A stretch of DNA of 64,000 nucleotides from Burkholderia anthina. Lineage in GTDB: Bacteria; Pseudomonadota; Gammaproteobacteria; Burkholderiales; Burkholderiaceae. Numbering within the stretch: position 1 is the stretch's first letter; every line of letters starts with the position of its first letter. The notes under the pieces were generated by a model. The model did not search any database. It was given only the letters and a program-made list of their open reading frames with translations, and was not told the origin of the DNA. The position numbers and the translations under genes are program-made. This document shows, in pieces, positions 1-64,000 of this stretch. Location: NCBI RefSeq assembly GCF_001547525.1, contig NZ_CM003768.1, positions 2,480,001 to 2,544,000 on the forward strand. Direction: 5' to 3'.

Positions 1-4
1 TCAT

Positions 5-40
5 GGCATGGCCTTCGTGTCCGCTTGGACACATCATGCC
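5..40. repeat. Nested inverted repeat at the window edge
   Basis: GGCATG (5-10) pairs with CATGCC (35-40), and inside it GTGTCC (17-22) pairs with GGACAC (27-32) around a GCTT loop. It could be a terminator for a gene left of the window or the end of a mobile element. No gene is seen in 1-247 apart from short uninterpretable frames. Confidence 0.4.
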
Positions 41-126
41 GAATTTCTCTACTTTTGAACCGGACTATTTCTTGGGTCAGGGTCACGGACTTTGATGCCG
101 TGGGATTATCGGTGCCAGAAAATAAA

Positions 127-161
127 ATAGCCCGGAAGACATTGGCAGTCGACCGGGCTAT
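127..161 (-). terminator. Rho-independent terminator after gyrB
   Basis: ATAGCCCGG (127-135) pairs with CCGGGCTAT (153-161). Read on the minus strand, the stem is followed by a T-rich run (TTTTATTTT), and it lies about 90 bases past the gyrB stop, so it should end the dnaA-dnaN-gyrB transcripts. Confidence 0.7.
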
Positions 162-247
162 AACGATGATTCTAATTTTTCACGGACACTGAGAAACTTT
201 TTTCATTTCAGTGACACGTTTTTCACTATCTCTGACAACCTACAACC

Positions 248-4022
<3,775 letters not shown>

Positions 4023-4192
4023 AGAGTTCCTTCGTTGAGTAACGGCCTGCAGCGCAGCAGCCACGCAGCGCCCCGCCGGCCGGGCTCTTGGCCCGCCACC
4101 ACCGGGGCGGTCAAACCAGTATTGTGCCTCAAAACCGAACCGCCCCCCTTAAATTGGGGCGGAGGCCGAATTATCAAGCGCGGTGCACGCGC

Positions 4193-5770
4193 TCAGCCCT
4201 TCAGCGTCTGTTCCAGCACGTGCAGCTCGTGGTTGAGCTGCGCGTCCTTGCTGCGCTCGTCGGCGATCTTGCGCACCGCGTGCAGCACGGTGGTGTGATC
4301 GCGCCCGCCGAACAGCTCGCCGATTTCCGGCAGGCTCTTCTGCGTGAGTTCCTTCGCCAGGTACATCGCGATCTGCCGCGGCCGCGCGATGTTCGCGGGG
4401 CGCTTCTTCGAGTACATATCCGCGACCTTGATGTTGTAGAAGTCGGCGACGGTCTTCTGGATGTTCTCGACCGAAATCTGCCGGTTCTGCACGGTCAGCA
4501 GGTCCTTCAGCGCTTCCTTGGTCAGCTCGATCGAGATCTCGCGGCCGTGGAACTTCGAATACGCGAGGATCTTGCGCAGCGCGCCTTCGAGCTCGCGCAC
4601 GTTCGAGCGCAGGTGCTTCGCGACGAAGAACGCGACGTCCTCCGACAAATTCACGCCTTCCGACTGCGCCTTGCGCATCAGGATCGCGACGCGCATCTCC
4701 AGCTCCGGCGGCTCGATCGCGACGGTGAGGCCCGAGTCGAAGCGCGAGATCAGGCGATCGTCGATGCCCGAGATTTCCTTCGGATACGTGTCGCTGGTGA
4801 TGATGACCTGCGCCTTGTTCGCGACCAGCGCCTCGAACGCGTAGAAGAATTCCTCTTGCGTGCGCGACTTGCCGGAGAAGAACTGGATATCGTCGATCAG
4901 CAGCAGGTCGAGCGAATGGTAGTAGCGCTTGAAGTCGTCGAACGCCTTGCGCTGGTACGCCTTCACCACGTCCGACACGTACTGCTCGGCGTGGATGTAG
5001 CGGATCCGTGCACCGGCCTTGTCGAGCAGCAACTGGTTGCCGATCGCGTGGATCAGGTGGGTCTTGCCGAGGCCGACGCCGCCGTACAGGAACAGCGGGT
5101 TGTACGAGATGCCCGGGTTGTCCGCGACCTGGATCGCGGCGGCGCGCGCGAGCTGGTTCGCCTTGCCGGTCACGAAGTTGTCGAACGTGAGCACCGGGTT
5201 CAGCTTCGAACGTTCGTACATCGAATCGGCTTCGCCGCCGTTCGCGGGCGCGGCGCCCGGGCCCGGACGCCACGTGCGGCGGCCGGCCGCCGCTTCGTGC
5301 GCGGGCAGGCTCGGCAGGTCGATGTCGGCGTCGTCGGCGTTCAGGTGGTGCGCGGCGGCCGCCGACGGCGTCATCGGCACGTCGGCCGGCGCGCTGGGCG
5401 CGGCGGCGGCATTCGCGGTCAGGTTGGCGGCGATCGCGGCGACCGTCGCGGCCGGGCCGCTCGGCGCCAGCGGCGCACGCGGCGCGGCCGGTGTGGCGCC
5501 TGCCGCGGCGCTGCGCATGCCGGCCTTCGGATCGAGGACGAACTGGACTTCGATCGGCGTGTTCCAGAATTCACGGGCCAGATCGCTGATCCGGCCCGAA
5601 AACTGGCTCTTGACCCAGTCCAGCTTGAAGCGGTTCGGCGCGGCGATGGACAGCGTGTTCGCCGACGCATCGAAGGCCACCGGGGCCAAGGGTTTGATCC
5701 ACGTCACGTACTGCTGGGGCGTCAGCTCGCGCTCCAGCAGTGCGGAACAGTGTTGCCAGAAATCGTTCAT
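4193..5770 (-). CDS. dnaA: Chromosomal replication initiator DnaA
   Basis: DnaA is the AAA+ protein that binds 9-mer DnaA boxes and melts the origin. The 525-aa product begins [16 protein letters not shown] (domain I, helicase loading), followed by a long Ala/Pro-rich domain II linker of roughly residues 90-190. Next come Walker A GGVGLGKT, Walker B LLIDDIQF, and the C-terminal DnaA-box-binding signature [15 protein letters not shown]. The start at 5770 is set by homology; upstream in-frame codons lie in the promoter/origin region. A DnaA box at 5973-5981 lies upstream, in keeping with autoregulation. Confidence 0.98.
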
Positions 5771-6191
5771 CAAGTAACTGTCGTTTTTTGCGTGCACAGC
5801 GCGGCTCGCCGGCGCCCTTGTCGCGGTCGCGCAACAAGGCCCGAAGCGGTCGTGCGAGCGTGCGTCGGACGCCTGCGTCACAGTCTTGGCGGGGCAGGCG
5901 CGAGCCGAAGCGGCGTGCGGGATTCTTGGAGATAAGGCGAGATTCTAACGCCAAACGCGGCCACAGCGGGACTTATCCACAGGCTGTGTTTGTGGGCCGC
6001 GGGGCCGGATCGGGGCGGGCTGGCACAGGCGAACGACGCGTAAAGTATTGACCGTCAACGGAAAAACGGTTTAAATAGCGGGTTCCGCGAAAACCAATCC
6101 TGTATTCCCGGCGATTGCGTTCGCCCGAATGCCTCCGGTTAAGGGCACGCGGTCCCCTGAATTTCGACATTCTCGAACAAGTGAGAACATC
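5771..6191. other. dnaA-rpmH intergenic region, candidate origin region
   Basis: This 421-base gap between divergent dnaA and rpmH contains one perfect DnaA box, TTATCCACA, at 5973-5981, and promoters for both directions. I found no second perfect box by eye, so it may be the dnaA control region or only part of oriC. The gene order flanking it is the classical bacterial origin neighbourhood. Confidence 0.5.
6048..6076 (+). promoter_or_regulatory. rpmH promoter
   Basis: TTGACC at 6048-6053 and TTAAAT at 6071-6076 are separated by exactly 17 bases, a good sigma-70 arrangement about 115 bases upstream of rpmH. Confidence 0.6.
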
Positions 6192-6326
6192 ATGAAACGT
6201 ACTTACCAACCGTCCGTGACGCGCCGCAAGCGCACCCATGGCTTCCGTGTCCGCATGAAGACGGCAGGTGGCCGCAAGGTCATCAACGCTCGCCGCGCGA
6301 AGGGCCGCAAGCGCCTCGCCATCTAA
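6192..6326 (+). CDS. rpmH: 50S ribosomal protein L34
   Basis: This 44-aa, Arg/Lys-rich protein of the large ribosomal subunit starts [18 protein letters not shown] and ends [11 protein letters not shown], matching the family over its whole length. The ATG at 6192 is the only start that gives L34; it follows a GTGAGAACATC leader. It heads the rpmH-rnpA-yidD-yidC operon, coupling ribosome, RNase P and membrane-insertion components, as in most bacteria. Confidence 0.98.
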
Positions 6327-6332
6327 GGCAGG

Positions 6333-6803
6333 TTGCGCGCTGTGTCCGCCGTCCGCAGTCCTGCGGAAGGTGCCGTCGAGCCGGGTGCGAATCCGTCGCA
6401 GACGAAAGCCGCCTTCCCGAAAGCTGCGCGACTTCTGAAAACGGATGAATTTTCATCCGTTTTTCGTTTGCGCCCCTGGCGGCGCTCCGCGCACTTCGTG
6501 ATTTACGGCAAGCCGACCGGTCAGCCCGCACGCCTGGGGCTCGTCATCGGCAAGAAGTATGCGCCGCGGGCAGTCACACGTAACCTCGTGAAGCGGCTGG
6601 CGCGCGATGCGTTTCGCCTGCGCCGCGCCGAATTCGCCGGTTACGACCTGCTGCTGCGGCAGCACACGCGCTTCGACAAGAAAGCGCTGCCGAGCGCGGC
6701 TTCCGCCCCGCTCGCGGCGATGTGCGCGGGCGAGATCCGCGAGCTGCTCGACAGGGCAGCCCGGGAAATCGCGCGCCGCGCGTCGAAGCCCGCGTCCGAG
6801 TGA
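6333..6803 (+). CDS. rnpA: Ribonuclease P protein component
   Basis: This is the basic protein cofactor of the RNase P ribozyme, which removes 5' leaders from pre-tRNAs. The RNR-box equivalent [13 protein letters not shown] and the preceding [14 protein letters not shown] identify the family. The full 156-aa reading uses a TTG at 6333, six bases after the rpmH stop; an in-frame GTG three codons on (6342) is an alternative. The first ~35 residues are not conserved. Close spacing indicates translational coupling with rpmH. Confidence 0.93.
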
Positions 6804-6878
6804 CGCATCCGTGCCCGGTGCGGCGTTCGCGCCCGCCCGGCCGGTTTTGACGCGGCGTCGTACGGCGCCGCCCAAGGT

Positions 6879-7145
6879 ATGGAAACGGTATTGATCGCCT
6901 TGCTGCGCTTCTACAAGGTTGCCGTGAGCCCGATGCTCGGCAACCGTTGCCGTTTTTATCCTTCCTGTTCGGATTACGCGCGCGAGGCAATCCAGTATCA
7001 TGGCGCCGCGCGCGGCACGTATCTCGCCGTCAGGCGTGTGTGCCGATGCCATCCGTTTTCCGCGGGCGGCATCGACCTCGTCCCGCCGCCCAACTCCGAC
7101 ACTCGCGCTCGCGGCGAAGCCGACGCGCGGTCCCATCGACTCTGA
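6879..7145 (+). CDS. yidD: Membrane protein insertion efficiency factor YidD
   Basis: YidD is a small membrane-associated protein that assists YidC/Sec-dependent insertion. The 88-aa product carries the family signature [16 protein letters not shown], with [15 protein letters not shown] further on. The ATG at 6879 starts [13 protein letters not shown], an amphipathic N-terminal helix. It sits between rnpA and yidC, and its stop is eight bases before the yidC ATG, so the genes are probably co-translated. Confidence 0.96.
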
Positions 7146-7153
7146 GACAACGC

Positions 7154-8815
7154 ATGGATATCAAACGCACCGTCCTATGGGTGATCTTCTTCATGTCAGC
7201 TGTCATGCTGTACGACAACTGGCAGCGGGACCATGGACGCCCGTCGATGTTCTTCCCGAGCGCCACGCAGACGGCCCCGGCCGCCGCCGGCGGCGCATCG
7301 GGCACGGGCGCGACGACGACCGCAGGTGACGTGCCTGCCGCCGCGGCCGGCGCCGCACCGTCGACGACGGCCCCGGCTGCGCAGGCGCAGCTGGTGAAGT
7401 TCTCGACCGACGTGTACGACGGCGAAATCGACACGCGCGGCGGCACGCTCGCGAAGCTGACGCTGAAGAAGCAGGGCGACGGCAAGCAGCCCGACCTGTA
7501 CATCACGCTGTTCGACCACACGGCCGGCCACACGTATCTCGCACGTACGGGCCTGCTCGGCGGCGATTTCCCGAACCACAACGACGTCTACACGCAGCTG
7601 AACCCCGGCTCGACGTCGCTGACGGGCGACCAGAACACGCTGAAGCTGTCGTTCGAATCGCCGGTGAAGGGCGGCGTGAAGGTGATCAAGACCTACACGT
7701 TCACGCGCGGCAGCTACGTGATCGGCGTCGATACCAAGATCGACAACGTCGGCACGGCGCCCGTCACGCCGACGGTCTACATGGAACTGGTGCGCGACAA
7801 CACGGCCGTCGAAACGCCGATGTTCTCGCACACGTTCCTCGGGCCGGCGGTGTACACGGACGCGAAGCACTTCCAGAAGATCGACTTCAGCGACCTCGAC
7901 AAGAACAAGGCGAACTTCGAGAAGTCCGCCGACAACGGCTGGGTCGCGATGGTGCAGCACTACTTCGCGTCGGCCTGGATTCCGCAGCAGGGCGCGAAGC
8001 GCGACATCTACGCTGAAAAGATCGATCCGACGCTGTACCGCGTCGGCGTGAAGCAGCCGGTCGCCGCGATCGCGCCGGGCCAGTCGGCCGACGTGCAGGC
8101 GCGCCTGTTCGCCGGTCCGGAAGAAGAGCGCATGCTCGAAGGCATCGCGCCGGGCCTGGAGCTCGTGAAGGATTACGGCTGGGTGACGATCATCGCGAAG
8201 CCGCTGTTCTGGCTGCTCGAGAAGATCCACGGCTATGTCGGCAACTGGGGCTGGGCGATCGTGCTGCTGACGGTGCTGATCAAGGCCGTGTTCTTCCCGC
8301 TGTCGGCGGCGAGCTACAAGTCGATGGCGCGCATGAAGGAAATCACGCCGCGCATGCAGGCGCTGCGCGAACGCTTCAAGAGCGATCCGCAGAAGATGAA
8401 CGCCGCGCTGATGGAGCTGTACAAGACCGAGAAGGTCAATCCGTTCGGCGGCTGCCTGCCGGTCGTGATCCAGATCCCGGTGTTCATCTCGCTGTACTGG
8501 GTGCTGCTCGCGTCGGTCGAAATGCGCGGCGCGCCGTGGATTCTGTGGATTCACGACCTGTCGCAGCGCGATCCGTTCTTCATCCTGCCGGTGCTGATGG
8601 CCGTGTCGATGTTCGTGCAGACGAGCCTGAACCCGACGCCGCCGGACCCGGTTCAGGCGAAGATGATGAAGTTCATGCCGATCGCGTTCTCGGTGATGTT
8701 CTTCTTCTTCCCGGCCGGCCTCGTGCTGTACTACGTCGTGAACAACGTGCTGTCGATCGCGCAGCAGTACTACATCACGCGCAAGCTCGGCGGCGTGAAG
8801 AAGAAGCCGGCCTGA
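7154..8815 (+). CDS. yidC: Membrane protein insertase YidC
   Basis: YidC inserts and folds inner-membrane proteins, alone or with SecYEG. The 553-aa protein begins [19 protein letters not shown] (the Gram-negative N-terminal membrane anchor), followed by an Ala/Thr-rich linker and the large periplasmic beta-domain. The conserved five-helix core starts near [20 protein letters not shown], contains the cytoplasmic hairpin [15 protein letters not shown], and the protein ends with a basic tail, [10 protein letters not shown]. The ATG at 7154 gives the conserved N terminus. It is the last gene of the operon and ends at a bidirectional terminator. Confidence 0.98.
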
Positions 8816-8860
8816 CGCCAGTCGTACTCGCGGGCGGTCCGCCGCTCGCGATGCGCGCAA

Positions 8861-8895
8861 AAAAAGCCGCATGGTTCATGACCGTGCGGCTTTTT
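8861..8895. terminator. Bidirectional terminator, yidC / HTH gene
   Basis: AAAAAGCCGCA (8861-8871) pairs with TGCGGCTTTTT (8885-8895). With A-run and T-run on either side it can stop transcription from both yidC and the convergent HTH gene. Confidence 0.85.
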
Positions 8896-8918
8896 GCTTT
8901 TACTGGTCCGATCCCGGC

Positions 8919-9350
8919 TCAGCCCTTCTTCGATTCGCCCACGTCGCCGTAGAACTGCTCGACCAACTCCTGTACGAGGTAGCGATGATGCGGCGACAAC
9001 GCTTCGATCTTCGACGCGAGTTCGATCGTCTCGGGCGTCGGCGGATAGTGCTCGTCGCGCGGCAGCGGTTGCGGCGTCGCGTGTTCGATCACGCTTGGCG
9101 ACGGGCCGTAATGCAGCCAGTGGACTTCGACGCGCAACCAGTCGGCGAGCGTCGCGAGTTTGTCCGGCGTCGGAATCGTGCGGCCCGTCAGCCATTTGTG
9201 CGCGGTTTGCGGCGAAACGGGCTGGGCTCCGCGATGGCGCAGATTGAATCGGTTCGCCAGTTCCGTCGCGCCGGTGACCTTCTCCGGGCTGCGCCGCAGG
9301 GCGAACTTCAGGCGTTCCGAGAACGCGGCTTTTTCTTCGGGTGTCGGCAT
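8919..9350 (-). CDS. HTH transcriptional regulator (XRE/phage-repressor-like)
   Basis: This is a predicted DNA-binding regulator of 143 aa. Residues about 8-75 form a Cro/CI-like helix-turn-helix region (ALRRSPEKVTGATELANRF ... VSPQTAHKWLTGRTIPTPDKLATLADWL). The remainder is acidic, with a helical tail that may dimerise. Its target is unknown. A palindrome, AGGATA-N4-TATCCT, lies 46-61 bases upstream of its start (9396-9411) and is a natural candidate for autoregulation. It converges on yidC and is divergent from mnmE. Confidence 0.85.
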   Translation of the reverse strand: MPTPEEKAAFSERLKFALRRSPEKVTGATELANRFNLRHRGAQPVSPQTAHKWLTGRTIPTPDKLATLADWLRVEVHWLHYGPSPSVIEHATPQPLPRDEHYPPTPETIELASKIEALSPHHRYLVQELVEQFYGDVGESKKG

Positions 9351-9395
9351 GGGGGAGATTGTGCAATTCGGCCGACGTTTCTAAGACAACCATAT

Positions 9396-9411
9396 AGGAT
9401 AAACGTATCCT
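9396..9411. promoter_or_regulatory. Palindrome upstream of the HTH gene, candidate operator
   Basis: AGGATA (9396-9401) and TATCCT (9406-9411) form a perfect 6-bp inverted repeat with a 4-base spacer, in a short AT-rich stretch between divergent genes. Confidence 0.4.
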
Positions 9412-9536
9412 GTTCAGACGAATCCCGGCCTCGTACGGGCACATTGGCGGAATTGAGGGGCAAATCGTCCGCCCCCGCCAGCAGGCATACTTGTCCGAAA
9501 CGAAGAGTATGCCAGCACGGGGTACTGATACTCGAC

Positions 9537-9554
9537 TTATCCCCGTCGGGATAA
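9537..9554. promoter_or_regulatory. Second palindrome upstream of mnmE
   Basis: TTATCCC (9537-9543) and GGGATAA (9548-9554) form a perfect 7-bp inverted repeat around CGTC. It shares the TATCC/GGATA core with the palindrome at 9396 but in the opposite arrangement. The rest of the 348-base gap 9351-9698 shows nothing else I can support. Confidence 0.35.
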
Positions 9555-9698
9555 ATTCGGGCGAGTCCGAATTCGGCGTCGCGTCCGGTGGCGCGGGTGC
9601 CGACACGCTACAATGCCGGCGTTCCAACGCGCGAACTGTTGCGCCGGCGCACCGGCTACTCGCCGATTTCCCAGACTCCCCAGATTCGTCCGATTCCC

Positions 9699-11093
9699 AT
9701 GCTCGCTACCGATTCCGATCCGATCGTCGCCATTGCCACCGCCGCCGGCCGGGGCGGCATCGGCGTTGTCCGCGTGTCGTTCGGGCGCGGCGGCGAGGCG
9801 GCCGCGCTGCCGCTGATCGACGCGTTGTGCGGGCAGAAGCTCGCGCCGCGTCATGCGAGCTACGTGCCGTTTCTCGACGCGCATGGTGCGCCGCTCGACC
9901 GCGGGATCGCGCTGTATTTCCCGGCGCCGCATTCGTACACGGGCGAATACGTGCTCGAGCTGCAGGGGCACGGCGGGCCGATCGTGATGCAGTTGCTGCT
10001 GCAGCGCTGCCTGGACGCGGGGCGCGGCTTCGGGCTGCGGCTCGCGGAGCCGGGCGAGTTCACGCGACGCGCGTTCCTGAACGACAAGCTCGATCTCGCG
10101 CAGGCCGAAGCCGTCGCCGACCTGATCGAGGCGAGCACCGAGGCGGCCGCGCGCTCGGCCGGGCGTTCGCTCGACGGCGCGTTCTCGCGGCAGATCCATG
10201 CGCTCGTCGACGACGTGATCACGCTGCGGATGCTGGTCGAGGCGACGCTGGATTTTCCGGAGGAGGAAATCGACTTCCTCGAGGCGGCCGACGCGCGCGG
10301 CAAGCTCGCGAAGATCCGCGCGCAGCTCGCGCACGTGCTCGGCGATGCGCGGCAGGGCGCGTTGCTGCGCGAAGGGCTGTCGGTCGTGCTCGCGGGGCAG
10401 CCTAACGTCGGCAAGTCGTCGCTGCTGAATGCGCTGGCGGGCGCCGAGCTGGCGATCGTCACGCCGATCGCCGGCACGACGCGCGACAAGGTGGCGCAGA
10501 CGATCCAGGTCGAAGGGATTCCGCTGCACATCATCGATACGGCCGGGTTGCGCGAGACGGAGGACGAGGTCGAGCGGATCGGCATTGCGCGCACGTGGAG
10601 CGAGATCGAGCGCGCGGACGTCGTGCTGCATCTGCTCGATTCGCGCATGGGGATGACGCCGGACGACGAAACGATCGCGGCGCGGTTTCCGGCCGGCGTG
10701 CCGGTGGTGCGCGTGCTGAACAAGACGGATCTGACCGGTGTGCCCGCGTGCGTCGAGCATCCGGCGGCGGAAGGCGATCTGACCGAGGTGCATCTGTCGG
10801 CGAAGCGCGGCGACGGGATCGACATGCTGCGCGCGGAGCTGCTGCGGATCGCCGGGTGGCAGGCGGGGGCCGAGGGCGTGTATCTCGCGCGGGAGCGGCA
10901 TCTGATCGCGCTGCGGGCCGCGCAGGAACATCTCGCGCAGGCGGCCGATCATGCGGAGCAGCGCGCGCAGTCGCTCGACCTGTTTGCCGAAGAGCTTCGG
11001 CTCGCGCAGGAGCAGCTCAATGCGATTACCGGGGAGTTCACGTCGGATGATCTGCTGGGGGTGATTTTCAGCAGGTTTTGTATCGGGAAATAA
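9699..11093 (+). CDS. mnmE: tRNA uridine-5-carboxymethylaminomethyl synthesis GTPase MnmE
   Basis: MnmE acts with MnmG to modify the wobble uridine (cmnm5U) of several tRNAs. The 464-aa product has the N-terminal folate-binding domain ([16 protein letters not shown]), a helical domain, and an inserted GTPase domain with G1 GQPNVGKS, G3 DTAGLRET and G4 NKTD. It ends in the family-typical FCIGK with its essential C-terminal cysteine. The ATG at 9699 gives the conserved start MLATDSDPI; 37 upstream in-frame residues are not conserved. The 3' end of this gene is a known integration site for genomic islands in other bacteria, and accessory DNA follows it here. Confidence 0.97.
11076..11093. other. 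Possible attachment-site core at the mnmE 3' end
   Basis: The last 18 bases of mnmE, TTTTGTATCGGGAAATAA, correspond in position to the attB used by SGI1-type islands in thdF/trmE. Accessory genes begin just downstream. I did not find a second copy on the far side of the insert, so an intact attL/attR pair is not shown. Confidence 0.3.
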
Positions 11094-11563
11094 AGGCGGC
11101 ATTGTTTCAGAAGCTAAAAAAGCACTGGAGAGGCCGCCTCCCCCTGATGCCGATCGTGAAGCGTGTCCGTTTGCAGAGACACTAAAAAATATACGATTTA
11201 TGACATTTTCAGCTGCAATCGGTTGATCGCATATTACCATCATCCTTCATGAGACAAAGATCAATCTCCTGGAGGGGCATCATCCGGCCGATGCACTCGA
11301 TCTCCCTTGGCTGGCGCTACATGCGGGGCGTAGACGGCGAACATGCCTTTTCGACGAGAAGGATTTTTCTCAACATTTTTTGTTGGGTGTTGCGGAATAT
11401 GCATCAATTTCCGGTGCCGGTATATTGAGATATCCGGTGCCGATCGGACGAATACCCTGCATGCTCTTGCGATATTGAATCGATACAGTAATCCTCAAAT
11501 GACGCCATTCGTTTCGGAGTGGCGGGAATGCTCGACTTTGACGAGTTTTACTTTGAGGAAAGC
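11094..11563. other. AT-richer leader of the accessory insert
   Basis: There is no convincing gene here. It contains an inverted repeat GTGTC/GACAC (11163-11182) resembling the one at the window's left edge, and a direct repeat TCCGGTGCCG at 11410-11419 and 11433-11442, 23 bases apart, upstream of the beta-family gene. The repeats could be regulator sites or mobile-element remains. Confidence 0.4.
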
Positions 11564-12664
11564 ATGTTCGATCACAACCACTACGTTCCAGTATTGAAAT
11601 GGCGTCAGGGAGAATACCTTGCGTTGTCCAGATTGACGGCGACCGTCATGAATTGGGTAACACCGTTGTTCGAGGTGCCGACGGAGGCGTGGGACTTTGA
11701 GGCTGAAGCGCCAGCCAAGAGCCTCGACGAGCACTTGAGCAAGTTTGGCGTGCGACTCAAACAAAAATGGGACACGCGACGTTGTTTTGTCGATTCTCCC
11801 TTTATCGACGGCGACGCGTGTGTCGAGAGCGGCGCGCACCATCTGGCCCATATCTTCGACTTGGCACGGGCCGCCGGGGCCATGCCCGTCCCGGTGTTTG
11901 GGGCGGGGCGCTCCGAAGCGTATATGGCTGCTGTAAGGGCGATTGTCGATCGCGATGGACGGGGAGCCTGTCTTCGACTGACGCCGGACGACTTCGGCAT
12001 TTCGATGCGCGCGGAGGTGGATACGTTGCTGGACGCCATCGGGATAGCAGAAAGCGCGTGCGATCTCGTACTCGATTGCGCGGCCGACATCGCAACCAGC
12101 CCGAAGATGCAGGCGTTGGTGTGGAAAGGGTTGCTCGACGAGTTGCCGAAGCTCGAAGATTGGCGTTCCGTCACGATTGCCGGGACGTCATTCCCGCAGA
12201 CGTTGCCGTCGGCGTCGTATCGACCGTCCGGCCTGATCAAGCGTCATGATTGGCTTGGCTACAAATCACTTGTCGGAATGCTACCTGCCGGCACACGCGT
12301 GCCGACTTTCGGCGACTACGCCGTGGCGCATCCGGAGACCGAACTCATCGATCCACGCATGCTCGATCCGACTGCAAAGGTGAAGTACACCATCGACGAT
12401 GAGTGGTTCATCGCGATGGGTGTGCAGGTCAAGAAACATGGGCGTGCGCAGTACGCCGACATCTGCCGGAGTATTGTTTCCGCCAGGCCGCCGATCTTCA
12501 TGGGAGGCGCCTACTCACACGGTGATCAATTCATCGAGGACTGCGCGAGCGGCATTGGAAGTACCGGCGGTGCATCAACTTGGCCGATGGTGGGGAGCAA
12601 CCACCATGTCACGAAGGTTGTGAGGGATGTCGCCACCTTGTTCGGCGCTTCAACGCTTCCCTGA
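11564..12664 (+). CDS. Beta-family protein of unknown function
   Basis: This 366-aa protein has the pattern of the beta family (Pfam Beta_protein, from memory): an opening MFDHNHYVPVLKWRQGEYLAL, a middle with repeated acidic/hydrophobic segments (VDSPFIDGDACVES, LRLTPDDFGISM, CDLVLDCAADI), and a C-terminal part containing FGDYAVAHPE and SNHHVTKVVRDVATLFG. No catalytic motif is recognised; it is probably cytoplasmic, with no signal peptide. The ATG at 11564 is chosen because GAGGAAAGC precedes it ideally; an upstream GTG or ATG would add 15 or 12 residues. Relatives typically neighbour sce7726-like genes, as here, where the partner is convergent and overlaps its last 56 bases. It is AT-richer than its neighbours, suggesting transfer. 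Confidence 0.8.
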   Translation: MFDHNHYVPVLKWRQGEYLALSRLTATVMNWVTPLFEVPTEAWDFEAEAPAKSLDEHLSKFGVRLKQKWDTRRCFVDSPFIDGDACVESGAHHLAHIFDLARAAGAMPVPVFGAGRSEAYMAAVRAIVDRDGRGACLRLTPDDFGISMRAEVDTLLDAIGIAESACDLVLDCAADIATSPKMQALVWKGLLDELPKLEDWRSVTIAGTSFPQTLPSASYRPSGLIKRHDWLGYKSLVGMLPAGTRVPTFGDYAVAHPETELIDPRMLDPTAKVKYTIDDEWFIAMGVQVKKHGRAQYADICRSIVSARPPIFMGGAYSHGDQFIEDCASGIGSTGGASTWPMVGSNHHVTKVVRDVATLFGASTLP

Positions 12665-13232
12665 CCTGCGCGCGAAGCGACGAAGGGGAAAGGTGTTGCG
12701 TGAGCAGCGTATACAGCGCCCGTCTGCTGCCGCGCAGCGCCTTCCTGTCGGTTTCAAGGGCTTCCAGAATGGCCAGGGCTTCGTCGCGCCAGAGAAGGTG
12801 GGCAACATGGAACGGGGAGATGTCCGGGTTCATTGACGCGGCGCGCTCGGTCTCGATGTGAACCGCTCCGCGAGGGCCGACATGCGACACCTTGATGCCC
12901 CACCACGGTGGAAGCAGGTTCGCCGCTTCGACGAAGTGCCGTTCGCTCACGACGAGCGTCGCCTTGTCGAGCGCTCGCGAGTAGGCGTCGATCTGCAGCG
13001 GCAGACGGTGCAGTGTATCGGTATCGCTTTTGAGCTCGTAGCCGTGAATGACGCCATTGATTACCGCGATGTCGACCCTGCATGCGCCGTGCTCGAGCCC
13101 CAGCTCTTCCACGACGAGCACGTTGGGATTCGACATCGGCTCCGCAAGGACCTTTTTCATGACAGCGGTTCGAACGTCACGATCGCGTGTCGCGATACGA
13201 GGCGTTTGATTGCTGTTTGAAAATTTCACCAC
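12609..13232 (-). CDS. sce7726-family protein, PD-(D/E)XK nuclease-like
   Basis: This protein of about 207 aa looks like a member of the sce7726 family. It shows a PD-(D/E)XK-type core: RVDIAVI (Asp54), GYELK (Glu66, Lys68) and QIDAYSRALDKATLVVS (Gln80), the order expected of a restriction-endonuclease-like fold, preceded by a helical RDRDVRTAVMKKVL segment. Nuclease activity is an inference. The start is uncertain: GTG at 13232 or 13229 has AGGGGG upstream, while an ATG at 13277 would add 15 residues but has a poor ribosome site. It faces the beta-family gene tail to tail with overlapping coding sequence. The two form a probable functional module, perhaps in phage defence or mobile-element biology. 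Confidence 0.8.
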   Translation of the reverse strand: MVKFSNSNQTPRIATRDRDVRTAVMKKVLAEPMSNPNVLVVEELGLEHGACRVDIAVINGVIHGYELKSDTDTLHRLPLQIDAYSRALDKATLVVSERHFVEAANLLPPWWGIKVSHVGPRGAVHIETERAASMNPDISPFHVAHLLWRDEALAILEALETDRKALRGSRRALYTLLTQHLSPSSLRAQVREALKRRTRWRHPSQPS

Positions 13233-13378
13233 GGTGGAGGGCCCCCTGAATCGGTACGCAGCGGGGCATGTTAACACAGGCAGAGAGTGCCTTTACCCCC
13301 CACTGCCGTTAGGCCGACCCTGCGTCGACATCAAGCCCGATGACGAAGTTGGATGCCCGTCGAAGCCAGGCCGGACGT

Positions 13379-13504
13379 TCAATCCCAATGACGATGATGG
13401 TGATAATACCCACCCCCACCGTAATACCCGCCACCGTCAGGCACCACGACACAGCCGCTCAACAACACGGCGACGCCGGCAATCAGCAAAAGGGCCTTCT
13501 TCAT
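13379..13504 (-). CDS. Small Gly/Tyr/His-rich lipoprotein
   Basis: This 41-aa reading frame begins MKKALLLIAGVAVLLSGC, a complete lipoprotein signal with lipobox LSGC. The mature peptide is only about 24 residues: CVVVPDGGGYYGGGGYY followed by HHHRHWD. The Gly/Tyr run and histidine cluster suggest metal or surface binding, but no function is known to me. AGGTG stands upstream of the ATG, and a promoter with a palindromic spacer lies about 100 bases upstream. It is separate from the neighbouring accessory genes and probably belongs to the core genome. Confidence 0.75.
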   Translation of the reverse strand: MKKALLLIAGVAVLLSGCVVVPDGGGYYGGGGYYHHHRHWD

Positions 13505-13605
13505 CGCGTTCACCTGCTCGGATTCAATATGAAACCCAGCATAGCGAGCGGCTCCGGCCGAGGCTGTAAGCGATCGTATCCCCGCGCCGCAATCCGTAAC
13601 GGCGG

Positions 13606-13633
13606 ATTATTCCGGTCAAAATGACCGTAACAA
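13606..13633 (-). promoter_or_regulatory. Promoter with embedded operator for the small lipoprotein
   Basis: On the minus strand TTGTTA (13628-13633) and AATAAT (13606-13611) are 16 bases apart. The spacer contains the perfect palindrome CGGTCAAAATGACCG (13613-13627), placed where a repressor would block RNA polymerase. The start site would be near 13599. Confidence 0.5.
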
Positions 13634-13653
13634 TTAGCCAAACAGCAGACGTT

Positions 13654-15012
13654 TCAGGCGACGACGACCCGGTTTCGCCCCGTGTCCTTCGCCCGATACA
13701 GCGCGGCATCGGCGGCCTCGATCAACGCGTCGGGCGTTGACAGGTCGTCGGCCGACACGGTCGCGCAGCCGATGCTGACGCTCACGCGCCCGGCCGGCGA
13801 ATCGGGCATCGCGAGGTCGAGCCGCAATACGGCTTCGCGCGCTTCGTCGGCCACCACCCGCGCGCCGTGCGCGCCGGTATTCGGCAGTACGATCGCGAAC
13901 TCCTCGCCGCCGTAGCGCGCGACGATATCGGTGGGCCGCCGCACCGCGCCGACCAGTGCATTCGCGACGGCGATCAGGCACGCATCGCCCTTCACGTGAC
14001 CGAACGCATCGTTGTACGCCTTGAAGTGGTCGACGTCGACCATCAGCAGCGACAGCGGTTCGCCCTGCCGCCGCGCCTGCAGGAACAGCATGTGGAAATG
14101 GTCGTTGAAGTGGCTGCGGTTGAACGCACCCGTGAGCCCGTCGCGCGCGGACGAGCGAATCAGCGTCGCGTGCGCTTCGAACAGTTGCTGATACAGCATC
14201 GTCACTTCCCATGCGAGCACGCACACGAGCACGCCCGGCGTGAACATGCTGAACACGCGCGCGACATACCAGCCGAGCGTGAAGCGATGGGTGGACAGCA
14301 GGTTCAGCGTCGTATCGGTGAGGCACGCGAGCACCGCGATCGCGAGCCACAGGTCGAGCGTCGTGCGCAGCCGGCCGGTGACCAGCACGGCCACGAGCGC
14401 GAGCACGTTGAGGATCCACACGACGAGCGCGGTGCCGTTGACGGGCAGCACGGCCGCGTCGCGAGGCGGATGGAACGCGGGCGGCAGCGACACGTTCAGC
14501 GCGAGCACACACAGCAGCGCCGCCGCGACGGCCGGGCCGCCGACGAGCGCGAGCGTCCAGCGGCGTGTTTCTTTCGCGCCGACCGGCGCGCGCGTCAGCC
14601 GCTCGCGTGCGACCAGCGCGGCCATCACGAAGCACGGAAAGCCGGCATGCCAGAAGATCCACATCCATGCGGCGCTTTGCGGGCGCGCGCCGAGCAGGCC
14701 GTGGGGCGCGAACACGCCGGGAAAGGTCAGCAACTGCAGCGCGACGGCGAGCGCGGTGAACGCATAGGCGCCGCCGAGCGCACCGAGCACGGGCTGGCGC
14801 GTCACGGTGAACTGCGCGCCGAGGAAGAACGCCGCGATGCTCGCGGTCGTGAACACGGTGAGCGCGCACATCGGCATGAACGGCTCGACGGCCGGCAGCG
14901 CGACGTTCGCGTGCGGCACGGCGATCCCGAGCGTGAGCAGGATGACGAGCGCCGTCAGCGCGCCGAACCACAGCTGACGTTGCGTCGTGTGCTGGATCAG
15001 GATGCCTTCCAT
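13654..15012 (-). CDS. Membrane-bound diguanylate cyclase
   Basis: This protein is predicted to make the second messenger cyclic di-GMP from GTP. The 452 aa comprise an N-terminal sensor region with about eight hydrophobic helices (residues ~15-270, MASE4-like) and a GGDEF domain from about residue 290 (RDGLTGAFNRSHF) with active-site GGEEF. An intact inhibitory site RPTD lies five residues before it, so product feedback is expected. The ligand sensed is unknown. It is a single gene with the small lipoprotein gene downstream on the same strand. Confidence 0.9.
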   Translation of the reverse strand: MEGILIQHTTQRQLWFGALTALVILLTLGIAVPHANVALPAVEPFMPMCALTVFTTASIAAFFLGAQFTVTRQPVLGALGGAYAFTALAVALQLLTFPGVFAPHGLLGARPQSAAWMWIFWHAGFPCFVMAALVARERLTRAPVGAKETRRWTLALVGGPAVAAALLCVLALNVSLPPAFHPPRDAAVLPVNGTALVVWILNVLALVAVLVTGRLRTTLDLWLAIAVLACLTDTTLNLLSTHRFTLGWYVARVFSMFTPGVLVCVLAWEVTMLYQQLFEAHATLIRSSARDGLTGAFNRSHFNDHFHMLFLQARRQGEPLSLLMVDVDHFKAYNDAFGHVKGDACLIAVANALVGAVRRPTDIVARYGGEEFAIVLPNTGAHGARVVADEAREAVLRLDLAMPDSPAGRVSVSIGCATVSADDLSTPDALIEAADAALYRAKDTGRNRVVVA

Positions 15013-15121
15013 GGAGTCCCCCGGGCACGCGCGCGAAACGCCCGATCTTGCGCCGGGCGGCGCGCTCCCCGATCGCGGCGCGACCGGTGCGGCCCGATCC
15101 TATCGCGTTATTGGCATCCGC

Positions 15122-15370
15122 TCAAATGCCGAGCCCCGGGCCGAAGTTGCCGGCAATCCAGCGCGTGACGGCGTCGACGTCCGCGTAGTCCTGTTCGGGC
15201 AGGCCGTCGAGCATCGCCAGCACTTCGTTGCTGGCGCCGGCGTCGCGTGCGGCATCGACGATCGCATCCTTGTTCGCGGGATAGCGGACGGCCGCCAGCA
15301 CATCGGCGATCTGCAGGTCGATCGTTTCGTTCGGGATATCGTGCGGAGGAAGGGCGGGCTTGTCGTTCAC
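15122..15370 (-). CDS. DUF2795 domain protein
   Basis: This 82-aa soluble protein has one DUF2795 domain: residues about 20-75 with LAAVRYPANKDAIVDAARDAG and VDAVTRWIAGNF. The family is widespread in Proteobacteria and Actinobacteria; its function is unknown, and the fold is a small helical bundle that may bind nucleic acid. It lies on its own between the diguanylate cyclase and a 56-aa membrane protein, all on the minus strand. Confidence 0.85.
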   Translation of the reverse strand: MNDKPALPPHDIPNETIDLQIADVLAAVRYPANKDAIVDAARDAGASNEVLAMLDGLPEQDYADVDAVTRWIAGNFGPGLGI

Positions 15371-15485
15371 GTCGGTGTCTCGCGGGTGGGGCGGGAATCG
15401 GATCGAAGCGCAAGGGCCGTGCCCGCGTGTTACCCGGCCTGGGGTGGCCGGCCCTGCGCATGCGGCGGATCGACGATGATCGAAG

Positions 15486-15656
15486 TCAATGCCCGCGTCG
15501 CACGCGGCGCCACGGATGCTTCCAGTCGATGTGCGGTGCGTTCTCGTCGCGCGGATGCTGGCGACGATGCTCCTGCCAGAGTTCGTCGGAAAACAGCGCA
15601 GCCACGATGACGAGCGGCAGCACGAGGAAAATTCCGAGGATGACTTGCTCGATCAC
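15486..15656 (-). CDS. Small single-pass membrane protein (56 aa)
   Basis: The frame starts with GTG at 15656 behind a full Shine-Dalgarno sequence, AAGGAGG, five bases away. The product has one transmembrane helix (VILGIFLVLPLVIVAALF) followed by a charged, His/Arg/Trp-rich tail of about 33 residues (DELWQEHRRQ ... DWKHPWRRVRRGH), probably cytoplasmic by the positive-inside rule. No family is recognised. The strong ribosome site is the main reason to regard it as real. Confidence 0.65.
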   Translation of the reverse strand: MIEQVILGIFLVLPLVIVAALFSDELWQEHRRQHPRDENAPHIDWKHPWRRVRRGH

Positions 15657-15805
15657 GATAGCCTCCTTGCGGTGGCAGGAACCCTTGTTCCCATTCTAGG
15701 CTCTGAACTTCGCCCGCGTTCAATTTCTTACAGTGCGAAACGGGCCGGAACGCGGCCGGGCCGCAGGCATTTCGCGCATGCGGCGACATCAAAAAGGACA
15801 CCAAC

Positions 15806-16363
15806 ATGCAACTTCAGAACGATACCCACACGCTCGCGCTACGGCCGCTGGAACGCCAGGACCTGCGCTTCGTCCACGAGCTGAACAACGACGCGAAGAT
15901 CATGCGCTACTGGTTCGAGGAGCCGTACGAAACCTTCTCGGAACTGTCGCAACTGTACGACCGTCACGTGCACGATCAGCGCGAGCGCCGTTTCGTCGCG
16001 GTCGATGCGCGGGACGAACTGGTCGGCCTCGTCGAGCTGATCGAGCTCGACTACATCCACCGCCGCGGCGAGTTCCAGATCATCATCGCGCCGCAGTGCC
16101 AGGGGCGCGGCTATGCGGGCCAGGCGACGCGCCTCGCGATCGAATACGCGTTCAAGGTGCTGAACATGCGCAAGCTGTACCTGATCGTCGATACGTCGAA
16201 CGCGGCGGCGATTCACGTGTACGAGAAATGCGGATTCCAGCACGAAGCCGAATTGAAGGAAGAATTTTTCGGGAATGGCGCGTATCACAACGCTTATCGC
16301 ATGTGCATCTTCCAGCGCGATTATTTCGAGCGCCAGCAAACCGGATTGAATAATGCAGGGTAA
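15806..16363 (+). CDS. speG: Spermidine N1-acetyltransferase
   Basis: SpeG is a GNAT enzyme that acetylates spermidine and spermine with acetyl-CoA, detoxifying excess polyamine. The 185-aa product aligns along its full length with E. coli Spe[52 protein letters not shown] (acetyl-CoA loop), KLYLIVD, and [17 protein letters not shown] lies eight bases upstream of the ATG. It is monocistronic, with no polyamine genes nearby. Confidence 0.92.
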
Positions 16364-16853
16364 ACACCACACGGACGAAATGCGCTTGCGACGGGGCACC
16401 GAGCGCGCCGAATAGAGGCGGCGACCTACGGATAAATACGGATGCGCCTATATCTGGCATTTTTCTTGTATCGAGTAAAGGCGCTGCCGCGCTGCGGTAA
16501 AAGTCGAATCATTTTGGATGACTTTATGTGCAATGCATCAAAATGAGCCGAATAGCGAAATGGATTATCCAAACCGTTCAATCGTCGCATTGTAACTTCG
16601 CTGAAAGCCTTGTCGGATAACGCTTTCCGCCGGGCGGCGCGGGCCCGTCCGCGATTCGGCAGCGTTTGCCGGACGCGCGCCGCCCGCGAAAAGCGGGGCG
16701 CGCACGGGGTGCGACAATCCGCCGCTATTGCGGTCGCACAACAAATGTGCTTGCTATCGTTTGCCGGTCTTCTAAAGTGAAAAACGCGGGTTCACGATCA
16801 CCTTTAAACACATAGCTAACCCAGCCTGGTGCCCGCAAGCCTGGAGACAGAAC
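16364..16853. other. Gene-free stretch with a candidate promoter
   Basis: The 490 bases after speG hold no supported gene and are AT-rich in the first half. Near the right end, TTGCTA (16751-16756) and TAAAGT (16773-16778) with a 16-base spacer are a plausible promoter for the secreted protein gene at 16854. Confidence 0.45.
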
Positions 16854-17201
16854 ATGATCAAGCGTACCGGTGTCCTTTTTGCCCTTGTCGGCGCGTTTTG
16901 CGCGGTGTCGATTGCCCAGGCCGGCGGCGATTCGGCCGTCAAGCCGAAGCAGGAAATCCAGCTGACGAAGAATGCATGGGGTTGCCTGTCGAAAGACAAT
17001 CTGGACTCCGTACTGAGTCACGAACGTGACGGCAAGTCGCAGGCGAAGCAGCAGTATTTCGACGACTTCCGCTGCCTGTCGGTGCCGGAAGGCCAGCGCT
17101 TCCGCGTGGTGTCGGTCGACGAGGGCGACGTGCAGTTCGTCAGCGCCGACAACAGCGACCAGCAAGGCCTCTGGGCCGATTCGCGCTTCGTCAAGCAGTA
17201 A
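16854..17201 (+). CDS. Secreted hypothetical protein
   Basis: This 115-aa protein has a cleavable signal peptide (MIKRTGVLFALVGAFCAVSIAQA, cut before GGDSA). The mature part of about 92 residues contains two cysteines (WGCLSKDNL and FRCLSVPEGQ) that could form a disulphide, and a beta-rich end, FRVVSVDEGDVQFVSA, with a look of a small SH3-like domain. I do not recognise a family. GGAGACAGAAC precedes the ATG. A GC-rich hairpin follows. Confidence 0.75.
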   Translation: MIKRTGVLFALVGAFCAVSIAQAGGDSAVKPKQEIQLTKNAWGCLSKDNLDSVLSHERDGKSQAKQQYFDDFRCLSVPEGQRFRVVSVDEGDVQFVSADNSDQQGLWADSRFVKQ

Positions 17202-17273
17202 CCGTCCATTCCCCGCGCAGTCGCACGACGCGCGAGCGTGCCGGCCCGACGAGCCGGCGGCGCGAACCGAACG

Positions 17274-17296
17274 CGGCCCGGCCCAATGCCGGGCCG
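17274..17296 (+). terminator. Possible terminator after the secreted protein gene
   Basis: CGGCCCGGC (17274-17282) pairs perfectly with GCCGGGCCG (17288-17296) around CCAAT. Only a short T-run follows, so termination efficiency is uncertain. Confidence 0.4.
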
Positions 17297-17391
17297 TTGC
17301 GCTGTGGGTCGCGCATGACGCGCGCCCGACGGCCCGCATTCGGTATCATCACGGCCCGACCGAACCGAATGCCCGCCCGGGCCGTATCCGC

Positions 17392-17946
17392 ATGGCGCTG
17401 AAATCCACGATCTACAAAGCCGAGTTGCAAATCGCCGACATGGATCGGCATTACTACGCCGATCACGCGCTGACGGTGGCGCGCCATCCGTCGGAAACCG
17501 ACGAACGGATGATGGTGCGCATCGTCGCGTTCGCGCTGTTCGCGCACGAGCGGCTCGAATTCTGCAAGGGGCTGTCGGACGTCGACGAGCCCGACCTGTG
17601 GCAGAAGGACCTGACGGGCGCGATCGACGTGTGGATCGAGGCCGGTCAGCCCGACGAACGGCGCATCTCGAAGGCGGCCGGGCGTGCCGGGCAGGTCACG
17701 GTGATCGCGTACGGCGGCAAGACGTCGGATATCTGGTGGCAGGGCGTGCGCAGCAAGGTCGAACGGCTGCGCAACGTGCAGGTGCTGTCGCTCGCCGACG
17801 GCGTCGCGGCAGCGCTCGGGCGGCTCGCGGAGCGCACGATGCGCCTGCAGTGCACGGTGCAGGACGGCGCCGCATGGATCTCGAGCGCGGACCACGATCC
17901 GGTCGCGGTCGAGTGGACCGTGCTGAAGGCGCGCGCGGACGCGTAA
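17392..17946 (+). CDS. YaeQ family protein
   Basis: This 184-aa protein matches the YaeQ family over its length: MALKSTIYKAELQIADMDRHYY at the start, LCKG-like EFCKGLSDVDEPDLWQ, and ISKAAGRAGQVTVIAYGG. YaeQ proteins have a PD-(D/E)XK-like fold; the E. coli member was once linked to RfaH suppression, but the cellular role remains unclear. The ATG at 17392 gives the conserved start. It stands alone and converges with a VOC-family gene. Confidence 0.9.
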   Translation: MALKSTIYKAELQIADMDRHYYADHALTVARHPSETDERMMVRIVAFALFAHERLEFCKGLSDVDEPDLWQKDLTGAIDVWIEAGQPDERRISKAAGRAGQVTVIAYGGKTSDIWWQGVRSKVERLRNVQVLSLADGVAAALGRLAERTMRLQCTVQDGAAWISSADHDPVAVEWTVLKARADA

Positions 17947-17955
17947 CGGCTCGCG

Positions 17956-17987
17956 CGCCGGCCGCGTTCAGCCGAGCGCGGCCGGCG
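17956..17987. repeat. Strong hairpin between convergent yaeQ and VOC genes
   Basis: CGCCGGCCGCG (17956-17966) and CGCGGCCGGCG (17977-17987) are perfect 11-bp complements with a 10-base loop. The hairpin spans the VOC gene stop codon and may help end both converging transcripts, though it lacks a T-run. Confidence 0.45.
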
Positions 17988-18381
17988 GCCCCTTGAATTC
18001 GACCATGTTGCCTTCCGGATCGAACAGGTAGATCGACGGCCCGTAGCCGCCGGCGCCGTAGCGTTCGGCCGGCGCGCCGGGCCGCGCGCCATGCGCGGCG
18101 AAATGGGCGATCAGTGCGTCGGGATCGAACGGCTCGACGCGCAGGCACAGGTGGTCGAGGTTGCGCCCCGCGCCGGGCGGGCCGCTGTCGGGGCGGTCGA
18201 TCGGGCCGCCGACCGTCAGCAGGTCGATCAGCGCATCGCCGGCCCGCAGTTGCACGAGGCCCAGATCGGGCTGTTCCTTCTCCACATGGCAGCCGACGGC
18301 GTCGCAGTAAAAGCGCGTCACGGCCTCCATGTCGGTCACGCGCAGCACGATGTGATCGATGCCGCGGATGGTGGGCTTCAT
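17968..18381 (-). CDS. VOC (glyoxalase/bleomycin-resistance superfamily) protein
   Basis: This 137-aa metal-dependent-type VOC protein has paired beta-alpha-beta-beta-beta modules: GIDHIVLRVTDMEAVTRFY with metal-ligand His, and NLDHLCLRVEPF ... IYLFDPEGNMVEFKG with the second His and a terminal Glu. The substrate is not predictable; family members include glyoxalase I, ring-cleaving dioxygenases and fosfomycin-resistance enzymes. The ATG at 18381 (MKPTIRGIDH) is set by homology; upstream in-frame residues run into the predicted small RNA. Confidence 0.88.
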   Translation of the reverse strand: MKPTIRGIDHIVLRVTDMEAVTRFYCDAVGCHVEKEQPDLGLVQLRAGDALIDLLTVGGPIDRPDSGPPGAGRNLDHLCLRVEPFDPDALIAHFAAHGARPGAPAERYGAGGYGPSIYLFDPEGNMVEFKGPPAALG

Positions 18382-18469
18382 GGGCGGGACTCCTTCGCAG
18401 TCGACGAGCATCGAGTGTAGACGCATCGCGCCTGCGCTGCCGGCCGGAACGCGGCACAATCGACGGACG

Positions 18470-18537
18470 AAAAAAAGCCCGTTCACGCAGAGCGGAACGG
18501 GCTTAATCCATATCAGGAGGAGACATGGAGGAGACAG
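18470..18537 (-). ncRNA. Predicted small regulatory RNA with anti-Shine-Dalgarno repeats
   Basis: Three signals align on the minus strand: a promoter (18543-18571), a predicted start near 18537, and a strong rho-independent terminator ending near 18470, giving an RNA of about 68 nt. Its 5' part contains the direct repeat UGUCUCCUCC twice, 11 bases apart (complements at 18516-18525 and 18527-18536). Each repeat could pair with ribosome-binding sites of the AGGAG type. The design resembles trans-acting sRNAs with C-rich seed motifs. A competing reading is a 40-codon plus-strand frame at 18525-18647, whose Shine-Dalgarno would be the same bases. I infer an sRNA because promoter, spacing and terminator agree. 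Confidence 0.55.
18475..18504 (-). terminator. Terminator of the predicted small RNA
   Basis: AAGCCCGTTC (18475-18484) and GAACGGGCTT (18495-18504) are perfect 10-bp complements. Read on the minus strand the stem is followed by a run of T residues, the classical intrinsic terminator. Confidence 0.85.
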
Positions 18538-18542
18538 TTCCA

Positions 18543-18571
18543 ACTATACACACGGCGATGGTGCGACGCAA
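18543..18571 (-). promoter_or_regulatory. Promoter of the predicted small RNA
   Basis: On the minus strand TTGCGT (complement of 18566-18571) and TATAGT (complement of 18543-18548) are separated by exactly 17 bases, with no minus-strand coding sequence immediately downstream. Confidence 0.6.
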
Positions 18572-18810
18572 TATTCCGATTGCAAAAAAACGTCAGGACG
18601 GCGATTTGTCGCATCCGCACTGCAGCAAAACGGTGACGGGACGATGACGGAAACGGTGCTTGAGCCGCCGCCGCGCACATTTCGTCGCATTTATCCCTAC
18701 TGATGCGCCCCCGATTTTCGGGCACGAATCACAGAGCAAGATTCAGGGCGCGACGGCATGTGCCGATGGCTAGAGTAGGCACCATCTACACTAGAGAGTG
18801 CGAGGTTCAG

Positions 18811-19902
18811 ATGAAAACCGCCTATCCGACCGACGATGCCCGCTGGGGCGCCGTGACCGAGCGCGATCCGCACGCGGACGGCGCGTTCTTCTATGGTGTC
18901 AGCACGACCGGCGTGTTCTGTCGCCCGACCTGCGCGTCGCGGCAGCCGCGCCGCGAGAACGTGTCCTTTTTCACCGATCCGGCGGCCGCGCGCGCGGCCG
19001 GTTTCCGGCCCTGCAAGCGTTGCCAGCCGGAAGGGCTGCCGCGCGAGCTGGAAATCGTCAATCGCGCGTGCGCGGTGCTCGACGCGCACGCCGAGCGGCT
19101 CACGCTGCAGCAGTTGAGCGACGCCGTGCACGTGAGCCCCTTCCACCTGCAGCGGCTCTTCAAGCGCGTGGTCGGCGTGTCGCCGCGGCAGTACCAGGCC
19201 GCGCAGCGCGGCGCCGCGCTGCGGCAGGCGCTGCTAAACGGCCAGCCGGTCACGCAGGCGGCCGTCGACGCGGGGTTCAACTCGCCGTCGCGGCTCTATG
19301 CGTCGGTGTCGCGCGAGCTCGGCATGGCGCCGTCCGCGTTTCGCCGCCAGGGCGCCGGCCTGCGGATCGACTACGCGACCGCGTCGACGTCGCTCGGCAC
19401 GGTGCTCGTCGCCGCGACCGAACAGGGCATCTGCCGGATCGCGTTCGGCGACGACGCGGCGTCGCTCGTCGTCGAGCTGAAGGGCGCGTTCGCGCGGGCC
19501 GAACTGGTCGAATCGTCGGCCCGGCTCGCGCCGTTCGTCGCGCAGATCCGCGCCTACCTCGACGGCACGCGGCACGCGTTCGACCTGCCGCTCGACATCG
19601 CGCCGACCGCGTTCCAGCAGCGCGTGTGGGAAGCACTGACGCATATCCCGTACGGCGAAACGCGCAGCTATTCGGAGATCGCCGAGGCGCTCGGCTCGCC
19701 GCGCGCGGTGCGGGCGGTCGCGTCCGCGTGCGCGTCGAATCCGGTTGCGCTCGCGATCCCGTGCCACCGCGTCGTGCAAAAGGGCGGCGCGCTCGCCGGC
19801 TATCGCTGGGGCGTACGCCGCAAGGCGACCCTGCTCGCGGCCGAGGCGCGCCATGTTCACAACGATGAAGCCGAAGCCGAGACGGAGGGCAGCGCGGTTT
19901 GA
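18811..19902 (+). CDS. ada: Bifunctional Ada: methyl-response regulator and O6-methylguanine-DNA methyltransferase
   Basis: Ada repairs alkylated DNA by suicide methyl transfer and, when methylated on its N-terminal cysteine, activates the adaptive response. The 363-aa product has the N-terminal zinc/Cys4 domain (TTGVFCRPTCASRQPRRENV, CKRCQPEG) and an AraC-type HTH (residues ~90-180, VSPFHLQRLFKRVVGVSPRQY). A C-terminal methyltransferase domain follows, with active-site PCHRVVQKGG. The start MKTAYPTDDARWG at 18811 is the conserved one. Its TGA overlaps the TTG start of alkA, so the two are an operon and presumably autoactivated. Confidence 0.95.
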   Translation: MKTAYPTDDARWGAVTERDPHADGAFFYGVSTTGVFCRPTCASRQPRRENVSFFTDPAAARAAGFRPCKRCQPEGLPRELEIVNRACAVLDAHAERLTLQQLSDAVHVSPFHLQRLFKRVVGVSPRQYQAAQRGAALRQALLNGQPVTQAAVDAGFNSPSRLYASVSRELGMAPSAFRRQGAGLRIDYATASTSLGTVLVAATEQGICRIAFGDDAASLVVELKGAFARAELVESSARLAPFVAQIRAYLDGTRHAFDLPLDIAPTAFQQRVWEALTHIPYGETRSYSEIAEALGSPRAVRAVASACASNPVALAIPCHRVVQKGGALAGYRWGVRRKATLLAAEARHVHNDEAEAETEGSAV

Positions 19903-20858
19903 GCATCGACACGATAACGATCACGTCTGTCGCGAACGGCGGCCCGGTGCCGCCGTCCGCGCAGATGGAACTCCGCTACAAGGCGCCGTACGACTGGGCG
20001 CGCGTGCTGCGCTTCTTCAGCGGGCGCGCGATTCCGGGCGTCGAGCAGGTGGCCGGCGGCGCGTATCGCCGCATCGTCGATCTGCACGGCGATGCCGGCC
20101 GGCTCACCGTCGCGAAGCACCCGCGCAAGCACTGCCTGATCGCGACCGTCGAAGGGGCGGTCGCGCGTCACGTCGACGACGCATTCGCCGCACGTGTCGC
20201 GACGATGTTCGACCTCGGCGCCGATCCGGCCGCGATCGGCGGCGGGCTCGCGCGCGATCCGTGGTTCGCGCCGCTCGTCGAGGCCGCGCCGGGCTTGCGC
20301 GTGCCGGGCGCATGGTCGGGGTTCGAGCTGGCCGTGCGCGCGATCGTCGGCCAGCAGGTGAGCGTGAAGGCCGCGACGACGATCGTCGGCCGGCTCGTCG
20401 AACGGGCCGGCGAACGCGTGATTCATGAAGACGACGGCGCGCCCGCGTGGCGTTTCCCGACGCCCGACGCCCTGGCCGCGTGCGATCTCGACAAGATCGG
20501 GATGCCCGGCAAGCGCGTGGCGGCGCTGACCGGCGTGGCGCGCGCGGTGGCGGCCGGCGACGTGCCGGTCGATCGCGCGCATGCCGATCTCGCGACGCTG
20601 CGCCGCGCGTGGCTCGATCTGCCCGGCATCGGCCCGTGGACCGTCGAATACATCGCGATGCGCGCGTGGCGCGACCCCGATGCGTGGCCGGCATCCGATC
20701 TGGTGCTGATGCAGTCGATCGCCGCGCGCGACCCGGCGCTCGACCGGCTCACCCGCCAGAAGCGCCGCACCGAAGGCTGGCGGCCATGGCGCGCGTATGC
20801 GGCGCTGCATCTGTGGAACGAAGTGGCTGACCGAGCGAGCGGCGCGCGCGGCGGGTAA
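19899..20858 (+). CDS. alkA: DNA-3-methyladenine glycosylase II (AlkA-like)
   Basis: AlkA excises alkylated purines, starting base-excision repair. The 319-aa protein has the AlkA N-terminal beta domain (MELRYKAPYDWARVLRFFSGRAIPGVE). The HhH-GPD core follows, FELAVRAIVGQQVSVKAA, then the hairpin LPGIGPWTVEYIAMRAW, and the presumptive catalytic Asp in WPASDLVLMQ. It begins with TTG at 19899, overlapping the last bases of ada in the sequence TTGA, which indicates translational coupling within the adaptive-response operon. Confidence 0.93.
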   Translation: MSIDTITITSVANGGPVPPSAQMELRYKAPYDWARVLRFFSGRAIPGVEQVAGGAYRRIVDLHGDAGRLTVAKHPRKHCLIATVEGAVARHVDDAFAARVATMFDLGADPAAIGGGLARDPWFAPLVEAAPGLRVPGAWSGFELAVRAIVGQQVSVKAATTIVGRLVERAGERVIHEDDGAPAWRFPTPDALAACDLDKIGMPGKRVAALTGVARAVAAGDVPVDRAHADLATLRRAWLDLPGIGPWTVEYIAMRAWRDPDAWPASDLVLMQSIAARDPALDRLTRQKRRTEGWRPWRAYAALHLWNEVADRASGARGG

Positions 20859-21321
20859 CTGCGGCGGCCGGCCAGGTGCGACCGCCAGCAGGCAGTGCCG
20901 CAACCCGTTGCGCACGCGATACCGGCATGCGGCGAGTGCAGGCGTGACGCGGCCCGTCACGGCGACGCCACGCATTCGGCGCTTCCCCGATGCTGCGCGT
21001 GCGATATGCGCGCACGCGTCGCTTCCCGATCCATTCAGCGGCATGGTTGCACCCGCGCGCCAGCCGTTCGCCGTTCACGTTCCGTCAGACGAATTCCGCT
21101 GGCCGGCGTGCCGACCGGCGTTGTCCGGAACCGGCGATGGAGGCCGGGACCGGCGCGTCCGGCCCGTCCGGTGGCCCGCTCAGGCCCGTGCGCCGGACCC
21201 GGCGCCACCTCAAGCGCGGGTTCCGGCGAGATGTTAAAGTGCCCGCTACCAACGAAGCGACCAACAATCCAGCCGGCCGCGCGCGGCGTTCTGCGCGCGG
21301 CCGTCACGCACTTGCGTCTCC
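20859..21321. other. Gene-free stretch upstream of gshA
   Basis: The 463 bases are GC-rich and show no supported gene. A TTAAAGT box around 21233 may be the -10 of the gshA promoter; I see no matching strong -35. Confidence 0.3.
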
Positions 21322-22935
21322 ATGTCGAACACCATGACTTACCGCCAGTCCGAACTGCTGCTGAAACGCCTCGACGCGCTGAGCTCGGGCCCGACGCGGC
21401 AGCATCTGCCCGACGGCCTGCGCGGCATCGAAAAGGAAAGCCTGCGCGTGACGCGCGACGGGATGATCGCATTCACGCCGCATCCGCGCGCCCTCGGTTC
21501 GGCGCTCACGCATCCGGCGCTGACGACCGACTATTCCGAAGCGCTGATCGAACTGATCACGCCCGCGGAGCGCGACGCCGCGCTCACGCTCGAACGCCTC
21601 GACGATCTGCATCGCTACGTGTATGCGTCGCTCGGTGACGAGCTGCTGTGGAACGACTCGATGCCGGGCCTGCTGCCGGCCGACGACCAGATCCCGATCG
21701 CCGACTACGGCACGTCGAACATCGGTCGCCTGAAGACGGTGTACCGGCGCGGGCTCGCGTATCGCTACGGCCGCACGATGCAGTGCATCGCCGGCATCCA
21801 CTACAACTACTCGCTGCACGAGGAAGTGTGGCGGCGCCTGCATGCGGAAGAGGAATCGACGGCGACGCTCGTCGATTACCAGTCGGAACGCTATCTCGCG
21901 CAGATCCGCAACTTCCGCCGCCGCAGCTGGCTGCTGATGTACCTGTTCGGCGCGTCGCCGGTGCTCGACACGAAATTCCTGCGCGGCAAGCCGCACAAGC
22001 TCGACACGTTCGACGCCGATACGCTGTACCGGCCGTATGCGACGAGCCTGCGGATGAGCGATCTCGGCTACTCGAACACGACGGCCCAGGCCGCGCTGCA
22101 CGTCGACTACAACACGCTGCCCGGCTATCTCGACGCGCTGTCGAAGGCCGTGAGCGAGCCGTATCCCGCGTACGAGGCGATCGGCACGCATCGCGACGGC
22201 GAGTGGATCCAGATCAACACGAACGTGCTGCAGATCGAGAACGAGTTCTACTCGACGATCCGGCCGAAGCGCGTCACGTATTCGGGCGAGCGGCCGTTGC
22301 ATGCGCTCGCGTCGCGCGGCGTGCAGTACATCGAAGTGCGCTGCCTCGACATCGATCCGTTCGAACCGACCGGCATCGCGCTGGAGACCGCGCGCTTCAT
22401 CGATGCGTTCCTGCTCGCGTGCGCGCTCGACGAAAGCGCGCCGCTCGACTGCGACGCATACAAGGAAGCGAACGCGAACTTCGGCAGCGTGACGCTGGAC
22501 GGCCGCAAGCCGGGGCTCACGCTGACGCGCGACGGCCAGTCGATCACGCTGCAGCAGTGGGCCGACGAGCTGATGGGCGATATCGAGATCGTCGGCCGAC
22601 GTCTGGACGAAATCCGCGGCGGCGACGCGCATGCGCGCGCGATTGCCGCGCAGCGCGAGAAGCTCGCCGATCCGGAGCGCACGCCGTCCGCGCGCGTGCT
22701 GCGCACGATGCGCGAGAACGGCCAGTCGTTCCTCGCGTTCGCGCTCGCGCAGAGCGAAGCGCATGCCGCGCATTTCCGCGCGCGCCCGCCGTCGGCCGAG
22801 ACGCTGCGCACCGAGCAGGCGCTCGCCGCGAAGTCGCTCGCCGAGCAGGCCGAGCTCGAAGCGAAGGAGGCCGGATCGTTCGACGCATTCGTCGCCGCCT
22901 ATCGCGCCTATACGCTGAACCGCTTCAGCGTGTGA
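21322..22935 (+). CDS. gshA: Glutamate-cysteine ligase
   Basis: GshA joins glutamate and cysteine in the first, rate-limiting step of glutathione synthesis, using ATP. The 537-aa sequence follows the gamma-proteobacterial (type 1) family: RGIEKESLRVT with the conserved glutamates, TTDYSEALIELITP, YGTSNIGRLKTVYRRGLAYRYG, QCIAGIHYNYS, and YIEVRCLDIDPFEP. The length agrees with E. coli GshA (518 aa). It is a monocistronic gene; gshB is not in the window. Confidence 0.95.
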   Translation: MSNTMTYRQSELLLKRLDALSSGPTRQHLPDGLRGIEKESLRVTRDGMIAFTPHPRALGSALTHPALTTDYSEALIELITPAERDAALTLERLDDLHRYVYASLGDELLWNDSMPGLLPADDQIPIADYGTSNIGRLKTVYRRGLAYRYGRTMQCIAGIHYNYSLHEEVWRRLHAEEESTATLVDYQSERYLAQIRNFRRRSWLLMYLFGASPVLDTKFLRGKPHKLDTFDADTLYRPYATSLRMSDLGYSNTTAQAALHVDYNTLPGYLDALSKAVSEPYPAYEAIGTHRDGEWIQINTNVLQIENEFYSTIRPKRVTYSGERPLHALASRGVQYIEVRCLDIDPFEPTGIALETARFIDAFLLACALDESAPLDCDAYKEANANFGSVTLDGRKPGLTLTRDGQSITLQQWADELMGDIEIVGRRLDEIRGGDAHARAIAAQREKLADPERTPSARVLRTMRENGQSFLAFALAQSEAHAAHFRARPPSAETLRTEQALAAKSLAEQAELEAKEAGSFDAFVAAYRAYTLNRFSV

Positions 22936-23007
22936 CGATCGCGCACGCGGCCGGCGCAGAATGCTGCGCCACGCCGCGATGCGACGGCCATCCGGTTCCA
23001 TCGGTGA

Positions 23008-23325
23008 TCAGTGATGGGCGTACGTGCCGCGATCGACCACGTGCGGCAGCGCCGGCTTGCCCGATTCCGTGCGGGCCCGGGCAGCGCCGCCGTAACCGGC
23101 AGCGTCGCCTTCACCGCGCGCCTGCGCGGCACACTGCATGATCGCCTGCATGTTGCCCGGAAAGTCGGGACTGCTTGCGAGGCTCGTCCGGTAGCCGGCG
23201 GCCTGCAACGCCACGAGTTCCTGGCGGACCTGCGCGCGCGTGAGCGTCGACGCGGCTTGCGCGTGAGCGGCGAACGCCGCGCCGATCAGCACGAATGCGC
23301 ATGCCGCGTGTTTCATCGTCTTCAT
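23008..23325 (-). CDS. DUF4148 domain exported protein
   Basis: This 105-aa protein carries a signal peptide (MKTMKHAACAFVLIGAAFAAHAQA), and the mature part opens with TLTRAQVRQELVALQAAGY, the hallmark of DUF4148. That family of small exported proteins is very abundant in Burkholderia and of unknown function. The conserved helix is followed by a Gly/Ala-rich linker. ATG codons at 23325 and 23316 are both possible. It is divergent from the lactate permease gene. Confidence 0.85.
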   Translation of the reverse strand: MKTMKHAACAFVLIGAAFAAHAQAASTLTRAQVRQELVALQAAGYRTSLASSPDFPGNMQAIMQCAAQARGEGDAAGYGGAARARTESGKPALPHVVDRGTYAHH

Positions 23326-23743
23326 CGTGTGTGCTCCGTGAGGTTCCGGCGCCGCGCCATCGCCGGCGCGGCCGGAAACGATGCAGCCAGTCTAGGCTTC
23401 GGATGCTCAACGAAACATCCTCGTAGCCGGCAGTCACCTTTCCCGGTCGCGCAACATTGCGGGCGCCGGTGAGTCGTCACGACGGGTTTCCTGTCGCACG
23501 CGACAGCGGCGCGCCATCTGCCGGCCATCGTGCGGCGGGCCGCCCGCATCGGCTCGCCCGCATCGGGCTTCTCCCCCTTGTACAAGCGTGCCGCGCCTCC
23601 TAACCTCTTTTAAGCGACCGATCGGTTGGCCGCGCAACGTCGTTGCGCATGCAAGCGCCCGATCGCGGCCGTGACTGCAGGACATCGCCTTGTACCGAAC
23701 CCGGCGCATCGACATGCGAATTCGGGTCGACTCTGGAGACACG
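23326..23743. promoter_or_regulatory. Upstream region of the lactate permease gene
   Basis: The 418-base gap has no gene. It contains the palindrome TTGTACAA (23578-23585), a form often bound by GntR-family regulators, and a GATCGGTTGG-rich segment just after. It probably carries the control region of the permease gene. Confidence 0.4.
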
Positions 23744-25384
23744 ATGAATCCCACCGACGCCCTACCGCCCGGCATCGTCTTCGCGCAACCGTTGACGCCC
23801 GTCGCCCACTCGCTGCTCCTGTCGTTTCTCGTCGCCGTGATCCCGATCGCGGTCGCGCTGATCGCGCTCGGCGTGCTGCGCCGCCCCGCGTGGCAGGCAT
23901 CGCTCGCGGGGCTCGTCGCGGGCCTCGCGGTCGCGATCGGCGCGTGGGGGATGCCGGCCGGCCTCGCGTTCAACGCGGTCGGCGCCGGCATGGCGCTCGC
24001 GGTCGTGCCGGTGATGTGGATCGTCTTCAACGCGCTGCTGCTGTACAACATCGCGGTGAAGTCGGGTCGCTTCGATCAGTTCCGGCAGTGGATGCTCGAT
24101 AACCTGCCCGACGACCGCCGCCTCGTGCTGCTCGTCGTCGCGTTCTCGTTCGGCTGTCTGCTCGAAGGGATTTCCGGCTTCGGCACGCCGGTCGCGATCA
24201 CGAGCGCGCTCCTGATCGCGCTCGGTTTCCCCGCGCTCGAAGCGCTTACCTATACGCTGCTGTTCAACACGGCGCCGGTCGCGTTCGGCGCGCTCGGCGT
24301 GCCGATCACCGTGCTCGGCGCGGTCACGTCGCTGCCGCCCGCGACGCTCGCGCAGATGGTCGGCCGCCAGTTGCCGTTCTTCGCGCTGCTGCTGCCGTTC
24401 TACGTGGTCGGCGCGTATGGCGGGCTGCGCTCGATCTCGAAGCTGTGGCCGGCGCTGCTCGTATCCGGCGGCAGTTTCGCGCTCGCGCAGTTCGTCACGT
24501 CGAACTACCTCGGCTATCAGCTCACCGACGTGCTGTCGTCGCTCTCGTCGCTGATCGTGACGATCGGCTTCCTGCAGGTGTGGAAGCCGCAGCCCGATCC
24601 GCAATACGCGCTCGCGCGCAGCGTGCCGGCCGCCGCCGGCGCCGCGCGCGCGAGCTTCGGCGGCTGGCTGCCGTGGCTCGTCGTGTCGGTGGTCGTGATC
24701 GTGTGGGTGCACGCGAACATCGCGGCGATCGGCGACGTGAAGATCAAGTGGCCGGGCCTGCACAACGCCGTGTACGTGTCGCTGTACCACAAGCCGTATG
24801 CGGCGATCTGGGACTTCCAGCCGCTCGGCACCGGCACCGCGATCCTCGTGTCGGCGATCATCACGGCCGCGCTGACGCGCACCGGCCCGGGTGCGTTCGT
24901 CGAATGCGTGGTGAAGACGTGGCGGCAAACGTGGATCGCGATCGTCACGGTGATGATGATCGTGGGGCTCGCGTACCTGCTGAACTACTCGGGCATCAGC
25001 TACACGCTCGGTACCGGCGTCGCGTCGACGGGCGCGCTGTTCCCGCTGGTGTCCGCGTCGCTCGGCTGGATCGCCGTGTTCCTGTCCGGCAGCGACACGT
25101 CGGGCAACGCGCTGTTCGGCAACCTGCAGGTCGTCGCTGCGCGGCAGCTCGGCCTCGATCCGGTGCTGATGGCGGCGACCAACTCGTCGGGCGGCGTGAT
25201 GGGCAAGATGATCTCGCCGCAGAACATCGCGACGGGTGTGTCGACGACGGACCTGAAAGGGCAGGAGGGCGTCGTGTTCGCCCGCACCTTCTGGCACAGC
25301 GTGATTCTCACGCTGTTGCTCGGCGTGCTGGTGTTCCTGCAGCAGCATGTGTTGACGTGGATGATTCCGGCGCTGCCGAAGTGA
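23744..25384 (+). CDS. lldP: L-lactate permease
   Basis: LldP/LctP is an inner-membrane symporter that imports L-lactate with protons. The 546-aa protein has about 12-13 hydrophobic helices and family motifs: LLEGISGFGTPVAITSALLIALGF, LFNTAPVAFGALGVPITVLG, VFLSGSDTSGNALFGNLQVVAA and GGVMGKMISPQNIATG. GGAGAC stands upstream of the ATG at 23744. It is followed by a GntR-family gene on the same strand; lactate dehydrogenase genes are not in the window, so regulation by that neighbour is only possible. Confidence 0.93.
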   Translation: MNPTDALPPGIVFAQPLTPVAHSLLLSFLVAVIPIAVALIALGVLRRPAWQASLAGLVAGLAVAIGAWGMPAGLAFNAVGAGMALAVVPVMWIVFNALLLYNIAVKSGRFDQFRQWMLDNLPDDRRLVLLVVAFSFGCLLEGISGFGTPVAITSALLIALGFPALEALTYTLLFNTAPVAFGALGVPITVLGAVTSLPPATLAQMVGRQLPFFALLLPFYVVGAYGGLRSISKLWPALLVSGGSFALAQFVTSNYLGYQLTDVLSSLSSLIVTIGFLQVWKPQPDPQYALARSVPAAAGAARASFGGWLPWLVVSVVVIVWVHANIAAIGDVKIKWPGLHNAVYVSLYHKPYAAIWDFQPLGTGTAILVSAIITAALTRTGPGAFVECVVKTWRQTWIAIVTVMMIVGLAYLLNYSGISYTLGTGVASTGALFPLVSASLGWIAVFLSGSDTSGNALFGNLQVVAARQLGLDPVLMAATNSSGGVMGKMISPQNIATGVSTTDLKGQEGVVFARTFWHSVILTLLLGVLVFLQQHVLTWMIPALPK

Positions 25385-25675
25385 CGCACGGCGCCGCCGC
25401 AGAAGGAAGGCACGAGGAAAACAACGAGGGAAGGCGCGGGAAAAGCGCCACGTAGCGTGCGGAAAACGGCGAGCGCGCGGCGGCTCGGCGCGCGTTCGCC
25501 CGCCGCGTGCCGCACGGCCGAGGCGTGCCGGTTGCAGGTTGGTTGCGCTCCGGCGCGCAGGATGGGATTTTGGCGACTGAAAACTGTGGACAATATGCCG
25601 GGGCGACGGTATACAACGATCATTCGCCGATACGGCGCCCCCGTTTTCACCGACAGCTCCGCCGCCTGCCCGACC

Positions 25676-26401
25676 ATGACTGCCCCGAACGCGCTCAGCG
25701 CCATCGAACTCCTGCAAAGCCAGTCGCTCGCGATGATCGTTCAGGACATGCTCGAGCGCGCGATCGTCTCCGGCGAATACGCGCCCGGCGAAAAGCTCAA
25801 CGAAGTCGATATCGCGACGAAGCTGAACGTGTCGCGCGGCCCGGTGCGCGAAGCGTTCCGCGCGCTCGAACAGGCCGGCCTGCTGCGCAACGAGAAGAAC
25901 CGCGGCGTGACCGTGCGCGTCGTGCCGCTGCGCGAGGCCGAGGAGATCTACGAAGTGCGCGCGATGCTCGACGAGTCGGTCGCGCGCGCGCTCGCGAAGC
26001 GCATCTCGCCCGACACGCTGAAGGTGCTGAAGGGCATCATTCAGTCGATGAAGGACGCCGCGAAGGCGCACGACGTCACGCGTTATACCGAGCTGAACGT
26101 GCAGTTTCACGACGCGATGGTCGTCGGCGTCGGCAATACGCATCTCGTCGATACCTACCGGCGGCTCGTGCGCCAGCTCGGCCTGCTGCGCCAGGCGGCG
26201 ATCGAGGCCGAGGAGGATGCGATCGCGGTGTCGGCGGCCGAGCACGACAGGATCGTCCAGGCGCTCGCGGCCGGCGACGAGGAAAAGGCCGTCGCGCTCG
26301 TGCGCGAGCACGTCGCGCATGGTCTCGCACGGATGCGCCGCATGCATGAGCAGGGGTTGCCCGCGACGGGCAAGGCGGTGCGGGAGAAGGCGGGCGCGTG
26401 A
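25676..26401 (+). CDS. GntR/FadR-family regulator, phosphonate-utilisation type
   Basis: This 241-aa protein has an N-terminal winged HTH (residues ~15-80: EKLNEVDIATKLNVSRGPVREAFRALEQAGLLRNEKNRGVTV) and a C-terminal FCD ligand domain with the metal-binding pattern Asp/His (ELNVQFHDAMVVG ... EHDRIVQAL). The opening, ALSAIELLQSQSLAMIVQDMLERAI, resembles the Burkholderia-type phosphonate-utilisation regulator (PhnR) as I remember it, and the phosphonate genes begin 1.2 kb downstream. It may instead serve the lactate permease gene just upstream. A GTATAC palindrome at 25609-25614 before the gene is a candidate operator. The ATG at 25676 is the conserved start. Confidence 0.85.
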   Translation: MTAPNALSAIELLQSQSLAMIVQDMLERAIVSGEYAPGEKLNEVDIATKLNVSRGPVREAFRALEQAGLLRNEKNRGVTVRVVPLREAEEIYEVRAMLDESVARALAKRISPDTLKVLKGIIQSMKDAAKAHDVTRYTELNVQFHDAMVVGVGNTHLVDTYRRLVRQLGLLRQAAIEAEEDAIAVSAAEHDRIVQALAAGDEEKAVALVREHVAHGLARMRRMHEQGLPATGKAVREKAGA

Positions 26402-26542
26402 ATTGCCGCGTTGGCGGTTACCGCACGGTGACGCGGCGCGGAGTGGGTGCGCATCGCCCGCTTGCATGGCAGAGCGCTGAAGGCGCGCGCTCCGCGGGAC
26501 ATTGATGATATTCGTTCGAATGCGGGGATCGCTCGCCGCCGA

Positions 26543-26815
26543 TCATTGGCCGCGCTGCTTATCAAAGAAGTCGTCGAGCACCCAACCCGTTCCGGATTCG
26601 CAGCGCACTTGCGTGTACGCGTAAATCTTCGCAGCCCGATCCGCCACCGGGACGCAGGATTCGCCTTTCCTGACCGTGAAGATCGGATGCGTTCTGTCGT
26701 CGTTTGGCTCGGCGAAGGCCGGCATGTCACGAAGTGCCGCCCATTTCTCGTCTTTATATTTCGAGCACGCACCGATCATCATCGTGAGCGCGACAAGTAG
26801 CAGCAGGCGTGTCAT
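26543..26815 (-). CDS. Small lipoprotein, possible immunity protein
   Basis: This 90-aa protein begins MTRLLLLVALTMMIGAC, a lipoprotein signal with lipobox IGAC. The mature domain, with paired cysteines (GESCVPVADRA and QVRCESGTGWVLDDFF), resembles a bacterial SH3-like fold. Its ATG overlaps the stop of the preceding gene in an ATGA, so the two are translationally coupled. An envelope-anchored protein encoded directly after a putative cell-wall hydrolase fits an immunity role; that is inference. The DNA is AT-richer than the chromosome. Confidence 0.65.
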   Translation of the reverse strand: MTRLLLLVALTMMIGACSKYKDEKWAALRDMPAFAEPNDDRTHPIFTVRKGESCVPVADRAAKIYAYTQVRCESGTGWVLDDFFDKQRGQ

Positions 26816-27258
26816 TTTTTCGGATACCGTCGGATTCCAATCAGGCGTTTCGAATGGCGCAGACCGGTCATCAAATCCGCAGGCGCTATGATACTCGGGA
26901 GTTGCCATCTCGGGTCGTGAGCCAGAATTCCCGCTTTGCCAAGTACTTCGGCTATGTTCGAGGAGCAATTGTTGTCGATGAGAGCGTATGGTTTGTTTTC
27001 GTGTAGCCGGCGTTTTATCTCGGAAACGATGATCCTTTTCTCATCCCTGGATGTATGAAGGAGATAGCCGATCGTATCGCGTTGCATCTTGGTCTGCTGG
27101 CGATTTAAGTAGTTCAGGATGTTATCTACGTCCCATCCCGGGTGCGCTCGGCCATATACGACCCCATCGACTGCAATCGCGACATGTCCGAACCGGGACC
27201 CTCTCGAGACGGATCGGGAATCGCTAATCAAGATTTCAATGGTTGTTGATGAGTGCAT
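26812..27258 (-). CDS. Putative permuted papain-fold (NlpC/P60- or LRAT-like) hydrolase
   Basis: This 148-aa protein has a His-containing strand early (RFGHVAIAVDGVVYG, His25) and a Cys motif late (DNNCSSNIAEVLGKAGI, Cys98). That order and spacing are seen in circularly permuted papain-like amidases such as the LRAT and NlpC/P60 groups. It lacks a signal peptide, so if it acts on peptidoglycan it would need export, for example by a type VI system; no such genes are nearby. A consensus promoter lies at 27317-27345. Coding composition is markedly AT-rich for this chromosome, indicating transfer. It pairs with the downstream lipoprotein gene. Confidence 0.6.
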   Translation of the reverse strand: MHSSTTIEILISDSRSVSRGSRFGHVAIAVDGVVYGRAHPGWDVDNILNYLNRQQTKMQRDTIGYLLHTSRDEKRIIVSEIKRRLHENKPYALIDNNCSSNIAEVLGKAGILAHDPRWQLPSIIAPADLMTGLRHSKRLIGIRRYPKK

Positions 27259-27316
27259 GAAAGAAAAAGCGGGATTCTATTTGTCGGATCGTTTGAATCC
27301 TGTCATGCTGTTTTTG

Positions 27317-27345
27317 ATAATAAAATCGAGATAATGAAATGACAA
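27317..27345 (-). promoter_or_regulatory. Promoter of the AT-rich two-gene cassette
   Basis: On the minus strand TTGTCA (complement of 27340-27345) and TATTAT (complement of 27317-27322) are 17 bases apart, placing a start site near 27310. The gap 27259-27599 otherwise holds only a 9-codon frame (MTGFKRSDK) and AT-rich DNA. Confidence 0.65.
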
Positions 27346-27599
27346 AAATAAAGCGTATGGATTGGCGCGCCGTTTTATAAGTTTTATTTTAGCTGGGACA
27401 TGTCTTGTCGATGCGTGATTGTCCTCATGGGGGATTTTGCGTTTCGAAACAAAAGCGGCGCCTGGAATCGGACTTTTTCTATTAGCGGGATTTCCCCCCC
27501 TGTTGTTCGGTCGATGTGCGGATTCGACAGAGGCTGGCGACATGATGGTGCCGGCGAGCCGCCGGCCTCTCCCGTTCCTCGCCGCATTCGCCCCGCCCT

Positions 27600-28988
27600 T
27601 TACGCCTTGTCCGCCTTCCCCGCCGCACTCGCCAACTTCGCGAGCCACGTATCGACGACCGACGGCTGCCGGTTCTCGTCTTCCGCGCGCTCCTTGCGGC
27701 GGATCGCATTGCGCACGACATGCGCGCCGACATAGCGAATCGGCTCCGGCGGAAACTGGCCGAGCGGGCCACGCACGAGCGGGCTGCGCGTCCACGCGTT
27801 GTCGAGGCCGAGCACGAGCGACGACAGGATCTGCCCGCCCATGTAGGTCGGCCCGACGCCGTTGCCCGAATAGCCGAAGCCGTAGAACACGTTCGGCGCG
27901 TCGTCGAGACGGCCGAAGAACGGGAAGCCTGTTACCGAGCGGTCCGACGGCCCGTTCCAGCTTGCGGTGATCGGCACGCCCGCAAGCGACGGAAAAAATG
28001 CGCGCAGGCTCCGCGTGAGCTGCGCCTCGTACGGCGAGCGCCGGTCGAACACGGGCGCGATGCGGCTGCGCCACGAGAACGTGTTGCCGCCCTTGCCGAG
28101 CATCAGCCGCCCGTCGGCCGTCGTGCGGTAGTAGTAGACGAAGATCCGCGAATCGAGCACCGACACGCCGTCCACGAGCCCCGTCTGCGCCAGCAACGCC
28201 GGGCATTTCTCGGTGATGACCATATCGCTCGACACGACCGCGATCGTGCGTTCGAACTGCGGGAAGCGGCTCGCCATCCACGCGTTGATCGCGAAGACCA
28301 GCTTGCCTGCGTGCACGCTGCCGGACGGCGTCTGCACGACGGCCGGCTGCCCTGGCGTGAAGTCGACGAGCGGCGTGCGCTCGTATATCCGTATGCCCAT
28401 ATCGAGCGCGACGCGGCGCAGGCCGCGCACGAGCTTGCCGGGATGCACGGTCGCGGCGATCGGCGAGTACACGCCGTCGAGATTGCGTGCGGAGCCCGAG
28501 CGGCGCGCGACTTCGGCGGGGGGCAGATGTTCGTAGCTGTGGATGCCGCACGCGGCGAGCGCGTCGAGCACCGGCGCGAGCGTGCCGACCTGCGCGCGCG
28601 ACGTCGCGGTGTACAGCGTGCCGTCGAGCCGCAGGTCCGCATCGATGCCGTGCGCGCGGCAGAAGTCGGCGATGTGCTGGACGGCCGCTTCCGACGCCCT
28701 CACGAGCCGGATCGCCTCGGCTTCGCCGAACAGGCGCCGCAGCGTCAGGAATTTCGCCGACCACGTGAGCAGGCAGCCGCCGTTGCGGCCGCTCGCGCCG
28801 GCGCCGCACAGGTCGGCCTCGAGGATCGCGATGTCGAGCGCGGGGTTGTGCTGCTTCGCCTGGATCGCGGTCCAGAGGCCCGTGAAGCCGCCGCCGACGA
28901 TGCACACGTCGGCCCGCGTCGCACCTTGCAGCGCGGGGGCGAGATCGCCGTCGTTGAACAGCGCTTGTTCGATCCAGAAGGGGCGCAT
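27600..28988 (-). CDS. FAD-dependent aminophosphonate oxidoreductase
   Basis: This 462-aa enzyme of the DadA/glycine-oxidase superfamily has an N-terminal dinucleotide-binding motif, VCIVGGGFTGLWTAIQAK, ASGRNGGCLLTW nearby, and a C-terminal FAD segment, FYGFGYSGNGVGPTYMGGQ. It fits the subfamily found in phosphonate loci, whose members oxidise 2-aminoethylphosphonate or its N-methyl form to phosphonoacetaldehyde. Here it is divergent from the hydrolase and dehydrogenase genes that complete that pathway, supporting that role. It may replace the transaminase PhnW, of which only a remnant survives just upstream. Confidence 0.85.
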   Translation of the reverse strand: MRPFWIEQALFNDGDLAPALQGATRADVCIVGGGFTGLWTAIQAKQHNPALDIAILEADLCGAGASGRNGGCLLTWSAKFLTLRRLFGEAEAIRLVRASEAAVQHIADFCRAHGIDADLRLDGTLYTATSRAQVGTLAPVLDALAACGIHSYEHLPPAEVARRSGSARNLDGVYSPIAATVHPGKLVRGLRRVALDMGIRIYERTPLVDFTPGQPAVVQTPSGSVHAGKLVFAINAWMASRFPQFERTIAVVSSDMVITEKCPALLAQTGLVDGVSVLDSRIFVYYYRTTADGRLMLGKGGNTFSWRSRIAPVFDRRSPYEAQLTRSLRAFFPSLAGVPITASWNGPSDRSVTGFPFFGRLDDAPNVFYGFGYSGNGVGPTYMGGQILSSLVLGLDNAWTRSPLVRGPLGQFPPEPIRYVGAHVVRNAIRRKERAEDENRQPSVVDTWLAKLASAAGKADKA

Positions 28989-29078
28989 CGGAGCATTCGT
29001 CGATAAAGGGCCGTGCGGCGCACAGCCGGAAAAACGGACGGCCGCATGCGTATGCGGCCGGTACGTCGCGTCACATCG

Positions 29079-29267
29079 TCATGCAGCCGCTTCGGCCGAT
29101 AGGCGGCTGCGGCGCACATCCATCGCCTTCAGCGTGTCGGCGATCGCCGCGACAGTGCGCGGAATCCCGGCTTCGCCGACGCGACCGATGCAGCCGACGC
29201 GGAACGTCTGCACTTCGGTCCGCTTGCCCGGATACGGAATGTAGTCGCCCTTTTTGACCTCCTGATA
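29079..29267 (-). pseudogene. Remnant of 2-aminoethylphosphonate-pyruvate transaminase (phnW)
   Basis: The last 62 codons read like the C terminus of PhnW: a YQEVKK segment, then YPGKRTEVQTFRVGCIGRVG, IPRTVAAIADTLKAMDVR and a stop at 29079. The expected ~300 upstream residues, including the PLP lysine, are absent. Sequence 5' of 29267 is unrelated and soon becomes the promoter region of phnA. This is a truncated leftover, not a working gene. Confidence 0.7.
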
Positions 29268-29332
29268 ACACCGCTTGCAGTCGTCATTCGGATCGTCCGG
29301 GCGCCATCGCGTTGCTTCCTGCTTTTTGCATG

Positions 29333-30680
<1,348 letters not shown>

Positions 30681-30709
30681 TGCACGCGCATCCTTGGGGA
30701 GATACAGGC

Positions 30710-32164
30710 ATGAACGCCTTTGCAGCATCGACGGCGGTGCGCGAGATTCGTCGCGAGGCACTGCGAATCGACGGCGAGCGGATTCAGCGGGATGCGGTGA
30801 TCGACGTGCGCAACCCGTACGACGGCGCACTGGTCGGCACCGTGCCGAAGGCGACGCTCGACGACGTGCGCCGCGCATTCGCGGTCGCGCGTGCATACCG
30901 GCCGACGCTCACGCGCCACGATCGCGCGGCGATCCTGCGCCGCGCGGCCGACATCGTGCGCGCTCGCACCGCGGAGATCGCCGCGCTGATCACGGCCGAG
31001 GCCGGGTTGTGCATCAAGGATTCGACGTACGAAGCGGGCCGCGTGGCCGACGTGCTGACGTTCGGCGCCGGCGAAGTGCTGAAGGACGACGGGCAGATCT
31101 TCTCGTGCGATCTGACGCCACACGGCAAGAAGCGCCGCGTGTACACGCAGCGCGACCCGCTGCTCGGCGTGATTTCGGCGATCACGCCGTTCAACCACCC
31201 AATGAACCAGGTCGCGCACAAGGTCGTGCCGTCGGTCGCGACCAACAACCGGATCGTCGTGAAGCCGTCGGAGAAGGTGCCGCTGTCGTGCTGCCTGTTC
31301 GCGGACATCCTGTACGAAGCCGGCTTGCCGCCGCAGATGCTGCAGGTGATCACCGGCGACCCGAAGGACATTGCGGACGAATTGATCACGAACCCGGCGA
31401 TCGACCTGATCACGTTCACCGGCGGCGTGTCGATCGGCAAATCGATCGCCGCGCGGATGGGCTACCGGCGCGCGGTGCTCGAACTCGGCGGCAACGATCC
31501 GATCATCGTGATGGAAGACGCCGATCTCGACGAGGCGAGCACGCTCGCGGTGTCGGGCTCGTACAGGAATTCGGGGCAGCGCTGCACGGCGATCAAGCGG
31601 ATGCTCGTGCACGAGGCAGTGGCCGATCGCTTCACGGAACTCGTCGTCGAGAAGACGCGCGCATGGTCGTACGGCAATCCGTCCGATCCGTCGGTCGACA
31701 TGGGCACCGTGATCGACGAAGCGGCCGCGCAATTCTGCGAGCAGCAGGTGAACGACGCGATCGCACGCGGTGCGCGGCTGCTGGTCGGCAACGTGCGCGA
31801 CGGCGCGCTGTATTCGCCGACCGTCGTCGACCGCGTGACGCCCGACATGCCGCTGGTCAAGCATGAAACCTTCGGCCCGGTGTCGCCGATCCTGCGCTTT
31901 CGCGACATCGACGAAGCGATCCGGATGTCGAACAGCACCGACTACGCGCTGTCGTCGTCGGTGTGCACGAACCGCTTCGACCACATCACGCGCTTCATCA
32001 CCGAACTCGAAGTCGGCAGCGTGAACGTGCGCGAGGTGCCCGGCTATCGGCTCGAGCTGACGCCGTTCGGCGGCGTGAAGGATTCGGGGCTCGGATACAA
32101 GGAGGGGGTGCAGGAAGCGATGAAGAGCTTCACGAACACGAAGACGTATTCGTTGCCATGGTAA
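30710..32164 (+). CDS. phnY: Phosphonoacetaldehyde dehydrogenase
   Basis: This 484-aa member of the NAD(P)-dependent aldehyde dehydrogenase family has PFNHPMNQVAHKVVPSVATNN and the cofactor loop TFTGGVSIGKSIA. The general-base region is LELGGNDPIIV, and the catalytic cysteine lies in NSGQRCTAIKR. It oxidises phosphonoacetaldehyde to phosphonoacetate, the substrate of the hydrolase encoded just upstream, so both act in one operon. The ATG at 30710 has GGGGAGA eight bases before it; an ATG at 30680 overlapping the phnA stop would add ten residues. The symbol phnY follows usage for this dehydrogenase. Confidence 0.9.
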   Translation: MNAFAASTAVREIRREALRIDGERIQRDAVIDVRNPYDGALVGTVPKATLDDVRRAFAVARAYRPTLTRHDRAAILRRAADIVRARTAEIAALITAEAGLCIKDSTYEAGRVADVLTFGAGEVLKDDGQIFSCDLTPHGKKRRVYTQRDPLLGVISAITPFNHPMNQVAHKVVPSVATNNRIVVKPSEKVPLSCCLFADILYEAGLPPQMLQVITGDPKDIADELITNPAIDLITFTGGVSIGKSIAARMGYRRAVLELGGNDPIIVMEDADLDEASTLAVSGSYRNSGQRCTAIKRMLVHEAVADRFTELVVEKTRAWSYGNPSDPSVDMGTVIDEAAAQFCEQQVNDAIARGARLLVGNVRDGALYSPTVVDRVTPDMPLVKHETFGPVSPILRFRDIDEAIRMSNSTDYALSSSVCTNRFDHITRFITELEVGSVNVREVPGYRLELTPFGGVKDSGLGYKEGVQEAMKSFTNTKTYSLPW

Positions 32165-32344
32165 GCGACGTGTAAGCGGCCCGTGCCGGCATCGAGGTTG
32201 GCGTGGTCGTTATTCGATCGGCTCATATCGTTAGCCGATTTGCGTTTTTGCCGGGCCTTCCCGCATCGGTAGAATTCGCGGACCTCTCGAACGGCGCAGG
32301 CGTGCCGGCGGGATGATTCTCTCCAATCATTCGGGGTCCGCACC

Positions 32345-33127
32345 ATGAAATTCCTCCGCTCCATCCTGATCGTCGCGCTGCTGCAGGCCGCCGCGGCCAC
32401 CAGCGCGCTGGCTGCCGACGACCTGTCGCAGATCAAGTCGGCCGGCGTGTTCCGCATCGGTACCGAAGGCACCTACGCGCCGTTCACGTACCACGACGAG
32501 ACGGGCAAGCTGACGGGCTTCGACGTCGACATCGCGACCGCGATCGCGCAGCGTCTCGGCGTGAAGCCGCAGTTCGTCGAAGGCAAATGGGACGGGCTGA
32601 TCGCGGGCCTCGACGTGAACCGCTACGACGCGGTCGTGAACGAAGTGTCGATCACCGACGCGCGCAAGGCGAAATACGACTTCTCGACGCCGTACATCAC
32701 GTCGCATGCGGTGCTGATCGTGCGCGCGGACAACACGACGATCCGCTCGTTCGACGACCTGAAGGGCAAGAAATCCGCGAACACGCTGACCAGCAATTTC
32801 GGCAAGCTCGCGGCCGCGCACGGCGCCGACGTGGTGCCCGTGCAGGGCTTCAACGAATCGATCGACCTGCTGACGTCCGGACGCGTCGATGCGACGATCA
32901 ACGATTCGCTGTCGTACCTCGATTTCCGCAAGCACAAGCCCGACGCGAAACTGAAGATCGCGGCGACCGACACGAGCGGCGCGGGCGACGCGTCCGGCGT
33001 GCTGCTGCGCAAGGGCAGCCCCGCACTGGTGGCCGCGATCGACAAGGCGCTCGCGGACATCAAGGCGGACGGCACCTACGCGAAGATCTCGCAGAAGTAC
33101 TTCGGCCGCGACGTGTCGCAGCCGTGA
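32345..33127 (+). CDS. Amino-acid (cystine-type) ABC transporter substrate-binding protein
   Basis: This 260-aa periplasmic binding protein has a signal peptide ending ...ALAA before DDLSQIK. The sequence closely follows the FliY/TcyJ cystine-binding type: GTEGTYAPFTYHDETGKLTGFDVDIA, KWDGLIAGLDVNRYDAVVNEVSIT, ARKAKYDFSTPYI. It is the first gene of a three-gene importer with the permease and ATPase. Whether this importer serves phosphonate uptake is unproven; the 180-base gap after phnY suggests a separate transcript. Confidence 0.9.
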   Translation: MKFLRSILIVALLQAAAATSALAADDLSQIKSAGVFRIGTEGTYAPFTYHDETGKLTGFDVDIATAIAQRLGVKPQFVEGKWDGLIAGLDVNRYDAVVNEVSITDARKAKYDFSTPYITSHAVLIVRADNTTIRSFDDLKGKKSANTLTSNFGKLAAAHGADVVPVQGFNESIDLLTSGRVDATINDSLSYLDFRKHKPDAKLKIAATDTSGAGDASGVLLRKGSPALVAAIDKALADIKADGTYAKISQKYFGRDVSQP

Positions 33128-33141
33128 CGCGAGGCTGAACG

Positions 33142-33822
33142 ATGCCGGCCTGGCTGCACCTGATGGCGGAATCGCTGCGCCCCCTGCTCGTTGCAGGGCT
33201 CGTGTTTACGGTTCCGCTCACGCTCGCGTCGTTCGCGATCGGCCTGTTGCTCGCGTTCGGCGCAGCGCTCGCGCGGCTGTTCGGGCCGCGCTGGGCGCAG
33301 GCCGTCGTGCGTTTCTATATCTGGCTGTTCCGTGGCTCGCCGTTGCTCGTGCAGTTGTTCGTGATCTTCTACGGGCTACCGAGCGTCGGCATCGTGCTCG
33401 ATCCGCTGACGGCCGCCGTGATCGGCTTCTCGCTGAACGTCGGCGCGTACAACGCGGAAGTGATTCGCGGCGTGATCGAATCGATCCCGAAGGGGCAATG
33501 GGAGGCCGCGTACTCGATGTCGATGACGCGCGCGCAGGCGCTGCGCCGCGCGATCCTGCCGCAGGCCGCGCGCGTCGCGCTGCCCGCGCTGTCGAATTCG
33601 TTCATTTCGCTCGTGAAGGACACGTCGCTTGCTGCCGTGCTGACGGTGCCCGAGATCTTCCAGGCCGCGCAGCGCATCGCGGCCGTGACCTACGAGCCGC
33701 TGATTCTCTATACCGAAGCCGCGCTGATCTATCTGCTGTTCAGCTCGGTGCTGTCCACGCTGCAACGTCGCCTCGAAACCCGCTTCGGCCGGCATGCGCT
33801 GTTCCACGCGGAGTTGCGATGA
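33142..33822 (+). CDS. Amino-acid ABC transporter permease
   Basis: This is a 226-aa HisM-type permease with about five membrane helices. Residues 14-210 carry the family features FYIWLFRGSPLLVQLFVIFYGLPS and the EAA loop YNAEVIRGVIESIPKGQWEAAYSMSMT. It probably forms a homodimeric channel for the substrate delivered by the upstream binding protein. Its stop overlaps the ATPase start (ATGA). Confidence 0.93.
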   Translation: MPAWLHLMAESLRPLLVAGLVFTVPLTLASFAIGLLLAFGAALARLFGPRWAQAVVRFYIWLFRGSPLLVQLFVIFYGLPSVGIVLDPLTAAVIGFSLNVGAYNAEVIRGVIESIPKGQWEAAYSMSMTRAQALRRAILPQAARVALPALSNSFISLVKDTSLAAVLTVPEIFQAAQRIAAVTYEPLILYTEAALIYLLFSSVLSTLQRRLETRFGRHALFHAELR

Positions 33823-34577
33823 TCCGTCTCGAGCGCATCGACAAGTCGTTTGGCTCGCATCGCGTGTTGAGCGGAATCGACCTCGCATTGCAGCCGGGGA
33901 GCGTAACGGCGCTGATCGGCCCGTCCGGCAGCGGCAAGAGCACGCTGCTGCGCTGCGTGAACCTGCTCGAAGTGCCGGAGGCGGGCGCGCTCGCGGTCGG
34001 CGATGCGCGCATCGCATTCGTGCCGGGGCGCCGGCCGTCGCGCGACGCGGTGTTCGCGGTGCGCAGGCAGACCGGCATGGTGTTCCAGAACTTCCAGTTG
34101 TTTCCGCACCTGAGCGTCGTGCAGAACGTGATGGAGGGGCTCGTGACCGTGCAGCGCTGGCCGCGCGAGCAGGCGCGCCAGCGGGCGCTCGCGCTGCTCG
34201 ACAAGGTGGGCATCGCGGGTAAGGCCGACGCATGGCCGGCCACGCTATCGGGCGGACAGCAGCAGCGCGTGGCGATCGCGCGCGCGCTTGCGCCGTCTCC
34301 GCAGGTGCTGCTGTGCGACGAGCCGACGTCGGCGCTCGATCCGGAGCTGTCCGTCGAAGTGGTCGAGGTGCTGCGCCAGCTCGCGCGGGAAGGCACGACG
34401 ATGCTGATGGCCACGCACGACCTGCGCCTGGCCGCGTCGATCGCGCACGATGCGGTGTTCCTCGCCGATGGCCGCATCGTCGAAGCCGGCGCGTCGCGCG
34501 ACCTGTTCGGCCGGCCGCGCGACCCGCGCACCGCGAAGTTCGTCGCGACGCTCGCGCAAGGCGTGCCGGTGTTCTGA
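33819..34577 (+). CDS. Amino-acid ABC transporter ATP-binding protein
   Basis: This 252-aa ATPase has Walker A GPSGSGKST (about residue 35), a Q-loop FQNFQLFPHLSVVQNVM, the ABC signature LSGGQQQRVAIARAL, Walker B LLCDEPTSALDPE and the H-loop ATHDLR. Its ATG overlaps the permease stop, giving a compact SBP-permease-ATPase operon. The protein is shaped like the YecC/TcyN or GlnQ subfamily. Confidence 0.94.
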   Translation: MIRLERIDKSFGSHRVLSGIDLALQPGSVTALIGPSGSGKSTLLRCVNLLEVPEAGALAVGDARIAFVPGRRPSRDAVFAVRRQTGMVFQNFQLFPHLSVVQNVMEGLVTVQRWPREQARQRALALLDKVGIAGKADAWPATLSGGQQQRVAIARALAPSPQVLLCDEPTSALDPELSVEVVEVLRQLAREGTTMLMATHDLRLAASIAHDAVFLADGRIVEAGASRDLFGRPRDPRTAKFVATLAQGVPVF

Positions 34578-34602
34578 CGACGCGGCGCGAGATGGCTGGC
34601 GG

Positions 34603-35418
34603 TCAGCGTGGCGCGTGCGCGTCGAGCACCGCGGCGACGATCGCCTCCGGCGCATCTTCCTGAACCAGATGGCCCGCGTGCGGGACGCGGATCAGCTTGC
34701 CGTTCGCGACGCGATCGGCGAGCGCCTGCCCTTGCTCGAGCGGAATCCATGCGTCGTCCTCGCCCCACACGATGCGCACCGGAAAGTCCGGCGGCGCGTA
34801 GCGGGCTTCCGCTTCCTCGATGTAGCGCTGGCGCATCTGCGCGATCTGACGGTAGAACGCGGCCTGGCCGGCCGGCGTGAGCCACGGTGCACGGTAGATC
34901 GACAGTGCTTCGTCGCTCAGCGGTCGTGCGACCGCCTGGCCGATATAGGCCGACACGAGCGCATGGTGCGCGTACGCGGGCAGGCCGGTGAACGCGGTTT
35001 CGTGCTGCGCGACGTGACGCACGAACGGCGACCCTTGCGGCGCGATCGCGACCGGGTTCACGAGCGTGAGATCCGCATACGCGATGCCGTCGAGGAAGTG
35101 CGCGCGCAGCACCGTGGCGCCGCCGTAGTCGTGCGCGAGCACACGCGGCCGCGCGAGTGTCCATTCGTTCAGCAGTGCGCCGAACAGCGCGTTCTGGCGG
35201 CCGAGCGACACGTCCGCGTCCGGCATGTCGGACTGGCCATAGCCGAGCAGGTCGTAGAAATACACGCGATGGCGCCGCGCGAGCCACGGCGCGATCCGGC
35301 GCCATACCTGCGACGAAAACGGCGTGCCGTGCACGAGCACGAGCGGCGGGCCTTCGCCGAGCGTGCCCCATGCAATCCGGTGGCCTTCGAAATCGAAGCG
35401 GTTCGGAAGTTCGAGCAT
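34603..35418 (-). CDS. Alpha/beta hydrolase with Asp nucleophile
   Basis: This 271-aa alpha/beta-fold enzyme has the oxyanion region LVLVHGTPFSSQVW. The nucleophile elbow is LAHDYGGATV, with Asp rather than Ser, which points to the epoxide-hydrolase/haloalkane-dehalogenase branch. An acid lies in WGEDDAWIP and the catalytic His in PHAGHLVQED. The substrate is unknown. It is divergent from a CGNR-type regulator with a palindrome between, suggesting repression by that regulator. Confidence 0.85.
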   Translation of the reverse strand: MLELPNRFDFEGHRIAWGTLGEGPPLVLVHGTPFSSQVWRRIAPWLARRHRVYFYDLLGYGQSDMPDADVSLGRQNALFGALLNEWTLARPRVLAHDYGGATVLRAHFLDGIAYADLTLVNPVAIAPQGSPFVRHVAQHETAFTGLPAYAHHALVSAYIGQAVARPLSDEALSIYRAPWLTPAGQAAFYRQIAQMRQRYIEEAEARYAPPDFPVRIVWGEDDAWIPLEQGQALADRVANGKLIRVPHAGHLVQEDAPEAIVAAVLDAHAPR

Positions 35419-35432
35419 CGGCTTCTCCGTGC

Positions 35433-35459
35433 TAACCTGTTTTGGTTGTTAACAGGTTA
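35433..35459. promoter_or_regulatory. 27-bp palindromic operator between the hydrolase and CGNR genes
   Basis: TAACCTGTT (35433-35441) and AACAGGTTA (35451-35459) form a perfect 9-bp inverted repeat with a 9-base spacer, 15 bases before the hydrolase start and 41 before the regulator start. It is a good candidate binding site for the neighbouring regulator. Confidence 0.65.
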
Positions 35460-35499
35460 CGCCGGATTTTCCGGATATGAAACCGATAGGTGAAAATAA

Positions 35500-36114
35500 A
35501 TGGTTACTCGATCCGACCCGGCGCGGCACGGGCACGAATGGCGCGCGGCCGATTTCGTCGGCGGCCATCCGGCGCTCGACTTCCTCAACACGGTGGCCGA
35601 CACGGGCAAGACGCGCGACGAGGACAAACTCGTCGACTGGCCGGCCGTGCGTGCGTGGGCCGGGAAAGCGGGGTTGCTGGCGCCCGACGATCTGGCGCGG
35701 CTGCTGCGTCATCCGCGCCAGGATGGCCCCGACGAACTGGCGGCGCTGCACCGCTTTCGCGACGATGCGTACGCCGCGATCGTGCATCTGACGGCCGCGG
35801 GCGGCGGCAGCGCGGGCGCGCGCGCTGCCGACCGGCTCGCGGTGGCGATCCGCGAGGCGATCGGGCGGAGTGCGTTCGATGCGGTTGGCGGCCGCTTCGC
35901 GTGGCGACCCGACGCGCGCGCTGCGTCGCGCTGGATCGATGCGGCTGCGCTCGGTTTCGAGGATCTGATGCGCAGCGACGATTTCGCGCGCGTCCGGCAA
36001 TGCGGCCGGTGTACGTGGTTCTTCGTCGATCGCGGCCGCGGCGTCGGGCGGCGGTGGTGCGACATGCGCACGTGCGGGAACCGCGCGAAGGTGGAGGCGT
36101 TCAGGGAGCGGTGA
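35500..36114 (+). CDS. CGNR zinc-finger transcriptional regulator
   Basis: This 204-aa protein has an N-terminal ABATE-type stress/ligand region (FVGGHPALDFLNTVADTG at residues ~18-36) and a C-terminal CGNR zinc finger: residues ~165-200 with CGRCTWFFVD and WCDMRTCGNRAKVEAFR. CGNR proteins are thought to be DNA-binding stress regulators. It probably controls the divergent hydrolase gene and itself through the palindrome at 35433-35459. Confidence 0.88.
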   Translation: MVTRSDPARHGHEWRAADFVGGHPALDFLNTVADTGKTRDEDKLVDWPAVRAWAGKAGLLAPDDLARLLRHPRQDGPDELAALHRFRDDAYAAIVHLTAAGGGSAGARAADRLAVAIREAIGRSAFDAVGGRFAWRPDARAASRWIDAAALGFEDLMRSDDFARVRQCGRCTWFFVDRGRGVGRRWCDMRTCGNRAKVEAFRER

Positions 36115-36150
36115 CGCGCGCGGCGCGGCGGTTGCCGCACCGCGCGTGGG

Positions 36151-37203
36151 TCAGCGAGCGGCCTCGGCTTCGTGCGGCCGATAGTCGGGCCATAACGTCG
36201 CGGCGGCGAACAGCCCGGCCGCCAGGAACGGCGCACCGATCGCGAACAGGATGGCCGTGAGGCCCCAGCGATCCCAGAAGCGGTCGACGAGCGCACGCTC
36301 GGGCGTGACGGGATCGTACAGCACGTCGACCGCATCGCCTTTGTGGAGGCCCGGCGGCGACGACGCCGAGCCCTGGGCGAATGTGATCAGCCGCCCGCTG
36401 TCGGTCGTGAATGCGACGATGGCCGAATACAGCGACGTGCGCGACCGCGACGGCCGTCCGTTTTTCGCGATCTCGACCACATGGCCGGTCGAACGCGCAT
36501 AGTGGTGGACGATTTGCCATTGACGCAGCCCGGCCGCGCCGGCGCCGGCGAGGAAACCCGTGCCGATCGCGATCGGAATCAGCGCGATCGCGACATCCCA
36601 GCGGCGCCGTGCCGGCTTGCGTTCGACGTGGCGCAGCGCCGGGCCCGACTGCCGGCGGCGTCGCTCGCCCGCGAGCAGCAGGCCGCCGATTGCGAACGAC
36701 GCGACGGCGAGCAGCGCCGGCACGGCCACCGGAAGCCAGCGTTGCGCAAAATCGTCGATCAGCGCGGGGCGCTCCGGGTGGTCGGGGTCGAGCAGGATGT
36801 CGACGTTCTCGCCGATGTCGTACGCGGGCACCGCGGATGCAGTATTGCCGGCGACTTCGCGGCGCCGGCCGTCGTTCGCGAGGTACGCGACGATCGGCCG
36901 GTACGCGCGCATTGCATCGCTGTCCTGGACGATGCGCACGACCGTGCCCGGCGCGCGGACCAGGCGGTCGGGTTCCCGGCCGGCCGTGACGGCGAGCACG
37001 CCGGCCAGCACGAACAGCACGACACCGATCATCAGTGCGACCAGCGCGTCCTTACCCGGCATGACGCGATCCGGTTCGGGCGTCGCGCGGATCGGGGCCG
37101 GCCCGGGTGAGCGGCCCATCGCGACGGACAGGCCGATATCGGCGCAACCATGCCCTCTGAATGGTCGCGTCTCGTTCACATGCTTCCATGTCTGACGTCC
37201 CAT
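36151..37203 (-). CDS. Membrane protein with two DUF3592 domains
   Basis: This 350-aa protein is a tandem duplication. Residues ~50-180 contain one membrane helix (ALVALMIGVVLFVLAGVLAV), an extracytoplasmic DUF3592 domain ending VDILLDPDHPERP, and a second helix. Residues ~200-335 repeat the plan with GHVVEIAKNG and VDVLYDPVTPERALVDRF. Its function is unknown. The start is uncertain; ATG codons at 37203, 37119 and 37062 (MPGKDALV) are all possible, the last giving a simple N-terminal helix. Confidence 0.75.
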   Translation of the reverse strand: MGRQTWKHVNETRPFRGHGCADIGLSVAMGRSPGPAPIRATPEPDRVMPGKDALVALMIGVVLFVLAGVLAVTAGREPDRLVRAPGTVVRIVQDSDAMRAYRPIVAYLANDGRRREVAGNTASAVPAYDIGENVDILLDPDHPERPALIDDFAQRWLPVAVPALLAVASFAIGGLLLAGERRRRQSGPALRHVERKPARRRWDVAIALIPIAIGTGFLAGAGAAGLRQWQIVHHYARSTGHVVEIAKNGRPSRSRTSLYSAIVAFTTDSGRLITFAQGSASSPPGLHKGDAVDVLYDPVTPERALVDRFWDRWGLTAILFAIGAPFLAAGLFAAATLWPDYRPHEAEAAR

Positions 37204-37338
37204 GTTCTCTCAGTGCCGGCGGGCAAATGACGAACCCCGCGCCGGTCGTGTGATATTTATCGGACGATTCTAGCGGAAACGATGCGCGACGGGCGTGCGG
37301 CGGCGTACCGCGAAAGGCGCGCGGCGCGCCAAAACGGA

Positions 37339-37370
37339 AAAGGCCGGTCAGCTTTCGCTGACCGGCCTTT
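37339..37370 (-). terminator. Terminator after tRNA-Lys
   Basis: AAGGCCGGTCAGC and GCTGACCGGCCTT form a long perfect stem around TTTC. On the minus strand it is followed by TTCCGTTTT, just past the tRNA 3' end. Confidence 0.8.
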
Positions 37371-37378
37371 GAAATTCC

Positions 37379-37454
37379 TGGTGGGGCGTGAGTGACTCGA
37401 ACACTCGACCTACGGATTAAGAGTCCGCTGCTCTACCAACTGAGCTAACGCCCC
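37379..37454 (-). tRNA. tRNA-Lys (anticodon CUU)
   Basis: The minus strand reads a complete 76-nt tRNA: acceptor GGGGCGU pairing with the 3' end and CCA encoded. The D-loop is AGCTCAGTTGGTAGAG, the anticodon loop CTCTTAA gives CUU, and the T-arm is GTTCGAGTC. A rho-independent terminator follows it. Confidence 0.95.
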
Positions 37455-37644
37455 CAACAGAAGAAAGATTATGCCGGGGTTTTCGGGACATGGCAAGCCT
37501 TTTCTGCGAATTTCCCGAAAATATTTCGTCACGCCGGCGACGGTTGCCGGCGCGGTAACGAGCGGTCGCAGTTTGCGCGCTCCCGGTATGATGACGCCAC
37601 ACGCGTTGCGCGACGGTCGCGCAACGTTTTCTGGACATTCGAAG

Positions 37645-38049
37645 ATGGACGAAAACGCAGTCCGCGAATTGCTGGATCGCCTGCTTGCCCCGTGGGTCCG
37701 CTCGCTGGGTCTGGTCCCCGTGTCGATCGGCGACGACAGCGTCACGTTGCGCCTGCCGTTTTCCGGCGAGTTCCGCCATTCGGGCGGCGTGATCTGCGGC
37801 CAGGTGTTCACCGCGGCCGCCGACACCGCGATGGTGGTCGCGATCTCGGCTGCGCTCGGCGAATTCCGGCCGATGACGACGGTGTCGCTGAACACGAACT
37901 TCATGCGTCCCGTGCGCAAGGGCGACGTGCTCGTCACCGCGCGCGTGCTGCGGATGGGTCGCAACCTCGTGTTCGGCGAAGTCGAGCTGTTCGACGAGGA
38001 CGGCAAGATGGCCGTCCACGCGACGTCGACCTACGCGCTCGTCAGCTGA
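37645..38049 (+). CDS. PaaI-type hotdog-fold thioesterase
   Basis: This 134-aa protein has the PaaI family features GEFRHSGGVICGQVFTAAADTAM and MTTVSLNTNFMRPVRKGDVLVTARVLRMGRNLVFGEVELF, typical of acyl-CoA thioesterases with a hotdog fold acting as tetramers. The ATG at 37645 (MDENAVREL) gives the normal family length. It stands eight bases before a patatin-like gene, so they probably form a small lipid-turnover operon; substrates are unknown. Confidence 0.9.
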   Translation: MDENAVRELLDRLLAPWVRSLGLVPVSIGDDSVTLRLPFSGEFRHSGGVICGQVFTAAADTAMVVAISAALGEFRPMTTVSLNTNFMRPVRKGDVLVTARVLRMGRNLVFGEVELFDEDGKMAVHATSTYALVS

Positions 38050-38057
38050 GCGGCGCG

Positions 38058-38924
38058 ATGTTCGACCAGATCGTCTTTGCGGGCGGCGGCAATCGCTGCT
38101 GGTGGCAGGCCGGCTTCTGGGACGTCGCGCAGCCGGCCCTCGGCCTGCGCCCGCGCGTGATCACCGGCATCTCGGCCGGCGCGGCGACCGCCTGCATGCT
38201 GTATACACGCGACGCCGCATGGGTGATGCGCTATTACGAGGAGGCGCTGCGCCACAACCGGAAGAATGCGTACTGGGGCAACCTGTTCGGGCGTGAGCCG
38301 GTGTTTCCGCATTACCGGATCTATCGTCAGGCGCTGCTCGACATCTACGGCGAACCGTTCGCGAAGCTCGCCGCGGCGCCGGAAATCCGCATCGGCGTGT
38401 CGCACGTGCCGCGCTGGCTCGGCGCGCGCAGCGCGGTCGCGGCCGGCCTCGTCGCGTACAACATCGAGAAGTACGTGCGCAAGACGCTGCACCCGACGCT
38501 CGGGCGCACGCTCGGCTTTCGGCCCGAATTCGTGCGCGCGCAGGCCTGCGCGCACGTCGACGAACTCGCCGACCTGATCCTGCAGTCGTCCTGCACGCCG
38601 CCGTTCACGCCGGTGCTGCGGCGCGGCGGTCGGCCGGTGCTCGACGGCGGGATGGTCGACAACGTGCCGGTCGATGCGCTCGATCCGTCTCCGGGCGACG
38701 TGCTGGTGCTCGTCACGCGGCTGTATCCGCGTCCGCAGATGTTCACGGTCGCGCATGGCGACCAGCGGCGGCTGTACGTGCAGCCGTCGAGCAAGGTGCC
38801 GATTTCGAGCTGGGATTACACGAGCCCGTCGCAGATGCGGCATGCGTACGATCTCGGGCGGCGCGACGGCGAGCACTTCCTCACGCGCGTCGACGCGATG
38901 ACGGGCGGCCGCGTGGCCGCCTGA
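38058..38924 (+). CDS. Patatin-like phospholipase
   Basis: This 288-aa member of the patatin family has the oxyanion loop FAGGGNRCWW, the nucleophile motif GISAGAA (GXSXG) and the dyad Asp in DGGMVDNVP. It is predicted to hydrolyse acyl esters of phospholipids. There is no signal peptide, so it is cytosolic or membrane-associated. It lies eight bases after the thioesterase gene. Confidence 0.9.
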   Translation: MFDQIVFAGGGNRCWWQAGFWDVAQPALGLRPRVITGISAGAATACMLYTRDAAWVMRYYEEALRHNRKNAYWGNLFGREPVFPHYRIYRQALLDIYGEPFAKLAAAPEIRIGVSHVPRWLGARSAVAAGLVAYNIEKYVRKTLHPTLGRTLGFRPEFVRAQACAHVDELADLILQSSCTPPFTPVLRRGGRPVLDGGMVDNVPVDALDPSPGDVLVLVTRLYPRPQMFTVAHGDQRRLYVQPSSKVPISSWDYTSPSQMRHAYDLGRRDGEHFLTRVDAMTGGRVAA

Positions 38925-38972
38925 CGGCAGGAATCGGGCAACGGGGCCACGCGACGCGCGCGGCCCGCGCGG

Positions 38973-39986
38973 TCAGCGCTTGCGGATCGGCGTCAGCGCT
39001 TCGGGGTTGGCGACGCTCGACATGTCGCCGTCGTCGAACGCGAGAATGTTGCGGAATGCGGCACTGAAATACAGTTCGTAGCTTTCGCGTTCGACGTAGC
39101 CGATGTGCGGCGTGCAGATCACGTTTTCCATCCGCAGCAGGCTGTAGCCCTGCAGGATCGGCTCGCTTTCGAACACGTCGATCGCGACCATCCCCGGCCG
39201 GTTGTGCGACAGCGCGTTGACGAGCGCGTTTTCCTCGAGCAGCTCGGCGCGGCTCGTGTTGACGAGCAGCGACGTCGGCTTCATCCGCATCAGGTCTTCC
39301 TGCTTCACGATCCCGCGCGTGTCGTCGTGCAGGCGCAGATGCAGCGACAGCACGTCGCTTTGCTCGAACAGCGCTTCGCGGCTCTCGGCGGCCGTGTAGC
39401 CGTCGGCGCGCGCGGCCTCGAGCGAATGCTCGCGGCCCCAGATCAGCACGTTCATCCCGAACGCCTTGCCGTAACCGGCGACGAGCCGGCCGATCTTGCC
39501 GTAGCCCCAGATGCCGAGCGTCTGGCCGCGCAGCACCTGGCCGAGGCCGAAGTTCGGCGGCAGCGCCGACGTCTTCAGGCCCGACTGCTGCCAGGCGCCC
39601 TGCTTCAGGTTCGCGACGTACTGCGGAATGCGGCGCTGGGCGGCCATCACGAGCGCCCAGGTCAGCTCGGCCGGCGCGACGGGCGAACCGGTGCCTTCGA
39701 GCACCGCGATGCCGCGGTCGGTACACGCGTCGAGATCGATGTGGCTCGACACGCGGCCGGTCTGGCTGATCATGCGCAGGTTCGGCAGCTTCGAGAGCAA
39801 CTGCGAGGTAATCGGGGTCCGTTCACGAATCAGCACGAGCGCTTCGACTTCCGCCAGACGGCTGGCGAGCTGTCCCAGGCCGCGCACCGTATTGTTGAAG
39901 ACCTTTACGTCGTGGCCGGCGAGCATCTCGAAGCAGTTCAGTTTGCGGACGGCGTCCTGGTAGTCGTCGAGGATGGCAATTTTCAT
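38973..39986 (-). CDS. D-2-hydroxyacid dehydrogenase family protein
   Basis: This 337-aa NAD-dependent oxidoreductase has a nucleotide-binding loop LGIWGYGKIGRLVAGYG, catalytic Arg in NTSRAELLEE, Glu in VFESEPI and His in CTPHIGYVERE. The substrate could be a 2-keto acid such as hydroxypyruvate or phosphoglycerate; the sequence does not decide. The ATG at 39986 (MKIAILDDYQD) is the conserved start. It is divergent from a LysR regulator. Confidence 0.9.
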   Translation of the reverse strand: MKIAILDDYQDAVRKLNCFEMLAGHDVKVFNNTVRGLGQLASRLAEVEALVLIRERTPITSQLLSKLPNLRMISQTGRVSSHIDLDACTDRGIAVLEGTGSPVAPAELTWALVMAAQRRIPQYVANLKQGAWQQSGLKTSALPPNFGLGQVLRGQTLGIWGYGKIGRLVAGYGKAFGMNVLIWGREHSLEAARADGYTAAESREALFEQSDVLSLHLRLHDDTRGIVKQEDLMRMKPTSLLVNTSRAELLEENALVNALSHNRPGMVAIDVFESEPILQGYSLLRMENVICTPHIGYVERESYELYFSAAFRNILAFDDGDMSSVANPEALTPIRKR

Positions 39987-40414
39987 GGTGAACGGGGTGT
40001 CGCGCGTTGAAAGCGGGCACGGGCGGCGGCGCATCTTGCGCACCTGTTCCGCCCGGCCGGGGCCGACATGATGCTACGCCCGCCGCCTTCGTGGGGTCTT
40101 TTTAACAGGTTGTTACGCTCCGCCGCAATGGGCGCGAGCCACCCCCCACGCCGCTCGGGCGCCGTGCGCGAGGGTGCGCTGTTGTGTCGCATCAAACACG
40201 TCCTTCCTGATTCGGCCGCTTACTCGACGAGGTTCACCCAATTGTTGCTCGCAGCAGAATAATTGGATCAACTATCCGCGGAAGGCGAGGATTTTTGACT
40301 ATTTTTATCGTCAACCGGCCCGTTGTTGAGCAACTCTGCATCATTTCCGCTGTCGTAGGAGAATTACGCATTTGCTTCATCTTTTTGAAGTTGTAACAGC
40401 GGCAGGAGTCGTTT
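39987..40414. promoter_or_regulatory. Divergent control region of dehydrogenase and LysR genes
   Basis: The 428-base gap is AT-rich in the right half. An imperfect nested palindrome lies at 40238-40266: CCAATT...AATTGG outside and TTGCT-CGC-AGCAG inside. It has the look of a LysR binding site. No gene is supported here. Confidence 0.4.
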
Positions 40415-41464
40415 ATGGATCATTTGCAGTCGATGCGCGTGTTCGTCAAGGTTGCAGATCTCGGCAGTTTCGCGCGGGCCGCGAGCGCAATGGATATCTC
40501 CAACGCGGTCGCGACGCGCCACGTCGCCGATCTGGAAGGCCGGCTCGGCACGCGTTTGCTTAACCGCACCACGCGCAGCCTCTCCCTGACGGAGTCGGGT
40601 CAGGTCTATCTGGAGCGTGCCCGCCAGATCCTCGACGAGCTCGAGGACGTCGAGCAGATGGTCGTCGCGCGCAATCACGAGCCGGTCGGCACGCTGCGCA
40701 TCGTGGCGCCGGTCGTGTTCGGCCTGCACAACCTCGCCCCCGTGCTGCAGTCGTACACGGAGAATTTCCCGAAGGTGGTGCCGGATCTCACGCTGGTCGA
40801 CCGGCAGGTCGATCTCGTCGAGGAAGGCTTCGACGTCGGCATCGTCGTCACGCGCCAGATGCGCAGCGCGAGCATCGTCACGCGGCGCCTGACCACCGGC
40901 TGCATGACCGTGTGCGCGACGCCCAGCTATCTGGAGAAGCACGGCGTGCCGACGCATCCGGAACAGCTCGCCGAGCACCCGGCGCTGAGCCTGCCGACCG
41001 AATACTGGGGCGACGAGCGCGTGTTCACGGGGCCGGACGGCGAAGTGCGCGTGCGCCCGACCAACGTGATCGTCGCGAACAACACCGCGATGCTGCGCCA
41101 GTTCGCGTTGCTCGGGATGGGCGTCGCGATCCTGCCGAGCTACCTGATCGGCAGCGACATCGCGCGCGGCGCGCTCGTGCGGCTGCTGCCGGATTTCCGG
41201 CTGCCGCAGGTCGAGATCAACATCGCCTACCCGAGCCGGCGCCATCTGCCGGCGAAGGTGCGTACGTTCATCGATCATCTCGTCGAGCATTTCAGTCACT
41301 CGACCGACGCGACGATGGGCGAGCAATGGGCCGCGCAGGGCGCGACGCCGCCGCCGATCGGCGTCGAGATGCGTGCCGAGCAGCCCGAGACGACCGATCC
41401 GAACCTGCAACCGCGTCTTGCGCGCTCGCCGCGCACGCGCGTGGCGATGCCGTCGCCGCTGTAA
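40415..41464 (+). CDS. LysR-family transcriptional regulator
   Basis: This 349-aa regulator has an N-terminal winged HTH (residues 1-60: FVKVADLGSFARAASAM, GTRLLNRTTRSLSLTESGQVYLERAR) and a C-terminal effector domain (VVARNHEPVGTLRIVAP to about residue 300). A Pro/Arg-rich tail of about 40 residues beyond the usual end is unusual. The effector is unknown. It probably controls itself and perhaps the divergent dehydrogenase gene. Confidence 0.92.
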   Translation: MDHLQSMRVFVKVADLGSFARAASAMDISNAVATRHVADLEGRLGTRLLNRTTRSLSLTESGQVYLERARQILDELEDVEQMVVARNHEPVGTLRIVAPVVFGLHNLAPVLQSYTENFPKVVPDLTLVDRQVDLVEEGFDVGIVVTRQMRSASIVTRRLTTGCMTVCATPSYLEKHGVPTHPEQLAEHPALSLPTEYWGDERVFTGPDGEVRVRPTNVIVANNTAMLRQFALLGMGVAILPSYLIGSDIARGALVRLLPDFRLPQVEINIAYPSRRHLPAKVRTFIDHLVEHFSHSTDATMGEQWAAQGATPPPIGVEMRAEQPETTDPNLQPRLARSPRTRVAMPSPL

Positions 41465-41505
41465 CGGCCCGGCGCCCGCCCGGTAGCAAGACGGCCGGCA
41501 CGAAT

Positions 41506-41537
41506 AAAAAACGCGGATCGATCGATCCGCGTTTTTT
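41506..41537. terminator. Bidirectional terminator, LysR / topB
   Basis: AAAAAACGCGGATCG and CGATCCGCGTTTTTT form a near-perfect palindrome with flanking A and T runs between convergent genes. Confidence 0.9.
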
Positions 41538-41591
41538 ATGGGTGCGCGCGGGAGCCGGACGCGCCGCAAGCGGCGCGCGGCGGCCGGGCCG

Positions 41592-44189
41592 TCACGAACC
41601 CGTCTTGCGCGCCGTCGTCTTGCGTGCGGCGGTCTTGCGGGCCGGCGCCGGTTTCTCTTCGGCGCCTTCGGTCACGGTTTCGGCATCCTTCGTCGCCGAT
41701 TTGGCCGTCTTCTTCGCGGCGGCCGCCTTCGGCTCCTTCTTCTCGAACTCGAAGCCGATCTTGCCGTCCGGCTGCTTCACGAGGAACGCCTTGAAGTTGC
41801 GGCCGGTACGCGACGACTTGAAGTTCGGCAGCAGGTCCGTGCGGCCGTCGGCCAGCAGCTTGCCCATCTGCTCGCGCGTGATTTCCTGCTGCAGGATCAC
41901 CTTGCCCGAGCGGAAGTCGCAAGTCTTCGGGTTCGCCACCGAGTGCTCGCACACGTAGCTCATCCCGTGTTCGAACACGCGGCCCTTGCACTTCGGGCAT
42001 GCGCCGACCGGTTCCTGCGCGGAGAAGTCGGGCGCTTCGCCATCCTCGCCGCCCTGGTCCTGGCCGAAATCGAACTCGAGCTTGTAGTTCTTCGTCTCGT
42101 CGTCGAACGACAGCTTCAGGATCGCCGAGAACGGGCGGCCCATCTTGCTGCGGAACCCGGACAGCGGCCCGATTTCCTTCTTCTGCAGCAATTCCTCGAC
42201 TTCCGGGATCTCGAACTGCCGGCTGCCCGGGATCTTCGAGATCGAGAAGTCGCACTTCGTGCACGCGAAGCGGCGATAGTTTTCCTTCACCTGGCCGCCG
42301 CAGTTCGGGCACGGCGTCTGAAGGGTCGCGTAGTCGCCGGGGATCGTGTCGGAATCGTATTCCTTCGCGCGCTTGACGATCTGCTGCGTCATGCGGGCGA
42401 TTTCCTGCATGAACGCGTCGCGCCCGAGATTGCCGCGCTCCATCTGCGACAGCTTGTATTCCCATTCGCCGGTGAGCTCGGGCGCGGTGAGTTCCTTCAC
42501 GCCGAGGCCGCGCAGCAGCGTCATCAGCTGGAACGCCTTCGCGGTCGGGATCAGTTCGCGGCCCTCGCGCAGCAGGTACTTCTCGCCGAGCAGGCCTTCG
42601 ATGATCGCCGCGCGCGTCGCCGGCGTGCCGAGACCCTTCGCGGCCATCGCCTCGCGCAGCTCGTCGTCCTCGACCAGCTTGCCCGCGCCTTCCATCGCGG
42701 ACAGCAGCGTCGCTTCCGAGTAGCGTGCGGGCGGCTTCGTCACGAGTGCGACGGCGGCGATTTCGTCCGTCTTCACCTTCTCGTCCTTCTGCACCGGCAC
42801 GAGGTTCGCGTCGGCGCCTTCGGCGTCGCGGCCGTACACCTGCAGCCAGCCCGGCTCGACGAGCACCTTGCCTTCGGTCTTGAAGTGATGGCCGGCGACT
42901 TCGGTGATCCGAGTCGTCACGCGGAATTCGGCCGCCGGGAAGAACACCGCGAGGAAGCGCTTCACGACCATGTCGTACAGCTTCTGCTCCGGCTCGGACA
43001 GCGACTTCGGCGCCTGCAGCGTCGGGATGATGGCAAAGTGGTCGCTGATCTTCGAGTTGTCGAAGATCCGCTTGTTCGGCTTCACCCAGCCCTTGTCGAG
43101 CACCTGCTTCGCATGCGGCAGGTAGTTGTGGCTCTCCTTGAGCATCTCGAGCGTGGACTGGACCGTCGAAAGATAGTCTTCCGGCAGCGCGCGCGCATCG
43201 GTACGCGGATAGGTCAGCACCTTGTGCTTTTCGTACAGCGCCTGGGCGAGGCCGAGCGTATTTTTCGCGGAGAAGCCGAAGCGGCTGTTCGCCTCGCGCT
43301 GCAGGCTCGTCAGGTCGAACAGCAGCGGCGAAAGTTGCGTCGACGGCTTCGATTCCTCGGACACCGTGCCGATCTGGTCGCGGCAGGCGGCGACGATCGT
43401 TTCGGCGGCCGGCAGGCTCCAGAGGCGGGAGTCGCGCTTTTCCGGATCGAATTCGTCGCGCTTGAATTTCGGGTCGAACCACTTGCCTTCGTAGAAGCCG
43501 CCCGCGCACGCGAATTCGGCCTTCACTTCCCAGTAGTCGCGCGGGACGAAACGGCGGATTTTCTCTTCACGTTCGACGACGATCGACAACGTTGGCGTCT
43601 GAACGCGGCCGACGGTGGTCAGGAAGAAGCCGCCGCCCTTGCTGTTGAACGCGGTCATCGCGCGCGTGCCGTTGATCCCGACGAGCCAGTCGGCTTCCGA
43701 GCGGCAGCGTGCGGCGTCGGCGAGCGGCTGCATGTCCGAGTCGCTGCGCAGATTCGCGAAACCGTCGCGGATCGCCTGCGGCGTCATGGATTGCAGCCAC
43801 AGACGCTGGACCGGCTGCTTCGCCTTCGCGTGCTGCGCGATCAGGCGGAAAATCAGCTCGCCTTCGCGCCCCGCGTCACATGCGTTGATCAGGCGGTCGA
43901 CGTCCTTGCGCTTCATCAGCTTCGTGAGCACCTTGAGGCGCGACTCGCTTTTTGCGATCGGGTTCAGGTCGAAATGCGGGGGAATGACGGGCAGATGCGC
44001 GAAGCTCCATTTCCCGCGCTTGACCTCGTACTCCTCCGGGGCGGCGATTTCCAGCAGGTGGCCGACAGCGGACGAAAGGACGTAATCGTCGCTCTCGTAA
44101 TACTCGTCATGCTTGGTAAAGCCGCCCAAAGCGCGTGCGATGTCGTTCGCGACAGAAGGCTTTTCCGCAATGATCAGTGCTTTGGACAT
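41592..44189 (-). CDS. topB: DNA topoisomerase III
   Basis: This 865-aa type IA topoisomerase relaxes or decatenates DNA through a covalent 5' phosphotyrosine. It has the TOPRIM start MSKALIIAEKPSVANDIA, DAGREGELIFR with metal-binding acids, and the active-site Tyr in LTYPRTDAR. C-terminal zinc-finger repeats (CPNCGGQ, CPKCKGRVFEHG) follow, then a Lys/Ala-rich tail (KTAARKTTARKTGS). The tail and zinc fingers are typical of beta-proteobacterial TopB. It is downstream of dprA and a thioredoxin-like gene on the same strand. Confidence 0.95.
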   Translation of the reverse strand: MSKALIIAEKPSVANDIARALGGFTKHDEYYESDDYVLSSAVGHLLEIAAPEEYEVKRGKWSFAHLPVIPPHFDLNPIAKSESRLKVLTKLMKRKDVDRLINACDAGREGELIFRLIAQHAKAKQPVQRLWLQSMTPQAIRDGFANLRSDSDMQPLADAARCRSEADWLVGINGTRAMTAFNSKGGGFFLTTVGRVQTPTLSIVVEREEKIRRFVPRDYWEVKAEFACAGGFYEGKWFDPKFKRDEFDPEKRDSRLWSLPAAETIVAACRDQIGTVSEESKPSTQLSPLLFDLTSLQREANSRFGFSAKNTLGLAQALYEKHKVLTYPRTDARALPEDYLSTVQSTLEMLKESHNYLPHAKQVLDKGWVKPNKRIFDNSKISDHFAIIPTLQAPKSLSEPEQKLYDMVVKRFLAVFFPAAEFRVTTRITEVAGHHFKTEGKVLVEPGWLQVYGRDAEGADANLVPVQKDEKVKTDEIAAVALVTKPPARYSEATLLSAMEGAGKLVEDDELREAMAAKGLGTPATRAAIIEGLLGEKYLLREGRELIPTAKAFQLMTLLRGLGVKELTAPELTGEWEYKLSQMERGNLGRDAFMQEIARMTQQIVKRAKEYDSDTIPGDYATLQTPCPNCGGQVKENYRRFACTKCDFSISKIPGSRQFEIPEVEELLQKKEIGPLSGFRSKMGRPFSAILKLSFDDETKNYKLEFDFGQDQGGEDGEAPDFSAQEPVGACPKCKGRVFEHGMSYVCEHSVANPKTCDFRSGKVILQQEITREQMGKLLADGRTDLLPNFKSSRTGRNFKAFLVKQPDGKIGFEFEKKEPKAAAAKKTAKSATKDAETVTEGAEEKPAPARKTAARKTTARKTGS

Positions 44190-44382
44190 GACAGGTGTGT
44201 GTTGGTAGACCGGGTTCGCCGGCGTGGGTCCCTTTTACGACCGCTTTATAGCACACGCGGCAGCGACGGCGGCTCGGCGTGTAAAAAGCGGCTCATCATA
44301 GAGGGGGGCCGCAACGGCGGCAAGCGTCCGGCGCGGCGGAGCGCGCGAACCTGCGCGAAACCTGCCGCGCCGGCCCGCGAAT

Positions 44383-44763
44383 TCAGGCTTCGACGGTCAG
44401 GACGTCGCGCAATTTCGGTGCGTGCGGCGCACCGGGCACCGCGCTCAGGTCGGACAGCATGCGCTCGACGATCGCCGCGTGCGGCAGCACCGTGCCGAAG
44501 AAGCGCGCGGTGTGGGCATCCTCGATCAGGATGGTCGGGAAGTTCTCGACATCGAGATCGTCGAGCCGGTCGGCATGGGTTTCGATGTCGATCCACGCGA
44601 AGCAGGCATCCGGATGCGCGTCGGCGAGCTGGTCGAAGGCGGTCCGGTAGTCGCGGCACGTGCCGCACCACTCGGCGCACAGGCAGGCGACCAGCAACGT
44701 GCCGGGATCGGCGAGGCGCTCGGCGATCCGATCTGCGTCGGTGTCGAGATTCAGCGCGGGCAT
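44383..44763 (-). CDS. Thioredoxin-like protein
   Basis: This 126-aa cytosolic thioredoxin-fold protein has a redox motif WCGTC in CAEWCGTCRDYRTAFD, and the cis-proline loop FPTILI is present. The CGTC centre differs from the CGPC of thioredoxin, suggesting another redox potential or partner. It lies 37 bases downstream of the dprA stop and upstream of topB, possibly one transcript. Confidence 0.88.
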   Translation of the reverse strand: MPALNLDTDADRIAERLADPGTLLVACLCAEWCGTCRDYRTAFDQLADAHPDACFAWIDIETHADRLDDLDVENFPTILIEDAHTARFFGTVLPHAAIVERMLSDLSAVPGAPHAPKLRDVLTVEA

Positions 44764-44799
44764 GGCATTCCTTGGGTAGCGTCGGCGGCCGGGCCGCCC

Positions 44800-46068
44800 C
44801 TATGGCGGGGAATGTAGCACGCCCCGCGCGGACGGGGTGGGCGCCGCGTCAAGCCGCGCGAACCGTCCGCCGGCGACGCTCGCGACGCGGCCGGCCAGTT
44901 CCAGCGCGAGCAGCGCGCCATGCAGCACGTCGTCGGACAGGCCGCTGTGCTCGGCCAGCCATTCGTACGTCACGGGGCCGTATCCCAGGGCGGCGAGCAC
45001 CGCCTGTTCCGACGGGGTGACCGGTGACGCGGCTTCGATCCGGGGCGATGCGGCGGCCGCGACGGCACGATTCGCCGGCGCGCCGCCGGCCGTTTCGGGC
45101 TCGCCGCTTTCGCCGGCGTTCGGGCCCGGGTTGCCGGCCCGCACCGTGCCGGCTGGTGCTTGCGCCGCCGGCTCGCCCAGCCCGTATTCCTCGAGCACGT
45201 CGAACGGCGCTGCGGTGAGCTTCGCGCCGTCGCGGATCAGCGCGTGGCAACCCTGCGCGAGCGGCGCGTGGATCGAACCGGGCATCGCGAACACATCGCG
45301 CCCCAATTCGTTCGCGAGCCGCGCGGTGATCAGCGAGCCCGAGCGCGGGGCGGCCTCGACGACGAGCACGCCGAGCGCGAGCGCGGCGATCAGCCGGTTG
45401 CGCTGGGGAAAATGCGCGGCGCGGGCCGGCGTGCCGAGCGGCCATTCCGACACGATCGCGCCGTGCGCGGCGATCTCGTGGGCGAGCGCGCGGTGCCGCG
45501 CCGGATAGACGAGATCGGCGCCGGTCGCGATCACCGCGACCGTGCCCGAGCGGCCGTCGAGCCCGCCACGATGCGCGGCGCCGTCGATGCCGAGCGCAAG
45601 GCCCGAGACGATCGTGAGGCCCGCGTCGGACAGCCCGCGTGCGAAATGCGTGGCGTCGGCGAGCCCCTGCGGCGTCGCGTGGCGGCTGCCGACCACGGCG
45701 AGGCCACGGGCGTGCAGCAGATCGAGCCGCCCCTTTACATATAGCAGCGGCGGCGGATCGTGCAGATCGCGCAGCCGCGGCGGGTACGCCGGATCGCTCA
45801 GCGTGACGAGCACGTTGCCCGGCCCGTCGAGCCAGGCGAGTGCGGCGTCGGCACGCGTATCGAGATCGACGCGCTCGCTCGCGCGCACGGCCTGCGCGGC
45901 GGCGGGGCTGGCCACGGCGGCGATCGCCTCGCCGGACGCGCGCAGCAACGCCGCCGGCGAGCCGAACGCGGCAAGTAAAATCTGCAGCACGGCGGGCGGG
46001 AGGCCGGGCGCATGCGCGAGTTGCAGCCAGGCGCGCAGCGCGGCGGGCGTCAGCGCTTGCGGCGACAT
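44800..46068 (-). CDS. dprA: DNA-processing protein DprA
   Basis: DprA binds incoming single-stranded DNA and loads RecA during natural transformation. The 422-aa product has an N-terminal SAM-like helical region and the Rossmann core (LAVVGSRHATPQGLADATHFARGLSDAGLTIVSGLALGIDGAAHRG ... EWPLGTPARAAHFPQRNRLIAALALGVLVVEAAPRSGSLITA). A Pro/Ala linker and a C-terminal winged helix (YEWLAEHSGLSDDVLHGALLALELAGRV) complete it. The ATG at 46068 (MSPQALTP) has GAGGG upstream; ATG at 46113 would add 15 residues. It is divergent from def. Confidence 0.93.
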   Translation of the reverse strand: MSPQALTPAALRAWLQLAHAPGLPPAVLQILLAAFGSPAALLRASGEAIAAVASPAAAQAVRASERVDLDTRADAALAWLDGPGNVLVTLSDPAYPPRLRDLHDPPPLLYVKGRLDLLHARGLAVVGSRHATPQGLADATHFARGLSDAGLTIVSGLALGIDGAAHRGGLDGRSGTVAVIATGADLVYPARHRALAHEIAAHGAIVSEWPLGTPARAAHFPQRNRLIAALALGVLVVEAAPRSGSLITARLANELGRDVFAMPGSIHAPLAQGCHALIRDGAKLTAAPFDVLEEYGLGEPAAQAPAGTVRAGNPGPNAGESGEPETAGGAPANRAVAAAASPRIEAASPVTPSEQAVLAALGYGPVTYEWLAEHSGLSDDVLHGALLALELAGRVASVAGGRFARLDAAPTPSARGVLHSPP

Positions 46069-46305
46069 GAGACGGCCCTCGAATGCGGCGGCCAGCGCAG
46101 CGCGTGACGCCATGATAAAATTTTCATCATCCGAAATACTCGACAGGGCCGTGCGCGCAGGCGCCCGGCCGATTGCAGGAGGCGCGATCCGCGGCATTGA
46201 TATGCCACGCATCCGCCTCATCTTCATTGCATCGCGGCGGCGGCGCCAGCCGGCCGGATGGCCGATGCGGCGCGCCGCCCCATCGAATACCGAACACCGA
46301 ACACC

Positions 46306-46809
46306 ATGGCTTTGCTCAATATTCTTCATTACCCCGACAAGCGGCTGCACAAGGTCGCGAAGCCCGTCGACAAGGTCGACGACCGGATCCGCAAGCTCGT
46401 CGCCGACATGGCCGAGACCATGTACGCGGCGCCCGGCATCGGCCTGGCGGCCACGCAGGTCGACGTGCACGAGCGCGTGATCGTGATCGACGTCTCCGAG
46501 GAGAAGAACGAACTGCGCGCGTTCATCAACCCGGAAATCGTGTGGTCGAGCGACGCGAAGCAGACCTATGAAGAAGGCTGCCTGTCGGTGCCCGGCATTT
46601 ACGACGAAGTCGAGCGGCCCGACCACGTGCGCGTGCGCGCGCTCAACGAGCACGGCGAGGCATTCGAGCTCGACTGCGAAGGGCTGCTGGCCGTGTGCGT
46701 CCAGCACGAGATGGATCACCTGATGGGCCGCGTGTTCGTCGAATACCTGTCGCCGCTCAAGCAGACGCGTATCAAGACGAAGATGAAGAAACTCGAACGC
46801 GCGATGTGA
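46306..46809 (+). CDS. def: Peptide deformylase
   Basis: Def removes the formyl group from nascent N termini using a metal ion. The 167-aa protein has the three signatures: [16 protein letters not shown] with the metal Cys, and QHEMDHLMG with the two His and catalytic Glu. The start [11 protein letters not shown] at 46306 is the conserved one. It is followed 34 bases on by fmt, the usual partner that adds the formyl group. Confidence 0.97.
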
Positions 46810-46843
46810 TGCGCGCACGCCCAGCCCGACCCCGAACGCTGTC

Positions 46844-47836
46844 ATGACCCATACGTTGCGCGTGATTTTTGCCGGCACGCCGGAATTCGCCGCGGCTGCC
46901 CTTGCCGCTATCCACGAGGCCGGTTTCCCGGTGCCGCTCGTGCTCACCCAGCCCGATCGCCCGGCCGGCCGCGGGATGAAGCTCCAGGCGAGCGCCGTGA
47001 AGCGCTACGCCGTCGAGCACGGGATGACCGTCGCGCAGCCGCCGTCGCTGCGCCGCGCGGGCAAGTACCCGGCGGAGGCGGCCGACGCGATCGAGCTGCT
47101 GCGCGCGACGCCGCACGACGTGATGGTGGTGGCCGCGTACGGCCTGCTGCTGCCGCAGGAAGTGCTCGACATCCCGCGCGCCGGCTGCATCAACATTCAC
47201 GCGTCGCTGCTGCCGCGCTGGCGCGGCGCCGCGCCGATCCATCGCGCGATCGAGGCCGGCGACGCCGAGACGGGCGTCACGCTGATGCAGATGGACGCCG
47301 GCCTCGACACCGGCGCGATGATCGACGAGGCGCGCACGGCGATCGCGCCCGACGATACGACTGCGACGCTGCACGACCGTCTCGCCGCCGACGGCGCGCG
47401 GCTGATCGTCGACGCGCTCGTGCGGCTCGAGCGCGACGGCACGCTGCCGGCGACGCCGCAGCCGGCCGACGGCGTGACCTACGCGGAAAAGATCGACAAG
47501 CACGAAGCGGCGCTCGACTGGCGCAAGCCGGCCGACGTGCTCGCACGCCAGGTGCGGGCGTTCGATCCGTTCCCGGGCGGCGTCGCGACGCTCGACGGTG
47601 CGGCCATCAAGCTGTGGGCGGCCGAGCCCGTGGCGGGGCGCGGTGCGATTGCCGACGCGGCGCCCGGCACGATCGTCGAAGCCGCGCCGGAAGGCGTGGT
47701 GGTCGCCTGCGGCAGCGGCGCGCTGCGCGTGACCCAGTTGCAGAAGCCGGGCGGCAAACGGCTGCCCGCGCGCGAATTCCTTGCCGGTTCGCCGCTCGCC
47801 GCCGGCCAGCGTTTCGCGCTGTCCGACGCTGACTGA
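46844..47836 (+). CDS. fmt: Methionyl-tRNA formyltransferase
   Basis: Fmt formylates initiator Met-tRNA with 10-formyl-tetrahydrofolate. The 330-aa protein has the N-terminal Rossmann domain ([18 protein letters not shown]), catalytic [21 protein letters not shown] and [10 protein letters not shown], then a C-terminal OB-like domain ([14 protein letters not shown]). It is cotranscribed with def. Confidence 0.97.
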
Positions 47837-47956
47837 CACGGCCCGAGCGCCATTCGACCCGGTCTGCCGGCCCGGCGCAACTGGCCGGACGGCCGAGTCG
47901 CGCGGTGCGGCAGGCGCGCGTAGAATTTCCCTGCGCTTTCCGGTTTCGAGGTCTTC

Positions 47957-48598
47957 ATGTTCGGCATCACCCATTTCGGCTTCTTCGTGTTCGCGGTTTT
48001 CCTGCTGAACATCACGCCCGGCCCCGACACGGCCTACATCGTCGGCCGCAGCGTCGCGCAGGGGCGCGGCGCGGGGCTGATGTCGGCGTTCGGCATTTCG
48101 GCCGGCTGCTGCGTCCACGCCCTTGCGTGCGCATTCGGGCTGACCGCGCTGCTGGCGGCATCGGCAACCGCGTTCACGGTGATCAAGCTGGTCGGCGCCG
48201 CGTACCTGATCTATCTCGGCGTGCGGATGGTCATCGCGAAGCCGGCCGCCGCGCCGTCGGGCGCGGAGGCCGTGCAGGTCCCGGCCGCCAGGCCGCTGCG
48301 CCAGTTGTTCATGCAGGGCTTCTGGACCAACGTGCTCAATCCGAAAGTCGTGCTGTTCTTCGTGTCGTTCTTCCCGCAGTTCGTATCGGCCGACAGTCCG
48401 CACAAGGCATGGGCGTTCCTGACCCTCGGCGCGGTGTTCGTCGCGATGAGCACGGTCTGGACGAGCCTGGTCGCGTGGGTGGCGGGTAGCGTCACGCAGC
48501 GCTTTTCCGGCAAGCCGGGCGTCAAGAAATGGCTCGATCGCACGGTCGGCAGCGCTTTCGTCGGCCTCGGCCTGCGTCTTGCCGCTTCGCAACGCTGA
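47957..48598 (+). CDS. LysE/RhtB-family amino-acid exporter
   Basis: This 213-aa inner-membrane protein has about six helices, with the family signature NITPGPDTAYIVGRSVAQGRGAGLMSAFGISAG near the start and NVLNPKVVLFFVSFFPQFV in the middle. Members export basic or branched amino acids or homoserine lactones; the substrate here is unknown. It is co-oriented with fmt and htpX but separated by 120 and 100 bases. Confidence 0.92.
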   Translation: MFGITHFGFFVFAVFLLNITPGPDTAYIVGRSVAQGRGAGLMSAFGISAGCCVHALACAFGLTALLAASATAFTVIKLVGAAYLIYLGVRMVIAKPAAAPSGAEAVQVPAARPLRQLFMQGFWTNVLNPKVVLFFVSFFPQFVSADSPHKAWAFLTLGAVFVAMSTVWTSLVAWVAGSVTQRFSGKPGVKKWLDRTVGSAFVGLGLRLAASQR

Positions 48599-48600
48599 GA

Positions 48601-48628
48601 TTGAATTTTTCCGGCGAGACCTTATCTA
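48601..48628 (+). promoter_or_regulatory. htpX promoter
   Basis: TTGAAT (48601-48606) and TATCTA (48623-48628) with a 16-base spacer lie 70 bases before htpX. The same bases can be read as a heat-shock-like element (TTGAA ... CCTTATCTA), which would fit the gene. Confidence 0.5.
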
Positions 48629-48698
48629 ACAAATCGCTTACAATTTTCCGCCGTGCGCTGTGAAGCGCGGCGGGTCCCCTGACGGATAAGGAGTGGGT

Positions 48699-49556
48699 AT
48701 GTTCAATTGGGTCAAAACGGCGATGCTGATGGCCGCGATCACGGCCCTGTTCATCGTGATCGGCGGGATGATCGGCGGCTCGCGCGGCATGACGATCGCG
48801 CTGCTGTTCGCGCTCGGCATGAATTTCTTCTCGTACTGGTTCTCGGACAAGATGGTGCTGCGCATGTACAACGCGCAGGAAGTCGACGAGAACACGGCGC
48901 CGCAGTTCTACCGGATGGTGCGCGAGCTGGCCACGCGCGCGAACCTGCCGATGCCGCGCGTCTACCTGATCAACGAGGACGCGCCGAACGCGTTCGCGAC
49001 GGGCCGCAACCCCGAGCACGCGGCGGTCGCCGCGACGACGGGCATCCTGCGCGTGCTGTCGGAGCGCGAGATGCGCGGCGTGATGGCGCACGAGCTCGCG
49101 CACGTGAAGCACCGCGACATCCTGATCTCGACGATCACGGCGACGATGGCGGGTGCGATCTCGGCACTCGCCAATTTCGCGATGTTCTTTGGCGGGCGCG
49201 ACGAGAACGGCCGGCCCGCCAACCCGATCGCGGGTATCGCGGTCGCGCTGCTCGCGCCGATCGCAGGCGCGTTGATCCAGATGGCGATTTCGCGGGCGCG
49301 CGAGTTCGAGGCCGACCGCGGCGGCGCGCAGATTTCTGGCGATCCGCAGTCGCTCGCCACCGCGCTCGACAAGATCCATCGCTATGCGGCGGGCATCCCG
49401 TTCCAGGCGGCCGAGGCGCATCCGGCCACCGCGCAGATGATGATCATGAACCCGCTGCACGGCGGCGGCCTGCAGAACCTGTTCTCGACGCACCCGGCCA
49501 CCGAGGAGCGCATCGCGCGCCTGATGGAGATGGCGCGCACCGGCCGCTTCGATTGA
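48699..49556 (+). CDS. htpX: Membrane zinc metalloprotease HtpX
   Basis: HtpX degrades misfolded inner-membrane proteins together with FtsH. The 285-aa M48-family protease has two N-terminal helices, the zinc motif HELAHVKH, two further helices, and the third ligand Glu in [12 protein letters not shown]. The ATG at 48699 ([10 protein letters not shown]) has TAAGGAG six bases upstream. It is probably heat-shock regulated. Confidence 0.96.
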
Positions 49557-49601
49557 TCTCCGGCATACCGCGCGGCCGTTGCCGCGCGGAGGCCGCCCCG
49601 C

Positions 49602-49633
49602 CACCCCGCATGCTCCGCGCTGCGGGGTGTTTC
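49602..49633 (+). terminator. Terminator after htpX
   Basis: CACCCCGCA (49602-49610) pairs with TGCGGGGTG (49621-49629), then TTTC follows. A stop here would make rsmB the start of a new transcript. Confidence 0.6.
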
Positions 49634-49789
49634 ATTTGCGTGCGCCGTAAAGGGGCCAAAGGGGCGGCATGGCCGCACGCTACAATGCGCGGTTTGGGAT
49701 CGCCAGGCCATCCGGCGGCTGCGATCCCGCCGTTTGCCGCATTTGTTTGCCGCAGCTGATTGCCGCGCCTGTTTGCCGATTCCGCACCG

Positions 49790-51181
49790 ATGACACGACC
49801 CCGTTCTTCCGCTTCGACTCCTTCCGGCCGCCCGGCGCGCCTGGCCGCGCTGCATCTGGCGCCCGATTCGCTCGGCTTCGCGCTCGACGCGGCCGCGCAG
49901 GCGGTCGATGCGGTGCGGCGCGGCACCGCGTTGCCGGCGGCGCTGTCGGCGGTGTTCGCGCAGATGCCGTCCGGTGCGCAGGCGCTCGCGCGCGGCGCGA
50001 CGCAGGACGTGGCCTACCGGACGATGCGTCGCCTCGGCAGCGCGGACTGGCTGATCGGCCGGTTCGTCAGCAAGGCGCCGCCCGCGCACGTACACGCGGT
50101 GCTCGCCGGCGCGTTCGCGCTGCTGCTCGACCCGGCGGACGAGGCCGCGTACCCGGCGTTCACGGTGGTCGATCAGGCCGTCACCGTCATCGGTGCGCGG
50201 CGCGAATTCGCATTCGCGAAGGGGATGGTCAACGCGGTGCTGCGCCGTTTCCTGCGCGAGCGCGACGCGCTCGTCGCGGCGATGCAGGACGACCCGGTCG
50301 CGCGCTGGAACTACCGAGCATGGTGGGTCGATGCGGTGAAGCGCGCATGGCCCGACGCGTGGCAGGCGATTCTCGCGGCCGGCGAGCGTCAGGGGCCGCT
50401 GACGCTGCGCGTGAATGCGCGCCGCGCGAGCGTCGACGCGTATCTCGACACGCTGCGTGCGAGCGGGATCGACGCGACCGCGATCGGCCGGCATGCGGTG
50501 CGGCTTGCGTCGGCGCTGCCGGTGGATCGCATTCCGGGATTCGCCGACGGCGTGGTGTCGGTGCAGGACGCCGGCGCGCAACTCGCGGCCGAATGGCTCG
50601 GCGCGCGCGACGGCATGCGCGTGCTCGACGCATGCGCGGCGCCCGGCGGCAAGACGGGCCATATTCTCGAACTCGCGGACGCGGAAGTCGTGGCGCTCGA
50701 AAGTGACGCGCCGCGCGCGGCGCGCATCGGCGAGAATCTCGTGCGGCTGTCGCTCGCGGCGGAGGTGCGCGTCGGCGACACGGGCGCGCCGGACGCGTGG
50801 TACGACGGGCGCCCGTTCGATCGCATCCTGGCCGACGTGCCGTGCTCGGCGTCCGGCATCGTGCGGCGGCACCCCGACATCCGCTGGTTGCGCCGCGAGG
50901 CCGATATCCCGGCGCTGGTCGCGGAGCAGCGCCGCATCCTGTCGGCGCTGTGGCCGCTCGTGAAGCCGGGCGGCGAACTGCTGTACGTGACCTGTTCGAT
51001 CTTCCCCGAAGAAGGCGAATTGCAGGCCCGCTGGTTTGAAGCGGCCTGTGAAGATGCGGTACGATTGGACGCCCCCGGCCAGCTGCTGCCGGGTGGCGCG
51101 CACGGACGGGCGGCCGCCGGCGCACTCGACCAGAACACCGATCACGACGGATTTTTCTACGCGCGGTTTCAGAAACGGTGA
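49790..51181 (+). CDS. rsmB: 16S rRNA (cytosine-967-C5)-methyltransferase
   Basis: RsmB methylates C967 of 16S rRNA with S-adenosylmethionine. The 463-aa protein has an N-terminal NusB-like RNA-binding domain (LAAALSAVFAQ to ~140), then the SAM motif LDACAAPGGKTGHI, DVPCSASGIVRRHPDIRW and YVTCSIFPEEGE with the two active cysteines. The ATG at 49790 (MTRPRSS) is preferred to one ten codons upstream. Its TGA overlaps the GTG start of the next gene, which begins a four-gene run. Confidence 0.94.
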   Translation: MTRPRSSASTPSGRPARLAALHLAPDSLGFALDAAAQAVDAVRRGTALPAALSAVFAQMPSGAQALARGATQDVAYRTMRRLGSADWLIGRFVSKAPPAHVHAVLAGAFALLLDPADEAAYPAFTVVDQAVTVIGARREFAFAKGMVNAVLRRFLRERDALVAAMQDDPVARWNYRAWWVDAVKRAWPDAWQAILAAGERQGPLTLRVNARRASVDAYLDTLRASGIDATAIGRHAVRLASALPVDRIPGFADGVVSVQDAGAQLAAEWLGARDGMRVLDACAAPGGKTGHILELADAEVVALESDAPRAARIGENLVRLSLAAEVRVGDTGAPDAWYDGRPFDRILADVPCSASGIVRRHPDIRWLRREADIPALVAEQRRILSALWPLVKPGGELLYVTCSIFPEEGELQARWFEAACEDAVRLDAPGQLLPGGAHGRAAAGALDQNTDHDGFFYARFQKR

Positions 51182-51768
51182 CGATCAAACACCTTTTTCC
51201 CTTTCGGCTCGCGGCCGTCTTGCTGGTTGCGTTGACGCTATGCCTGGCCATCGTCCGGCCGGCGCATGCCGAATCGATCGCCGTGCAGCGCGCGTCGCTC
51301 CAGGCCGACGGAAGCGGCTGGAGCCTCGACGCACGTTTCGACTTCGAGTTGAATCCGAACCTCGAGGATGCCGTCAACAAGGGCATCCCGCTCTACTTCA
51401 CGACCGACTTCGAGCTGAGCCGCGCGCGCTGGTACTGGTTCGACGAGCAGCCGGTGTCCGTCACGCAGACGATCCGCCTGTCGTTCCAGCCGCTCACGCG
51501 CGAGTACCGTGTGTCGACGGGCGGCCTGCAGCTCGGTTTCCCGTCGTTGAAGGATGCGCTCGCGGTCGTCCGGCACATCACGTCGTGGCACGTGATCGAT
51601 CGCAACCAGGTGCGCGCGGGCGAAACCTACACGGCATCGGTGCGGATGCAGCTCGATACGGCGCTGATGCCGAAGCCGTTCCAGGTCGATGCCGTGAACA
51701 ACCGCGACTGGACGCTCGGGTCGGACTGGAAGCGCTTCAATTTCACGGTGACCGAACGTGCTAAATAA
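51178..51768 (+). CDS. DUF4390 exported protein
   Basis: This 196-aa protein of the DUF4390 family has an N-terminal signal sequence (LAAVLLVALTLCLAIVRPAHA). The mature part is beta-rich, for example FDFELNPNLEDAVNKGIPLYFTTDFEL and RWYWFDEQPVSVTQTIRLSFQP. In beta-proteobacteria it is regularly found between rsmB and ntrY, suggesting a sensing or envelope role for that kinase, but none is proven. It starts with GTG at 51178 overlapping rsmB and ends 11 bases inside ntrY. Confidence 0.88.
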   Translation: MTIKHLFPFRLAAVLLVALTLCLAIVRPAHAESIAVQRASLQADGSGWSLDARFDFELNPNLEDAVNKGIPLYFTTDFELSRARWYWFDEQPVSVTQTIRLSFQPLTREYRVSTGGLQLGFPSLKDALAVVRHITSWHVIDRNQVRAGETYTASVRMQLDTALMPKPFQVDAVNNRDWTLGSDWKRFNFTVTERAK

Positions 51769-54172
51769 AGTACGCCGCGCGGCCAGCGGGAAGAGCCTCC
51801 TCGTCCGCGTGATCGTCTCGACCGTCGCGCTGACCGCGCTGCTGCTGCTCGTGCTGCTCGCGGCCGCGAGCGCGAACACCGAATTCTTCGACCGCTACTA
51901 CTCGTGGTTGTACGCGACCAACATCGTCGTCGCGCTCGTGTTCCTGCTCGTGGTGCTCGGGCTGATCGGGATGATCGTCGCGCGCCTGAGGAAGGGCAAG
52001 TTCGGCACGCGGCTGCTCGCGAAGCTCGCGGTGTTCTTCGCGCTCGTCGGCGTGGTGCCGGGCGGGATCATCTACATCGTGTCGTACCAGTTCGTGTCGC
52101 GCAGTATCGAGTCGTGGTTCGACGTGAACGTCGAGACGGCGCTGACGGCCGGCCTGAACCTCGGCCGCGGGATGCTCGATGCGTCGCTGTCCGATCTGCA
52201 GACGAAGGCGCGGTTGATGTCCGACCAGCTCGCGAGCGTCGATGCGAACACGAACGGCACGACCCTCACGCTGCTGCGGCTGCGCGACCAGTTCGGCGTG
52301 CAGGACGCGACGATCGTCGAGCCGAGCCGCGGCGGCTCCGGCGCGGCGCCCGACCTGCACATCGTCGCGCAGGCGTCGGGCAATTTCGCGGCGCTGATTC
52401 CGGACGACCTGCCGACGCCGCTGATGCTGAGCCAGGCGCGCGAACACGGCGCGTATGCGGCGATCGAGGGCGAAGTCGACGGCGACCCGCGCGCGCACGG
52501 CGCGAAAGGCGCGCTGCGGCTGCGCGTCGTGCGGCCGATTCCCGATGCGACGACGTCGCTGCTGCAGCCGGCGGAGCGGTTCCTGCAGCTCACGCAGCCG
52601 GTGCCGCCCGGGCTCGCGCACAACGCGGACGCCGTGCAGCGCGCGTACCGCGAGTACCAGGAAAAGTCGCTCGGCCGCACCGGCCTGCGCAAGATGTACA
52701 TCGGCACGCTGACGCTCGCGCTATTCCTCGCGACCTTCATCGCGATGATGCTGGCGCTCGCGCTCGGCCAGCAGCTCGCGCGGCCGCTGTTCCTGCTCGC
52801 GCAGGGCACGAAGGAGATCACGGAAGGCGACTACACGCCGAAGCGCGAGATCAAGACGCGCGACGAGCTCGGCTTCCTCACGCAGTCGTTCAACGCGATG
52901 ACGCGCCAGTTGTCCGAGGCGCGGCTCGCGGTCGAGAAGAACCGCATCGCGCTCGAGCATTCGAAGACGTATCTCGAGAGCATCCTCGCGAACCTGACGG
53001 CCGGCGTGTTCGTGCTCGACCGCCAGTTCCGGTTGACGACGGCCAATCGCGGCGCCGAGCGGATCTTCCGGCAGCCCTTTAACACGCTGATCGGCACGAC
53101 GCTCGACCGGATCGGCGTGGCCGCCGGGTTCGGCGCGATGGTGCGCAAGGCGTTCGCCGATCGCGAGGCGGCGTCCGACGGCGGCAGCGGCGATCGCGGT
53201 CACTGGCAGCAGCAGTTCGCGATCGAGGTGCCGGGCGAAACCGATCCGCTGACGCTGCTCGTGCGCGGCACGCGGCTCGTGTCGACGGTCGAGGGGCAGG
53301 CCGACGATCCGCAGACGTCCGGTTACGTCGTCGTGTTCGACGACATCTCCGACGTGATTTCCGCGCAGCGGTCGGTCGCGTGGGGCGAGGTCGCGCGGCG
53401 GCTCGCGCACGAGATCAAGAATCCGCTGACGCCGATCCAGCTGTCGGCCGAGCGGCTGCAGATGAAGCTGTCGGACAAGCTCGCGCCGTCCGACGCGGAC
53501 GTGCTCAAGCGCGGCGCGACGATGATCGTAAACCAGGTGGCCGCGATGAAGCGGATGGTCGACGATTTCCGCGAATACGCGCGTACGCCGCCGGCTGTGC
53601 TCGCGAACCTGCAGTTGAACGACCTGGCGAGCGAGGTGCTCGGGTTGTACGGCGTCGGCGAAGGCAAGAGCCCGATCGTCGCCGAGCTCGCGCCGTCGCT
53701 GCCGGTGATTCGCGGCGACGCGACGCAATTGCGCCAGGTGATTCACAACCTGCTGCAGAATGCGCAGGATTCGGTCGCGGAGTCCGCGCATCCGCGTGTG
53801 TTGATCGAAACCAAGACAGTAGAATATGGCGACCCCGACGCCGAAGGCAAAACGCGCGTCGCGGTACGTCTGACCGTGTCCGACAACGGGCCCGGTTTTC
53901 CGGCACGCATCCTGACCCGCGCGTTCGAGCCTTACGTGACGACGAAGGCGAAGGGCACGGGGCTCGGGCTGGCCACGGTCAAGAAAATCGTTGACGAGCA
54001 CGGCGCGCGGATCGATCTGCGCAATCGCATGCACGGCGAGACCGTCGAGGGTGCGCAGGTGTCGATCCTCTTCCTGCAGATGGCGAGCGATACGCCAGGC
54101 GCCGAACCGGGCGCACAGGACGGGGCGACGCCCGCCAAGACAAAAGCAAGTGAGCAGACAAAGGCAGCGTAA
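51758..54172 (+). CDS. ntrY: NtrY-type membrane sensor histidine kinase
   Basis: This 804-aa kinase has an N-terminal region of three hydrophobic segments (residues ~15-110), a periplasmic domain, and another helix followed by a HAMP linker (~320-390). A PAS domain lies at ~395-520, the phospho-accepting His in RRLAHEIKNPLTP (about 551), and a C-terminal ATPase with N box, GPGFP and GTGLGLATVKKI. It is named NtrY because of the partner; the nitrogen role is not certain in Burkholderia. The start overlaps the DUF4390 gene. Confidence 0.92.
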   Translation: MLNKVRRAASGKSLLVRVIVSTVALTALLLLVLLAAASANTEFFDRYYSWLYATNIVVALVFLLVVLGLIGMIVARLRKGKFGTRLLAKLAVFFALVGVVPGGIIYIVSYQFVSRSIESWFDVNVETALTAGLNLGRGMLDASLSDLQTKARLMSDQLASVDANTNGTTLTLLRLRDQFGVQDATIVEPSRGGSGAAPDLHIVAQASGNFAALIPDDLPTPLMLSQAREHGAYAAIEGEVDGDPRAHGAKGALRLRVVRPIPDATTSLLQPAERFLQLTQPVPPGLAHNADAVQRAYREYQEKSLGRTGLRKMYIGTLTLALFLATFIAMMLALALGQQLARPLFLLAQGTKEITEGDYTPKREIKTRDELGFLTQSFNAMTRQLSEARLAVEKNRIALEHSKTYLESILANLTAGVFVLDRQFRLTTANRGAERIFRQPFNTLIGTTLDRIGVAAGFGAMVRKAFADREAASDGGSGDRGHWQQQFAIEVPGETDPLTLLVRGTRLVSTVEGQADDPQTSGYVVVFDDISDVISAQRSVAWGEVARRLAHEIKNPLTPIQLSAERLQMKLSDKLAPSDADVLKRGATMIVNQVAAMKRMVDDFREYARTPPAVLANLQLNDLASEVLGLYGVGEGKSPIVAELAPSLPVIRGDATQLRQVIHNLLQNAQDSVAESAHPRVLIETKTVEYGDPDAEGKTRVAVRLTVSDNGPGFPARILTRAFEPYVTTKAKGTGLGLATVKKIVDEHGARIDLRNRMHGETVEGAQVSILFLQMASDTPGAEPGAQDGATPAKTKASEQTKAA

Positions 54173-54874
54173 ATGGCAACCATCCTGGTGGTAGATGATG
54201 AAATGGGCATCCGGGAATTGCTCTCGGAGATCCTCAGCGATGAAGGACATGTCGTCGAGGCGGCGGAGAACGCGCAGGCCGCGCGGGAATACCGGCTGAA
54301 GCAGGCGCCCGATCTCGTGCTGCTCGATATCTGGATGCCCGATACCGACGGCGTCACGCTGCTCAAGGAATGGGCGGCGCAGGGGCTGCTGACGATGCCC
54401 GTGATCATGATGTCCGGGCACGCGACGATCGATACGGCCGTCGAGGCGACGAAGATCGGCGCGCTCGATTTCCTCGAGAAACCGATCGCGCTGCAGAAGC
54501 TGCTGAAATCGGTCGAGCATGGTCTTGCACGCGGCGCGGCGCCCGTATCCGCGAACGCGGCGGCGAAGGCGGGAGGCGGCCAGCCCGCGGGCCCGGCGGC
54601 GGTCGCGTCCGCGGCGGCGCTGCCGACGCTCGGCGACGACATGGCGTCGGCGCTCGGCCTCGCAGGCCAGACGGCCGCGATCCCGTTCGACATCCCGCTG
54701 CGCGAAGCGCGCGATGCGTTCGAGCGCGCGTACTTCGAATATCACCTCGCGCGCGAGAACGGCAGCATGACGCGCGTCGCGGAGAAGACGGGCCTCGAGC
54801 GCACGCACCTGTATCGCAAGCTCAAGCAGCTCGGCGTCGAGCTCGGCAAGAAGCCGCCCGAAGGCGCGTTGTAA
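54173..54874 (+). CDS. NtrX-like response regulator without AAA+ domain
   Basis: This 233-aa regulator has a receiver domain (residues ~1-120) with phospho-acceptor Asp in LVLLDIWMPDTDG (about 53) and Lys in EKPIALQK. The ~250-residue sigma-54-interacting AAA+ domain of NtrX is missing, replaced by a ~60-residue Ala-rich linker. A Fis-type HTH follows at ~195-225 (MTRVAEKTGLERTHLYRKLKQLG). It starts directly after the ntrY stop, so it is its cognate partner. Without the AAA+ module it cannot activate sigma-54 promoters in the normal way. Confidence 0.92.
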   Translation: MATILVVDDEMGIRELLSEILSDEGHVVEAAENAQAAREYRLKQAPDLVLLDIWMPDTDGVTLLKEWAAQGLLTMPVIMMSGHATIDTAVEATKIGALDFLEKPIALQKLLKSVEHGLARGAAPVSANAAAKAGGGQPAGPAAVASAAALPTLGDDMASALGLAGQTAAIPFDIPLREARDAFERAYFEYHLARENGSMTRVAEKTGLERTHLYRKLKQLGVELGKKPPEGAL

Positions 54875-54934
54875 AATTTTTTGCGAAAGCACTTGCTCAA
54901 GGATGAATAGCTCGATATACTTTCATTCTTCGTT

Positions 54935-55010
54935 GGCCCGGTAGCTCAGTTGGTAGAGCAGCGGATTGAAAATCCGCGTGTCGATGGTTCGATTCCGTCC
55001 CAGGCCACCA
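54935..55010 (+). tRNA. tRNA-Phe (anticodon GAA)
   Basis: A complete 76-nt tRNA: acceptor GGCCCGG, D-arm AGCTCAGTTGGTAGAG, anticodon loop TTGAAAA giving GAA, T-arm GGTTCGATTCC, and an encoded CCA end. It is followed by a terminator. Confidence 0.96.
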
Positions 55011-55020
55011 GCATTCAAAA

Positions 55021-55051
55021 CCCCAAGAATCGGAAGGTTCTTGGGGTTTTT
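55021..55051 (+). terminator. Terminator after tRNA-Phe
   Basis: CCCCAAGAA (55021-55029) and TTCTTGGGG (55038-55046) form a perfect 9-bp stem followed by TTTTT. Confidence 0.88.
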
Positions 55052-55052
55052 C

Positions 55053-55361
55053 GTTTGTGGTGGGTATGGCGTGTCGTGGGCCGCGGGCCCGGCAGCATTC
55101 GCCGGGGCATGATAAAATCCGTGCCCGCTCAATGACTTAGCGCATCGCTTCATGCGCATGGCCGGCGGCCCGCGGCGCGCCTGCCGTGGCGCGCGGCAAC
55201 GATGCCGCGCGATGAGCGGTATAAGCGCGCCGCCGCATTCTCGGCCGACCGCGCTGCCTATACTGGTCGAGCCGGCGCAGGCCGGCCGTATCGGGCCGCC
55301 CGGCGGCAGCCGGCCTCGGGGCGCAGCGCGACGCGAGCCTACACATTCACGGAGTATCACG
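55053..55361. other. Gene-free stretch before queC
   Basis: The 309 bases hold no supported gene. A GATAAAAT sequence near 55112 may be a -10 element. I see no clear preQ1-type riboswitch fold, although pathway genes follow. Confidence 0.3.
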
Positions 55362-56096
55362 GTGATTCGGACAGACGCTAAAGACGGCGCGCTCGTGTTG
55401 TTTTCCGGCGGGCAGGATTCCGCCACGTGCGTGGCATGGGCCCTCGAACGCTACCAGACGGTCGAGACGCTCGGCTTCGATTACGGCCAGCGTCATCGCG
55501 TCGAGCTCGAGTGTCGCGAAGGCGTGCGCGAAGCGTTGAAGCGCAAGTTTCCGGCGTGGTCGGACCGGCTCGGCGACGATCACATGATCGACCTGTCGGT
55601 GCTCGGCGCGATCAGCGATACCGCGATGACGCGCACGATCGAGATCGAGACGGCGGCGAACGGCCTGCCGAATACGTTCGTGCCGGGCCGCAACCTGATG
55701 TTCATGACGATCGCCGCGGCGATCGCCTATCGCCGCGGGCTGCGCGTGCTGGTCGGCGGGATGTGCGAGACCGATTTCTCGGGCTATCCGGACTGCCGCG
55801 ACGACACGATGAAGGCGCTGCAGGTCGCGCTGAATCTCGGCATGGATACGCGCATCGTGCTCGAGACGCCGCTGATGTGGCTCGACAAGGCGCAGACGTG
55901 GCAACTCGCCGAACAGCTCGGCGGCGACGCGCTCGTCGAACTGATCCGCGTCGAGACGCATACGTGCTACGTGGGCGAGCGCGCGGAGCTGCACGACTGG
56001 GGCTTCGGCTGCGGCGAATGCCCGGCCTGCAAGCTGCGCAAGCGCGGCTACGAAGCCTACCTGAAGGGCGAGCGGGTGACCGAAGCGCCGCTGTGA
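55362..56096 (+). CDS. queC: 7-cyano-7-deazaguanine synthase QueC
   Basis: QueC makes preQ0 from carboxydeazaguanine with ATP and ammonia in queuosine synthesis. The 244-aa protein has the ATP-pyrophosphatase loop [37 protein letters not shown] and zinc ligands in [15 protein letters not shown]. The GTG at 55362 is chosen because it gives the typical length and follows GGAG; an ATG 210 bases upstream would add 70 non-conserved residues. It heads the queC-queE-queD group. Confidence 0.95.
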
Positions 56097-56172
56097 CGCG
56101 GCTCGCGCGGGCAGCGCTTGATGGACAACGGATTCTGATCGACAACGAGCGGCGCGAGCCGGACGAAGCACG

Positions 56173-56805
56173 ATGACTTACGCGGTCAAGGAAATTTTCT
56201 ACACGTTGCAGGGCGAGGGCGCGAACGCGGGCCGGCCGGCCGTGTTCTGCCGGTTCGCCGGCTGCAATCTGTGGTCGGGCCGCGAAGAGGACCGTGCGGA
56301 GGCCGTGTGCCGCTTCTGCGATACCGACTTCGTCGGCACCGACGGCGAGAACGGCGGCAAGTTCAAGGACGCCGCCGCGCTCGTCGCGACGATCGCGGGC
56401 CTGTGGCCGGAAGGCGAAGCGCACCGCTTCGTCGTCTGCACGGGCGGCGAGCCGATGCTGCAGCTCGACCAGCCGCTCGTCGACGCGCTGCATGCGGCAG
56501 GCTTCGAGATCGCGATCGAGACCAACGGCTCGCTGCCGGTGCTCGAATCGATCGACTGGATCTGCGTGAGCCCGAAGGCCGATGCGCCGCTCGTCGTCAC
56601 GAAAGGCAACGAACTGAAGGTCGTCGTGCCGCAGGACAACCAGCGGCTCGCCGACTACGCGAAGCTCGATTTCGAGTATTTTCTCGTGCAGCCGATGGAC
56701 GGCCCGTCGCGCGACCTCAATACGAAGCTCGCGATCGACTGGTGCAAGCGTCATCCGCAGTGGCGGCTGTCGATGCAGACCCACAAATATCTGAACATTC
56801 CCTGA
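56173..56805 (+). CDS. queE: 7-carboxy-7-deazaguanine synthase QueE (radical SAM)
   Basis: QueE rearranges 6-carboxytetrahydropterin to 7-carboxy-7-deazaguanine using a radical-SAM [4Fe-4S] cluster. The 210-aa protein lacks the classical CX3CX2C. Instead the cluster cysteines read C-X14-C-X2-C (CNLWSGREED ... CRFCDTDF), the form described for the Burkholderia multivorans enzyme. GGEP appears as CTGGEPMLQLDQP. It lies between queC and queD, 76 bases after queC. Confidence 0.95.
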   Translation: MTYAVKEIFYTLQGEGANAGRPAVFCRFAGCNLWSGREEDRAEAVCRFCDTDFVGTDGENGGKFKDAAALVATIAGLWPEGEAHRFVVCTGGEPMLQLDQPLVDALHAAGFEIAIETNGSLPVLESIDWICVSPKADAPLVVTKGNELKVVVPQDNQRLADYAKLDFEYFLVQPMDGPSRDLNTKLAIDWCKRHPQWRLSMQTHKYLNIP

Positions 56806-56823
56806 GCCACGGCTTTTGACATC

Positions 56824-57276
56824 GTGCTGATTACCCGAAAACTCGAATTCGACGCGGGCCACCGCATCCCCGATCACCGCAGCCAGTGCAGGAACCTGCA
56901 CGGCCATCGCTACGTGCTCGAAATCACGCTGCGCGGCGATCTCGTCGATACGGAAGGGGCGCCCGACCGCGGCATGGTGATGGATTTCGCCGACGTGAAG
57001 GCGCTCGCGATGGAGCACCTCGTCAGCAAGTGGGACCACGCGTTCCTCGTCTATGCGCGCGACGAGGTCGTGCGCTCGTTCCTCGAGCAGATGGCCGACC
57101 ACAAGACCGTCGTGATCGACCGGATCCCGACCGTCGAGAATCTCGCGGCGATCGCATTCGACATCCTCGCGAACGTGTACGACGCGCACTACGGCGTGAA
57201 CCTGCGCCTCGAGCGGGTGCGGCTGTACGAAACGCCGAACTGCTGGGCCGACGTCGAGCGCCAGCCCGGCCGCTGA
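56824..57276 (+). CDS. queD: 6-carboxytetrahydropterin synthase QueD
   Basis: QueD converts dihydroneopterin triphosphate to 6-carboxytetrahydropterin, the QueE substrate. The 150-aa T-fold enzyme has zinc His residues in FDAGHRIPDH and NLHGHRY, and the catalytic Cys in SQCRNLHGH. It begins with GTG at 56824, 18 bases past queE, so the two are co-translated. It ends the queuosine gene group. Confidence 0.94.
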   Translation: MLITRKLEFDAGHRIPDHRSQCRNLHGHRYVLEITLRGDLVDTEGAPDRGMVMDFADVKALAMEHLVSKWDHAFLVYARDEVVRSFLEQMADHKTVVIDRIPTVENLAAIAFDILANVYDAHYGVNLRLERVRLYETPNCWADVERQPGR

Positions 57277-57625
57277 TCCTGCCTCCCCCGGCAGCCCCGC
57301 CGTGCGGCGCGGGCTGCCCGCCAATGCGCTTTCGCGCGCCCGCGCCCCCGCGGTCTCGCCGCCGCCAGTCCTGCGCCGGTACGGCTTCCCCCGTCAGTTC
57401 CCGCATCGAGCACCCCGCCGCGCTATGATCGTCGTGCGGCGCCGAAAAACGCTCGCGTGACCCATTGCGCGGCCCGCGCTGTCAGGTCGGCCGTCCCGGG
57501 CCGACTCACGTTTTCCGGCGCGCGATCTGCCGCCGCCGCCGTGCTTCGCTTGCCCCGCGGCGTGCGTTTCGTTTCGCCAGTTGCTTGTCCCGTTCGATTG
57601 CCGTTCCGCTCCGGAGGCCGTATCG
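57277..57625. other. Gene-free stretch after queD
   Basis: The 349 bases are GC-rich without a supported gene. A TATGAT at 57424-57429 may be a -10 element for the aldolase gene; its -35 is not evident. Confidence 0.3.
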
Positions 57626-58411
57626 ATGAGCACGCTCACCAATTCCCTCAAACAACGCCTGCGCGACGGTGACGAGCCGCTGTACGGCCTGTGGCTGTCG
57701 CTCGGCAGCGACTCGGCCGCGGAAGCGCTCGCGCACGCCGGTTACGACTGGCTCTGCATCGACATGGAGCATGCGCCGAACGACAGTCGCGACGTGGCGT
57801 CGCAACTGCGCGCGATCGCCGCCGCACACCTGCCGAGCGAGCCGGTCGTGCGCGTGCCGGCGCGCGAGCCGTGGCTCGTGAAGCGCGCGCTCGACGCCGG
57901 CGCGCGCACGCTGATGTTCCCGTGTATCGAGACGCCCGACGACGCCGCGCATGCGGTGCGGCTCACGCGCTTTCCGTCGCCCGAAACGCCCGACGGGCTG
58001 CGCGGCGTCGCGGGCATGGTGCGCGCGGCGGCGTTCGGCATGCGCCGCGACTACCTGCAGACGGCGAATGCGCAAGTCGCGGTGGTCGTGCAGGTCGAAT
58101 CGGCGCGCGGCGTCGACGAAGTCGAGCGGATCGCGGCGACGCCCGGCGTCGATTGCGTGTTCGTCGGTCCGGCCGACCTCGCGGCGAGCCTCGGGCATCT
58201 CGGCGATATCCGCCATCCGGACGTCGAAACCGCGATGGCGCGCGTGCTCGCGGCCGGCAAGCAGGCGGGCGTCGCGGTCGGCATCTTCGCGGGCGATACG
58301 GCGGCCGCGCGCCAGTACCGCGAGGCCGGCTACCGGATGATCACGGTGTCGGCCGACGTGAGCTGGCTGTTGCGCGCGGCGCGACAGGCGTTGCAGGAGG
58401 TACGGTCATGA
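57626..58411 (+). CDS. HpcH/HpaI-family aldolase
   Basis: This 261-aa class II (metal-dependent) aldolase of the HpcH/HpaI family has CIDMEHAPND near residue 50, IETPDDAAHAV, the metal Glu in VVQVESARGVDE, and the metal Asp in FVGPADLAAS. Family members cleave 2-keto-4-hydroxy acids such as 2-keto-3-deoxyrhamnonate or 4-hydroxy-2-oxoheptanedioate; the substrate here is unassigned. GGAGGCC precedes the ATG. Its stop overlaps the next start (ATGA). Confidence 0.92.
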   Translation: MSTLTNSLKQRLRDGDEPLYGLWLSLGSDSAAEALAHAGYDWLCIDMEHAPNDSRDVASQLRAIAAAHLPSEPVVRVPAREPWLVKRALDAGARTLMFPCIETPDDAAHAVRLTRFPSPETPDGLRGVAGMVRAAAFGMRRDYLQTANAQVAVVVQVESARGVDEVERIAATPGVDCVFVGPADLAASLGHLGDIRHPDVETAMARVLAAGKQAGVAVGIFAGDTAAARQYREAGYRMITVSADVSWLLRAARQALQEVRS

Positions 58412-59157
58412 ACGGCGTAGACGGCGCGTGCCGCAGGCGCGCGCGGATCGGGGCGATGGTCGGCCTGTGGGCCGTGTGGGCGGCGGCGGCCGCCGCGCAG
58501 GGGGCGCCGCAAGCGAAGCCCGATCCGTCGCACGAGACGCAATCGGCGGTCGCCGACTACAACGCGGGCGACTATCGCGCGGCGCTGGTGCAGTTCCACG
58601 ATGCGGCCGAGCGCGGCGATCGCCTCGCGCAGTTCAATTACGCGATGATGCTGCTGACGGGCGAAGGCGTGACGGCGAACGTCGGCGAAGGGCTGCGCTG
58701 GCTGAAGCGCGCGGCGGAAGCGAACATGTCCCATGCGCAGTACGTGTACGGCCGGATGTTCGACGACGGCGAGTTCGTCGCGCGCAATCCGGCCGAAGCG
58801 CACCGCTGGTTCCTGCGGGCCGCGAAGCAGGGGCACGTGCAGGCCGCGCTGTCGCTCGCGAACCAGTTTCTCGACGGGCGCGGCACGCCGCGCGACAACC
58901 GGCAGGCGTTCACGTGGTACAAGCAGGCCGCCGACGCCGGCGAGCCCACCGCGCAGTACGTGACCGCATCGTTCTACGAGCGCGGCGGCGACGGCGTCAC
59001 GCAGAACCTGAACATCGCACGGGCGTATTACGCGGCGGCCGCCGCGCAGGGCGACGAGACGGCCGGCCTGAAATTCAAGGAGCTGAGCGCGCGGCTGAAG
59101 GCGCCGGCATCGGGCGCCGGCGCGGGGCAAGACAAGCCGCGCGCGCCGCCGCAGTAA
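58408..59157 (+). CDS. Secreted Sel1-repeat protein
   Basis: This 249-aa protein has a probable signal sequence (MVGLWAVWAAAAAAQG). From about residue 45 it consists of four to five Sel1-like (TPR-related) repeats of ~36 residues: DYRAALVQFHDAAERGDRLAQF, GLRWLKRAAEANMSHAQY, HRWFLRAAKQGHVQAAL, FTWYKQAADAGEPTAQY. These form protein-binding solenoids. The ATG at 58408 follows GCAGGAGG. A short Pro/Ala end follows. It is translationally coupled to the aldolase; the partner is unknown. Confidence 0.9.
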   Translation: MNGVDGACRRRARIGAMVGLWAVWAAAAAAQGAPQAKPDPSHETQSAVADYNAGDYRAALVQFHDAAERGDRLAQFNYAMMLLTGEGVTANVGEGLRWLKRAAEANMSHAQYVYGRMFDDGEFVARNPAEAHRWFLRAAKQGHVQAALSLANQFLDGRGTPRDNRQAFTWYKQAADAGEPTAQYVTASFYERGGDGVTQNLNIARAYYAAAAAQGDETAGLKFKELSARLKAPASGAGAGQDKPRAPPQ

Positions 59158-59184
59158 GCGGCCGCATTCGGCGGGCCCGATGCA

Positions 59185-59208
59185 AAACGGCGCGTCGCGG
59201 CGCCGTTT
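59185..59208. terminator. Terminator between the Sel1 and rodA genes
   Basis: AAACGGCGC (59185-59193) and GCGCCGTTT (59200-59208) form a perfect 9-bp stem around GTCGCG, between convergent genes. Confidence 0.7.
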
Positions 59209-59242
59209 GCGTGTGCTGCGCGGTGCGGTGCGGGCCGCGCGA

Positions 59243-60391
59243 TCAGCTCTTCATCAGCCGCCGCTGCCGGCCGACGCTCATGATCATCCCGATCGCGATG
59301 CCCAGCGTCGTGAGCGCGGTGCCGCCGTAACTCATGAACGGCAGCGGCACGCCGACGACCGGCAGCACGCCGCTCACCATCCCGATGTTGACGAACGCGT
59401 AGACGAAGAACGCGAGCGTGAGCGAGCCCGCGAGCAGCCGGCCGAACTGTGTCGCGCCCTGCGCGGCGATGTAGAGGCCGCGCGCGATCAGCGCCATGTA
59501 CAGCGCCAGCAGCACGAGCCCGCCGGCGAGCCCCCATTCCTCGGAGAACACCGCGAAGATGAAGTCGGTGTGCTTCTCCGGGATGAATTCGAGGTGGGCC
59601 TGCGTGCCTTTCAGGTAGCCCTTGCCGAGCACGCCGCCCGAGCCGATCGCGATCACCGCCTGGATCGTGTGGAAGCCCTTGCCGAGCGGGTCGGACGTCG
59701 GGTCGAGCAGCGTGCACACCCGGTGCTTCTGGTAGTCGTGCATCAGCGGCCACTGCACTTCGGGCTGGCAGATGCGTTCCTCGAACACGGCGATCGAGCC
59801 GACCGCGATCACGCCCGCGACGAGCACCGGCACGATCAGCTTGAACGACAGGCCGGCCAGATAGATCACGAAGAAGCCGGCCGCGAACACGAGCAGGCCG
59901 GTGCCGAGGTCGGGCTGCTTCGCGATCAGCCCGACCGGCACCATCAGGATCCCGAACGCCGCGACGAAGTCGTACCAGCGCAGCCCGCCTTCGCGGCGCT
60001 GGTAGTACCACGCGAGCATCAGCGGCGTCGCGATCTTGAGGATTTCCGACGGCTGGATCACGACGCCGACGTTCAGCCAGCGCTTCGCGCCCTTCTTGGT
60101 CATCCCGAACAGCGCGACGGCGATCAGCAGCGTGACCCCGAACGTGTAGAGCGGGACCGCGAAGCGCATGAGCGTGGTCGGCGGGATGTTGGCGATCACC
60201 CACATCAGCACGAAGGTCAGCAGGATGTTGCGCAACTGGTCCTCGACGCGGCCCGGCACGTCGATCGACGCGCTGTACAGCGTGACGATGCCGACGCACA
60301 GCAGCAGGAACACGATGAGGGCGAGCGGGCGGTCGAAGCCCGCGAACATCTGCTTGATCTTGTCGAGCCAGGCGCGCTTGTCGAATTGCAT
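59243..60391 (-). CDS. rodA: Rod-shape peptidoglycan glycosyltransferase RodA
   Basis: RodA is the SEDS-family polymerase that works with PBP2 and MreB in cylindrical wall growth. The 382-aa protein has about ten membrane helices and the signature LPFMSYGGTALTTLGIAIGM; the conserved GKGYLKGTQAHLEFIPEKHTDFIFAVFSEE carries the catalytic Asp. The ATG at 60391 has GGAGAAAGG upstream. It starts 11 bases after mrdA, last of mreC-mreD-mrdA-rodA. Confidence 0.96.
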   Translation of the reverse strand: MQFDKRAWLDKIKQMFAGFDRPLALIVFLLLCVGIVTLYSASIDVPGRVEDQLRNILLTFVLMWVIANIPPTTLMRFAVPLYTFGVTLLIAVALFGMTKKGAKRWLNVGVVIQPSEILKIATPLMLAWYYQRREGGLRWYDFVAAFGILMVPVGLIAKQPDLGTGLLVFAAGFFVIYLAGLSFKLIVPVLVAGVIAVGSIAVFEERICQPEVQWPLMHDYQKHRVCTLLDPTSDPLGKGFHTIQAVIAIGSGGVLGKGYLKGTQAHLEFIPEKHTDFIFAVFSEEWGLAGGLVLLALYMALIARGLYIAAQGATQFGRLLAGSLTLAFFVYAFVNIGMVSGVLPVVGVPLPFMSYGGTALTTLGIAIGMIMSVGRQRRLMKS

Positions 60392-60402
60392 GCCTTTCTC
60401 CG

Positions 60403-62691
60403 TTAATGAGCGGTGCCGGCGTCCGCCGCTTTCGCGGGGGCCGTCGCACGATGGTTGTCGTCCCGCGGCGCGGCGACGGCCGGCTGCGCGTCGCTGGCGG
60501 GCCGGCGCGGGCGGTGCGGGCGCCGGATCGGCGGCAGGCTCGCGGCCATCGGCGCCGCGGCGCTCGCGTCGGCCGGCGCCGTGGCGCTGGCGCCTGCCGC
60601 GCCCGAGGCACCCGAGGCGCCCGAGGCGCCCGACGCCGCGTCGGCCGCGCTGGCTGCCGACGGCACGACCGGCTGCGGCAGCGCGGTGAAGCCGGCCGCG
60701 ATCGTGGCCGGCTTCGATGTGTCGCCGACCACGGGCGCGCTCACCGGCTCGGTGGCCGACGCCGCGGCGGCCACGGCCGCGGCTTCGTTCTTCGGGTTCT
60801 GGCGCTCGACCAGGTAGTAGTCGAGCACGCGACGCGCGACCGGGCCGGCGGCCTGGGCGCCCCAGCCGCCGTTTTCGACGACCAGCGCGACGGCGATCTG
60901 CGGGTGGTCGACCGGCGCATACGCGATGAACAGCGCGTGGTCGCGCAGGTGCTCGGCGAGCAGGTGGCCCTTGTAGTTCGAGCCCTGCAGCGAGAACACC
61001 TGCGCGGTGCCGGTCTTGCCGGCGGCGAGGTACTGCGCGCCGCGGAACACCTTGTACGCGGTACCGGACGGGTTCTCGATCACGTTCTCCATCCCGCGTT
61101 TCACGACGTCGATGTCGGCCGCCTTGAGCGGGATCACGTCGCTTTCCTTCGGCACCGTCAGGTGGCGCGCACGCGTGATCGGATCCTCGACTTCCTTCAC
61201 GAGGTGGGGCTTCATCACGACGCCGTTGTTCGCGAGCGTCGCGGTCGCGTGCGCGAGCTGCAGGATCGTGAACGAGTTGTAACCCTGGCCGATCCCGAGG
61301 CTGATCGTCTCGCCGTCGAACCACTTCTGCTGCGCGGGCTTCTTGAACGCCTTCTTCTTCCAGTCGGTCGACGGCAGGATCCCGCGCGCCTCGCCCTGGA
61401 TGTCGATGCCGGTGATCTGGCCGAAGCCGAACGGCTTCATGAAGTTCGCGATCGCGTTCACGCCGAGGTCGCGCGCGAGCATGTAGAAGTAGGTGTCGTT
61501 CGACACCATGATCGCCTTGTTCATGTCGACCCAGCCCTGGCCCGAGCGCACGTCGTTGCGGAACGTGTGGCCGCCGAACGTGAAGTAGCCCGGGTCCTGG
61601 AAGCCCCAGCCCGGCGTGCGCTTGCCGAGCGTCAGGCCCGCGAGCGCCATGAACGGCTTGTACGTCGAGCCGGGCGGGTAGGTGCCGTGCAGCGGGCGAT
61701 TCAGGAGCGGCTTGTCGGGCGAGTTGTTCAGCTCGTCCCAGGTTTGCTGGTCGATGCCGTCGACGAACGAGTTCGGGTCGAAGCTCGGCGACGACACGAA
61801 CGCGAGCACGTCCCCCGTCTTCGGCTCGATCGCGACGAGCGCGCCGCGCTTGCCGGCGAACGCCTGCTCGGCGACCTGCTGCAGCCCGATGTCGAGCGAC
61901 AGCACGAGGTTGTTGCCGGGCGTCGCCTGCGTGCGCGACAGCGTGCGCACCGGCCGGCCGCCGGCCGTCACCTCGACTTCCTCGAAGCCCGTGAGCCCGT
62001 GCAGCTCGGTTTCGTAGCTCTGCTCGACGCCGATCTTGCCGATGTAGTCGGTGCCCTTGTAGTTGTTCGCGTCGCGACGCGGATCGTAGTGTTCCTGGTC
62101 GCTGTCGTTGTCGTCGCTCATCGCGTCGATGCGATCCTGGTCGCGCTTCGAGATCCGGCCGATATAGCCGATCACGTGCGCGGCCGTCATGCCGAGCGGG
62201 TACTGGCGGAACAGCCGCGCGCGCACGTCGACGCCGGGGAAGCGGAAACGCTGCGCGGTGAAGCGCGCGACTTCGGCGTCGGTGAGCCGCGTGCGGATCG
62301 GCAGGCTCTCGAAGTTCTTCGAGTCTTCCTGCAGCTTCTTGAAGCGGCGGCGGTCGCGGGCGTCGATCGGGACGATCTCGGACAGCTTGTCGATCGTGTT
62401 GTCGAGCGTGTCGTCGAGCTTCGACGGCGTGATCTCGAGCGTGTACGCCGAATAGTTCTTCGCGAGGATCACGCCGTTGCGGTCGGTGATGATCCCGCGG
62501 TTCGGCACGATCGGCGCGACCGAGATGCGGTTTTCCTCGGCCTGCAGCGCGTATTTGCCGTGCTGCATCAACTGCAGATAGAAGAAACGGCTCGCGAGCA
62601 GCCCGAAGCAGACGAACACGAACACGCCCGCCGCCGCGACGCGCAGGCGGAACCTCGAGAGCTGCTGTTGGGTGTCGTTGAATTCGGTCAT
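60403..62691 (-). CDS. mrdA: Penicillin-binding protein 2
   Basis: PBP2 is the essential transpeptidase of the elongasome. The 762-aa protein has one N-terminal membrane helix (residues ~18-40), a pedestal domain, and a transpeptidase domain with SXXK in STYK, SXN in SND and KTGTAQ. From about residue 635 it has a C-terminal extension of about 130 residues, rich in Ala, Gly, Ser and Pro with several GAS repeats, that E. coli PBP2 (633 aa) lacks. Its partner RodA follows 11 bases on. Confidence 0.96.
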   Translation of the reverse strand: MTEFNDTQQQLSRFRLRVAAAGVFVFVCFGLLASRFFYLQLMQHGKYALQAEENRISVAPIVPNRGIITDRNGVILAKNYSAYTLEITPSKLDDTLDNTIDKLSEIVPIDARDRRRFKKLQEDSKNFESLPIRTRLTDAEVARFTAQRFRFPGVDVRARLFRQYPLGMTAAHVIGYIGRISKRDQDRIDAMSDDNDSDQEHYDPRRDANNYKGTDYIGKIGVEQSYETELHGLTGFEEVEVTAGGRPVRTLSRTQATPGNNLVLSLDIGLQQVAEQAFAGKRGALVAIEPKTGDVLAFVSSPSFDPNSFVDGIDQQTWDELNNSPDKPLLNRPLHGTYPPGSTYKPFMALAGLTLGKRTPGWGFQDPGYFTFGGHTFRNDVRSGQGWVDMNKAIMVSNDTYFYMLARDLGVNAIANFMKPFGFGQITGIDIQGEARGILPSTDWKKKAFKKPAQQKWFDGETISLGIGQGYNSFTILQLAHATATLANNGVVMKPHLVKEVEDPITRARHLTVPKESDVIPLKAADIDVVKRGMENVIENPSGTAYKVFRGAQYLAAGKTGTAQVFSLQGSNYKGHLLAEHLRDHALFIAYAPVDHPQIAVALVVENGGWGAQAAGPVARRVLDYYLVERQNPKNEAAAVAAAASATEPVSAPVVGDTSKPATIAAGFTALPQPVVPSAASAADAASGASGASGASGAAGASATAPADASAAAPMAASLPPIRRPHRPRRPASDAQPAVAAPRDDNHRATAPAKAADAGTAH

Positions 62692-62792
62692 TTACTGGCA
62701 ATCTGGCCCGCGCGCGGGCGAGGGCGAGGTGCCGCCCCGGAGCGCGGCGCGCGGCGGGCGTGGGGGCGGCGGGTATTCAAGGTCGGTCCGGC

Positions 62793-63305
62793 TCAGATCG
62801 GGCGCGTATCGTCCGGGTCGACCGGGCGGCGTTGCGGCATCAGCAGCAGATGGCTCGCGATCGGCCACAGCGCGGCTTCGACGAAACCGTCGACGAGGTA
62901 GCGCCAACCGGGGAACGCGGCGCCCATCAGCAGGCGGATCACGAACGGCACGAGCTGCGCGGCGACGAGCAGCGGCGTGACGTACAGCACCTGCACGCCG
63001 ATCGGCATCCACAGCACGCGGCGGTGGATCGTGATCGCGCCGTACGACAGCAGCGTATAGGCGAGCGCATGCTCGCCGAGCAGCCCCGCGTCGTGCACGT
63101 CCATCAGGATGCCGAGCGCGAACGCGACGCCCATCCCGACCTTGCGCGGCTGGTGGATGTTCCAGAACAGCAGCACCAGCGCGACGAAGTCGGGCACGCC
63201 GGGCAGGCGGCCCCACGGCATCAGGTTCAGCAGGAACGCGGCGGCGAGGCTGAAGACGATGAAGTACGGATTGACCGGCTGCAGGATGTATTGCGGGCGG
63301 TTCAT
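62793..63305 (-). CDS. mreD: Rod shape-determining protein MreD
   Basis: MreD is a 170-aa inner-membrane protein of the elongasome with about five helices (YFIVFSLAAAFLLNLMPWG, VALVLLFWNI, VAFALGILMDV, RVLWMPIGVQVLYVTPLLVAAQ). It bridges MreC with PBP2/RodA. Its ATG overlaps the mreC stop in an ATGA. It is followed by a 101-base gap before mrdA. Confidence 0.93.
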   Translation of the reverse strand: MNRPQYILQPVNPYFIVFSLAAAFLLNLMPWGRLPGVPDFVALVLLFWNIHQPRKVGMGVAFALGILMDVHDAGLLGEHALAYTLLSYGAITIHRRVLWMPIGVQVLYVTPLLVAAQLVPFVIRLLMGAAFPGWRYLVDGFVEAALWPIASHLLLMPQRRPVDPDDTRPI

Positions 63306-64000
63306 CGCTGGGCTCCAGATTGCCCGGCGGCGGGCTTCGCGGGCGCGGCGGCGGGCTGGGCCGGCGCCGGCGCCGGCTTCGCGCCGGGCTGGGCCGCGGC
63401 GGCCGGCTTCGCGTTCGCGTCGGCCTTGTCGGTTTTCTCGGCCTTCTCGCCCTTTGCGGCGGCTTTCGCGCCCTTCTTGCCCTTCGCGTTCTTCTCGGCG
63501 GCGGGATCGGGCTCGGCCGGGCGCGGCGGGATGTCGTTCCGGTAATGCAGCACGAGCATCTGGCGCGCGCCGCGCACGGCCGCGACCGGTGCGCAGGTCA
63601 CGCGCGCGAACGCGGTATCGGCGAGCTTGTCGACGCGCACGACCTTCGCGACCGGCAGGCCGGGCGGATAGACGCCGTCGAGGCCGCTCGTGACGAGCTC
63701 GTCGCCGGCGACGAGATCCGCGCTCGTCGGCACGAAGCGCAGGTCGAGCGAATCGCCCTTCGGCGTGCCGTAGATCACGCTGCGCAGGCCGGTGCGCAGT
63801 ACCTGCACGGGAATCGCGAGATCGCGGTCGGTGACCAGCGTGACTTCGGATTGCAGCGGGAACACGCGCGTGACCTGGCCGACCACGCCGTCCTCGCTGA
63901 CGACGGGCGAGCCGTCCTGGATGCCTTGCTGCGAGCCTTGGCCGATCACGATCTTCTGCGTGAACGGGTCGCTCGTGTCGTACTGGATCTCGACCGGCGT
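63302..64000 (-). CDS. mreC: Rod shape-determining protein MreC (5' end outside window)
   Basis: The window holds the last 232 residues of MreC, a periplasmic scaffold that activates PBP2. The beta-barrel domain is seen (GIQDGSPVVSEDGVVGQVTRVFPLQSEVTLVTDRDLAIPV, DELVTSGLDGVYPPGLPVAKV). It is followed by a ~65-residue Lys/Ala/Pro-rich tail (KGKKGAKAAAKGEKAEK onwards). The reading frame remains open to position 64000, so the N-terminal membrane helix and coiled coil lie beyond the edge. Confidence 0.93.
   Translation of the reverse strand, partial: TPVEIQYDTSDPFTQKIVIGQGSQQGIQDGSPVVSEDGVVGQVTRVFPLQSEVTLVTDRDLAIPVQVLRTGLRSVIYGTPKGDSLDLRFVPTSADLVAGDELVTSGLDGVYPPGLPVAKVVRVDKLADTAFARVTCAPVAAVRGARQMLVLHYRNDIPPRPAEPDPAAEKNAKGKKGAKAAAKGEKAEKTDKADANAKPAAAAQPGAKPAPAPAQPAAAPAKPAAGQSGAQR

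Follow-up and report, generated by a model that had tools for sequence, protein, structure and literature searches.

The gop-beta-cII locus of satellite phage P4 has been reported to confer protection from the phages lambda and P1 (Rousset et al. 2022, PMC9122126). In the passages of that paper dealing with this locus, Gop is cited as toxic in the absence of beta, and gop, beta and cII are termed non-essential for P4. PD-Lambda-2_C, a component that beta resembles, is described as required for PD-lambda-2 defence (Vassallo et al. 2022, PMC9519451), and a table in PMC13414232 lists the names sce7725 and sce7726 among genes that are uncharacterised. A search of titles and abstracts on sce7726, sce7725, PF14350, DUF6932 and convergent overlap yielded none about a beta/sce7726 pair, and the literature examined shows no activity for any two-gene form. 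In the P4 record, gop and beta are co-directional and cII converges on them, beta being entered there as a "beta family protein" and cII as an "sce7726 family protein"; when applied to P4, the PADLOC models "beta" and "cll" recognise these two proteins at 8.2e-188 and 3.2e-113, respectively.

The locus studied here lies in a 64-kb window (the whole stretch of DNA that was analysed) of a 7.27 Mb genome in four contigs (G000). The initial annotation had described two convergent, AT-rich genes directly behind mnmE, and both were confirmed where it had placed them. The open reading frame of mnmE (9696..11093, + strand) runs to its end at 11093, and a beta gene of 366 aa (11564..12664, +) is followed by an sce7726 gene of 207 aa on the opposite strand (12609..13232, -), whose start codon is GTG at a position that is not exactly certain. 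The two coding sequences not only converge but also overlap in antisense by 56 nt at their 3' ends (12609..12664), a feature absent from that annotation. The pair has 59.9% G+C versus 66.6% in the window, a value within the lowest 5.4% of equal-sized stretches, and is separated from mnmE by a low-G+C stretch of 470 nt (11094..11563, 48.5% G+C). The best protein matches of beta and sce7726 were from Burkholderia (95% and 96%, respectively). On the other side of mnmE, between it and a yidC-like gene, a 143-aa ORF on the opposite strand (8919-9350, -) resembles by eye a helix-turn-helix regulator.

The window beta matched Pfam PF14350 (Beta_protein) with an E value of 9.5e-86 and 288.8 bits against a gathering score of 27, so that its membership of the beta family, as originally read, stands; it also matched the PADLOC beta model (6.5e-9) and phrog_9159, and structure prediction gave a TIM barrel. 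The sce7726 protein matched NCBIfam NF033832 (E 3.7e-46, 157.3 bits; NCBI cut-off 70), the PADLOC cll model (8.1e-24) and phrog_984. Its predicted fold is PD-(D/E)XK, the outcome for which the initial annotation had proposed to look, and the D...ExK...Q motif noticed there could be extended to E43, D54, E66, K68 and Q80, each kept in 94/94 aligned pair members and forming an intact E..D..ExK..Q series in the window. On the basis of fold and residues, sce7726 is predicted to be competent as a nuclease.

The two genes are thus relatives of P4 beta and cII, and in P4 the homologues stand in the same convergent order, with the catalytic residues of cII present. However, 27 nt separate beta and cII in P4 instead of the 56-nt overlap of the window, P4 cII is longer (264 aa) with an extended C-terminus that lacks R-x-x-W-R and, unlike P4, the window has no recognisable gop. 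The gop model PDLC03001, which recognised P4 Gop at 4.8e-70, gave no match in the whole genome carrying the window or in 14 control genomes. Neither gop nor any other third gene was recognisable in 11094-11563, although a Gop too diverged for recognition may lie there; the 84-aa ORF that precedes beta has a highest 19-residue hydropathy of 1.39 and is not found in the related genome G034, which carries a different ORF of 59 aa at that place. With regard to PD-lambda-2, the window beta matched component C (PDLC03984, 2.1e-49), but the HigB-like A and Xre-peptidase B genes that precede it in that system appear to be missing from the window: mnmE and beta are only 470 nt apart, and XRE/M78 and DUF6932 profiles gave no match within 8001-16500. 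Conversely, the Burkholderia betas found beside a strong PD-Lambda-2_B match (genomes G023 and G033) have no adjoining sce7726, as is also the case in G110 and G224. In G110, beta-family genes occur in tandem (three matches representing at least two genes, L263-L265) in a genome with no sce7726 match. The layout of a type II toxin-antitoxin operon was also considered and rejected, as it consists of co-directional genes and those of the window converge.

To place the locus in the chromosome, we compared 30 mnmE loci with 1.5 kb of flank each, including those of G000 and G034; mnmE itself was present in 65/65 genomes of the genus. Homology to the sequence from 13379 onward began 82-373 nt after mnmE in 6/30 and 848-1461 nt after it in four others, and in the remaining 18 it was not found within the 1.5 kb. 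In 20 longer stretches (18 of those 30 genomes plus two more) the distance between mnmE and the flank also varied, two of them (L157 and L161) having no flank within 8 kb. The 3' side of mnmE is therefore a variable slot, which in the window corresponds to 11094..13378. The cargo seen in this slot elsewhere (L143-L162) includes a 124-aa ORF plus a DUF6402 gene (405 aa), a 978-aa ORF and, in L157, a tyrosine integrase gene adjoining mnmE, with a like-sized gene in L161. In the window, the pair is alone in the slot, with mnmE on one side and a diguanylate-cyclase-like gene on the other. Its surroundings yielded no defence genes, so that the defence-island location for which the initial annotation had suggested looking was not seen. 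When G000 and G034 were aligned, 11459-13281 aligned and 11094-11458 did not. Outside the overlap, synonymous divergence from G034 was about 0.93 for both genes and 0.30 for mnmE, hence the cassette looks older than its mnmE neighbour or acquired apart from it, and the dN/dS values (0.072 for beta and 0.055 for sce7726) indicate that both genes have been kept functional by purifying selection.

We then determined how constantly the two genes go together. A beta-alignment scan of genome contigs provided the best 80 of 115 confirmed loci and the same scan of viral contigs provided 5, which together with 14 other loci and the window made a set of 100; since the scan patterns select this clade, the pairing counts apply to it. 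A convergent sce7726 faced beta in 94/100 loci, including 79/80 of the genome loci (best 80 of 115, found from beta) and 5/5 viral contigs, the exceptions being four betas without sce7726 (L063, L018, L019 and L056) and two loci where beta is missing (L005 and L021). Starting from sce7726, a scan of viral contigs yielded 16 + 80 loci, with some contigs represented twice, and 90/96 had a convergent beta, four had none and two ended at a contig edge; among distinct sequences, 52/58 viral sce7726 were paired with beta, at a spacing more variable than in genome loci. The origins in the beta tree name 13 phyla or candidate phyla, with many MAGs, and the pairwise distances of beta and sce7726 were correlated (r 0.775; largest of 2000 permutations, 0.257). 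When 229 genomes were drawn evenly from the class, pairs proved rare, beta and sce7726 being present in five genomes each and both in three (P 0.0014 for co-occurrence without the genome of the window), so that either gene occurs in only 5/229; 14 control genomes had no match to either family. In the genus sample, beta was present in 4/65 genomes and sce7726 in 7/65, and only G034 shares a window-type pair, also behind mnmE and 89% (beta) and 88% (sce7726) identical, while G061 carries an sce7726 with a diverged convergent beta (L020). The recurrent pairing put forward in the initial annotation is thus borne out. It could be argued that these are two unrelated cargo genes ending face to face by chance, as both travel on mobile DNA. 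Nevertheless, the pairing found from either gene, the co-occurrence in the class sample and a small yardstick counted by eye over 49 kb of the E. coli K-12 genome, where 0/9 convergent neighbours overlap, make this extremely improbable, and for this clade the pairing counts rule it out.

The surroundings of the pair divide the family into two forms. DUF6932 and XRE/M78 genes lie upstream of beta in 61/85 loci, namely 60/80 genome loci (best 80 of 115) and 1/5 viral loci; one further locus, truncated at the end of its contig, has an XRE/M78 gene, and 23 have neither. The names of these partners come from scans of examples, in which two XRE/M78 genes from paired loci matched PD-Lambda-2_B and three genes matched DUF6932. 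The resulting four-gene cassette (DUF6932, XRE/M78 regulator, beta and convergent sce7726; L071-L138, e.g. L054:3339-6642) therefore has the convergent pair and overlap phase of the window plus two extra genes upstream of beta. It matches PD-Lambda-2_B and _C, but its first gene is DUF6932, not recognised as HigB-like and showing by eye a nucleotidyltransferase-like motif. We know of no name for this cassette. In the beta tree, which comprised 62 sequences, the four-gene loci fell in one branch of 45 rows with the labels of three rows corrected, and the 17 outer rows, including the window, were two-gene loci; the window thus represents the minimal form, with two genes. Of the 96 viral loci, two were matched by the XRE/M78 profile and none by DUF6932 or by P4 Gop (this last query being a single sequence that misses distant relatives), and no upstream gene recurred in the 67 distinct loci without DUF6932, XRE/M78 or Gop partners. 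A role of beta and sce7726 in the biology of the phages themselves, be it DNA handling by temperate phages or superinfection exclusion, with the chromosomal copies as remnants, would fit this scarcity of partners, the presence of the pair in 90 viral loci and the fact that P4 is itself a satellite phage. We consider it very unlikely, however, as most genome loci carry what looks like a cassette of their own, purifying selection acts on the copy in the window and the three P4 genes are termed non-essential for P4 in the passages of PMC9122126 on this locus.

Not every sce7726 is accompanied by beta. The initial annotation had linked the pair to the sce7725/sce7726 naming, a link that did not hold for the first gene: the sce7725 model (NF033831) was not among the NCBIfam matches of the window beta up to E 10. 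Where beta was lacking, sce7725 was found nearby on the same strand in 4/4 cases in the genus and 2/2 in the class (L013, L014, L015, L016, L266 and L267), one of the two class cases being interrupted by a stop. These loci (NF033831/NF033832) resemble the window in having an sce7726-family nuclease beside a partner with colinear motifs in common with beta (Y-P..RQ-E, P-x-EP, GFGDY and HH), and differ in that their genes are co-directional instead of convergent and their nucleases have a longer C-terminus without R-x-x-W-R. sce7725 is thus a different partner, which is likely remotely related to beta. The profiles used detected neither beta nor sce7725 in the four viral sce7726 loci without beta or in Myxococcus phage Mx4 (L005:5013-5582), the latter having an sce7726 with the short, locked C-terminus, which looks like partner loss.

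The overlap itself was strikingly regular. In the window, codon position 1 lies opposite position 1 and position 3 opposite position 2, and the double-coded core (12605..12644) encodes HVTKVVRDVA... of beta on the + strand and ...R197xxW200R201 of sce7726 on the - strand, with 26 nt between the codons of beta H348 (12605-12607) and sce7726 W200 (12633-12635). Overlap length was 2 mod 3 in 92/94 pairs, or 63/65 when dereplicated at 80% beta identity, and the H348-W200 spacing was exactly 26 nt in 91/94, even though the overlaps span 14-110 nt; that is, the stop codons shift and the spacing holds. At 19 loci, from Burkholderia, Stenotrophomonas, Melainabacteria, Elusimicrobiota, Chloroflexota, Actinomycetota, a coliphage and a mycobacteriophage, the same DNA encodes an HxTKVVxDLA-like motif on one strand and an LRxxVRxxLKxRxxWR-like motif on the other. 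Distant members depart from the register. Among the 52 distinct viral pairs, 47 kept the 2 mod 3 phase, and the spacing was 26 in 29, 65 in 15 and other in eight. The 65-nt group (within L183-L248) appears as a second fixed register, as if one lineage had re-set the overlap once. Further exceptions are G061 (4 nt) and L140 (spacing 68), and overlaps of 0 nt and 35 nt (2 mod 3) were observed in G226 and G243, respectively. Both phase and spacing are explained by a single ancestral overlap passed down through the whole clade, and the conserved convergence may reflect only the difficulty of separating overlapping genes. Whether the overlap means anything beyond that is, in our judgement, evenly balanced: it may be a frozen accident, one ancestral event kept because indels hit two proteins and devoid of regulatory meaning. 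Common descent would by itself produce a fixed phase and spacing, the overlap showed no consistent hairpin (mean z -0.55, with 9/65 under -2), and P4 and some phages have no overlap or another spacing. Such an accident still requires that both genes be jointly useful throughout, and the stop codons moved while the register did not. It is, moreover, compatible with the reading that we prefer.

That reading, to which we give a modest preference, is a two-gene and likely anti-phage module with a PD-(D/E)XK nuclease as effector, a TIM-barrel protein as guard and antisense-locked 3' ends. The sce7726/cII-family nuclease would be the DNA-cutting effector, and the beta-family barrel would guard it and release it upon infection, so that incoming phage DNA would be cut or the infected cell killed through its own DNA. 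For this, beta and sce7726 would have to touch, with beta sensing or restraining. The guard role is inferred from the reported action of P4 beta against Gop and from the need of PD-lambda-2 for a beta-like protein; on the other hand, as the toxic P4 gene opposed by beta is gop and not cII, beta need not touch the nuclease. The overlap may serve joint inheritance, since the genes converge and overlap and loss of either by recombination would injure the other, and perhaps also matched dosage, as each transcript probably extends into the antisense of the other gene's end. Against a locked pair are the 23/52 distinct viral pairs with a spacing other than 26 and the unlocked genes of P4, G061 and G226. 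With regard to the original interpretation, its recurrence, predicted nuclease fold and a plausible defence role were upheld; the link of beta to sce7725 was not, and no defence island was seen.

Alternatively, the pair could be an addiction module, with sce7726 as the toxic nuclease and beta as the antitoxin, stabilising the prophages, plasmids or islands that carry it with no specific anti-phage role. That the pair occurs on phages and plasmids as well as in a variable slot of the chromosome agrees with this, and the fixed overlap would hinder single-gene loss. Nevertheless, convergent separate transcripts are unusual for toxin-antitoxin pairs, and the literature examined reports no toxicity of cII or sce7726. 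P4 beta is described as opposing Gop toxicity in the passages of PMC9122126 on that locus, but the nearest tested relatives are, in the corresponding parts of PMC9122126 and PMC9519451, anti-phage, and we thus regard an addiction module as distinctly unlikely. We also entertain, as a speculative and rather unlikely extension of the preferred reading, that this is an immune module with nuclease and guard written on opposite strands, whose ancestral overlap, held in register from Burkholderia to Chloroflexota, Melainabacteria and coliphage, is itself selected: it would bind the genes into one inherited unit, the complementary mRNA 3' ends would set the ratio of the products, and a phage that disturbs transcription would free the nuclease. 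Under this extension, beta and sce7726 would be a common core to which different lineages have added gop, or DUF6932 plus an XRE/M78 regulator.

The convergent pairing counts, the fixed overlap phase with its 26-nt spacing, the distinction between two-gene and four-gene forms and the presence of sce7725 next to the genus and class sce7726 genes that lack beta are new here. These results tie P4 gop-beta-cII, PD-lambda-2 and likely the sce7725/sce7726 naming to one protein-family pair. Most of the pairs in the viral contigs examined had neither gop nor PD-lambda-2-like partners detectable by the queries used, and a detection rule requiring gop or PD-lambda-2 A/B would miss the two-gene pair. It is unusual for a coding overlap to keep one antisense register at loci from 13 phyla, and this would make the family a test case for functional antisense overlap in an immune module.
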